Below, in pieces: positions 1 through 32,113 of a DNA stretch of 32,113 bases (its first letter is position 1; every line of letters begins with the position of its first letter). Made by a program: the position numbers and the translations under genes. Source of the stretch: a virus; the IMG/VR virus record IMGVR_UViG_3300038551_000051, positions 1-32,113 of that record; one strand, given 5' to 3'. Under the pieces are notes generated by a model. That model did not search any database. It was not told the DNA's origin and saw nothing but the letters and a program-made list of their open reading frames with translations.

Positions 1-388
1 TGAACAGAACGAGGTGCTCGGCACCTTCCTCACCCTGCTCGAAGGGCCGACCGGTGACGGCGCCGCCAAGCGAGACCGGGGCGAGAAGCCATCGTGGAAG
101 GTCGACACCTCCCACCTCGCTGCTGCGTACCGCCACCTCGATCCGAGCCGGGAGCGGTACGACGAGGACAGCGGGACACACAAGTTCGTGCACGCTGCGT
201 GGCGCCTGCTCGCCGTGGCGTACCAGGAGATGCGGGACGACGGCAAGCTGCCCGAGGAGCCAGAGGACGAGGTGCATTTGTCCATCAACGACATGCTCAC
301 CCCGAGGTTCAAGGGCCCACGCCCCGACACGGACGCCGGCCCGGAGATGATGGTCGTGGCGCCGCCCACCGTCGAGTACACGGACTAG
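1..388 (+). CDS. dATP/dGTP diphosphohydrolase-like protein (DUF5664 type), 5' truncated
   Basis: The frame is open from the window edge, so the gene begins upstream; an internal GTG at 14 is probably not the start. Visible residues include SWKVDTSHLAAAYRHLD followed by DEDSGTHKFVHAAWRLL, a helix pair with conserved Trp, Arg-His, Asp and His. I recognise this as the phage DUF5664 pattern. That family is, to my knowledge, annotated as dATP/dGTP diphosphohydrolase N-terminal domain, which removes pyrophosphate from purine dNTPs. The last 30 residues are Pro-rich and acidic. The gene stops 10 bp before the polymerase start, so the two are probably co-transcribed. In phages that replace adenine by 2-aminoadenine, an enzyme with this activity acts with PurZ and a PolA-type polymerase; whether that holds here depends on sequence outside the window. 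Confidence 0.6.
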   Translation, partial: EQNEVLGTFLTLLEGPTGDGAAKRDRGEKPSWKVDTSHLAAAYRHLDPSRERYDEDSGTHKFVHAAWRLLAVAYQEMRDDGKLPEEPEDEVHLSINDMLTPRFKGPRPDTDAGPEMMVVAPPTVEYTD

Positions 389-398
389 GCTGGTCTCA

Positions 399-2132
399 GT
401 GAGACTACCCCTCGAAGAGATCCAGCTCCACTTCCTCGACGACCCAGAGATCTTCGCCGCCTTCGCTGCGTGGGAGCCCGAGGGCACGGTGGCGTGCGAC
501 ATCGAGACCACCGGCCTGCAGCCCTACGGCTCGAAGCGTGACCGCATCCGGCTCGTCCAGTTCGGCGACGAGAACACCGGGTGGGCCATCCCGTACACGA
601 GGGACACACGTACCTGCATCCAGGACGCCCTGATCGTGTTCGCCGGCCGGCTCGTCGGCCACAACAGCCGCTTCGACGAGGCATTCCTCAAGCAAGCCGG
701 GTTCGACACGGGCCCACAGTGGGACGACACCTACATCCTGCACCACCTCACTCACCCGCTCGACTACCACGGGCTCAAGTCGGTAGCCGGCCAGCTCTAC
801 GGCCCCGGCGCCCGGGCCGGCGAGAAGTGGCTGGATCAGGTCAAGCGCAAGAACCGGTGGGACTGGTCGACCGTGCCCGTGGACCACCCTGCCTACTGGG
901 GCTATGCTGCGTTCGACTGCTGCCTGACGGCCCGGATCTGGAACGACATGGAGCACCTGCTCGGGCAAGGCAAGCCGAACGATCGTGGCGTGCGTGAGCA
1001 GTACGACCGAGAACTGCGAGTCGCCCGGCTCATGGCCGAGGTCGCCGAGCGTGGCATCCCGGTCGACATGGCCTGCGCCCGTGGCCTGATCGAGAAGTGG
1101 GCGGACGAGGCCAGCGAGATCGAGGATAAGCTCCGGGCCCACCAGATCGAGAAGCCTGGCTCCTCGGCCCAGATCGCCGCTGCCCTGATGAACGACGGCT
1201 GGGAGCCGGACGAGCTGACCGAGACCGGCAAGCCGTCCGTGAACCGGGCCGTGCTGGAGGGGCTCGACCACGAGGTCGCTTCGCTCGTGCTGCGTTGGCG
1301 GCGGGTGACGAAGTGGTCGAAGTCGTACGTCCAGCCCATGATCGAGTCCGGTGGCCACCTGCACTGCAACATCTCCTCGCTGCGGGCGGCCACCGGACGG
1401 ATGGCGATTGACTCGCCGCCGCTCCAGCAACTGCCGAAGGGGCCCGAGGTGCGGGCCTGCCTCAAGGCGGACCCGGACACCGAGATGTGGGCGATCGACT
1501 TCACGGGGCAGGAGGCTCGACTCCTCGCTGCGTACGTGGGCGATGCTGAGTTCACCGACACCGTGCTCAACGGCGGCGACATCCACGGCAACATCGCCAC
1601 GGCCCTGTTCGGCGAGGACTACCGCCCGGAGCAGCGAGGCTGGGCCAAGAACGCCTTCTACGCCTACTGCTACGGGGCGGCCCAGCACCGGCTGGCGTTG
1701 ACCGCTCATGCCGAGCCCGGCCAGTTCGAGAAGGCTGTCGCCAAGGCGTACCCCGCCATCGCCGGGTTCATGGAGGACGTGATCGCCACGGGTCGGCGCC
1801 GGCTCGAAGAGGACGGCATGGCCTGGGCTCGCACCGCTGGCGGGCGCATGGTTGCTGTGCCCAAGAGCCGGATCTACGCTCTGACAAACTACATCATGCA
1901 GGGCGGTGGCGCAGATTTGGTCAAGGCAGCCATCCTCCGAGTAGACGAGGCCGGGCTGGCGCACACGATTCGTCTTGTGATCCATGACGAGCTTCTCGTG
2001 GCTCTGCCACCAGGCCCCGAAGGCGCAGCCCAAGCTGAAATCATCCGTTCGTGTATGGAGACCACCTTCCGTGGGGTCCACTTCGCCGCACACTCAACCG
2101 GTCCCGGAGCCAACTGGGGTGACGTAGCATGA
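399..2132 (+). CDS. PolA-type DNA polymerase with 3'-5' exonuclease domain
   Basis: A 577-aa family A DNA polymerase lacking the N-terminal 5'-3' exonuclease. The proofreading domain (about residues 25-190) has Exo I DIETTGL (D34, E36), Exo II GHNSRFD (N89, D93) and Exo III YAAFDCCLTARIW. The polymerase domain has motif A AIDFTGQEARLLAAY (catalytic Asp near 367), motif B RGWAKNAFYAYCYG (near 413-426) and motif C HDELL (near 529). In motif B, the position equivalent to E. coli Pol I Phe762 is Tyr, as in T7 DNA polymerase. Start is GTG at 399 with only a weak Shine-Dalgarno. The stop overlaps the next ATG by 4 bp (ATGA). This is the likely phage replicase. It could be a DpoZ-type enzyme, given the upstream gene. 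Confidence 0.95.
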   Translation: MRLPLEEIQLHFLDDPEIFAAFAAWEPEGTVACDIETTGLQPYGSKRDRIRLVQFGDENTGWAIPYTRDTRTCIQDALIVFAGRLVGHNSRFDEAFLKQAGFDTGPQWDDTYILHHLTHPLDYHGLKSVAGQLYGPGARAGEKWLDQVKRKNRWDWSTVPVDHPAYWGYAAFDCCLTARIWNDMEHLLGQGKPNDRGVREQYDRELRVARLMAEVAERGIPVDMACARGLIEKWADEASEIEDKLRAHQIEKPGSSAQIAAALMNDGWEPDELTETGKPSVNRAVLEGLDHEVASLVLRWRRVTKWSKSYVQPMIESGGHLHCNISSLRAATGRMAIDSPPLQQLPKGPEVRACLKADPDTEMWAIDFTGQEARLLAAYVGDAEFTDTVLNGGDIHGNIATALFGEDYRPEQRGWAKNAFYAYCYGAAQHRLALTAHAEPGQFEKAVAKAYPAIAGFMEDVIATGRRRLEEDGMAWARTAGGRMVAVPKSRIYALTNYIMQGGGADLVKAAILRVDEAGLAHTIRLVIHDELLVALPPGPEGAAQAEIIRSCMETTFRGVHFAAHSTGPGANWGDVA

Positions 2133-2548
2133 CACCGCAGGGCTGGGCGCAGAAGCCGTGCAGGGGGTGCGGTGGGCCGAAACCGGCTGGCAGGGGGCGA
2201 AGTTACTGTGACTCGTGCGGCCCACAGACGCAGGTTGAGTACACTCGCAGGTATCAGCAACGATTCCCTGAGAAGGTGAAGGCCCTCCAGGCGAAGAACA
2301 ACAAGCGCCGCTACAAGGAACTACGGGCCTTCCTCACCATTTACAAGCTGCTGAGCGGCTGCGTTGACTGTGGATACCGAGAGAACGCTGACGCTCTGGA
2401 GTTCGATCACGTTCAGCCAAAGTCACGGCTGATGATGTCAACAGGGTCGGTCAGTGCGAGTCTCAAAGAGCTGCGAAAGTGCGAGGTGCGCTGCGCCAAC
2501 TGCCACCGGATCGTGACGCAACAGCGTAGACTAGAGGTCCAGGCATGA
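2129..2548 (+). CDS. HNH endonuclease
   Basis: A 139-aa protein. The N-terminus carries a zinc knuckle pair (CRGCGGPKP, then CDSCG), followed by a basic helical stretch. The C-terminal half is a typical HNH/treble-clef nuclease: CVDCGYRENADALEFDHV supplies the first Cys pair and the Asp-His, and KCEVRCANCHRIVTQQR gives the second Cys pair and final His. It overlaps the polymerase stop by 4 bp and the following ATG by 4 bp, so it is coupled into the replication operon. Its place directly after the polymerase gene suits a free-standing homing endonuclease, a common lifestyle for such phage proteins, but a role in DNA processing is equally possible. Confidence 0.85.
   Translation: MTPQGWAQKPCRGCGGPKPAGRGRSYCDSCGPQTQVEYTRRYQQRFPEKVKALQAKNNKRRYKELRAFLTIYKLLSGCVDCGYRENADALEFDHVQPKSRLMMSTGSVSASLKELRKCEVRCANCHRIVTQQRRLEVQA
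2527..2532 (+). promoter_or_regulatory. possible -10 element (TAGACT) before the RuvC-like gene
   Basis: TAGACT lies inside the end of the HNH gene, 12 nt before the ATG at 2545. It matches the TANACT hexamer found before many other genes here but lacks the upstream TGN, so this is a weaker member of the set. Confidence 0.35.
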
Positions 2549-3090
2549 CCGAGAAGAGAGATCGACGTGGACCCCAGGCATTCCCCGGATCAGTTGCGGT
2601 TCCGAGCAAGGAAGATGCGGACCGAAGCCCAGACCCTGCTGCAGAAGGCCGAGGTGCTGGAGGCGAGGGCCTCCGCATCCTCGCCTTCGACGCCGGCAAC
2701 ACGAGTGGCACCGCCCTCTATGACGGAGGCAGCCTTGTCCTCGGACAGTGCCGAGGTCGAGAGGCAGCGTTTGAGCTACTCTCCCGAGTCGGCCGACTAG
2801 ACGCTCTCGCCTACGAGCAGTTCGTCATCCGGCAGCCGATCAAGGACGAGCACGCCACCGTCGTCTACGTGAACGGGGCGATCGAGTACGAGGCGTGGCG
2901 CCGGAAGATCCCCTTCTACCGCTACACGCCGGCCGTGTCCAAGCGCCGGATCAGTGACGAGCTGCTCCAGTCTCTGGGATGGTGGCCCGGGTTCGGGTTG
3001 CGGACCGGCGGCCACGCTGCCGATGCTGCACGCATACTGGTCTGCACGCTGACCGACCACTACCCGATGGAGATGATGGATCATGCATAG
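2545..3090 (+). CDS. RuvC-like Holliday junction resolvase
   Basis: A 181-aa protein whose core (from about residue 43) has the RNase H-like fold signature of RuvC-type resolvases: ILAFDAGNTSGTALYDGG (D49), LDALAYEQF (E91) and GGHAADAARIL (H157, D160). It probably cleaves branched DNA during recombination or before packaging. The first 42 residues are disordered, rich in Gly, Pro, Arg and Glu, and have no family match that I can see. No alternative ATG, GTG or TTG exists in frame before the core, so ATG 2545 is the only conventional start. An overlapping frame (2567-2800) looks more protein-like than this N-terminal extension. The gene overlaps the HNH stop by 4 bp. Confidence 0.85.
   Translation: MTEKRDRRGPQAFPGSVAVPSKEDADRSPDPAAEGRGAGGEGLRILAFDAGNTSGTALYDGGSLVLGQCRGREAAFELLSRVGRLDALAYEQFVIRQPIKDEHATVVYVNGAIEYEAWRRKIPFYRYTPAVSKRRISDELLQSLGWWPGFGLRTGGHAADAARILVCTLTDHYPMEMMDHA
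2567..2800 (+). CDS. possible overlapping small coiled-coil ORF
   Basis: A 77-aa frame nested in the start of the RuvC-like gene, one base out of register. It starts with GTG preceded by a GAGAGA Shine-Dalgarno-like run. The first 35 residues (HSPDQLRFRARKMRTEAQ, then a heptad-like Leu/Ala/Glu stretch) form a plausible amphipathic helix resembling small phage helical proteins. The second half is Ser/Pro/Ala-rich and looks like the shadow of the RuvC frame. It may be a real dual-coded peptide, the ancestral N-terminus of the resolvase reached by frameshift, or chance. Confidence 0.35.
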   Translation: MDPRHSPDQLRFRARKMRTEAQTLLQKAEVLEARASASSPSTPATRVAPPSMTEAALSSDSAEVERQRLSYSPESAD

Positions 3091-3250
3091 CGTTCTGCCG
3101 TACAACGAGAGGGTGCTTCGCATCCACGACGCAGTGGCCGCCGTGTTCGGCACTGCGCCACCGTTCAGCGTGCGCCTCGCAGCCGCCAGGGCTGCCGACA
3201 AGGTAGTGACGGATTGGGCTGCGGCCCGGAAGGAAGATGACGCCGGATGA
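3083..3250 (+). CDS. small helical protein, function unknown
   Basis: A 55-aa ORF that starts with ATG 8 bp before the RuvC-like stop and ends in an ATGA overlap with the next gene. The protein begins MHSVLPYNERVLRIHDAV and is then Ala-rich with basic residues and an acidic end (KEDDAG). It is probably a single bundle of two helices. The double overlap with both neighbours is the best evidence that it is translated. I recognise no family. Confidence 0.65.
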   Translation: MHSVLPYNERVLRIHDAVAAVFGTAPPFSVRLAAARAADKVVTDWAAARKEDDAG

Positions 3251-4059
3251 CCAGCCCTCTCGGATCTGTCGCCACGGAGGACGGCCGCTACTACGAGCGT
3301 GATGGCGAGCGGTACCTGTCTGTCACGAACGTGCTCGACAAGGCCCTGTCCAAGCCGGCGCTCGTGCCGTGGGCCGTCAAGCTCACCGCCGAGAAGGCCC
3401 AGCAGTGTCTCGACTACACGCTCAAGAACGGCAAGCTCCCGCCCAAGCGCAAGGTCCAGCGCATCCGCAAGGGGCAGCCGGTCGAGGTCGAGGTCGACCA
3501 CGACGTGTACTGGAAGGGCGAGCACACCAGGGTCAAGGAAGCGAGCGCCGACCGTGGCACGCTCATCCACGACTGGGCTGAGCAGTGGGTCCTGGGCACC
3601 GAGCCCGATCCGCCCAAGGGGCTGGAGCAGGAGTGCATCGGCATCATGCGGGCCTTCGAGAAGTACGGCATCGAGGCCGAGGTCGCCGAGTGCACGGTCT
3701 ACAACAAGGCGCACCGCTACGCCGGCACGGCCGACCTGATCGCCACGGTCGGTGCGTACGGCGGCGCCCGGTTCCTGCTCGACTACAAGACTGGCAAGAA
3801 CGCCTGGCCAGAGACCGCTCTCCAGCTCGCTGCCTACCGGTTCGGTGAGTTCATCGGCCTGCCCGATGGCGAGAACGTGGCCGTGCCCGAGACCCAGGGC
3901 GGCGGCGTGCTGCACGTGGACTTCGGCACGACCACGCTCATCCCGTACCGCTGCGGCTTCGACGAGTTCGAGGTGTTCACACACGCTGCGAAGGTGGCGT
4001 ACTGGGCGGTCGAGGAGTCCAAGAACGTGATGAACATTCCTGGTATACTGTCAGCATGA
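3247..4059 (+). CDS. Cas4/RecB-like PD-(D/E)XK nuclease
   Basis: A 270-aa single-domain nuclease of the PD-(D/E)XK superfamily, as in phage Cas4-like and RecB-like exonucleases. An N-terminal motif LSVTNVLDKAL is followed by GTLIHDWAEQW (conserved His, about residues 104-114). The catalytic core is YAGTADLIATV (Asp near 163), LLDYKTGK (Asp and Lys near 178-180) and the QLAAY motif shortly after. No Cys cluster for an iron-sulphur site is evident, so it is closer to the RecB/phage exonuclease type than to true Cas4. It overlaps the upstream ORF by 4 bp and probably processes DNA ends in replication or recombination together with the RuvC-like gene. Confidence 0.85.
   Translation: MTSPLGSVATEDGRYYERDGERYLSVTNVLDKALSKPALVPWAVKLTAEKAQQCLDYTLKNGKLPPKRKVQRIRKGQPVEVEVDHDVYWKGEHTRVKEASADRGTLIHDWAEQWVLGTEPDPPKGLEQECIGIMRAFEKYGIEAEVAECTVYNKAHRYAGTADLIATVGAYGGARFLLDYKTGKNAWPETALQLAAYRFGEFIGLPDGENVAVPETQGGGVLHVDFGTTTLIPYRCGFDEFEVFTHAAKVAYWAVEESKNVMNIPGILSA
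4041..4049 (+). promoter_or_regulatory. extended -10 promoter TGGTATACT
   Basis: TGG plus TATACT sits inside the end of the nuclease gene. Six bases after the hexamer comes an ATG at 4056, so the predicted +1 coincides with that ATG (leaderless). No convincing -35 is visible. Confidence 0.6.
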
Positions 4060-4091
4060 AGGAAACAGTGCACAACGAGGTGCAGGATTGA
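4056..4091 (+). CDS. possible 11-codon leaderless leader peptide
   Basis: ATG at 4056 lies six bases after TATACT and opens an 11-codon ORF (MKETVHNEVQD). Its TGA overlaps the TTG start of the next gene (TTGA at 4088-4091). The arrangement suggests that ribosomes loading on a leaderless ATG deliver translation to the weak TTG start. No function is implied for the peptide itself. Confidence 0.4.
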   Translation: MKETVHNEVQD

Positions 4092-4765
4092 CCATCCTCC
4101 AGATCCAGCAGCGCCACGCTTCCCTGTTCCGTCTGCGCCTCGGGCAGCGGGACGGCAATGACCCCAAGCGCCTCGTCAACGAGATGCGGGTCACGTCCCC
4201 GAATCGCAAGGTCGTGGACGCCTTCGCCTCGGTGTACGGCGGCCGGCCCAAGCGGTGGGAGGACCAGCACGAGGTGCTCATGCCGATCACCCGGCTGCCC
4301 ATCACGCTGCTCCCTGGCAAGCCTCTCGTGCAGAACATGGAGCTGTGGGGCTCGGCCGGCTGCACCCGGCGCTGCGACTCGGTGACCATGACCGATGGCT
4401 CGCCGTGCGCCTGCGGGGCGGACCTGCCGATCGCCGAGCGGGAGTGCAAGCCCACGTCCCGGCTCACGTTCGCCTGCCCCGAGGTGCCCATCGTGGGCGT
4501 CGGGATGCTCACCACGCACAGCGAGATCGCTGCGGCCGAGCTGCCGGCGGCCATCGCCATCATCGAGCCCGTGCTGGCGCAGAACGTGCCGGTCAGGGCC
4601 ATCCTCAAGGTCGACCAGATGGCGACCCCTGGCCACCAGTTCGCTGTGCCCCGGCTGGAGTTCGAGGGCCTCACGTTCGAGGACATCGCTCTGGCCGCTG
4701 CTTCTCCCCCTGCCCTCGGCCCGGGTGTCAAGCCCGAGCCCCTGGCACACGGAGGAGGTGAATAG
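4088..4765 (+). CDS. Gp3-like protein (phiC31 recombination directionality factor family)
   Basis: A 225-aa protein that matches the family of Streptomyces phage phiC31 gp3: LRLGQRDG, MRVTSPNRKVVDAFASVYGG, then HEVLMPITRLPITLLP, ELWGSAGCTRRCDSVTM, a Cys cluster (CACGADLP and ERECKPTSRL) and a C-terminal LTTHSEIAAAELPAAI. In phiC31 the protein turns the serine integrase towards excision. Many lytic phages carry relatives without an integrase, where a role in DNA replication is assumed. No integrase occurs in this window, so a replication role is more likely here. Start is TTG 4088 with GAGG seven bases upstream; the alternative would be a later start and loss of the conserved LRLG motif. The C-terminus is Pro/Gly-rich. 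Confidence 0.8.
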   Translation: MTILQIQQRHASLFRLRLGQRDGNDPKRLVNEMRVTSPNRKVVDAFASVYGGRPKRWEDQHEVLMPITRLPITLLPGKPLVQNMELWGSAGCTRRCDSVTMTDGSPCACGADLPIAERECKPTSRLTFACPEVPIVGVGMLTTHSEIAAAELPAAIAIIEPVLAQNVPVRAILKVDQMATPGHQFAVPRLEFEGLTFEDIALAAASPPALGPGVKPEPLAHGGGE

Positions 4766-4954
4766 ATGGCTGCTCCCCGCAAGCTCACCCCCAAGCAGGA
4801 GACACGCCTCGTGGCTGACTACGCCAATGGAGGCTCGCTCTCCGCTCTGACCGAGGCGTACGGCGTCAGCGCCGGCACGATCCGGGCGATCGTCGTACGC
4901 AATGGCGGGACCCTGCGTCCCGTTGGCCGGCCGAAGGTTCTCACCTCGGCCTGA
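4766..4954 (+). CDS. small helix-turn-helix DNA-binding protein
   Basis: A 62-aa protein with a resolvase/transposase-type helix-turn-helix: LTPKQETRLVADYANGG, LSALTEAYGVSAGTIRAIV, then a basic tail RPVGRPK that could contact the minor groove. ATG 4766 directly follows the TAG of the Gp3-like gene and has a strong Shine-Dalgarno (GGAGGAGGTG, 4751-4760). It could be a phage transcription regulator. Its linkage to the Gp3-like gene is reminiscent of a recombination or regulation pair, but no target is visible. Confidence 0.75.
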   Translation: MAAPRKLTPKQETRLVADYANGGSLSALTEAYGVSAGTIRAIVVRNGGTLRPVGRPKVLTSA

Positions 4955-5020
4955 TCCTGGCGCCCGGGTACGCTGCCGGTCTGACACGGCGGGGTCCCGA
5001 TGCGTCACGAAGCAGGCGGT

Positions 5021-5039
5021 TCCCTGGGGATGCCAGGGA
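5021..5039 (+). repeat. perfect 7-bp hairpin, possible terminator or attenuator
   Basis: TCCCTGG and CCAGGGA flank a 5-nt loop in the 164-bp gap between the HTH gene and the ssDNA-binding-like gene. There is no T-tract, so intrinsic termination is uncertain. A new promoter follows at 5076. Confidence 0.35.
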
Positions 5040-5075
5040 CGCAAGGGTCGACGGAATCCATCACCGCCCGCCGCC

Positions 5076-5084
5076 TGCTACACT
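5076..5084 (+). promoter_or_regulatory. extended -10 promoter TGCTACACT
   Basis: TGC plus TACACT lies 34 bp before ATG 5119. The predicted +1 near 5091 leaves a leader of about 28 nt that contains the Shine-Dalgarno GAAGGGA (5104-5110). Confidence 0.65.
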
Positions 5085-5118
5085 TTCTCAGCACAAACCA
5101 CACGAAGGGAATACCATC

Positions 5119-5628
5119 ATGGGAAGCACCTCTCTCGGGGCGCTCTACAAGAAGGCCAAGGATGACGGTGCGTTCTCGGACGTGATCCCGGACGGCGACT
5201 TCCGGCTCAAGATCCAGCGTGCCAACGCCGGCGAGGCCAAGACCAGCGGCGCCCCCCGCCTCGGTGTCCAGTTCAAGGTCATCGCCGAGGAGGACGGCTC
5301 GCCCCTGCCCGATGACGACGAGGCCAAGGACGCATCGTCCTGGGTCAACCTCAACTTCTCGGACAAGGCGGCGCCGATCTCGTTCCGCCAGCTCCGTGAG
5401 TGGGGCTTCTCCGACGAGTGGCTCGGCGAGACCGAGACCATCCAGCAGATCGCCGACGCCCTCGTGGGCATCGAGATCGTCGCCTCGGTCGGCCATCGCA
5501 ACTGGGGCAAGAACCAGGAGAACGTCGACAACACCATCAAGGTGCTGTCCATCGTCACCCCGCCGGCCGTGGGCGCTGCGCCCGTGGTCGAGGTCGCCGA
5601 GATCGTCGAGGACGACGAGGCGTACTGA
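5119..5628 (+). CDS. probable single-stranded DNA-binding protein
   Basis: A 169-aa protein with a beta-rich centre (DGDFRLKIQRANAGEAK, then LGVQFKVIAEEDG and SWVNLNFSDKAAPISFRQL) and an acidic C-terminal tail ending VEDDEAY. A compact beta domain with an acidic, aromatic-ended tail is the design of phage ssDNA-binding proteins such as T7 gp2.5 and of DUF669-like proteins. The tail would recruit the polymerase or primase. The gene has its own promoter and a good Shine-Dalgarno, consistent with high expression. Its place between replication genes supports the call, but the fold is inferred and not proven. Confidence 0.6.
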   Translation: MGSTSLGALYKKAKDDGAFSDVIPDGDFRLKIQRANAGEAKTSGAPRLGVQFKVIAEEDGSPLPDDDEAKDASSWVNLNFSDKAAPISFRQLREWGFSDEWLGETETIQQIADALVGIEIVASVGHRNWGKNQENVDNTIKVLSIVTPPAVGAAPVVEVAEIVEDDEAY

Positions 5629-5632
5629 GCCG

Positions 5633-5923
5633 GTGCTGTGCTCGTCCAGCGCCTGGGAGGACCTGTCGCCCCTCGAACGGTTCTTCCAGGCGCTGGCCAA
5701 CGCAGATCGACTGCGTGAGCGGGAGTGGGTGTGGGAGTCGAAGTTCGGCTCCTGCGCCTGCCCCGTGTGCAAGGGCCGTGGCCACCTCTACTGGACGGAC
5801 GAGGGCGGCGACTTCCGCTTCGGGTGCAAAGAGCGTTGTGACCGGGACGAGATCCTGGGTGCGCTCGGCCTCGATGCGTTCGACGTGATGGTCGTCACAC
5901 CGAAGTGGCTGATGGTACACTAG
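5633..5923 (+). CDS. stand-alone primase-type zinc-binding protein
   Basis: A 96-aa protein from GTG 5633. The upstream part of this frame overlaps the previous gene and is not real. After a helical N-terminus it has CACPVCKGRGHLYWTDEGG, FRFGCKERCDRDEILGALGL: two Cys pairs in a zinc ribbon followed by a helix ending in ALGL. This is the arrangement of the CHC2-like zinc domain of phage primases, which recognises the template initiation site. Here no TOPRIM or helicase domain follows; the protein ends after 30 more residues. It may act with a primase encoded outside the window. Its last codons contain the promoter for the next gene. Confidence 0.65.
   Translation: MLCSSSAWEDLSPLERFFQALANADRLREREWVWESKFGSCACPVCKGRGHLYWTDEGGDFRFGCKERCDRDEILGALGLDAFDVMVVTPKWLMVH
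5913..5921 (+). promoter_or_regulatory. extended -10 promoter TGGTACACT
   Basis: TGG plus TACACT, then six bases, then ATG 5928. The predicted +1 is the A of the ATG, giving a leaderless mRNA. The element lies in the last codons of the zinc protein. Confidence 0.65.
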
Positions 5924-5927
5924 ACGC

Positions 5928-6173
5928 ATGGCCTCTCTCGCCAACGCCATCAAGTTCAACCCCGCTGTCGTAGCTGGCCTCATCAGTGCCGCCGGCATCG
6001 CTGTCGCCGAGGGCGACGTGACCAACTGGAAGTCGCTCGGCGCCATCCTCGTCGGCGTCGTCGTGCGCCAGTTCGTGACCCCCACCATCCGGGCAACCGC
6101 TGCGGAGGCCGAGGCCGCCGCCACCGGGTTCCGAGAGGGCGTTGCTGCGGGCCAGGCGAACGGACCGATCTGA
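5928..6173 (+). CDS. small membrane protein, holin-like
   Basis: An 81-aa protein with one or two hydrophobic segments: PAVVAGLISAAGIAVAEG and LGAILVGVVVRQFVTP, then an Ala/Glu-rich soluble tail (ATAAEAEAAATGFREGVAAG). The layout of membrane hairpin plus short charged tail is common in actinophage holin-type and other small membrane proteins. No endolysin is adjacent (the amidase is at 30069-30881 on the other strand), so holin is only a candidate function. There is no Shine-Dalgarno; the start is predicted leaderless from the promoter at 5913. Confidence 0.6.
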   Translation: MASLANAIKFNPAVVAGLISAAGIAVAEGDVTNWKSLGAILVGVVVRQFVTPTIRATAAEAEAAATGFREGVAAGQANGPI

Positions 6174-6181
6174 TCTGTTGA

Positions 6182-6553
6182 ATGGATGCTACCATTGAGC
6201 TGCTCCAGCAGTACGCTGGGGCCCTGGTCGCTGTTGCGGCCATGCTCACCGCCCTCAAGATCATCACTGGTGCCGGCCCGTTCAAGTGGGTCTGGGACCG
6301 CCTGATCCACCAGCCTGTGCGAGAGTCGCTACGTGAGGTCATCAACGCCGAGGTGAGCCCGCTCCTCGAATCCGTTCGGGCCGAGCTGACCACGAACGGC
6401 GGGTCGAGCCTGCGTGATGCCATCAACCGCCTGGAGAAGCAAGGGGCCCGGCTAGAGGACGGACTCGCCGAGGCCAAGGCCACGGCCGCCGAGGTGCGGC
6501 ACGAGCTGGAGGCCAGCATCCTGGCTGCCCAGAACCGCCTGCCCGACGCCTGA
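6182..6553 (+). CDS. membrane-anchored coiled-coil protein (DUF2746-like), possible holin partner
   Basis: A 123-aa protein: an N-terminal transmembrane helix (LVAVAAMLTALKIITGAG), a Trp-rich linker (FKWVWDRLIHQPV), then a long soluble coiled coil with NGGSSLRDAINRLEK and a Glu/Ala-rich C-terminus. The NGGSSLRDA motif is familiar from phage proteins annotated DUF2746, often found beside lysis genes. It lies 8 bp after the preceding membrane gene and no clear Shine-Dalgarno is present, so it is probably expressed with it. Together the two could form a two-component holin or a membrane anchor for the replication complex. Confidence 0.65.
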   Translation: MDATIELLQQYAGALVAVAAMLTALKIITGAGPFKWVWDRLIHQPVRESLREVINAEVSPLLESVRAELTTNGGSSLRDAINRLEKQGARLEDGLAEAKATAAEVRHELEASILAAQNRLPDA

Positions 6554-6559
6554 TACACT
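6551..6559 (+). promoter_or_regulatory. extended -10 promoter TGATACACT
   Basis: TGA (also the stop codon of the previous gene) plus TACACT. The predicted +1 near 6566 gives a 27-nt leader with AAGGA (6581-6585) before TTG 6593. Confidence 0.65.
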
Positions 6560-6592
6560 TCATTCAGTATCCCCCCAGCGAAGGACGGGTCC

Positions 6593-7327
6593 TTGAAGAT
6601 CCTCGTGCTCGACATCGAGACTGCCCCTGCAATCGTCTACACGTGGGGAATCCACAAGCAACATATCAACCCCGGGCAGATCATCCAGGACAAGCGGGTC
6701 CTGTGTTTCGCCGCCAAGTGGCTGGGCGAGAAGAAGGTCCACTTCTACTCCGAGTTCCATCACGGCGAGTGGTACTGGCCCGACCCGCTCTGGGACCTGC
6801 TCGATGAGGCGGACGCCGTGATCCACTACAACGGCACCTCGTTCGACATCCCGCATATCAACACGGAGTTCCTGCTCCGAGGCAAGACCCCGCCCTCGCC
6901 CTACGCCCAGATCGACCTGTGGCGCACGGTGCGCTCGCAGTTCAAGTTCATGTCGAACAAGCTCGACGAGGTGGCCAAGCGCCTGGAGATCGGCGAGAAG
7001 GCCGAGCACGAGGGCCTCGACCTGTGGAAGTCGTGCCTCGACGGCGACCCCAAGGCGTGGGCCAGGATGAAGGCGTACAACATCCAGGACGTGCGGCTGA
7101 CCGAGGCGCTCTACGAGAAACTGCTGCCGTGGATCAAGAGCCACCCGTCCGTGAACCTCGTGGCCGGCGTGTCCCATGCCTGCCCGTCGTGCGGCTCGAC
7201 CAACCTCCAGAAGCGTGGCGTGGCCCGCACCAAGGTGTCGACGTTCCAGCAGTGGCAGTGCAACGACTGCGGCTCGTACTCCCGCTCGGGCCGGCGCCTC
7301 GATGGCGTGGATGTCCGAGGCGTCTGA
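6593..7327 (+). CDS. DnaQ/RNase H-like 3'-5' exonuclease with C-terminal zinc ribbon
   Basis: A 244-aa protein. The exonuclease domain has Exo I LVLDIETAP (D7, E9), Exo II VIHYNGTSFDIPHI and Exo III AYNIQDVRLTEALY. These are the acidic residues of DEDD exonucleases, in the version seen in RNase_H_2/YprB-like proteins. From about residue 195 a zinc ribbon follows: CPSCGSTNLQKRG and WQCNDCGSYSRSGRR. It starts at TTG with AAGGA seven bases upstream. The polymerase already has its own proofreading domain, so this enzyme probably acts separately on DNA ends, RNA primers or host DNA. The zinc ribbon may direct it to its substrate. Confidence 0.85.
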   Translation: MKILVLDIETAPAIVYTWGIHKQHINPGQIIQDKRVLCFAAKWLGEKKVHFYSEFHHGEWYWPDPLWDLLDEADAVIHYNGTSFDIPHINTEFLLRGKTPPSPYAQIDLWRTVRSQFKFMSNKLDEVAKRLEIGEKAEHEGLDLWKSCLDGDPKAWARMKAYNIQDVRLTEALYEKLLPWIKSHPSVNLVAGVSHACPSCGSTNLQKRGVARTKVSTFQQWQCNDCGSYSRSGRRLDGVDVRGV

Positions 7328-7358
7328 CCGTGTTCCCTCCCGCACGAACGGAGAACTG

Positions 7359-7808
7359 ATGCTCAAGCTCGTTGACCGCAAGCACCCGGCTCTGCATCGC
7401 AAGGCCCGTGCCATCACCGAGGAAGAGGCGCCCTCGTTCCTCCCGCTGGCCAAGGACATGGTGGGCTACTGTCGCTCGGGCGCCAACCGCCTGGCCCTGG
7501 CAGCGCCCCAGGTCGGCCGGTCCGTGGCGCTCGTGGCCACCAAGACCGGCGACATGATAGCCAATCCGATCTGCACCGTTGATAAGAACGACCGGATCAT
7601 CACCCAGGTCGAGGGCTGCCTGTCGCTGCCCAGGCGTGGGTTCGCCGTTGAGCGGTTCGTGCGCTGCCAGGTGAGCGGGTTCCTGGTCGATGGGTGGGTG
7701 CCGGTCAACTTCGAGGCGCACGGCCTTGAGGCTCGCATCTGGCAGCACGAGTGCGACCATCTGTCGGGGTTCCTGATCTCTGACTTCTGGCCAGAGGTGG
7801 GGCTGTGA
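7359..7808 (+). CDS. peptide deformylase
   Basis: A 149-aa protein with the three signatures of peptide deformylase, the metalloenzyme that removes the formyl group from the N-terminal Met of new proteins: ALAAPQVG (Q51), EGCLSLP (C87 as metal ligand) and QHECDHLSG (H130, E131 and H134). Motif I normally reads GxGxAAPQ; here it is NRLALAAPQ, so the first two glycines are replaced. The rest of the fold is compact and lacks the C-terminal helix of many bacterial enzymes, as in other phage deformylases. ATG 7359 has GGAGA (7350-7354) at good spacing; longer in-frame versions overlap the exonuclease and are not real. The final TGA overlaps the next GTG. Confidence 0.9.
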   Translation: MLKLVDRKHPALHRKARAITEEEAPSFLPLAKDMVGYCRSGANRLALAAPQVGRSVALVATKTGDMIANPICTVDKNDRIITQVEGCLSLPRRGFAVERFVRCQVSGFLVDGWVPVNFEAHGLEARIWQHECDHLSGFLISDFWPEVGL

Positions 7809-8098
7809 GGATTGACGCAATCAGCAAGGTGCTCGCCGACACCTATCTGCCGGCCATCCGAGAGCAGCTCACGGTTCCCACCCTCCTCTCCCAGATCGAA
7901 GAACAGCGCACACCAGAGCAGCAGGCCGAGCGGCGTGCCCGTTGGGAGAGGTCGGCTCTGATCCGCCTCGCCGGCATTGTCTACCATGCCTCGGTCTACG
8001 TCAACGAGCAGACCGGCCGGTGGCCGACGCCCGACGAGCAGCACGCAATGGCGCTCGCCATGATCTACTACGAGCACAACGAGGTGGACGAGACATGA
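7805..8098 (+). CDS. small protein with capsid-like N-terminus
   Basis: A 97-aa protein from GTG 7805 (GTGA overlap with the deformylase). Residues 14-32 contain YLPAIREQLT and then LLSQIEEQ. The major capsid protein of this same phage (18214-19425) has YLPVVREQLT and then YLAQIETS at residues 16-35; both share D4 and a Leu before the motif. The remainder (Arg-rich helix, then YHASVYVNEQTGRWPTPDEQ and an acidic end) does not resemble the capsid protein. A copy of the capsid N-terminal arm outside the virion operon suggests interaction with capsid subunits, scaffold or protease, or host exclusion; all of this is inference. The 3' end overlaps the next ATG. Confidence 0.8.
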   Translation: MRIDAISKVLADTYLPAIREQLTVPTLLSQIEEQRTPEQQAERRARWERSALIRLAGIVYHASVYVNEQTGRWPTPDEQHAMALAMIYYEHNEVDET

Positions 8099-8421
8099 TA
8101 GCCATTCTCCCCCAGCGGGCAGCGGTCCGCACCTCCACCGTGCCCTACGTCGTGCTCGCCGTGCTGCAGGTGCTCGACGTGCTGACCACGTTCACGATCC
8201 TCCGGTGGTTCGCCGTGGGGCGGGCCGAAGGCAACCCGATCGTGGCCCATCTGTTCGGCGGTGTCGGGTTGGCATGGGGCTGCGCTGCGCTGCTCGCCTT
8301 CAAGCTGGCGGTCGTCGCCCTGTTCTACGTGTGCCAGTCGCCGGTCAAGATCGCCGGCGCCATCTACGGACTGGTGATCGTCAACAACGTGCTCCTGCTT
8401 GGGCTGGCGGTGCTGTCGTGA
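8095..8421 (+). CDS. membrane protein (DUF5658-like)
   Basis: A 108-aa protein with three hydrophobic segments: VPYVVLAVLQVLDVLTTFTI, GGVGLAWGCAALLAFKLAVV and AIYGLVIVNNVLLLGLAVL. Between the first two lies GRAEGNPIVAHL. The order D(V/L)LTT...EGNP is the pattern of DUF5658 membrane proteins. Function unknown. ATG 8095 overlaps the previous TGA by 4 bp, and GAGG precedes it; longer upstream versions overlap the previous gene. Confidence 0.75.
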   Translation: MIAILPQRAAVRTSTVPYVVLAVLQVLDVLTTFTILRWFAVGRAEGNPIVAHLFGGVGLAWGCAALLAFKLAVVALFYVCQSPVKIAGAIYGLVIVNNVLLLGLAVLS

Positions 8422-8486
8422 TCCGCCGGTTCTTCGACTGGCTCGACGCTCTGATCGAAGAGGCGCTTGATGACCTGTTCCGGTAG
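8418..8486 (+). CDS. possible 22-codon amphipathic peptide
   Basis: GTG 8418 overlaps the preceding TGA (GTGA), the same coupling used throughout this operon. The peptide MIRRFFDWLDALIEEALDDL forms a single strongly amphipathic helix with a basic N-terminus and an acidic face. Its reality rests on the overlap and the helix pattern only. Confidence 0.4.
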   Translation: MIRRFFDWLDALIEEALDDLFR

Positions 8487-8489
8487 ACT
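8481..8489 (+). promoter_or_regulatory. -10 promoter CGGTAGACT
   Basis: TAGACT, six bases, then GTG 8496: a leaderless arrangement like those at 4041 and 5913. The TG of the extended element is CG here. Confidence 0.55.
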
Positions 8490-8495
8490 GGATCC

Positions 8496-8672
8496 GTGAT
8501 CGAGTGCTGGAGCTGTGAGCAGACGTTCGAGCCGAACCGTTGTCGGTGGCGCTGTCCGTACTGCGGGGCCAAGAACAGTTGCTGCGAGGGTGAGCCGCAG
8601 CGGGAGCACTACGGCCAGTTGCGTCTGTTCAACACGAGCAAGGCCCACGTGCTAGGCTCTGATTGGGCCTGA
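8496..8672 (+). CDS. zinc-ribbon microprotein
   Basis: A 58-aa protein from GTG 8496 with two zinc-binding Cys pairs close to the N-terminus: ECWSCEQTFEP and WRCPYCGAKNSCC. It then has a short basic and aromatic tail (HYGQLRLFNTSKAH). Small zinc ribbons of this type in phages often bind host RNA polymerase or nucleic acids, but nothing in the sequence identifies the partner. The start is predicted leaderless. The last 8 nt of the gene overlap the 5' end of the tRNA-like RNA at 8665, and the RNA promoter lies inside its coding region. Confidence 0.65.
   Translation: MIECWSCEQTFEPNRCRWRCPYCGAKNSCCEGEPQREHYGQLRLFNTSKAHVLGSDWA
8650..8658 (+). promoter_or_regulatory. extended -10 promoter TGCTAGGCT of the tRNA-like RNA
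   Basis: TGC plus TAGGCT, followed by exactly six bases (CTGATT), then G8665, the first base of the acceptor stem. The spacing equals that seen between -10 elements and leaderless start codons elsewhere in this window, so the RNA can start at its mature 5' end. Confidence 0.6.
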
Positions 8673-8743
8673 CCGGTTTCGACTGCGGTGAAATCCCCAC
8701 GTGGGCCCGCCGCAGGAACGGGGTTCGATTCCCCGCAGGTCCA
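8665..8743 (+). ncRNA. tmRNA-like tRNA-like domain without an mRNA-like domain
   Basis: Acceptor stem GGGCCTG (8665-8671) pairs with CAGGTCC (8736-8742) over seven pairs, including G3.U at 8667-8740, the alanine identity pair of tRNA-Ala and tmRNA. A stemless D region ACCGGTTTCGA follows; GACCGGTTTCGACT is the conserved start of actinobacterial tmRNA. CTGCGG (8683-8688) pairs with CCGCAG (8710-8715) in the position of tmRNA helix P2, enclosing only 21 nt that contain the palindrome CCCACGTGGG. The T arm is CGGGG-TTCGATT-CCCCG (8719-8735), followed by discriminator A8743; CCA is not encoded. A normal tmRNA carries some 250 nt with a tag reading frame and pseudoknots between the P2 strands. Here they are missing. 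A canonical tRNA is excluded because there is no D stem or 7-nt anticodon loop. Confidence 0.8.
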
Positions 8744-8956
8744 CTACATCCAGATGTGAGGCACGAACCAGACGGCGAAGCCGACCCATAGCGCAGCGGT
8801 GATGCGCTTCCACGCCGGGCCACGCAACACGATCCACTGGACGTTCCGGCTCAGCGTGTCTTGCTCGTGGCGCTTGCCGTAGAGTGCGGCGCCCTCGACG
8901 ATCACACCGGCCAGCGCCCAGACCGCCCAGAACCACGGGTAGAAGGTCTCGCTCAT
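8744..8956 (-). CDS. small membrane protein
   Basis: A 70-aa protein with two hydrophobic segments, FYPWFWAVWALAGVIVEGAAL and ITAALWVGFAVWFVPHIW, joined by a charged loop (GKRHEQDTLSRNVQWIV). Short two-helix proteins with this Trp-rich pattern are common in actinophages close to tail or lysis genes; a holin role is possible but unproven. It is the last gene of the leftward operon and overlaps the preceding small gene by 4 bp. Its stop codon abuts the tRNA-like RNA from the opposite side; no clear terminator separates them. Confidence 0.7.
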   Translation of the reverse strand: MSETFYPWFWAVWALAGVIVEGAALYGKRHEQDTLSRNVQWIVLRGPAWKRITAALWVGFAVWFVPHIWM

Positions 8957-9093
8957 CGCTTCCTCTCGCTGGCGTAGAGTGCGGCGAGGTGCCGCTTGGC
9001 CTTGTCCTTGGACGGGTGCTTGCCGACGACCTTGCCGTCGCTGTCCTTCACGACCTCGTACTGGTCGCCATCCTTCTCGATGTGCCAGGGCAT
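8953..9093 (-). CDS. small conserved phage protein
   Basis: A 46-aa protein: MPWHIEKDGDQYEVVKDSDG, then GKHPSKDKAKRHLAALYASE. The pattern of VVKDsDG, a His-containing turn and a terminal helix AxxxLxALYAsE is familiar from a short domain that occurs alone or at the ends of head proteins such as proteases in actinophages. Its function is not established. It is coupled on both sides: TGATG with the 993-aa gene and a 4-bp overlap with the membrane gene. Confidence 0.75.
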   Translation of the reverse strand: MPWHIEKDGDQYEVVKDSDGKVVGKHPSKDKAKRHLAALYASERKR

Positions 9094-12074
9094 CAGCCGT
9101 TCACCAGTAGGTCACGGATGTCGTCTGGGTTCATGCCGCTCTCCAGCATCTGGTCGAGGTCGGAGCCCGACACCTTGGGGTTGAGGGGTTGGCGCTCGAT
9201 GCTCTTGTAGGGCGCCTCCAGGATGCGGCGCACGTCGGCGGCCTTGACACCAGCGTCGGTCAGCCCGATCACGAGGTCACGGGTCGACATGCCGGCAGCC
9301 TGGGGGCCGAGGATGGGGATGGCTCGCATGGCCAGGGTCTGGCTCGGGGTGGCCTCGCCGCCCAGTGCCTCTCGCTCGGCGATGCGCTTCTGGAGGTCCT
9401 CGACGGCGCTCTCGCCGCTGTAGTCGACGCCCGTGCGGACGCCGCCCAGGGACATGGCGTAGCGGGCCCGGTCAGTGGGGTCCTCGATGACATCGCTGGC
9501 CCGCTTCACCTGCGAGAGCGGGGTGATGATGTCCGAGACCTCCCGGACCGAGCTGGGGTCGATGATCGCCTTGGCCATCGGGTTCAGGATCTCGCCGACC
9601 GAGCCGGGCGCCTGGCCCTGGCCGAGCCCGGTGAGGAAGGACATGGGGCCGGACAGGCGCTGGCCGAGCACGTCGCCGTACTCGTTGCGCTCCCGGTCGT
9701 ACCACTGCGTGCCCTGCTCCAGCCGCATCTGGGCCATCGCCAGCCCGGGCTTGCCGGCGTACGTGGAGATGATGGCCCGGGGCGCCCGGAGCAGCCAGGT
9801 CGGGAAGAAGATAAACCGGTTGATGGCGTTGCGCTCGAAGGCGGTCTTGCCCACGGCCGAGTAGTCGAGGTGCGTCTTGTGCACGAGGTCGGCGGCCTCG
9901 CTGGCGGTGAGCCCGTCGTCCATCGCCTTCTGGAAGAGGGAGCCCCGCAGCATCTCCTCGCCGAAGGCGTTGACCTTGACGGTCGGGGCGGTGATGTTGT
10001 ACTTGCCCTTGGCACTGGTGGCCAGGTCGTCGTACGTGCCGTTGCCGGGGTCGACGAGCCCGTTGTCCCAGGCGGCCTTGGCCCGGCGGTACTCTTCGGG
10101 GTCGGGCAGGGCGGCCCGGAGCGCCTCGTCGAAGTGGTCGGCGCCCTTGACGGTGAAGCCCTTGACGCCAGCCTGCTCGGCCTCCTTGATGGCCTTCATA
10201 ATCTTGAGGTTGAGGGCGTAGTGCGCCGGCCCGACGCCACGGGCGGCGTTCATGGTCACGCCGGTCGCCATGTTCTGCATGAAGTACGGGCCGAAGGCGA
10301 TGGGGCCGAAGAGGGTGTACCGCTTGAGGATGCCGGTGAGGGCGTCCCAGCCCTTGACGATGCTGTTGTTAGCGCCGGCCTTGCGGACGTTGATGATCGA
10401 GTCGTAGATGTCGTCGGCGATGTAGGCGTCCGGGGCGATCTTGGTGAAGCCCTCCTTGGCCGACGTGCGGGTGATGTCGCTGCGGCCGACCTTGGCGGCC
10501 AGGTCATCGAGCAGGTCGAAGGCGAGCTTGTTGCCGCCCACGGCCTGGGCGTGCTCGAACGAGCCACGCACGGCGGCGATGGGGTCGGTCTTGTAGGCGT
10601 CGAAGCCCAGCTCGGTGTTCTGGTCGACCGCTGCGCCCTCTCGGACCCTCTGCTTGAACGAGCCGCTCGGGGTGCCGGGGGCGTGACGCATGGCGGCCGG
10701 GTCGATGCCGAAGTGCTCCAGGCCCTCGGGCGAGAGGGCGTGCCGGATGTACTCCTGGGGGTCCATCAGGTCCTCGGCCGGGACGCCCGCCTCCCGGAGC
10801 GTCTGGTACGCCCGGTCCCTGGCCTCGGCCAGCACGCCGAGCGTGTTGGCAGCATCGGTCAGGCCCTCGTCGTTGAGCAGGTTGATGGCCGTGGCCGTGT
10901 CGCCACCCACGTCGAGGGCAGCGAACATTCGGGTGGCCTCTTCGGGCTTGACGTTCCTGGCGCCGGCCTCGGCGAGCGCCTTGTCCAGCTCGTTCGTGGT
11001 CTTGGCGATCTGGTGTGAGCGGGCGTGGTAGATGGCGGGCAGCGCCTTGGCGATCTCGTCGTCAAACTTGTCCCTGACCCTGGCCATCGGGACAAGCGCC
11101 TCTCGCACCGCCTTGCCCGGGCCGCTGAGCCGCACGGACTCGCCGGCCGCCCGCTTGATGTCGCCGGCTGCCTGCCAGCCCGGGATCTTGGCGAGGTCCT
11201 CGGTGCCGGCCACGGTCCGGCCGGCGACACGGAGTCCGCCCTGGCCCGTGCGCTCCACGTTCTTGAGCGCCTTCTCGGCAGCGTCACCGGTGACGCCAGC
11301 GTCGGCGAGGATCGAGCGCACGGTCTTGGGCGGCGCCACCTCGGCGACCTTGGCGGCCGGCTCCAGCGTGGTGATGCCGGCTTCCTTGTTGCGGAGCGCC
11401 TTGGCGGCGTTCTGGAACCGCTCGGTGGCAGTGAGCGGGGCGGGCCCGATCTTCTCGGCGGCGGCCTTGGCGGCAGCAGCGGCGATGGCCTCGTCAGCGG
11501 CCTTCTCGCCCTGGGTCACGAGGATGCGGGCCACGTCCTCGCCGGCTTCCCGGCTGACCTTGCCGATGGCGGCCTTGGCGGCGACGTTCGTGCCGGTGCC
11601 CACGAGGTTGAGTGGGTCGGCGGCAGTGTCACCAGCGAAAGCGATGGCCCGCTTGACGTTCATGGGCAGGTTCTGGGTGGCGGTGTTCTCCTGGAGGAGA
11701 TCGCCCACGCCAACCCGGCGGTTGATGTTGCGCTTCACGTCCTCCCAGGAGGCGCCGCCCTTGGTGCCGAAGGTCTCCTTGCCGGCGGCCTGGCGCAGCA
11801 CGTCCCCAGCCTCGGCAGCGCCGGCCACGAGGGCGGCCCGACCGTAGTCGAGGGCGCTGCCGATGGGCTGGACGACATCGCCGAACACACTGCCCACGGC
11901 GCCCTTGGCCTTGTCCCAGAACGACTTGTCCTCCTCGCCCGAGCCTTCCTTGGCCAGCTCGGTGGCGAGGCGGTCCTGCTTGGACCGGTTGGCGGCCAGG
12001 AGCCCGCTGATGGACGAGTCACCGGCAGCGCCGCCGCTGTTCACGGCGAGGATCTGTGACGGGGTGAGTGCCAC
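9093..12074 (-). CDS. large internal virion (ejection) protein
   Basis: A 993-aa protein, the largest in the window, starting at GTG 12074. The N-terminal third is Ala- and Lys-rich and helical. The middle contains long amphipathic helices and hydrophobic patches (for example FGPIAFGPYFMQNMATGV near residue 600), followed by INRFIFFPTWLLRAPRAII near 750. The C-terminus has short repeats of the form D-(V/I)-R-x-(I/L)-L. The FFPTWLLRAP motif next to helical segments is typical of large podovirus virion proteins that form the internal core and pass into the cell envelope with the DNA, as T7 gp15 and gp16 do. No lytic transglycosylase motif is evident. It follows the other internal virion genes in the same operon. 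Confidence 0.7.
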   Translation of the reverse strand: MALTPSQILAVNSGGAAGDSSISGLLAANRSKQDRLATELAKEGSGEEDKSFWDKAKGAVGSVFGDVVQPIGSALDYGRAALVAGAAEAGDVLRQAAGKETFGTKGGASWEDVKRNINRRVGVGDLLQENTATQNLPMNVKRAIAFAGDTAADPLNLVGTGTNVAAKAAIGKVSREAGEDVARILVTQGEKAADEAIAAAAAKAAAEKIGPAPLTATERFQNAAKALRNKEAGITTLEPAAKVAEVAPPKTVRSILADAGVTGDAAEKALKNVERTGQGGLRVAGRTVAGTEDLAKIPGWQAAGDIKRAAGESVRLSGPGKAVREALVPMARVRDKFDDEIAKALPAIYHARSHQIAKTTNELDKALAEAGARNVKPEEATRMFAALDVGGDTATAINLLNDEGLTDAANTLGVLAEARDRAYQTLREAGVPAEDLMDPQEYIRHALSPEGLEHFGIDPAAMRHAPGTPSGSFKQRVREGAAVDQNTELGFDAYKTDPIAAVRGSFEHAQAVGGNKLAFDLLDDLAAKVGRSDITRTSAKEGFTKIAPDAYIADDIYDSIINVRKAGANNSIVKGWDALTGILKRYTLFGPIAFGPYFMQNMATGVTMNAARGVGPAHYALNLKIMKAIKEAEQAGVKGFTVKGADHFDEALRAALPDPEEYRRAKAAWDNGLVDPGNGTYDDLATSAKGKYNITAPTVKVNAFGEEMLRGSLFQKAMDDGLTASEAADLVHKTHLDYSAVGKTAFERNAINRFIFFPTWLLRAPRAIISTYAGKPGLAMAQMRLEQGTQWYDRERNEYGDVLGQRLSGPMSFLTGLGQGQAPGSVGEILNPMAKAIIDPSSVREVSDIITPLSQVKRASDVIEDPTDRARYAMSLGGVRTGVDYSGESAVEDLQKRIAEREALGGEATPSQTLAMRAIPILGPQAAGMSTRDLVIGLTDAGVKAADVRRILEAPYKSIERQPLNPKVSGSDLDQMLESGMNPDDIRDLLVNG

Positions 12075-12076
12075 GG

Positions 12077-12892
12077 TCAGATCCCGCTACGGACCCGAAG
12101 CACGGCCTCCTGGTACGGGACGCCCTGCGCCACGAGCGTGGCCACCTGCCGAGCGAAGGCCGGATCCATCCCGCTCGCCGTGGCAGTCGACTTCCCGCCC
12201 GTGGCCTTGGCCTGCGCTGCGCCGCCACGGTACGGGCTGCGGGGCAGCGTCGGGCTGCCGAGCGCCCGGAGATCGGGCTCCTTGCCTCGGGCAGCGTTCT
12301 TGAAGATTTGCCGCAGGTAGGCTCGCATCGCCGGCAGGTTGGAGGTGCCGCTGAGCTGGCCAGTCCTGTCGAGGTTGTCCAGCAGGTCCACGGCGTCCTT
12401 GTACGTGCCGGACGCCTTGACCACCATGTTGAGGTCAGAGAGGAAGTTGCCGTCCCGGTTCCGGGCGGCGTGACCGAGCACGGCGCTCTTGCGGGCATCG
12501 TACTTGGCGGCATCGTCCTCGGCGCTGGCGCCGGCCTTGGACATGGCCAGGTCCATCTGGGATTCCTGGGCGCTGATCTGGGAGCGGAGCTTCTGCTCGG
12601 CCAGCGCCATGCGCTGCATCTCCAGGCTGTTAGCCCGCTCCTGCGCCGCCTGGGCAGCCTCCTGCGCCAGCCGGCCCTGAGCGGCGGCCCGGTTCGCCAT
12701 CTGCTCCTGGTTGCCCTCGGCAGTGCGGCGGGCGTACGAGCCGGCCTGGTCCGCCATGACCGACAGGTCGGAGGCGATGGCGTTGGTCTGGAACTGGTTG
12801 GCCATCGAGGCGGGCGCCTGCGCCGCCGCACCTGCAGCGGACTTCATCACGGCGGCCTGGACGGAGGCCCGGGGTGCGGGTTCGCCAGCCAT
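12077..12892 (-). CDS. Ala-rich internal virion protein
   Basis: A 271-aa protein, with a long Ala/Gln/Arg-rich coiled coil over the first 130 residues (ANRAAAQGRLAQEAAQAAQE and following). A helical globular part then contains DAVDLLDNLDRTGQLSGTSN, LPAMRAYLRQIFKNAARGK and, at the end, MDPAFARQVATLVAQGVPYQ. The composition matches the neighbouring internal virion genes and the T7 gp14/gp15 class. ATG 12892 overlaps the previous stop (TGATG). The stop lies two bases before the next GTG start. Confidence 0.65.
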   Translation of the reverse strand: MAGEPAPRASVQAAVMKSAAGAAAQAPASMANQFQTNAIASDLSVMADQAGSYARRTAEGNQEQMANRAAAQGRLAQEAAQAAQERANSLEMQRMALAEQKLRSQISAQESQMDLAMSKAGASAEDDAAKYDARKSAVLGHAARNRDGNFLSDLNMVVKASGTYKDAVDLLDNLDRTGQLSGTSNLPAMRAYLRQIFKNAARGKEPDLRALGSPTLPRSPYRGGAAQAKATGGKSTATASGMDPAFARQVATLVAQGVPYQEAVLRVRSGI

Positions 12893-13566
12893 CAGAGCCG
12901 GAACCCCATGCCAGCGTTGCGGGGAGCGGTCGGGCGGACGCCACGGCGGCCAGCGGGCATCCCACCGGACATGCCGGCGGCACGGAGCGCCTCAGCGATG
13001 GCCTGGCCCTCGGGCGAGGCGAGGAAGGCGGCCCGGCGCTGGTCAGCCTCCTGCTGTATGATCTGGAGCTGCAGGGCGGCCTCCTGCCGGCGCAGCGCCT
13101 GCTCCTCCTGGGCAGCGGCGAAGTCGGCCTGGCGCTGCTCGTAGGCGGCCCGGTACTCGTCGGCGACCTGGGCGGCGTTGGCCCGCATCCCGGGCACGGC
13201 CTGCTGGACCTGCCCGTAGAAGTTGGCGTTGACCTTGTTGGCCATGTTCTGCTCGGAGCCCAGGAAAGTGGCGGCGTCGGCGGCGTCCTGCCTGTACGCC
13301 TGGGCGCCGGCTGCCCCGATGTTGGCGAGGGCGTCCATCTGGGCCTGGTTGAGATTCTGGCGGCCGGACTTCATGCCGGCGTTCATGGTCGTGGCGTAGG
13401 GCTGGGTGGCATTGGCGGTGGCCAGCCCGGTCTGGGCCTCGCTCGCCCGCTGCTTGTTGAGGACGGCCTGCTCCATGCCCTGGCGCCCGAACGTGGCGAG
13501 GGTGTTGAGTGCGGCCATCTTGTCCTGGTTGACAGCGCCCTCGGCGCCTGCGAAGGCGTCAGCCAC
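12892..13566 (-). CDS. Ala/Gln-rich coiled-coil virion protein
   Basis: A 224-aa protein, almost all helix: GRQGMEQAVLNKQRASEAQT, then QDAADAATFLGSEQNMANKV and a Gln/Ala/Glu-rich coiled coil (QRQADFAAAQEEQALRRQEA). It ends in a Gly/Arg/Pro-rich tail, GMSGGMPAGRRGVRPTAPRN. The frame is open upstream to 13932, but that part is the shadow of the 137-aa gene. GTG 13566 is chosen because it overlaps that gene's stop by 8 bp. The composition resembles the 137-aa protein so closely that the two may be halves of one ancestral protein. Confidence 0.65.
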   Translation of the reverse strand: MADAFAGAEGAVNQDKMAALNTLATFGRQGMEQAVLNKQRASEAQTGLATANATQPYATTMNAGMKSGRQNLNQAQMDALANIGAAGAQAYRQDAADAATFLGSEQNMANKVNANFYGQVQQAVPGMRANAAQVADEYRAAYEQRQADFAAAQEEQALRRQEAALQLQIIQQEADQRRAAFLASPEGQAIAEALRAAGMSGGMPAGRRGVRPTAPRNAGMGFRL

Positions 13567-13972
13567 CGTATCGTGCCTGTGCTGCGGAGGTGGCGGCGCT
13601 GGCCCGGCCGGCGAGCGCCTGCTCGGTGGCCTTGCGGCGCATCTCGGCGATCTGGCGGGCGGCATCGAGGCCGTAGGCGAGGGTCTGGTCGGCGGCGCTG
13701 GCCCGTGCCTCGCCCTGCTCCATCGCCACGTTCGAGCGGGCCCGGGCTGCGTTGCGGAGCGTGGCGCCAGAGCGGTAGACGCCCCGGCTCTCGGCGTCGT
13801 CGTAGACGCCCTGGACGGCGGCCCGGGACTTCTCCTCCCACATGGGGATCTGCCGGGCGTACTGGCGCTCGGCGAAGTTGATCTGCTGGCGGTTGCCGGC
13901 GTAGATGTTCTGCTCATCGACGCCCATCGCACGGAGGTACGCTGAGACAGTCGGATCGTAACCGAAAGCCAT
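13559..13972 (-). CDS. helical virion protein
   Basis: A 137-aa protein: FGYDPTVSAYLRAMGVDEQN, then FAERQYARQIPMWEEKSR and AESRGVYRSGATLRNAARAR, ending in an Ala-rich coiled coil. The sequence AVQGVYDDAESRGVYRSGA recurs in podovirus virion proteins encoded between the tail tube and internal core genes. The ATG is six bases after TAGACT, so the start is predicted leaderless. This promoter could give the internal virion operon its own transcription. Confidence 0.65.
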   Translation of the reverse strand: MAFGYDPTVSAYLRAMGVDEQNIYAGNRQQINFAERQYARQIPMWEEKSRAAVQGVYDDAESRGVYRSGATLRNAARARSNVAMEQGEARASAADQTLAYGLDAARQIAEMRRKATEQALAGRASAATSAAQARYGG

Positions 13973-13978
13973 AGCCCT

Positions 13979-13987
13979 AGTCTACCT
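13979..13987 (-). promoter_or_regulatory. -10 promoter AGGTAGACT
   Basis: On the minus strand, TAGACT (13984 to 13979), six bases, then ATG 13972. This predicts a leaderless start. The element abuts the stop of the 177-aa gene. Confidence 0.55.
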
Positions 13988-14520
13988 CACCCTCCACCGA
14001 GCTGGACGCAATCGTCCTCTGTGTTGTCACCCACGATGGCCACGATGTCGATGCGGCAGGGCCCGGAAGAGGCTCCATCGCCGCTGTAGCCGTTCATAAA
14101 CGCCTCGACGTTGAACGTGGCGTCCCTGGTCACGGCCGTGGTGATGCCAGCGTGCCAGGGGCTCAGGAAGTTGTAGAGGGGGACCGGGCTGTTCACGGTC
14201 GTGGCGTCGATCTCCCATGCGAGGTCACCGATGGAGGTCGACATCTCCCAGATGATCTGGATGTTGACTGTCGAGCGGGCAGTCAGTGGCACGTCGAGAT
14301 CCACCGACAGAGATTCCCCATTGGAGAGGTTGTCGTACACCGTAGCGCAGTAAATCTTCGACCCGCCAAACGACAGCCCAGCCAGGTAATCTTCGAGATC
14401 CTTGTCCCTCTTATTCAGAAGGTTGAGGGTCTCGGCCGTGGCGGTCGGGACCAGAAGCGGGCCGACCTCGGTCCACCGCTGGGTGTACTCGAAGGGCAGG
14501 TTTCGGGTGGGGAGCGCCAT
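13987..14520 (-). CDS. beta-rich virion protein, function unknown
   Basis: A 177-aa protein. An N-terminal helix (ATAETLNLLNKRDKDLEDYL) is followed by a beta-rich domain with alternating hydrophobic strands (SKIYCATVYDNLSNGESLSV, STVNIQIIWEMSTS, ATFNVEAFMNGYSGDG). A short helix followed by a jelly-roll-like domain is usual for small appendage or tail proteins. It is coupled by TGATG to the tail tube B gene, so it is probably a virion component of the tail or tail-fibre junction. I recognise no family. Confidence 0.6.
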   Translation of the reverse strand: MALPTRNLPFEYTQRWTEVGPLLVPTATAETLNLLNKRDKDLEDYLAGLSFGGSKIYCATVYDNLSNGESLSVDLDVPLTARSTVNIQIIWEMSTSIGDLAWEIDATTVNSPVPLYNFLSPWHAGITTAVTRDATFNVEAFMNGYSGDGASSGPCRIDIVAIVGDNTEDDCVQLGGG

Positions 14521-16382
14521 CAGAACGACCTGTAGTTGCGGTTCTCTTCGTTGTCGACGACCACAATCTCTCGGATCTTGACGCCACGGATCTCGGAGAG
14601 CGTGACCCGGTAGCCGGCGCCGGCCGACTGGTTGCCGAACGAGCGCCGGATGCGGGCCTCGACGCCATCCGTGTCGCTGTCAGCGGTCGGGATGCTCCAG
14701 GTCTGCGTCTGGGTCCCGTCCGTCACCTCGTCGCCACGAGCCAGGGACTCGACCGTGATCGTGATGTTGTTGTCCTCGGCAGCGCCCGTGTCGTAGTGCA
14801 CGAGGTCGATGACCACCTCGTTGACCGTGATCGGGTCGCTGCTCTCGCTCCACTTCTCGGGCAGGCGGAACCAGGCATCCACCGGCACGTCCGTGAGGTC
14901 GCCGGGCTGGGCGTGCGTGTCGCTGGTGAAGGCAGGGCGGTTGAGGGTGAAGTCGGTGACGAGGCCGATCTGCCCGTTGGCGTAGTCGCCGCTGATCTCC
15001 TTGCCGCCGATCGTGATGGTGGTCGTGCCAGTGCCGCCGGTCGGGGTGCCAGTGAGCGCCGCCGATGTGTCGGCCAGCGTGCCGCTGAACGTGACGGTGT
15101 ACGGGCCGCCGTTCGAGCCTGCCACGTCCACCTCGCCGGTCGGGATCGACGAGAGAGCTTCGAGCGCAGCCTCGACGTTGGCAGCGGTCTCCAGGTCGTC
15201 GAGCGACGTGGTGGTCTGGCCGTCGAAGGTCAGGGTGAACGAGGTGAGCCCCGAGCCGCCCAGCGTCACGACCTGGACGCTCATGTCGGGGTACTCGTAG
15301 TCAACCGCCGAGGCGCCGAAGATCCGGCCGCCGTTCGAGGTCCAGGCATGCGAGACAACATTGGCCGGGAAGGTGTGGAGGCCCCAGGCGCCGTTCGTCC
15401 TCGTCAGCATCTTGTCGCTGCCGGGGAGGATGAAGCATGGCGAATCCGTGTCCGCCGAGTGGATGGCCGTTACTGCGGTATGCACCACGTCGATGTCGGA
15501 CGAATACGACGCTTGCGGATCGGTCGGATCCATCGGCATGTACTGCAGCTTCTCCAGCTTGGTGCCGTTGAACATGACCGGATAGTCGTTGTCCGGCGAG
15601 AGCGCATACAGCTCATTGGAGGAGGTCGTGACGAATGCGTGCATCCCCCAGGGGGCCGGCGACACAAGGTCCTGGTAGACCTGGCGCAGCACGTCGTTCA
15701 CGCCCGGCACGCCCGAGAGCATGAACCAGCCGCCGTAGTCGAGGACGATGACGACGTAGTTGTTCAGCTCGCTGATGTTGACGATGGCGGCGCCCGGGTC
15801 CTCGACGATGGCGATGAAGTTCAGCGGGTCCCAGGTGGTCGGGTCGGCAGCGTCCGAGTAGAAGAGGTTGGCGGTGCCGTCCTCGTCCCGGAGGATGCGG
15901 ACGCCAGAGGACGTGCCGACTCGGGAACCGGACGACAGGTCCATGCCCGTGAGCTGGCCCTGCTGGTAGCGCCACAGGCCGCCGTTGCTGGGGACGTGGA
16001 TGAACGTGCGGAAGTTCGACTTGTGCCACATGGTGGCGGGGAACCCGGCCGGCGGTTCGACGAGGGCGTCGTTGATCACGGTCGGCGGGGACGCCACGTT
16101 GGCGCCCACGTTGTCGTCGAGCACGCCCCAGAAGTTGGTGCCCTCCATGTAGAGGACGCCCGTGTCGGAGGGCTGGGTGATGTCCCGGCGGGTGTCGATG
16201 GCGTGGATGGTGGAGCTGATGATCCGGCCCAGGTTGAACTCTCGCAGGCCGGGGCGAGGACCGACAGCGCCGTCCCGGTACAGGACCATGTTCCGGGAAT
16301 CGAACATATTGTCCGTCACTTTGGCAGGGTCGAGCGTTCCGTACCACCCGCCCGAGAAGTCGGCGTAGGTGTGGACAGCCAT
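14520..16382 (-). CDS. tail tubular protein B-like (T7 gp12-like nozzle) with inserted beta module
   Basis: A 620-aa protein. The N-terminal part has the recurrent gp12-type opening: FSGGWYGTLDPAKVTDNMFD, SRNMVLYRDGAVGPRPGLRE. Beta-propeller-like repeats follow (TTWDPLNFIAIVEDPGAAIV, VVIVLDYGGWFMLSG). This is the distal tube or nozzle protein of podovirus tails. From about residue 373 to 458 a separate beta module is inserted: GGSGLTSFTLTFDGQTTTSL, NVEAALEALSSI, then GGPYTVTFSGTLAD and PTGGTGTTTI. The same module occurs in the tail tube A protein and in the 221-aa protein at 28752. The gene overlaps both neighbours by TGATG. Confidence 0.75.
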   Translation of the reverse strand: MAVHTYADFSGGWYGTLDPAKVTDNMFDSRNMVLYRDGAVGPRPGLREFNLGRIISSTIHAIDTRRDITQPSDTGVLYMEGTNFWGVLDDNVGANVASPPTVINDALVEPPAGFPATMWHKSNFRTFIHVPSNGGLWRYQQGQLTGMDLSSGSRVGTSSGVRILRDEDGTANLFYSDAADPTTWDPLNFIAIVEDPGAAIVNISELNNYVVIVLDYGGWFMLSGVPGVNDVLRQVYQDLVSPAPWGMHAFVTTSSNELYALSPDNDYPVMFNGTKLEKLQYMPMDPTDPQASYSSDIDVVHTAVTAIHSADTDSPCFILPGSDKMLTRTNGAWGLHTFPANVVSHAWTSNGGRIFGASAVDYEYPDMSVQVVTLGGSGLTSFTLTFDGQTTTSLDDLETAANVEAALEALSSIPTGEVDVAGSNGGPYTVTFSGTLADTSAALTGTPTGGTGTTTITIGGKEISGDYANGQIGLVTDFTLNRPAFTSDTHAQPGDLTDVPVDAWFRLPEKWSESSDPITVNEVVIDLVHYDTGAAEDNNITITVESLARGDEVTDGTQTQTWSIPTADSDTDGVEARIRRSFGNQSAGAGYRVTLSEIRGVKIREIVVVDNEENRNYRSF

Positions 16383-17305
16383 CAGAGGATCAGTTCTGAG
16401 TCAGGCCAGACACTCGATCGGGTCATGCGCTGGCGGGGTGTCCCGCCCTGGCGCCGCACGTTGTCCTGGGCCACGGACAGCCAGTTCTTGTACTCGTCCT
16501 TGAGGATGCCCAGGCGCTCCAGGTTGTTGGTCCGCACGGCGAGCTTGGCGGCCGCAGCGGCGACCACCCAGTCGCTGTAGATGTCGGGGATCAGGAGGGT
16601 CTGGTCGACCGAGGCGATCGTGATGGTGCCCGTGCCGCCGGTGGGCGTGGCCGTGAGCAGCAGCGGGGTGCCGGCGAGGGCGGCCCGGAACGTGACGGTC
16701 ATGTCGACCGGGGCGGACGTGCCGGTGACCACCACGTCGTCCACGCCGATGGTCGAGAGCGCCACGAGAGCAGCCTCGACCTGGGCGGGCGTGGCGTCGT
16801 CGTCGATGGAGGTGGTGGTCTGGCCGTTGAACGTGAGCGTGAACGAGGTCAGGCCGCTCCCGCCCTCCTCGATGGTCTGCTGCGTGGCGAGCAGCGGCTC
16901 GGAGCAGAAGTAGGCGTGCTCGATGGTCAGGCCGCCGGTCGGGGGCGGGCTGAGCCGGATGTTGTTGCCCTCGATGGCGTACAGCTCGGGGTAGCCGTCG
17001 CTGTCCTGGCGGTACTGGGCCAGCTCCCGGGCCGACGCCGGCTCCAGGTCGTTGTCGTTGATGGTCAGGTAGACCGTGCGGACGTGATCGGCGGGGAGCG
17101 CCAGCACGTCGTCGCCGGCCGTGGTTGAGGTGTTGTCAGCATCGAACGTGAAGAGCCAGGGCCACTCCCGCTCGGTGGTGATCTGGCGCAGGCCAGCGTT
17201 GAGCGCCCAGAGGGTGTGCTCGCCCGGGAAGAGGGACGTGTCATCGCTCTTGGCGCCCAGGGCGAGCCGGATCTCTCCGAGGTAGTCGCTGACCGTCTTG
17301 CTCAT
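16382..17305 (-). CDS. tail tubular protein A-like (T7 gp11-like adaptor) with inserted beta module
   Basis: A 307-aa protein. Its N-terminal part, VSDYLGEIRLALGAKSDDTS, ALNAGLRQITTEREWPWLFT and the following LPADHVRTVYLTINDNDLEP, is the pattern of T7 gp11-type head-tail adaptors, which form the ring under the portal. The adaptor core resumes at LLIPDIYSDWVVAAAAAKLA and ends in a helix with DEYKNWLSVAQDNVRRQGG. Between about residues 146 and 230 lies the same beta module as in the tail tube B gene: GGSGLTSFTLTFNGQTTTSI, QVEAALVALSTI, PTGGTGTITIA. It is clearly an insertion, since its removal would leave a normal-length adaptor. Confidence 0.8.
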   Translation of the reverse strand: MSKTVSDYLGEIRLALGAKSDDTSLFPGEHTLWALNAGLRQITTEREWPWLFTFDADNTSTTAGDDVLALPADHVRTVYLTINDNDLEPASARELAQYRQDSDGYPELYAIEGNNIRLSPPPTGGLTIEHAYFCSEPLLATQQTIEEGGSGLTSFTLTFNGQTTTSIDDDATPAQVEAALVALSTIGVDDVVVTGTSAPVDMTVTFRAALAGTPLLLTATPTGGTGTITIASVDQTLLIPDIYSDWVVAAAAAKLAVRTNNLERLGILKDEYKNWLSVAQDNVRRQGGTPRQRMTRSSVWPDSELIL

Positions 17306-17342
17306 CGTCCGATGTCCGCTTCTGCTGGCTGGTGCTCTATCA

Positions 17343-17351
17343 AGTATACAG
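17343..17351 (-). promoter_or_regulatory. -10 promoter CTGTATACT
   Basis: Minus-strand TATACT (17348 to 17343), 37 nt before ATG 17305. It is in the short gap that separates the tail operon from the 143-aa gene. The -35 region is not clear. Confidence 0.5.
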
Positions 17352-17380
17352 CGAGAGCAATGGCCCTGTCTGGGCTGCCC

Positions 17381-17812
17381 TCATCGGCCGATGTCGAGGT
17401 CATCGACGTTACTCGGGACATGCCCTCGCCAAGCCTTGGAGAGCATCTTGTCGTAGGCTACCATCTTGTCCTCTTCGGCCTTGGCGTTCACGTCGGCCAC
17501 CCGCTTCTCGTTGGCCTTGATGATCTTGTCGGCGAGGTTGCCGTGCCGGCGAGAGTCGTTCTCGGCGAGGCGTTGGAGGACGCCTGGCCCGAGCCTGGCG
17601 CCAGGGCGCCCGTGAGCGATCGGGACGGGAGGAGAGCCGTCCTCCGGGTTGCGGAAGATCGACCAGCCAGGGCCGAGCGGGTGGTCAGCCTGACGCTGTG
17701 CCAGGCAGAGTCGGTCGTCGAGCCGCTCCATCGCATCCACGAAATCAGCAACCTCCCCGGGGAGGAAGGTGCGGAAGCCAGAGGGCAGGGTGCGGGGTTG
17801 GTCAAGTGCCAA
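17381..17812 (-). CDS. unknown protein with charged helical C-terminus
   Basis: A 143-aa protein starting at TTG 17812, which overlaps the endonuclease VII stop by 11 bp and has GGAAGG upstream. The N-terminal half contains FLPGEVADFVDAMERLDDRL and a Pro/Gly-rich segment with GWSIFRNPEDGSPPVP. The C-terminal half is a charged helix (LADKIIKANEKRVADVNAKA). I do not recognise the family. Its place between capsid/endonuclease VII and the tail tube suggests a head-completion or DNA-associated role, which is inference only. Confidence 0.6.
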   Translation of the reverse strand: MALDQPRTLPSGFRTFLPGEVADFVDAMERLDDRLCLAQRQADHPLGPGWSIFRNPEDGSPPVPIAHGRPGARLGPGVLQRLAENDSRRHGNLADKIIKANEKRVADVNAKAEEDKMVAYDKMLSKAWRGHVPSNVDDLDIGR

Positions 17813-18131
17813 CAGACTGCTTCCTTCCCAAGAGGTACGTTACCATCGAAATCAGTCTATCAGGGTCGTCACGAGCGAACCCGAGCGATTTGTTGCATGG
17901 CTGGCAGATCCATCCACGAACGCACTCAGCGCAGGCCCTCGGGCAGCACTGATGGTCGTGGTCAAGCACCAAGAACTCGTCCTCGTCGCCACAGATTTCA
18001 CAGGATGCAGGCCGTGGCCTGCCGGCGATGCGGAGTCTGCGTTCCTCAGCCTTGAGGCTGATTCGATCCTTGTTCTTTGCGTACCAGCGGGCGCCTTGTG
18101 CTTGAACGTCACCCTTGTTGCGAGTAGCCAT
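17802..18131 (-). CDS. recombination endonuclease VII-like HNH nuclease
   Basis: A 109-aa protein with the endonuclease VII signature: CEICGDEDEFLVLDHDH (first Cys pair and catalytic Asp-His), then RGWICQPCNKSLGFARDDP (second Cys pair and Asn). T4 gp49 of this class resolves branched DNA before packaging. The N-terminal 40 residues are basic and helical. Two ATGs in tandem (18134 and 18131) follow GAAAGG; the second has better spacing, and upstream frame is not coding. It follows the capsid gene after a strong hairpin, and with the RuvC-like protein gives the phage two junction-cleaving enzymes. Confidence 0.85.
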   Translation of the reverse strand: MATRNKGDVQAQGARWYAKNKDRISLKAEERRLRIAGRPRPASCEICGDEDEFLVLDHDHQCCPRACAECVRGWICQPCNKSLGFARDDPDRLISMVTYLLGRKQSVGT

Positions 18132-18153
18132 CATGGGCCTTTCAGGGGAATGC

Positions 18154-18199
18154 GTAGAGGCGGGGCCACCATCCCCCCGAAGGGTGGCCCCACCTCTAC
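18154..18199 (-). terminator. strong hairpin after the capsid gene
   Basis: GTAGAGG-C-GGGGCCACC and GGTGGCCCC-A-CCTCTAC form a 16-bp stem with one C/A mismatch and an 11-nt loop. It lies 15 bp after the capsid stop. There is no T-tract on the minus strand, so it may be a partial terminator, an RNA-stability element, or both. It would lower expression of the endonuclease VII gene relative to the capsid gene. Confidence 0.7.
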
Positions 18200-18213
18200 A
18201 CCTTTGTACGGGA

Positions 18214-19425
18214 TCAGGCCGCAGCCAGGCCCGTGATCTTGCCGTGGGCGTTCCGAACGTCGGTGACGTGCTCGGCGTAGTGGTACAGGGTGGCGCCGTA
18301 GGCGTCGTACCCTGCAACACGGCTCAGCACGGCGCCGTCCAGGTCCATGAAGTCCCACTCGCTCGCCTCGTGGAGACCGAGGTGATCGGGGTTGAGACCG
18401 AAGAAGGTCTCGACGGGGCAGTCACGGAGCGCCGACACGTTGATCGTGCCGCTCGCCGTGGAGACCTCCAGAGCGGTGAAGCCGCCCTTGAGAGCCACGG
18501 TGTTGGCGAACCGCTTCTGCGACTTGAGGCTGGCCGCAAGCTTGCGGACCTGCCCGTGGTCGGCGATGCCCCACGTGGGCGCCCCGGAGGGCGACACGAT
18601 GTCCACCTCGTCGATCAGCTCTTCGATGAGGGTGTCGCTGATGGCAGCGCCAGAAGCGTCATCCTCGTACGAGGACCAGACCGGGTAGCTCGCCGGGTCC
18701 ACGCCGAACAGCGAACCAGCGGAATCCACGATGGTCTGGAGACCGGTGAACTCCTTCTTGTTGCTGTTCGCCACGTCGCCGCCGTTGCCGGCCCGGAAGA
18801 TGAAGTGCGAGGAGGTCGTGGTGACCGCCGCACCGCTGATCTCGACCTCGCCGTTGCTGAGGTCCACGGCCTCGATCGTCCGGCTGGAAGCGATCGTGGT
18901 CGGGGAAGCCAGCGTGCCGATGTCGATGAGCATGCCGACCTGGAGGTGACGGAGCTGCGTCTTGGTCGCCGAGGTGACGACCGTGGTGGACGCCGACGTG
19001 GTGCCACAGGTGGCGATGACGCCGTTCGAGGTGCCGAGGAGCTGGCGCTCTTCGTCACGCTTCTCGTCAGCGACCACGCCCTTGGTCTCGGACTCGACGG
19101 CCCGGATCCAGCCGCCCTTGTCCGACGCAGCGGCCTTGATGACAGGCCCGGAGACCTGGATCACGCCGTACTGGTAGGTCAGGTCGACACGCTGCTTCTT
19201 GTAGCCCTGGCTGCCGGCGGTGGGCAGGGCACCAAGCTCTGCTCGGGCGCCGATGCCCTGGTTGCGGCTGACGTGCAGCGACAGCACGGTCTCCAGACCC
19301 TCGACGCTCTCGGAAGAAGTCTCGATCTGGGCCAGGTACTCGTTGTTGTTGGTGAGCTGCTCACGGACGACAGGGAGGTAGAACTCCTTGAGGGCGTCAG
19401 CAGCGGTGGAGAGGTCAAGCCCCAT
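18214..19425 (-). CDS. major capsid protein
   Basis: A 403-aa protein of the HK97-fold type. The N-terminal arm is ALKEFYLPVVREQLTNNNEY LAQIE, with LSLHVSRNQGIGARAELGAL after it. It then has QRVDLTYQYGVIQVSGPVIK, DEERQLLGTSNGVIAT and TGLQTIVDSAGSLFGVDP, with the P-domain-like GAPTWGIADHGQVRKLAASL and C-terminal strands LVSP-free but beta-rich (SRVAGYDAYGATLYHYAE). It lies after the portal and scaffold genes, the standard order. ATG 19425 has GAAGGAAA ten bases upstream and a leader of about 118 nt from the promoter at 19550, which may help boost expression. No protease gene is next to it; the head may assemble with the scaffold alone. Confidence 0.9.
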   Translation of the reverse strand: MGLDLSTAADALKEFYLPVVREQLTNNNEYLAQIETSSESVEGLETVLSLHVSRNQGIGARAELGALPTAGSQGYKKQRVDLTYQYGVIQVSGPVIKAAASDKGGWIRAVESETKGVVADEKRDEERQLLGTSNGVIATCGTTSASTTVVTSATKTQLRHLQVGMLIDIGTLASPTTIASSRTIEAVDLSNGEVEISGAAVTTTSSHFIFRAGNGGDVANSNKKEFTGLQTIVDSAGSLFGVDPASYPVWSSYEDDASGAAISDTLIEELIDEVDIVSPSGAPTWGIADHGQVRKLAASLKSQKRFANTVALKGGFTALEVSTASGTINVSALRDCPVETFFGLNPDHLGLHEASEWDFMDLDGAVLSRVAGYDAYGATLYHYAEHVTDVRNAHGKITGLAAA

Positions 19426-19549
19426 GATGATGCGGTTTCCTTCTGGTAGTGTGCGTCCCCTGCCCGGTCGGGCTCGGGGTGGTGTTCAGGTCAGCCGCAT
19501 CAAGCGTCTTGGAGAGCAACGGGGCCAGCCCTTTGCGCCTCTTGCTGTC

Positions 19550-19558
19550 AGTGTACCA
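19550..19558 (-). promoter_or_regulatory. extended -10 promoter TGGTACACT for the capsid gene
   Basis: Minus-strand TGG plus TACACT. The predicted +1 near 19543 gives an untranslated leader of about 118 nt, the longest in the window, before ATG 19425. Confidence 0.65.
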
Positions 19559-19577
19559 TACGAGGGCGCCAGCAGTG

Positions 19578-20387
19578 TCACTCGGTGACCTGGCCCGCCC
19601 TGGCCTTGATGAACGCCTGGGTGCGCTTGGCGGCGTCCTTCCAGTTGGCGGGCGGGGGCGCCTCGTCGCCGGCGACAGCGGCGGACGGGGCCACGGACGG
19701 CCACTTCTCCGCTCCCTCGGCCACCTTCTTGGCGTAGGCGTCCACGGCAGCCTGGCGCTCCTTCTCAACCAGCTCCAGCGCCTTCTCGTGGTCGCCGGCC
19801 ACGTCAGGCTGCTGGAGCGCCCACAGGTAGGCGGCGCCGGTCGGGCTGTTGTAGAGGTCGATGCCGGCCGCCGCAGCGTCCGACTCGATCTGCTTGATGC
19901 CCGCCTGGATCTCGGCCTCCTGCTGAGCCTGGGCCTGCAGGGACTCCCACTCAGCGATGGTGAGCGGCTTCTGCTTGGGGTCGGGCTCGCCCGTTGGCTT
20001 GGTGCTCACCTCGGAACCGTCGATGCGCTCGGCGATCTCACGGAAGCGGGCGGCGGCGGCCTTCTGCAGCTCGGGGTCACCGGAGGCGATCTGCTTGGCC
20101 AGCTCCAGGTACACGCCCCGGGACTCGTCATCGAAGCCCGAGAACGCTTCCTCGTAGGGCTTGAGAGCGACTCGCCGGTTGGCGGCCTCCTCACGCACCT
20201 TGCGGACCTCGGCCACGGCGTCATCGAGCGAGGCGAAGCCGTGGGCCTGGGCGCCGGCCTCGCTCTCGGTGGCGGCGGCGGGCGGCTCACCGGTGGCGGG
20301 CGGCGCCTCAGCGGCAGGTGCGCCGGCCGGCGGGGCCTCGGCAGCGGGGGCTTCGGACGCCGGGGCGAATTCGGTGACTTCGCTCAT
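19578..20387 (-). CDS. scaffolding protein
   Basis: A 269-aa protein with an acidic, Ala/Pro-rich disordered N-terminus (residues 1-50), then helical coiled-coil segments (LDDAVAEVRKVREEAANRRV, ELAKQIASGDPELQKAAAAR, SLQAQAQQEAEIQAGIKQIE). It has a basic C-terminal helix (NWKDAAKRTQAFIKARAGQV), the part that in scaffolds contacts the capsid subunit. It has the position, length and composition of a podovirus scaffold. ATG 20387 has AAGGAGC six bases upstream and its own promoter at 20433. Confidence 0.8.
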   Translation of the reverse strand: MSEVTEFAPASEAPAAEAPPAGAPAAEAPPATGEPPAAATESEAGAQAHGFASLDDAVAEVRKVREEAANRRVALKPYEEAFSGFDDESRGVYLELAKQIASGDPELQKAAAARFREIAERIDGSEVSTKPTGEPDPKQKPLTIAEWESLQAQAQQEAEIQAGIKQIESDAAAAGIDLYNSPTGAAYLWALQQPDVAGDHEKALELVEKERQAAVDAYAKKVAEGAEKWPSVAPSAAVAGDEAPPPANWKDAAKRTQAFIKARAGQVTE

Positions 20388-20432
20388 TATCTTGCTCCTT
20401 GGGATCTACCCGATGGGGATTTGGTGTTCTTT

Positions 20433-20441
20433 AGTGTACCA
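20433..20441 (-). promoter_or_regulatory. extended -10 promoter TGGTACACT for the scaffold gene
   Basis: Minus-strand TGG plus TACACT, just after the portal stop. The predicted leader of about 40 nt includes the Shine-Dalgarno AAGGAGC. Confidence 0.65.
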
Positions 20442-20451
20442 CTCAATGGGT

Positions 20452-22521
20452 CTACGGCCGGCCCTCGGCCACGGCCATGAGCTGGAGGATGGCCTCCTTC
20501 TCGGCCTCCTGCTGATCGACGGCGGCGCCCTCGGCCTGGGCCTTGGCGTCAGCGTTCAGGTTGGCGGCCTCGACGTTGCCACTGAGCTGGTCGATGATCG
20601 TCTGCTCGTCGATCGGGGGCGGGGCGTTCGGGTCGACCGGCATGAGCGGCACGTCGGGGCCACCCAGGGCCTCGGCGGCGGCCGCCGGCGGCCCACCCAC
20701 GTTCATGGCGCTCTGCTGCTTGGCAGCGGCCTCGGCCATGAGCGTCTTGTGGGCCTGGTAGTGGGCGGCGAAGATCTCCTTGACCTCGGGTTCCAGGGCC
20801 TCGTAGCGCTCCGTCTTGCGGTAGGCGTCCAGCTCGGCGATGTGGATGGCGTGGTCATCCCACTCCTCGGGGAAGCGCACCTTGCCCTGGGCCATCGACA
20901 CGTTCTCCCGGCGAGCACGGGCCACGTCGGGCCGGATGGCGGCCACGAGCGAGCGCTCGTTGGGCATCTCGGCCAGCCGGGTGTACTCCTCGACGGACTG
21001 GATGACGCCCATCTCCAGGAACTTGTCGGCGGTCTGCATGAGCGCAGCGTGCGAGCGGGGAGCGATCAGCTCCTGGGGGACCCTGGCCGTGGTCTGGCCG
21101 GCGATGGTCTTGCCCGTCCACGGCACGGTGTCCGGTGGCTGGCCGGGGACCTGGACGACCGCTGTGCGGGTCTCCTTGACCTCGGACTCGTAGAGCTTGA
21201 GGACCATGCTGCCGAGCCGGCTGAACATGCGGGCCGTGGAGGCGTTGAGCTTGCCGATGGGCGTGGCGTCCTGCTCGGCGAGCACGGCCAGACCGTAGCC
21301 CGACTCGATGTTGGCCGGCGCCGAACCACGGCTCACGTCGTGGACGCCCAGGATGTCGTCGATCTGGACGATCAGCTCCTGCGGGCTGTTCTGGATCCAG
21401 GACGGGAGCTGGGGCGGCTGGAGGTACTTGGGCTCGGACTGCCCGTCCATGAACGGGACCTGCTCGCCGATGATGTCGGTGTACTGCTCCTGCAGCTCGA
21501 TGCTCGACTGCGGACGCATGAGCTTGGCAGCGCCCACCGTGTCGATATGCTCCAGGATGTTGGACCACGCCCGGTTCACGGCCGCCTGGATCGGGCGGGC
21601 AGCGGACAGGGCGGTCTCGCCCATCCAGGTGTTCTCGATCATGGTCTCTCGCATCGTGACCACGTTGAGGTAGTCCACGAACGGGAACGGCCAGGGCTTC
21701 GGGCCCCACACTGTCTTGTTGTCGACGACGACCTCGACCCGGCCGTCCTTGCAGAGCGGGTTGGGGCGTTCGTAGTAGGTGAGCACGAGGGTGAGCGGGG
21801 TGTCGGCCTGGGGCTCGCCAGGGCTGGTCGAGGCGGTGGCGCCCGAGAGCAGGTTGCGCTCCAGGGACGACAGGCCGGCGGTCGCCGAGGCGGGCGGCTC
21901 TTCGCTGAGCCCCCACTGGGCCTGCACCGCCTTGGGCGGGAGCGCCTGTGCCTTGATCCAGTAACGGCCCTCCTCAGCGATCGGGGCGCCAGGCTCGAAC
22001 ACCATCTCGGCCACGGACAGGGCGGTCTCCCGAGTGTCGCCGGACGGCAGCTTGCGCCCGTCGTCGGCCAGGGCCGTGGGCTTGCCACGGTTCGGGTCCC
22101 AGTCCACGCAGATGGCGGCCGTGCCGCCCTTCCAGGCTGCCCAGGCAGTGCTCTCTCGCAGCTCCTCCCACCGGTGCTCCTCCTTGACGGCGGACAGGAT
22201 GGAGTCGCCGATCTTGGCGCCCTCGATGGCGGTGTCGTCGGCGCTGTTGGGCTGCACCTCGAACACGAGCGGGCGCTGGACGAGCTTGGAGATGATCGTC
22301 CGGGAGCCGGGCCACAGCCGGTTGATCGTGGCGCAGACTCGCCGGCCGCTGCGGGTGCGGGGCACGGCTTCGAGCCGGCGGGAGCGGGCGTTGAAGTGGA
22401 CCCACTGGTTGCCACGGAGGAAAGCAGTGTTCAGCCAGTATTCGTGGGATGCACGACGCTGGGCCCGGAGACCCTTCTCGTACAGCTCCTGAATGTGGTG
22501 CTTCTCTTCCTTCTTGGCCAT
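20452..22521 (-). CDS. portal protein
   Basis: A 689-aa protein. The N-terminal part has HHIQELYEKGLRAQRRASHE, YWLNTAFLRGNQWVHFN and RRVCATINRLWPGSRTIISK, the typical start of podovirus portals. The central crown and stem contain VDYLNVVTMRETMIENTWMG and ARPIQAAVNRAWSNILEHID, followed by QIDDILGVHDVSRGSAPANI (a recurrent portal motif). The C-terminus is a long Ala/Gln-rich helix. It forms the 12-mer DNA channel at the capsid vertex and docks the terminase. Its place just before the scaffold and after the terminase fits. Confidence 0.9.
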   Translation of the reverse strand: MAKKEEKHHIQELYEKGLRAQRRASHEYWLNTAFLRGNQWVHFNARSRRLEAVPRTRSGRRVCATINRLWPGSRTIISKLVQRPLVFEVQPNSADDTAIEGAKIGDSILSAVKEEHRWEELRESTAWAAWKGGTAAICVDWDPNRGKPTALADDGRKLPSGDTRETALSVAEMVFEPGAPIAEEGRYWIKAQALPPKAVQAQWGLSEEPPASATAGLSSLERNLLSGATASTSPGEPQADTPLTLVLTYYERPNPLCKDGRVEVVVDNKTVWGPKPWPFPFVDYLNVVTMRETMIENTWMGETALSAARPIQAAVNRAWSNILEHIDTVGAAKLMRPQSSIELQEQYTDIIGEQVPFMDGQSEPKYLQPPQLPSWIQNSPQELIVQIDDILGVHDVSRGSAPANIESGYGLAVLAEQDATPIGKLNASTARMFSRLGSMVLKLYESEVKETRTAVVQVPGQPPDTVPWTGKTIAGQTTARVPQELIAPRSHAALMQTADKFLEMGVIQSVEEYTRLAEMPNERSLVAAIRPDVARARRENVSMAQGKVRFPEEWDDHAIHIAELDAYRKTERYEALEPEVKEIFAAHYQAHKTLMAEAAAKQQSAMNVGGPPAAAAEALGGPDVPLMPVDPNAPPPIDEQTIIDQLSGNVEAANLNADAKAQAEGAAVDQQEAEKEAILQLMAVAEGRP

Positions 22522-22528
22522 TTAGTCC

Positions 22529-22780
22529 TCAGCCTCCCAGACCGAGAGGCACTAGATCGTCGTCGTCCTCGTCGGGGTACGGGGCCGGCTTGTTGCGGAC
22601 GAAGGGGATGTTGAGGGCGGGCTTGGGCGGCACGGCTTCGAGCATCCGAAGCTCGTGGGCGTCGTTGGCGATGATGGCGTTCGTCAGGTGGCGCACGGTG
22701 CGGAGGAGCGCACCGATCACGCTCGCCAGCACCAGGATGGCAGTGGCGGCGAACACGGTCAGGATGGCGACATCGCTCAC
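22529..22780 (-). CDS. single-span membrane protein
   Basis: An 83-aa protein from GTG 22780: a hydrophobic segment at residues 4-24 (VAILTVFAATAILVLASVIG), then a helix (LLRTVRHLTNAIIANDAHEL) and a Pro-rich, acidic tail ending DEDDDDLVPLGLGG. The longer open frame upstream is a shadow of the preceding gene. GTGA overlap with the preceding stop supports translation. Function unknown. Confidence 0.65.
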   Translation of the reverse strand: MSDVAILTVFAATAILVLASVIGALLRTVRHLTNAIIANDAHELRMLEAVPPKPALNIPFVRNKPAPYPDEDDDDLVPLGLGG

Positions 22781-23163
22781 GCCGGGACGCTCTCGTCCAC
22801 GCCGAGCAGGCGCACCACGGTGTCCTTGTCGAGCCTGGCCTGGGCGGAAGCCTGCTTGGCTTCGTCGAGGATGGCCACGGCGGCGGCCTCCAGCGCATCG
22901 GCCTCGGCCAGCCGCTCGTCCGCCACGGCCTTGCGCTCCATGTTCACGGCCCGGCCGACCTGCACAGCGCAGTCCCAGCACAGCCCGAGAGCGCCGTCCA
23001 CGGCGTCGGTGTCAGGCAGGTCCAGCTCGGCCTCAAGGTCGACCCCGACGAGACCATCCTGCTTCATGCCTTCCTTTGACACGTTGCGCCCGCAGAGGAC
23101 GCAGCCGGATCCGTGGCCTGCCCACTGCACGTTGGGGGCGAAGTTGGTGATGGGCTTGACCAT
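22777..23163 (-). CDS. small protein with two CxxC motifs and a helical tail
   Basis: A 128-aa protein: an N-terminal zinc-binding module, SGCVLCGRN and LGLCWDCAVQ (two CxxC pairs about 37 residues apart, with an acidic insert), then a charged Ala-rich coiled coil (ADERLAEADALEAAAVAILD) ending LLGVDESVPA. No family is recognised. It sits between terminase and portal, where other phages have head-associated or small terminase genes; it does not look like a small terminase, because it has no HTH domain. Confidence 0.65.
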   Translation of the reverse strand: MVKPITNFAPNVQWAGHGSGCVLCGRNVSKEGMKQDGLVGVDLEAELDLPDTDAVDGALGLCWDCAVQVGRAVNMERKAVADERLAEADALEAAAVAILDEAKQASAQARLDKDTVVRLLGVDESVPA

Positions 23164-23196
23164 GAGGGGAGAGACCTTTCAGACAGAGGATGCTAC

Positions 23197-23205
23197 AGTC
23201 TACAC
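23197..23205 (-). promoter_or_regulatory. -10 promoter GTGTAGACT
   Basis: Minus-strand TAGACT (23202 to 23197), 33 nt before ATG 23163 and just after the terminase stop. A leader with GAAAGG follows. It would restart transcription for portal and head genes. Confidence 0.5.
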
Positions 23206-23210
23206 GAACG

Positions 23211-24743
23211 TCAGAGGATCTCGGCGAGTGCCGGCTCCTTCGGCCCCAGGAACTTCCGCTTCATATGCTCTGCAACCCGCTCGCCGTACGTCTTGGGCTC
23301 CTGGGGGAGCTTGGCCTTGTGCTGCGGGCCGCCGGCGAACTCGTTGGCGCCGTCTGCCAGGGTGTCGACCTGATCGTCGTGCTTGCCGTTGTCGAAGGCG
23401 AGCAGCTCGTCCTCAAGGTCGTCGAGCCAGGGAGCGTCCTCGACGAACACGATCTGGCCCTGCGACATGAGGGCGGCAGCGGTCTCGGCCCGGGTGCCCT
23501 TGTCCTCGTTCCCCTTCCGGGACACGGGCGTGAGCAGGACCTTGCCACGCCGCCCGAGCTTGCGGGCCGAGGAGAGCATGGTCGAGCCGTACGTCTTGTC
23601 CTCGACGCCGGCCCAGCGAGGGCGCTCGGACGGGTCGAGGGAGTCCATGCACCGATCGAACCACTCGATGTGGTCACCCGAGTCCACCTTGTCCCGGAAC
23701 ACGTTGGTCACGTAGAGCTTCGGGTGTGGGGGCTTTGTGGCGAAGAAGCACATGATGACCGAGTAGTCCGCCCGCTGCTTGAGCGAGTGGGCCAGGTCCA
23801 CCATAGCGAATCTCCGCCCCTTCTGTGGGATCTTCTCGGCTTTGATGTACTTGAAGTTGGCCTTCTTGAAGAAGTCGCCGTCCGCCGGCCGGGGCCGGCA
23901 CTGGTACAGGGCGGCGAACGTCGAGGGGCTGCGCTTGCGGATCACCTCGTAGGCGGCCTCGTCGTACCTCGCTGGGCAGAGTGCTTCACCTACCGCTCGA
24001 CCGAGGGGATCGTCGTCCTCGGCGAGCGCCGGCAGGCGTACCATCTTCCACTCGCCTGACTCCACGGCCCTGGCCAGCACGTCGTCCTCGTGGCGTGGCG
24101 TCCCGAGCATGATGGCCCGGCCGCCCGGCTCCAGGCGGGATAGGGCGTCCTCGACCAGCCAGTCCCAGGTCTTGTTGCGGATCAGCTCGGACTGCGCCTC
24201 CTCACGGTTCTTGATGAGGTCGTCGAGCAGCAGCCAGTTGGCCGGCAGGCCGGTGATCTGGCCGCCCACGCCCGTGGCGGTGTAGTCGCCCTCACCGTTC
24301 TGTGGGCTGATGGCGTAGAAGTCGCTGGCCCGGGCGCTGTTGTCGAGCTTCGGGCCAATCCCCATCTTGAACGCCTGCTGCATGAGCAGCCGGTTCGGAC
24401 GGCCGAACTTCCGCACCGTGAAGTCGTAGGCGTAGGTGGCGTGGATGATGTGGGCATCGGGGTCGTTGGCGTGGACCCAGCCCGGCACGGACTCGGAGAT
24501 CAGGTAGGACTTGCCAACACGGGGCGGCATGAGGATGATGACCTTCTCCTCGGGCTCCATGTTGGCGATCACGTCCGACACGAACACCGAGTGGCGGAAT
24601 GGCTGGGCCTTGGGCTTGAGCGCCCGGGCGTAGTCGAGCGGGCTCTGCTTGGCCATGTGGAGCTGGAGCGCACGGGCGTACGCCTTCCGCTCGTCCAGGG
24701 TCGCCAGGGCGAGCAGCTCGTCGGGGATGATCTCGAAGGTCAT
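23211..24743 (-). CDS. terL: terminase large subunit
   Basis: A 510-aa packaging motor. The ATPase domain has Walker A MPPRVGKS (72-79), Walker B WLLLDD (170-175) and the coupling motif IMLGTPRHEDD (211-221). The RNase H-like nuclease domain has FAMVDLAHS (D316), DYSVI (D326) and, near the C-terminus, GKHDDQVDTLAD with the last acidic residues. Terminases of this type cut and pump DNA into the procapsid. It lies after tail fibre genes and before the portal. The ATG overlaps the preceding stop by TGATG. No small terminase is recognisable in the window. Confidence 0.95.
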   Translation of the reverse strand: MTFEIIPDELLALATLDERKAYARALQLHMAKQSPLDYARALKPKAQPFRHSVFVSDVIANMEPEEKVIILMPPRVGKSYLISESVPGWVHANDPDAHIIHATYAYDFTVRKFGRPNRLLMQQAFKMGIGPKLDNSARASDFYAISPQNGEGDYTATGVGGQITGLPANWLLLDDLIKNREEAQSELIRNKTWDWLVEDALSRLEPGGRAIMLGTPRHEDDVLARAVESGEWKMVRLPALAEDDDPLGRAVGEALCPARYDEAAYEVIRKRSPSTFAALYQCRPRPADGDFFKKANFKYIKAEKIPQKGRRFAMVDLAHSLKQRADYSVIMCFFATKPPHPKLYVTNVFRDKVDSGDHIEWFDRCMDSLDPSERPRWAGVEDKTYGSTMLSSARKLGRRGKVLLTPVSRKGNEDKGTRAETAAALMSQGQIVFVEDAPWLDDLEDELLAFDNGKHDDQVDTLADGANEFAGGPQHKAKLPQEPKTYGERVAEHMKRKFLGPKEPALAEIL

Positions 24744-25672
24744 CAGATCGACGGGTCCCGGTACCTCACGACGAGGAGACCAGAGCCGCCAGTGCCGCCC
24801 ACGCCACTGTCACCAGCACCACCACCGCCACCTGTGTTAGCCGTGCCAGCCGTGCCGGTCGTGGACGAGGCTGCGCCACCGCCACCGGAGCCGCCAGCAC
24901 CGTACGTGCCACCGTTGGCGCCACCGCCACCGCCACCACCGAACACGCCGGACACACCCCAGGTGGTCCCCCAGATTGCAGACAGGTCGATGCCTGCGCC
25001 ACCAGCGCCTCCGACAGCGGACGAAGCATTGGACCCGGCAGCGCCAGCGCCGCCCCCGCCCCCGCCGGCTCGGTTGGCTGATGTGCCAGAAGGGAACGAT
25101 GTCCCGCCGTTGTTGGCGTAGATCCCGACAGTAGTGAGTCCGCTGAGCACGGTCGTCCCAGCGGTGTTACCCTGGGCCGTGGTGCCTCCGTACGCTCCTG
25201 CTCCCGAGCCCACCTTGTTGAGCATGTCTTGGTCCGTCGCCAACTGCCCAGCGACGCCGCCACCGCCACCACCAGCAATCAGGCAGTGAGTGCCCCAGGT
25301 GATGAACGTGCTGCCACCATCCGCCCCCCGAGTGGCGTCAGTGATCGAACCTCCTGTGGCAGTGCCAATCACGATCGTGCCGGTTGCGTTCAGGTACACG
25401 TTCAGGAGAGACATGACGCCGCCAGCGCCACCTCCGCTAGCCCCAGCGGACGAGTGGCGTGCGCCTGTGCCGCCCGCCCCGACAAGGAGGATATCGACAA
25501 GACCTGGGCGAACCATGGTGATCGTGCCGCCCGCCGTAAAGGCGTGGTAGCGATAGCCGGCCGAGGCGGACTCGGTGCCGCCAGCGAACTTGGGACGGTT
25601 CTCCAGCCCGGTCTTGAGGAGCGACTGGCCCTTGTTGAGCGTGAGGCCGGGCGGAAGCCAGAGCCTGCTCAT
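24743..25672 (-). CDS. glycine-rich tail tip or fibre protein
   Basis: A 309-aa protein. After an N-terminal segment (SRLWLPPGLTLNKGQSLL) it has a FRYHAFTAGGTITMVRPGL-like beta motif, actually YRYHAFTAGGTITMVRPG, and then DILLVGAGGTG, followed by glycine-rich repeats (GGGGGGGANGG, GGGGGAGDSG and similar) and a final LLVVRYRDPSI. Glycine-rich domains of this kind form polyglycine-II-like bundles at the tips of phage receptor-binding fibres. It lies between tail fibre and terminase genes and is coupled to both by TGATG. The gene's repeats are recombination-prone, a common site for host-range change. Confidence 0.7.
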   Translation of the reverse strand: MSRLWLPPGLTLNKGQSLLKTGLENRPKFAGGTESASAGYRYHAFTAGGTITMVRPGLVDILLVGAGGTGARHSSAGASGGGAGGVMSLLNVYLNATGTIVIGTATGGSITDATRGADGGSTFITWGTHCLIAGGGGGGVAGQLATDQDMLNKVGSGAGAYGGTTAQGNTAGTTVLSGLTTVGIYANNGGTSFPSGTSANRAGGGGGGAGAAGSNASSAVGGAGGAGIDLSAIWGTTWGVSGVFGGGGGGGANGGTYGAGGSGGGGAASSTTGTAGTANTGGGGGAGDSGVGGTGGSGLLVVRYRDPSI

Positions 25673-26031
25673 CAGTAGTCCAGCCTGGTAACCAGTCCGT
25701 AGATCTGCACGTCGTTGGCCTCGTCCGCCCACGCCTTGATGACCAGCCCGTTGTGGAGTGGCATCCGGTCGCAGATCATCACGGGGCCAGCCTTGCAGGG
25801 AACGGACAGGATGATGAGGTTGTCGGGGTCGGCCGTGCCGCCCCACTCGATGGTGAGCACCCGGGTCTCGGCGTCAGCGTCGTTGTTCTGGGCCCAGAGC
25901 GTCACGAGGTCGATGTCGGTCGTGCCGGACACGGCTGTGTGGATCGTCACGGATGAACCTGTGGCCGTGCCAGTGACCTTGATGCCCTTGCCCTGCGTCG
26001 AGCCAGAGAGAAGTTGGAAGGAGTCAGCCAC
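25672..26031 (-). CDS. small beta-rich virion protein
   Basis: A 119-aa protein dominated by beta strands: STQGKGIKVTGTATGSSVTI, then DIDLVTLWAQNNDADAETRV, LTIEWGGTADPDNLIILSVP and a C-terminal VIKAWADEANDVQIYGLVTR. This pattern is common in small proteins coded beside tail fibres in actinobacterial and environmental phages, and suggests a fibre-associated jelly-roll-like domain. It starts 3 bp after the tail fibre stop and is coupled to the glycine-rich gene. Confidence 0.65.
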   Translation of the reverse strand: MADSFQLLSGSTQGKGIKVTGTATGSSVTIHTAVSGTTDIDLVTLWAQNNDADAETRVLTIEWGGTADPDNLIILSVPCKAGPVMICDRMPLHNGLVIKAWADEANDVQIYGLVTRLDY

Positions 26032-26034
26032 AGG

Positions 26035-27996
26035 TCATCCAGTCAGTGCGTAGAGGGTTGCGAGGTTGAGTGTACCTGATCCGGGGCTCAGGGTCTCGAT
26101 CTTGTCGTAGATGGCGTTCTTGGTGGGGACGCTCATGTCACCGTTCCACCCAGATCCGTACGGCTCGTCCTGCACCACAGGGGAGTCCGCAGTCGTGAAC
26201 GTCTTGACGCCAGCGACGTTCTGATCGCCGGTGTTCATCACTGCGCCGGCAGCGGCCACGTTCGTAGCGTCTGTCACGTCGGCGGCGGGCTCGATGCCGT
26301 CGAGCTTGGTCTCGTCTGCGGTCAGGAACGAGGCTGTCGTGGCAGCGAGCACGGAGCTGTTGCCGGCCCCGGCGAGCGCCGTGAGATCGGCGTCGAGCGG
26401 CTGGTAGATAGACGAGAGGCTGACGGCGCCGGTCTGGCCGTCGACCGACAGCACCGCATCGGTGTAGTCGAGCTTGAGCCAGTTAGAGGCGTACGTCGAG
26501 GTCGAGGCGTTGTCGGTGATGGCGACGATGCGGTCGTTGACCGAGAAGGCGATGCTGTCGACCGTGCCAGCCACGGACACGATGTAGGAGTCGCCGGCCT
26601 GGGCCGTGCCGCCGCCCGGGAACGTCCCGGCCGAGGCGTCCCAGGAGCCCTTGAGCACCACGGCGGCGTCGAGGGCGTTGACCCGGGTCTCGATGGCGTC
26701 GAGGTCCACGGCCTGGGTCACGGAGATGTGGCCGACCTTGGTCTGCTCGGCGGTCGTGTAGCCGTGGGTGCCGCTGGCGTAGCCCGGGTTCGGGTACGTG
26801 CCGGACAGGACGCCGCCGGCCGAGCCTGTCGGGGTGCGGGCGTCGGTGAAGCGGGAGTCGTTGCCCTCGGCGACCAGCCCCGCTGTCGTGCCGAAGTTGG
26901 CGTATATCTCTGGCTCGTAGGGATCGGCGTAATCCACGGTGATGCTCGTGGTGCCCTGGGGGACGATGGGGGCCTCGGGCGTTTCGTGCGACACGAGGTA
27001 CCACTGGTCGGCAGCGATCTTGATGAGCTGGTAGATCACTCCGGGGTCGAGTGTGAGCGTGGCGCCATCGCCGCCGGTCACGTCATTGAACAGAAGAACG
27101 CCCGTGTCGGCGTTGATCGTGTTGCTCTGGCCACCGTAGAACCAGATTTCCGCACCCAGTGCGAACTCGATCACCGAGTCGAGCCGCAGAGCGTACTCGT
27201 ACAGCTCATCGTCGGGGATCAGGAGCCGGCGCTCGTCGGTGAGTGCGAGATCCCTGGAGCCCGTGACATCCAGCGGTGTGATGCGGGGCGGGGTTCCGCT
27301 GCCAGCAGAGGCAGGGCGGAACGCCAGCACGATCGGGTGGTTGTTCGGGAAGTCGGTGTCGCCGTTGCTGTCGAGCAGCGTGACTGGGAACGTCCAGAAC
27401 GTGGCGGCGTGCGAGCCGCTCGGTGTGTCGTCAACCTCCCAGAGCTGCCACACCTCCGAGTCGTCCCGGTCTTGCACCAGGATCTTGTCGCCGATCTCGA
27501 ACAGGGCGAAGATGTTGTCGAGGTCCACGTCGTCGTTCGACAGGTGACTGACGTACAGCTCGGTGGCGCTGTCGGGCGTGGCGTTGTCCCAGCGCACGTA
27601 CCCTTCCGCCGGCGTGCCACCAACGGTCGTGGAGGCCCGGTACTCGACGAGCAGCCCAGTGCCACCGCCGCCGCCGGACGACACGAGGTCTGAGCCCAGG
27701 TAGATCACCAGCGTGTCCGAGGTGACGTAGATCATCTCTGCCTCGGGCGGCGAGAGAGCATCGTACTCGGCCTGCGTCAGCACGGTGGTCGTGGCGCCCT
27801 CGATGGCGAGTGCCACCGGTGGCGACATGCCGTCGCCCACCAGGATGTCGCCTTGCGGCGTCAGCCAGATTCGCCAGAAGGGCTCGTTATCCACGCCGAG
27901 CTTGACGCCCCGGTGCGTGTCACGGATGCCTTGGCTGACCTCGACGTTGCCCGCCGTCAGAGTGATGGCCAGTTCATTGTTCTCTGCGGCAGTCAT
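26035..27996 (-). CDS. tail fibre protein
   Basis: A 653-aa protein. The N-terminus (TLTAGNVEVSQGIRDTHRGV, then FWRIWLTPQGDILVGDG) is a virion-attachment domain with a Gly linker (GGGGG) at about residue 108. A beta-rich region follows. The second half has the fibre repeats ARTPTGSAGGVLSGTYPNPG and YTDAVLSVDGQTGAVSLSS, then VTDATNVAAAGAVMNTGDQN and VPTKNAIYDKIETL near the C-terminus. These last motifs are seen in many phage fibres. The protein is the likely receptor-binding fibre. ATG 27996 has AGGA five bases upstream. Confidence 0.8.
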   Translation of the reverse strand: MTAAENNELAITLTAGNVEVSQGIRDTHRGVKLGVDNEPFWRIWLTPQGDILVGDGMSPPVALAIEGATTTVLTQAEYDALSPPEAEMIYVTSDTLVIYLGSDLVSSGGGGGTGLLVEYRASTTVGGTPAEGYVRWDNATPDSATELYVSHLSNDDVDLDNIFALFEIGDKILVQDRDDSEVWQLWEVDDTPSGSHAATFWTFPVTLLDSNGDTDFPNNHPIVLAFRPASAGSGTPPRITPLDVTGSRDLALTDERRLLIPDDELYEYALRLDSVIEFALGAEIWFYGGQSNTINADTGVLLFNDVTGGDGATLTLDPGVIYQLIKIAADQWYLVSHETPEAPIVPQGTTSITVDYADPYEPEIYANFGTTAGLVAEGNDSRFTDARTPTGSAGGVLSGTYPNPGYASGTHGYTTAEQTKVGHISVTQAVDLDAIETRVNALDAAVVLKGSWDASAGTFPGGGTAQAGDSYIVSVAGTVDSIAFSVNDRIVAITDNASTSTYASNWLKLDYTDAVLSVDGQTGAVSLSSIYQPLDADLTALAGAGNSSVLAATTASFLTADETKLDGIEPAADVTDATNVAAAGAVMNTGDQNVAGVKTFTTADSPVVQDEPYGSGWNGDMSVPTKNAIYDKIETLSPGSGTLNLATLYALTG

Positions 27997-28005
27997 CGTG
28001 GTCCT

Positions 28006-28014
28006 AGTCTACAA
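28006..28014 (-). promoter_or_regulatory. -10 promoter TTGTAGACT for the tail fibre gene
   Basis: Minus-strand TAGACT, nine bases before ATG 27996, with only a very short leader containing AGGA. It could drive fibre, glycine-rich protein and terminase. Confidence 0.5.
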
Positions 28015-28240
28015 TGTCAAGAGCCGGGGGTTGAATCACCGGCAAAGTGCGTCCGATGACCCTTCCCCCGGCCCAAGACCGCCTGCTAAGAAGTTCAGTT
28101 ACAGACCCTCACCACTGTCCAACTTTCCCTTACGGGTGACCTTACCACCAACTACGCAGCGCCACGCAGCCAGATTATGCTCGGCACCTTCCAGTTCCAC
28201 CGGACGATTCGGGCCCTCCCCTACTAAACAAACAGGCAGG
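28015..28240 (-). other. noncoding gap in the virion operon
   Basis: About 225 bp of clearly lower GC content with no ORF that looks real on either strand. It contains an 8-bp inverted repeat GCCGGGGG/CCCCCGGC (28023-28030 and 28065-28072) around a 34-nt loop. I find no tRNA fold. It might hold a terminator, a processing site or a degraded gene. Confidence 0.5.
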
Positions 28241-28582
28241 TCAGTAGCCGACGATCACCAGGCGACTGGTGTACGCCGACAGGTCGACGGTGGCGGCCTC
28301 GATGAATGGGCCGTCCGAGGCGTTGCTGTAGTCGCCGTAGAACGGCATCAGCGTGCCAGAGATGTCGTCGGTCGGCAGGTAGCCGACGAGCACGGCGTTG
28401 TCCACCGTGTCGGGGTCACGGGCGATCGACGGGGCGATGCTCTCGATGACCGAGAGGCCCACGTCGGAGGCGGTGATGGCCTCGCCGCCGGCCGTGGCCG
28501 AGCTGTCCCACACAGCGTCGACCGTGACGACCTTGCGGTCGCCGGCGACATGCTGCGAGACTGGAGTGATGGTCAGGGCCAC
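28241..28582 (-). CDS. small beta-rich structural protein
   Basis: A 113-aa protein: ALTITPVSQHVAGDRKVVTV, then AVWDSSATAGGEAITASDVG, LSVIESIAP, and FYGDYSNASDGPFIEAATVD before LSAYTSRLVIVGY. The opening 'hxVxGDRKxVxVDVxxDSSxxtGGExL' is a recurrent small virion or fibre-associated protein pattern in phages. GTG 28582 with GAGG five bases upstream. It is preceded by its own promoter (28628). Confidence 0.7.
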   Translation of the reverse strand: MALTITPVSQHVAGDRKVVTVDAVWDSSATAGGEAITASDVGLSVIESIAPSIARDPDTVDNAVLVGYLPTDDISGTLMPFYGDYSNASDGPFIEAATVDLSAYTSRLVIVGY

Positions 28583-28627
28583 AGGTACCTCGTTGGAGTA
28601 GAACGGACGAACTAAGAAGCCAGAAGC

Positions 28628-28636
28628 AGTGTACCA
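28628..28636 (-). promoter_or_regulatory. extended -10 promoter TGGTACACT
   Basis: Minus-strand TGG plus TACACT, about 45 nt before GTG 28582. A leader of about 39 nt contains the Shine-Dalgarno. Confidence 0.65.
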
Positions 28637-28665
28637 GACGACAGGTAGTCGATGGCGGCTGTGTA

Positions 28666-28755
28666 TCAGGTCTCGTCGTAGACCTTGCCGAAGATGAAGC
28701 AGGCGCCGACGATGATGGCGAGCGCCACGAGCGAGCTGGCCAGGTGGGCGATCAC
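28666..28755 (-). CDS. 29-aa transmembrane peptide
   Basis: GTG 28755 overlaps the previous stop (GTGA). The peptide is one transmembrane helix (HLASSLVALAIIVGACFIFG) followed by KVYDET. Micro-membrane proteins of this kind occur in lysis modules, and the endolysin is 1.3 kb upstream in the same orientation, but function is unknown. Confidence 0.55.
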   Translation of the reverse strand: MIAHLASSLVALAIIVGACFIFGKVYDET

Positions 28756-29417
28756 GCCAGTCCGACGAACAGGTCGAACGTGTACGACGGGTTCGTGCCG
28801 CCCACGTTGAAGCTGCCCCGGATGAAGGGCGGGAGCACGGCGGGGCCGGCGACCTCGTTCTCGGCCACGGCGGTCGTGGTGGCCTGGGTAAAGGTGGCGA
28901 GCGTCCACCAGCTCGCCTGGTCGAACGAGCCCTCGATGATCACGTCGAGCGTGCCAGTGCCGCCGCCGGTGACCGTGGCCACGGTGACCACGCCAGTGCC
29001 GCCGGTCGGGGTCGTGGTCATGGCGTCCTGGTTCTGGTCGCCCAGGGCGCCCGTGAACTGGACGGTCCAGGGCCCGCCGTCGTCGCCGGTCACCAGAGCC
29101 TCGCCCGGGCCGATGTTGGACAGGGCTTCGAGAGCGGCCTGCACCTCAGCGGCGCTGGCATCAGCATCTAGCGAGCCGGTGGTCTGGCCCTCCCAGGTGA
29201 TCGTGAACGAGGTCAGGCCCGAGCCGCCGACCGTCAGGGTCTGGATCTCGTCACCGGCCCCCGTCACGTTGTCGCCCTGGAGGCGAGCCAGCAGCAGCGT
29301 CGGAGCGGTCGAGCCGTCCGAGGTGAGGCGAACCTCGTCCGAGTAGGCATCTGCGGTCAGGGCTGTCTCGCCCAGGTTGATGAACTCGCCGGGGCAGAGA
29401 GTACGGAGTCTAGCCAT
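28752..29417 (-). CDS. virion protein carrying the repeated beta module
   Basis: A 221-aa protein. A short N-terminal part (LCPGEFINLGETALTADAYS) is followed at about residues 61-147 by the beta module also present in both tail tube proteins: GGSGLTSFTITWEGQTTGSL, EVQAALEALSNI, GGPWTVQFTGALGD and PTGGTGVVTVA. The C-terminal part (TLDVIIEGSFDQASWWTLAT, then PAVLPPFIRGSFNVGG) has beta strands and resembles a tail or capsid decoration domain. It is likely a virion surface component. The ATG follows TACACT by seven bases, so the start is predicted leaderless or nearly so. Confidence 0.65.
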   Translation of the reverse strand: MARLRTLCPGEFINLGETALTADAYSDEVRLTSDGSTAPTLLLARLQGDNVTGAGDEIQTLTVGGSGLTSFTITWEGQTTGSLDADASAAEVQAALEALSNIGPGEALVTGDDGGPWTVQFTGALGDQNQDAMTTTPTGGTGVVTVATVTGGGTGTLDVIIEGSFDQASWWTLATFTQATTTAVAENEVAGPAVLPPFIRGSFNVGGTNPSYTFDLFVGLA

Positions 29418-29422
29418 GATCG

Positions 29423-29755
29423 TCAGTGTACCACGCTCAGCCAGCGCCGGACCGGCTTGTTCTCGGGGCGCTGCATCAACTCCAGCAGCGGGCCCTCCAG
29501 GGCCGAGATGATCGCTTCCTCCACGTCATCGCTCCAGCCGGCGAAGTGATGGACGGGCGTGTTGTAGAACGCCATGTGCAGGATCTCGTGGATCAGGGTC
29601 TGCTGCTGCTGGGTGAACCCCGGGTGCGTCGACACCTCGATGATGTCGTGCATCCGAAGGGCGTGGCCCATCAGCCGCTTCTTGGAGATCAGCTTCGAAG
29701 GCCAGTTGATGCGGTGCGTGTGCGCACCAAGGCTCACGCTCTGGGGACGCTTCAT
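29423..29755 (-). CDS. HExxH zinc metallopeptidase
   Basis: A 110-aa protein with the zinc-dependent peptidase motif HEILH at residues 56-60 inside an amphipathic helix, preceded by a beta-rich N-terminus (VSLGAHTHRINWPSKLI) and followed by DDVEEAIISALEGPLLELM, a helix that would supply the third ligand. Small HExxH proteins of this kind occur in phages beside lysis or structural genes. It could clip a head or tail protein, or cell wall peptides. ATG 29755 overlaps the previous stop by TGATG. Its stop lies within the promoter of the next gene. Confidence 0.75.
   Translation of the reverse strand: MKRPQSVSLGAHTHRINWPSKLISKKRLMGHALRMHDIIEVSTHPGFTQQQQTLIHEILHMAFYNTPVHHFAGWSDDVEEAIISALEGPLLELMQRPENKPVRRWLSVVH
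29425..29433 (-). promoter_or_regulatory. extended -10 promoter TGGTACACT
   Basis: Minus-strand TGG plus TACACT, seven bases before ATG 29417. It overlaps the last codons and stop of the metallopeptidase gene. Confidence 0.65.
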
Positions 29756-30066
29756 GTCGAGGCCGGCCACTTCTCGAAGGACACCTTGCCACCGTCGTCC
29801 TTGATGCGGGAGCCCAGCTCGACCGCCACCCACTCGATCAGCGGGTGGACTTCCCGGGCGAAGTACAGGCGGTCGAACTGCATGTTGGGCAGGCGCTGGC
29901 CCACCACGTACGGGATGGCGTCCTTGTCCGGGTTGCGCCGGGCCCAGTCCTGGTAGTCGCCGAGCTTGTCGACGATCACCACGCTGACCTTGGGGTTCGC
30001 CATGCGCTGGCGTTCCTCGTGGGAGGGCTCGACCGGACCGGCGGGGAAGCGGTCGTAGCGGGTCAT
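29752..30066 (-). CDS. unknown protein between endolysin and metallopeptidase
   Basis: A 104-aa protein: MTRYDRFPAGPVEPSHEERQ, then VSVVIVDKLGDYQDWARRNP and FAREVHPLIEWVAVELGSRI, ending FEKWPAST. It is acidic and basic in alternation with a central beta strand. I recognise no family. It lies 2 bp after the endolysin gene and is coupled by TGATG to the metallopeptidase, so it may belong to the lysis or virion-maturation group. Confidence 0.65.
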   Translation of the reverse strand: MTRYDRFPAGPVEPSHEERQRMANPKVSVVIVDKLGDYQDWARRNPDKDAIPYVVGQRLPNMQFDRLYFAREVHPLIEWVAVELGSRIKDDGGKVSFEKWPAST

Positions 30067-30068
30067 GG

Positions 30069-30881
30069 TCAGACGTTCTTGCAGGGACCGTCGACGATGA
30101 CCATGTTCTGCTGCCACTCGGGCCCGTACACCGTCGTGCTCTCGGGGATCTGGCCGGCCCGCAGGATGTCGAGCGCCTTGGGCGTGAGCCACTTGGCCAG
30201 GCCGCTGTCCCGCACGCAGTAGGCGTGGCTGGTGACCTTGCGGGTCACCGGGTTCTGCTTGGAGTACCAGACGATGGTCGGGTTGCCGGGGCGAGGGGCG
30301 GTGGTGGACACGATGGGAGCCTTTCCTGAGCCTGTGATGGGAGAGAGAACGGGGGCCGGGGCGGGGGCCGGGGCGGGGTTGGCCTTGATGATGGCCGGCA
30401 GCACCCGCTCCTTCCACTGCCTGACCCGGACGATGCCCGGGCAGGTCTTGCGGTACAGCGACCACTCGGGGAACTGGGCGTGGTAGCCGTAGCCCGTGCC
30501 GTCCCAGGCGTTGGCCGGGATGTTGGCGATGGCGGGGTGGGCCTGGCGAGCCCACACACCCAGCCGCACCAGGGAGTAGATTTGGGCCTCGGTCCACGGG
30601 TCGTTGTTCGGGTCGCCGTTGTCCTCGGTCTCCACGCTGATGGCGAAGCTGTTGGCCCGGTAGTTGGCGTCGGCGGTCCGGGCCGTGTCGATGAGCTGCC
30701 AGATGGCGCCCTCTTTGGTGATGATGAAGTGCGACTCCAGGTTCGTGGAGCGCAGGAAGTAGCCGTAGGCGCTGGTGGCCGAGCCCACGATGCTGTGGGC
30801 GATGAACAGGCGCTGGGCGGCGGCTGGTTGGGTGCGGTTCTCCGGGAGGAGGCGCTGTTCTGCGAAGGGACAGATAGCCAT
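30069..30881 (-). CDS. endolysin: N-acetylmuramoyl-L-alanine amidase
   Basis: A 270-aa protein. The N-terminal domain is an amidase_2/PGRP-type zinc amidase: LFIAHSIVGS (H29), FAISVETEDNGDP (residues 79-91), YGYHAQFPEW (H134) and YRKTCPGI (C147), giving the His-His-Cys zinc site. It cuts the bond between N-acetylmuramic acid and L-alanine in peptidoglycan. A Pro/Ala linker (NPAPAPAPAPVL) leads to a C-terminal domain of about 80 residues (TIVWYSKQNPVTRKVTSHAY, then LAKWLTPKALDILRAGQIPE) that may bind cell wall. No signal peptide is visible, so a holin is needed. ATG 30881 lies nine bases after TACACT. Confidence 0.9.
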   Translation of the reverse strand: MAICPFAEQRLLPENRTQPAAAQRLFIAHSIVGSATSAYGYFLRSTNLESHFIITKEGAIWQLIDTARTADANYRANSFAISVETEDNGDPNNDPWTEAQIYSLVRLGVWARQAHPAIANIPANAWDGTGYGYHAQFPEWSLYRKTCPGIVRVRQWKERVLPAIIKANPAPAPAPAPVLSPITGSGKAPIVSTTAPRPGNPTIVWYSKQNPVTRKVTSHAYCVRDSGLAKWLTPKALDILRAGQIPESTTVYGPEWQQNMVIVDGPCKNV

Positions 30882-30890
30882 GAGGCCACC

Positions 30891-30899
30891 AGTGTAGCA
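30891..30899 (-). promoter_or_regulatory. extended -10 promoter TGCTACACT for the endolysin gene
   Basis: Minus-strand TGC plus TACACT, nine bases before ATG 30881. Almost no leader is possible. Confidence 0.6.
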
Positions 30900-30918
30900 C
30901 GCAGAGTGAATGCACAGG

Positions 30919-31578
30919 TTAGTCCCAGAGCGCCAGGATTTCCTTGGCCCACGCCACCTTGTCAGCCACTCGCTGGCCGGGTGGCTGCGATGATGACCAC
31001 AGCTCCAGGTTCTCCAGACGGTTGTCGTCCCGCTGGCCGTTCATGTGGTGGACGTTCTCATGGGACAGGAGTGGGCGGCCCAGGTGCTGCTCCATCACCA
31101 GGCGGTGCTCTGCCTTGCGCTTGCCGCCCGTGCGCTTCCCCTTGATATGGACGTAGCCGTAGGCATCCACCCACCGGCTCTCGTGCCCTTCCCACTTGCG
31201 GGCCGATTCCTTGTGTTGGCAGGCCGGGGAGCAGAACTTGTTGGTGCGCTTTGCGTACGGGATCTGGCGCCGGCAGGATGGGCATGGGTGTGGCTCAGCG
31301 TTCCACTTCTCTTCGTTGTGCTCTCGCAGGCAGATCGAACTGCACCACTTCGAGCCCCGGTTCGTGGGCTGGCCGCAGTGAGCGCACGGGTGGCGTTGGC
31401 GTTCTTTCTTCGCTCTGACACTGCACGACTCGGAGCAATACTTGGCGCCCGTGAACGTTGCGGCGCCACACTGGGCGCACGGGTGGTGGCTGCGGCACCG
31501 TGTGTCTGGTGCCATCTGGGCGAGCAGGCGGTGGATTGGAGTGGAGCACTCGGAGCACGGGGCGGTAAGAGAAGGCAT
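30919..31578 (-). CDS. HNH endonuclease with tandem zinc ribbons
   Basis: A 219-aa protein. Residues 1-120 hold at least three and probably four small zinc modules: [49 protein letters not shown] and [11 protein letters not shown]...NKFCSPAC. Each repeated unit has CxxC and a later CxxxC. The C-terminal domain is an HNH_3-type nuclease: [20 protein letters not shown], then [18 protein letters not shown]. This is the layout of a phage homing endonuclease in which the zinc modules read DNA. ATG 31578 is five bases after the promoter hexamer; a longer version starting at GTG 31593 would begin inside the promoter and is less likely. Confidence 0.85.
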
Positions 31579-31583
31579 GGAAG

Positions 31584-31592
31584 AGTATAGCA
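31584..31592 (-). promoter_or_regulatory. extended -10 promoter TGCTATACT
   Basis: Minus-strand TGC plus TATACT, five bases before ATG 31578. It begins the leftward virion/lysis transcription and predicts a leaderless start. Confidence 0.6.
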
Positions 31593-31823
31593 CATGGCTG
31601 ACCTATATTCTGAGCCGTGAGTGAAGTTGGAGGCATTTGCTGTCTATACCCGGGTAGGTGGCAAAGGGTGTACCCCCACCCGACGCACACCACGCCCAAC
31701 CTTCACACTCTCAACGCAACGCAACGCACACTGTCAACCATACCTAACACTCACACCATCGACCGACCTACCCTGTGCCAGCCTGGCCAACCGAAACAAT
31801 ATCCATATGTCCGATTTGTCCTC

Positions 31824-31852
31824 TTGACCTTCGGCCCCGACCGCCCGATACT
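31824..31852 (+). promoter_or_regulatory. sigma70-type promoter TTGACC-N17-GATACT
   Basis: TTGACC (31824-31829), a 17-nt spacer, then GATACT (31847-31852), with predicted +1 near 31859. It is the only promoter here with a consensus-like -35 and normal spacing, which suggests recognition by host RNA polymerase early in infection. Confidence 0.7.
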
Positions 31853-31893
31853 CACACCAGAGCAACGGACCGACCATTGCCAGAGAGGAACCT

Positions 31894-32073
31894 ATGACCA
31901 GGACCACAGAGACCATCGACCAGGAAGGCCGAGACATCGACTACCTGCGCCAGCAAGAGCGGGCCCGAGCGTTCTCACTCGCCTACGACGATGGCCAGAC
32001 CTACGGCCAGAGCACGGCCGCCAACTACCTTGCCGCCAACGGCATCACCTTCGATGGTGGCTACGATGACTGA
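31894..32073 (+). CDS. small early-type protein
   Basis: A 59-aa ORF from ATG 31894 with AGAGGAA upstream. The protein MTRTTETIDQEGRDIDYLRQ is followed by a helix QERARAFSLAYDDGQTYGQS and ends in an acidic tail, FDGGYDD. The following ATG overlaps its end by 8 bp. It is short and directly behind a consensus promoter, as many early host-takeover genes are. No family recognised. Confidence 0.7.
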   Translation: MTRTTETIDQEGRDIDYLRQQERARAFSLAYDDGQTYGQSTAANYLAANGITFDGGYDD

Positions 32074-32113
32074 GCACACCTACTGGCTCACCATCGGTCG
32101 CAACATCGACCAG
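32066..32113 (+). CDS. start of a following ORF, cut by the window end
   Basis: ATG 32066 overlaps the preceding stop (ATGACTGA) and opens 16 codons (MTEHTYWLTIGRNIDQ) up to the window edge. The overlap pattern supports it as the next gene of the same operon; nothing more can be said. Confidence 0.6.
   Translation, partial: MTEHTYWLTIGRNIDQ

Follow-up and report, generated by a model that had tools for sequence, protein, structure and literature searches.

The DNA analysed here (the window) is an IMG/VR virus record of 32,113 nucleotides that carries terminase, portal and capsid genes. On its plus strand lies a complete tRNA-like domain (TLD) of tmRNA, the RNA used by bacteria to free stuck ribosomes, without a message domain. 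The body of this mini-tmRNA measures 79 nt, discriminator A8743 included (Table 1); the start at 8650 given in the first-pass annotation took in a promoter-like box. A gene for peptide deformylase, a translation-linked protein, is located ~850 bp upstream, and a 58-aa ORF with CxxC-type pairs, zinc-ribbon-like and without a PHROG match, overlaps the 5′ end of the mini-tmRNA by its last 8 bases. A Pfam search of the 32-kb window, which may be a fragment, gave no match to integrase (PF00589), resolvase (PF00239) or SmpB.

Table 1. Features of the window at and around the mini-tmRNA, with the positions of a repeated box.
Feature	Position	Strand	Basis or remark
TGNTA(C/T)ACT boxes	4041, 5076, 5913, 6551	+	repeated box in window
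Peptide deformylase gene	7236-7808	+	Pfam E=1.9e-24
58-aa ORF	8496-8672	+	
Extended -10 promoter-like box TGCTAGGCT	8650-8658	+	G1 of RNA at +7
Mini-tmRNA (message-less TLD)	8665-8743	+	held-out covariance model, Rfam RF00023, relatives
Acceptor stem, 5′ strand GGGCCTG, has G3 of G3·U70	8665-8671	+	7/7 pairs with 8736-8742
Stemless D region ACC-GGTTTCGAC, tmRNA type	8672-8683	+	few variants in sample not selected on D region
P2 stem, 5′ strand, 8 bp in window (family core 5 bp)	8683-8690	+	fold and covariation
P2 loop: A-rich bulge and inner hairpin CCC-ACGT-GGG (8696-8705)	8691-8707	+	fold; at message-domain place
P2 stem, 3′ strand	8708-8715	+	fold
T arm CGGGG-TTCGATT-CCCCG	8719-8735	+	sequence, fold, Rfam match
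Acceptor 3′ strand CAGGTCC and discriminator A	8736-8743	+	read from sequence
TGNTA(C/T)ACT boxes	19558, 20441, 28636, 29433, 30899, 31592	-	repeated box in window

The first-pass annotation had described a TLD fold with a 7-bp acceptor stem, a G3·U wobble, a stemless D region, P2 and a T arm, and both the coordinates in Table 1 and a held-out covariance model agree with this description. The D region of tmRNA is its SmpB-contact region. One T·G pair is present among the 8 bp of P2, and the signature of the inner hairpin, AAAGCCGCAYGCGGA, recurs in many relatives. CCA is not encoded at the 3′ end, where the discriminator is followed by CTA. When the sequence was folded singly, the acceptor, P2, an inner 3-bp hairpin and the T arm were recovered at -34.1 kcal/mol, an energy that is unremarkable relative to shuffled sequences (z=-1.2). 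Since this single-sequence value proves little, the support for the mini-tmRNA is comparative.

Covariance model R2, from whose training set the window was left out, assigned 80.3 bits (E=5.9e-20) to the mini-tmRNA and found no other match in the window at E-values up to 10. On the segment alone, the Rfam tmRNA model RF00023 scored 54.9 bits against a cut-off of 47, with 82 nt spanning model positions 1-374; both ends were matched and ~300 model positions were deleted in the middle. The elements that mark the TLD in RF00023 were all found (G3·U70 in a 7-bp acceptor, a stemless GG-TTCGAC D region and a T arm), and the segment is a homologue of tmRNA. The 17-21 nt between the P2 strands leave no room for a tag ORF and pseudoknots are absent, which bears out the earlier statement that the message domain and pseudoknots are missing.

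Scans of the whole window with ARAGORN and with Rfam at its gathering cut-off missed the mini-tmRNA, and Rfam on the 301 bases around it returned only a truncated match of 16 bits. All 17 relatives that were scanned were assigned by Rfam to tmRNA and none to tRNA. A pattern-based finder with an acceptor check gave 0 matches in 15 Mb of shuffled sequence. In 595 bacterial genomes from two phyla, the best matches of the covariance model reached at most 43 bits and were mostly 73 nt in length; judging by this length, the best of them (38-43 bits) look like tRNA-Ala. None of the 595 genomes held a mini gene above 43 bits, and mini genes scored 49 to 94 bits in the loci tested. A genome-contig collection of 257 Gb contained 5 mini genes, 3 of them near recognisable head or packaging genes. 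BLAST of the region around the mini-tmRNA against phages gave no match.

Relatives were collected with the pattern GGTTTCGAC N25-55 GGTTCGATTCC, which matched in 115 viral stretches. The finder further demands a T stem of 5 bp and, outside the pattern, an acceptor partner of 7 nt. With the acceptor linker fixed at 3 nt, 52 places were accepted; with a linker of 3-6 nt and a larger locus set, 118 places were accepted among the collected loci, representing 91 distinct sequences, the window included. As these counts rest on exact patterns, they are lower bounds. The acceptor paired 7/7 in 117 of the 118 places, and G3·U70 and a discriminator A were present in every one. G3·U70 was not a search criterion and occurred in 91/91 distinct sequences, making the alanylation signal invariant. 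Lengths were mostly 77-80 nt, despite the range of 30 that the pattern permits, and the message domain was absent from all relatives. Clustering of 96 loci by neighbouring proteins at 70% identity produced 72 clusters, indicating that mini genes sit in many phage lineages, although 70 of the 96 loci were connected through one or more distantly related proteins.

A second sample was selected on the inner hairpin alone (AAAGCCGCAYGCGGA N6-11 GGAC). Mini genes accounted for 43 of its 46 matches (25 distinct sequences, all with G3·U70), and one of the 3 failures, L342, also resembles a mini gene, with an imperfect T stem. Most D regions in this sample read GGTTTCGAC, and the others were close variants, among them GGTATCGAC and GGTTTTGAC. 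As the D region played no part in the choice of this sample, its conservation does not stem from the search pattern. A stop codon occupies the triplet preceding the inner hairpin in 30 of 69 cases, and a built-in stop is thus not universal.

Base pairing was then evaluated by covariation. Among 31 sequences, 15 of 20 pairs had changed on both sides. In a set of 30 sequences that excluded the window, 98.5% of cells pair, and the covariation score was 0.68, as compared with 0.13 after shuffling and at most 0.12 with slid partners. Compensatory changes, which the first-pass annotation had expected to be informative in the P2 and acceptor stems of relatives, were present in both and also in the T stem. 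Acceptor positions 4-6 vary freely, and acceptor pairs 1 and 3 are invariant. These observations demonstrate that the fold is conserved across the phages sampled.

We also considered how the RNA might be transcribed. The window has an excess of TGNTANNNT (21 occurrences vs. 8.7 expected; 0/100 shuffles). The repeated box TGNTA(C/T)ACT has a same-strand gene start within 125 bases downstream at 9 of its 10 sites, and in three cases the gene starts at +7, +8 and +10 from the box, i.e. it is leaderless; by sequence, this box looks like the phage's own promoter. The spacing between the box at 8650 and G1 of the mini-tmRNA matches that at sites before leaderless genes, although the box differs from the repeated core at two positions and a sigma-70-type consensus site was not found. 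The earlier claim that the RNA has its own promoter is therefore retained in part: the box and the placement of G1 are as described, and with two core mismatches and no sigma-70-type site the putative promoter is only plausible. In a family-wide scan of upstream regions, TANNNT at -12 was a weak signal (7/90).

Several known RNAs resemble the mini-tmRNA in part. One-piece tmRNAs (RF00023; in phages, e.g. Daubenski) share the acceptor with G3·U70, the stemless D region, the base of P2 and the T arm, but are ~280-370 nt long and contain a message domain, a tag ORF and pseudoknots, whereas the mini-tmRNA lacks all three. tRNA-Ala shares G3·U70, the T arm and a similar size; unlike tRNA-Ala, the mini-tmRNA has neither a D stem nor an anticodon arm. 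Permuted two-piece tmRNAs (RF04321, RF01851; e.g. in cyanophage S-CAM1) have the TLD elements in common with it, and the first-pass annotation had considered that the element might be one half of such a molecule. We reject this, as the mini-tmRNA begins with the 5′ acceptor strand and holds both acceptor strands, in normal order, in a single 79-nt piece, and the permuted model RF04321 scored 24.3 bits on the segment against a cut-off of 47.

The closest precedent is mycobacteriophage DS6A, reported in 2014 as having a "TLD only" tmRNA (tmID 11587, tmRNA Website; Hudson, Lau & Williams, PMC4131195). On the basis of its published description only, this is the same kind of molecule, a phage RNA that is little more than a TLD, and the earlier statement that message-less tmRNAs are not known in phages does not hold. 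In the open-access literature consulted, TLD-only phage tmRNAs were known from this one case in one phage, as compared with ~100 phage copies here; judged against that literature, what is new is the scale, the invariant G3·U70 and the inner hairpin signature. A 2022 survey (PMC9004378) gives ARAGORN tmRNAs in 402 of 18,146 phages, in a passage that does not mention message-less tmRNAs.

Cultured carriers include the Streptomyces phages BRock, GiJojo, LuckySocke, Alone3, pSt2308, Shaeky and Tomas and, outside this group, Stenotrophomonas phage Jojan60; some of them (Shaeky, GiJojo, LuckySocke, BRock; Jojan60) permit direct tests. In cultured carriers no RNA is annotated at the site, which often lies within a tRNA cluster; in Shaeky the mini-tmRNA fills a gap in the cluster. 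Across 96 loci, a tRNA was found within 1 kb of the mini gene in 30 and none within 1 kb in 66, and some of the tRNA clusters lie near RNA ligase genes. No protein neighbour was constant across loci, the most recurrent ones resembling, by eye, common phage genes such as those for terminase and capsid. When relatives of the window were traced by one conserved exonuclease gene, they had no copy of the mini-tmRNA, indicating that the gene is optional.

The presence of the same reduced gene in ~100 other phage sequences makes it probable that the mini-tmRNA interferes with or bypasses the host ribosome-rescue system, and with its diverse carriers and invariant alanylation signal, manipulation of ribosome rescue looks like a common phage strategy. 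The most likely role, to which we assign a probability of roughly 0.5, would be that of a competitor, charged with alanine, that deprives host tmRNA of SmpB. The phage would express a free-standing TLD, which host alanyl-tRNA synthetase (AlaRS) would charge through G3·U70; SmpB would bind its D/elbow region, and EF-Tu would carry the charged molecule as it does Ala-tmRNA. Host tmRNA would lose access to SmpB and perhaps to the A site of stalled ribosomes, and host tagging and rescue would be dampened during infection, presumably to the benefit of the phage. Because it lacks a tag reading frame, the mini-tmRNA would not perform trans-translation and would instead act as a competitor. In favour of this role are a complete TLD homologous to tmRNA, loss of the message domain everywhere, covarying stems and a D region that is conserved in the second sample, together with the constancy of G3·U70, in samples chosen on other features, amid freely varying neighbouring acceptor pairs. 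According to a review, SmpB binds the TLD and a G-U third acceptor pair is the AlaRS determinant in tmRNA.

The first-pass annotation had suggested a decoy for AlaRS, SmpB or EF-Tu, and a published precedent exists: a passage in PMC4131195, citing Mao et al. 2009, states that a TLD-only-like molecule strongly inhibits tmRNA whether or not it can be charged, perhaps by titrating SmpB. As that inhibition does not depend on alanylation, however, titration alone fails to explain the invariant G3·U70; some step that needs charged RNA seems to be under selection, leaving room for use on the ribosome or for another decoy role. The lack of a constant neighbouring protein that would point to a pathway, and of the gene itself in the relatives traced by the exonuclease gene, also counts against the competitor role. 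One possibility, which we regard as tentative, is that the mini-tmRNA actively donates alanine in a tagless form of rescue. Charged with alanine and accompanied by SmpB and EF-Tu, it would enter ribosomes stalled at mRNA 3′ ends and accept the nascent chain, and ribosome and peptide would be freed by other factors, sparing phage proteins. The invariance of G3·U70 and of discriminator A points this way, since an RNA that only sequestered SmpB could do without either, as do the retained D region and T arm and the many copies in tRNA clusters (30/96 within 1 kb). On the other hand, there is no resume codon, so standard trans-translation would halt once a single alanine had been added, a release factor gene was not observed to accompany the mini-tmRNA, and fewer than half of the triplets preceding the inner hairpin are stop codons. 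A bolder and slightly more doubtful proposal is that phages widely use alanine-charged tmRNAs without a message domain to rewire host ribosome rescue; these would enter stalled ribosomes and end translation untagged, with the inner hairpin as a new functional element. It is unlikely that the RNA serves as a decoy for, or a replacement of, tmRNA or tRNA under attack by host nucleases or defence proteins, a role like that proposed for phage tRNA clusters. Frequent placement in tRNA clusters, some near RNA ligase genes, would fit such a role, as would the prediction of SmpB-like domains for CoCoNuT restriction systems (PMC11090510), but no direct nuclease link was seen and most loci (66/96) are without a tRNA within 1 kb.

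Two non-functional origins fare worse than the competitor role. Full-length tmRNAs such as that of Daubenski do exist in phages, and a decayed pseudogene of one might resemble the mini-tmRNA, yet ~100 diverse copies share near-equal length, the inner hairpin signature and intact pairing, and the covariation contradicts decay; we consider this highly improbable. Host ssrA is a common integration site, and the first-pass annotation had raised the possibility of a remnant of recombination there. Several mycobacteriophages indeed have an ssrA 3′ end beside an integrase, sharing the 3′ T arm and acceptor end with the mini-tmRNA, but these sites keep the 3′ half only, have broken pairs and score 12-17 bits, whereas the window has both halves paired. 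With both ends of the TLD present, no Phage_integrase or Resolvase match in the 32-kb record and compensatory changes in relatives that would not persist in a scar, we reject an attachment-site scar, whose likelihood is lower still.

The mycobacteriophage sites in question are those of Milly, Validus and TClif (L303, L305, L307), where an unannotated ssrA 3′ end, probably the attP site, lies ~90 bases before a tyrosine integrase. Other RNA-like elements were noted among the collected loci. About 27 Microbacterium phage records (e.g. L119 2938-3027, L308 601-689) contain a ~90-nt RNA-like element beside tRNAs, nearly all unannotated; its form in Armstrong reads GGGCCTGACCGGCATCGCC...GGTCCA. We do not claim the Armstrong group as mini-tmRNAs, since its scores with model R1 (33-38 bits) fall within the bacterial background. 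One contig may hold a second, diverged mini-tmRNA (L013 5-81, 43.4 bits) in addition to the copy at 1317-1392. Synechococcus phage S-CAM1 carries an unannotated permuted tmRNA of cyanobacterial type, partly under a hypothetical protein (L299 1455-1723; RF01851, 128 bits). The "tmRNA" calls that ARAGORN makes in phages include false ones: at L022, L056 and L160, full tmRNAs were called that consist of a mini 3′ end joined to a false 5′ half, each with the remark "Tag not identified".
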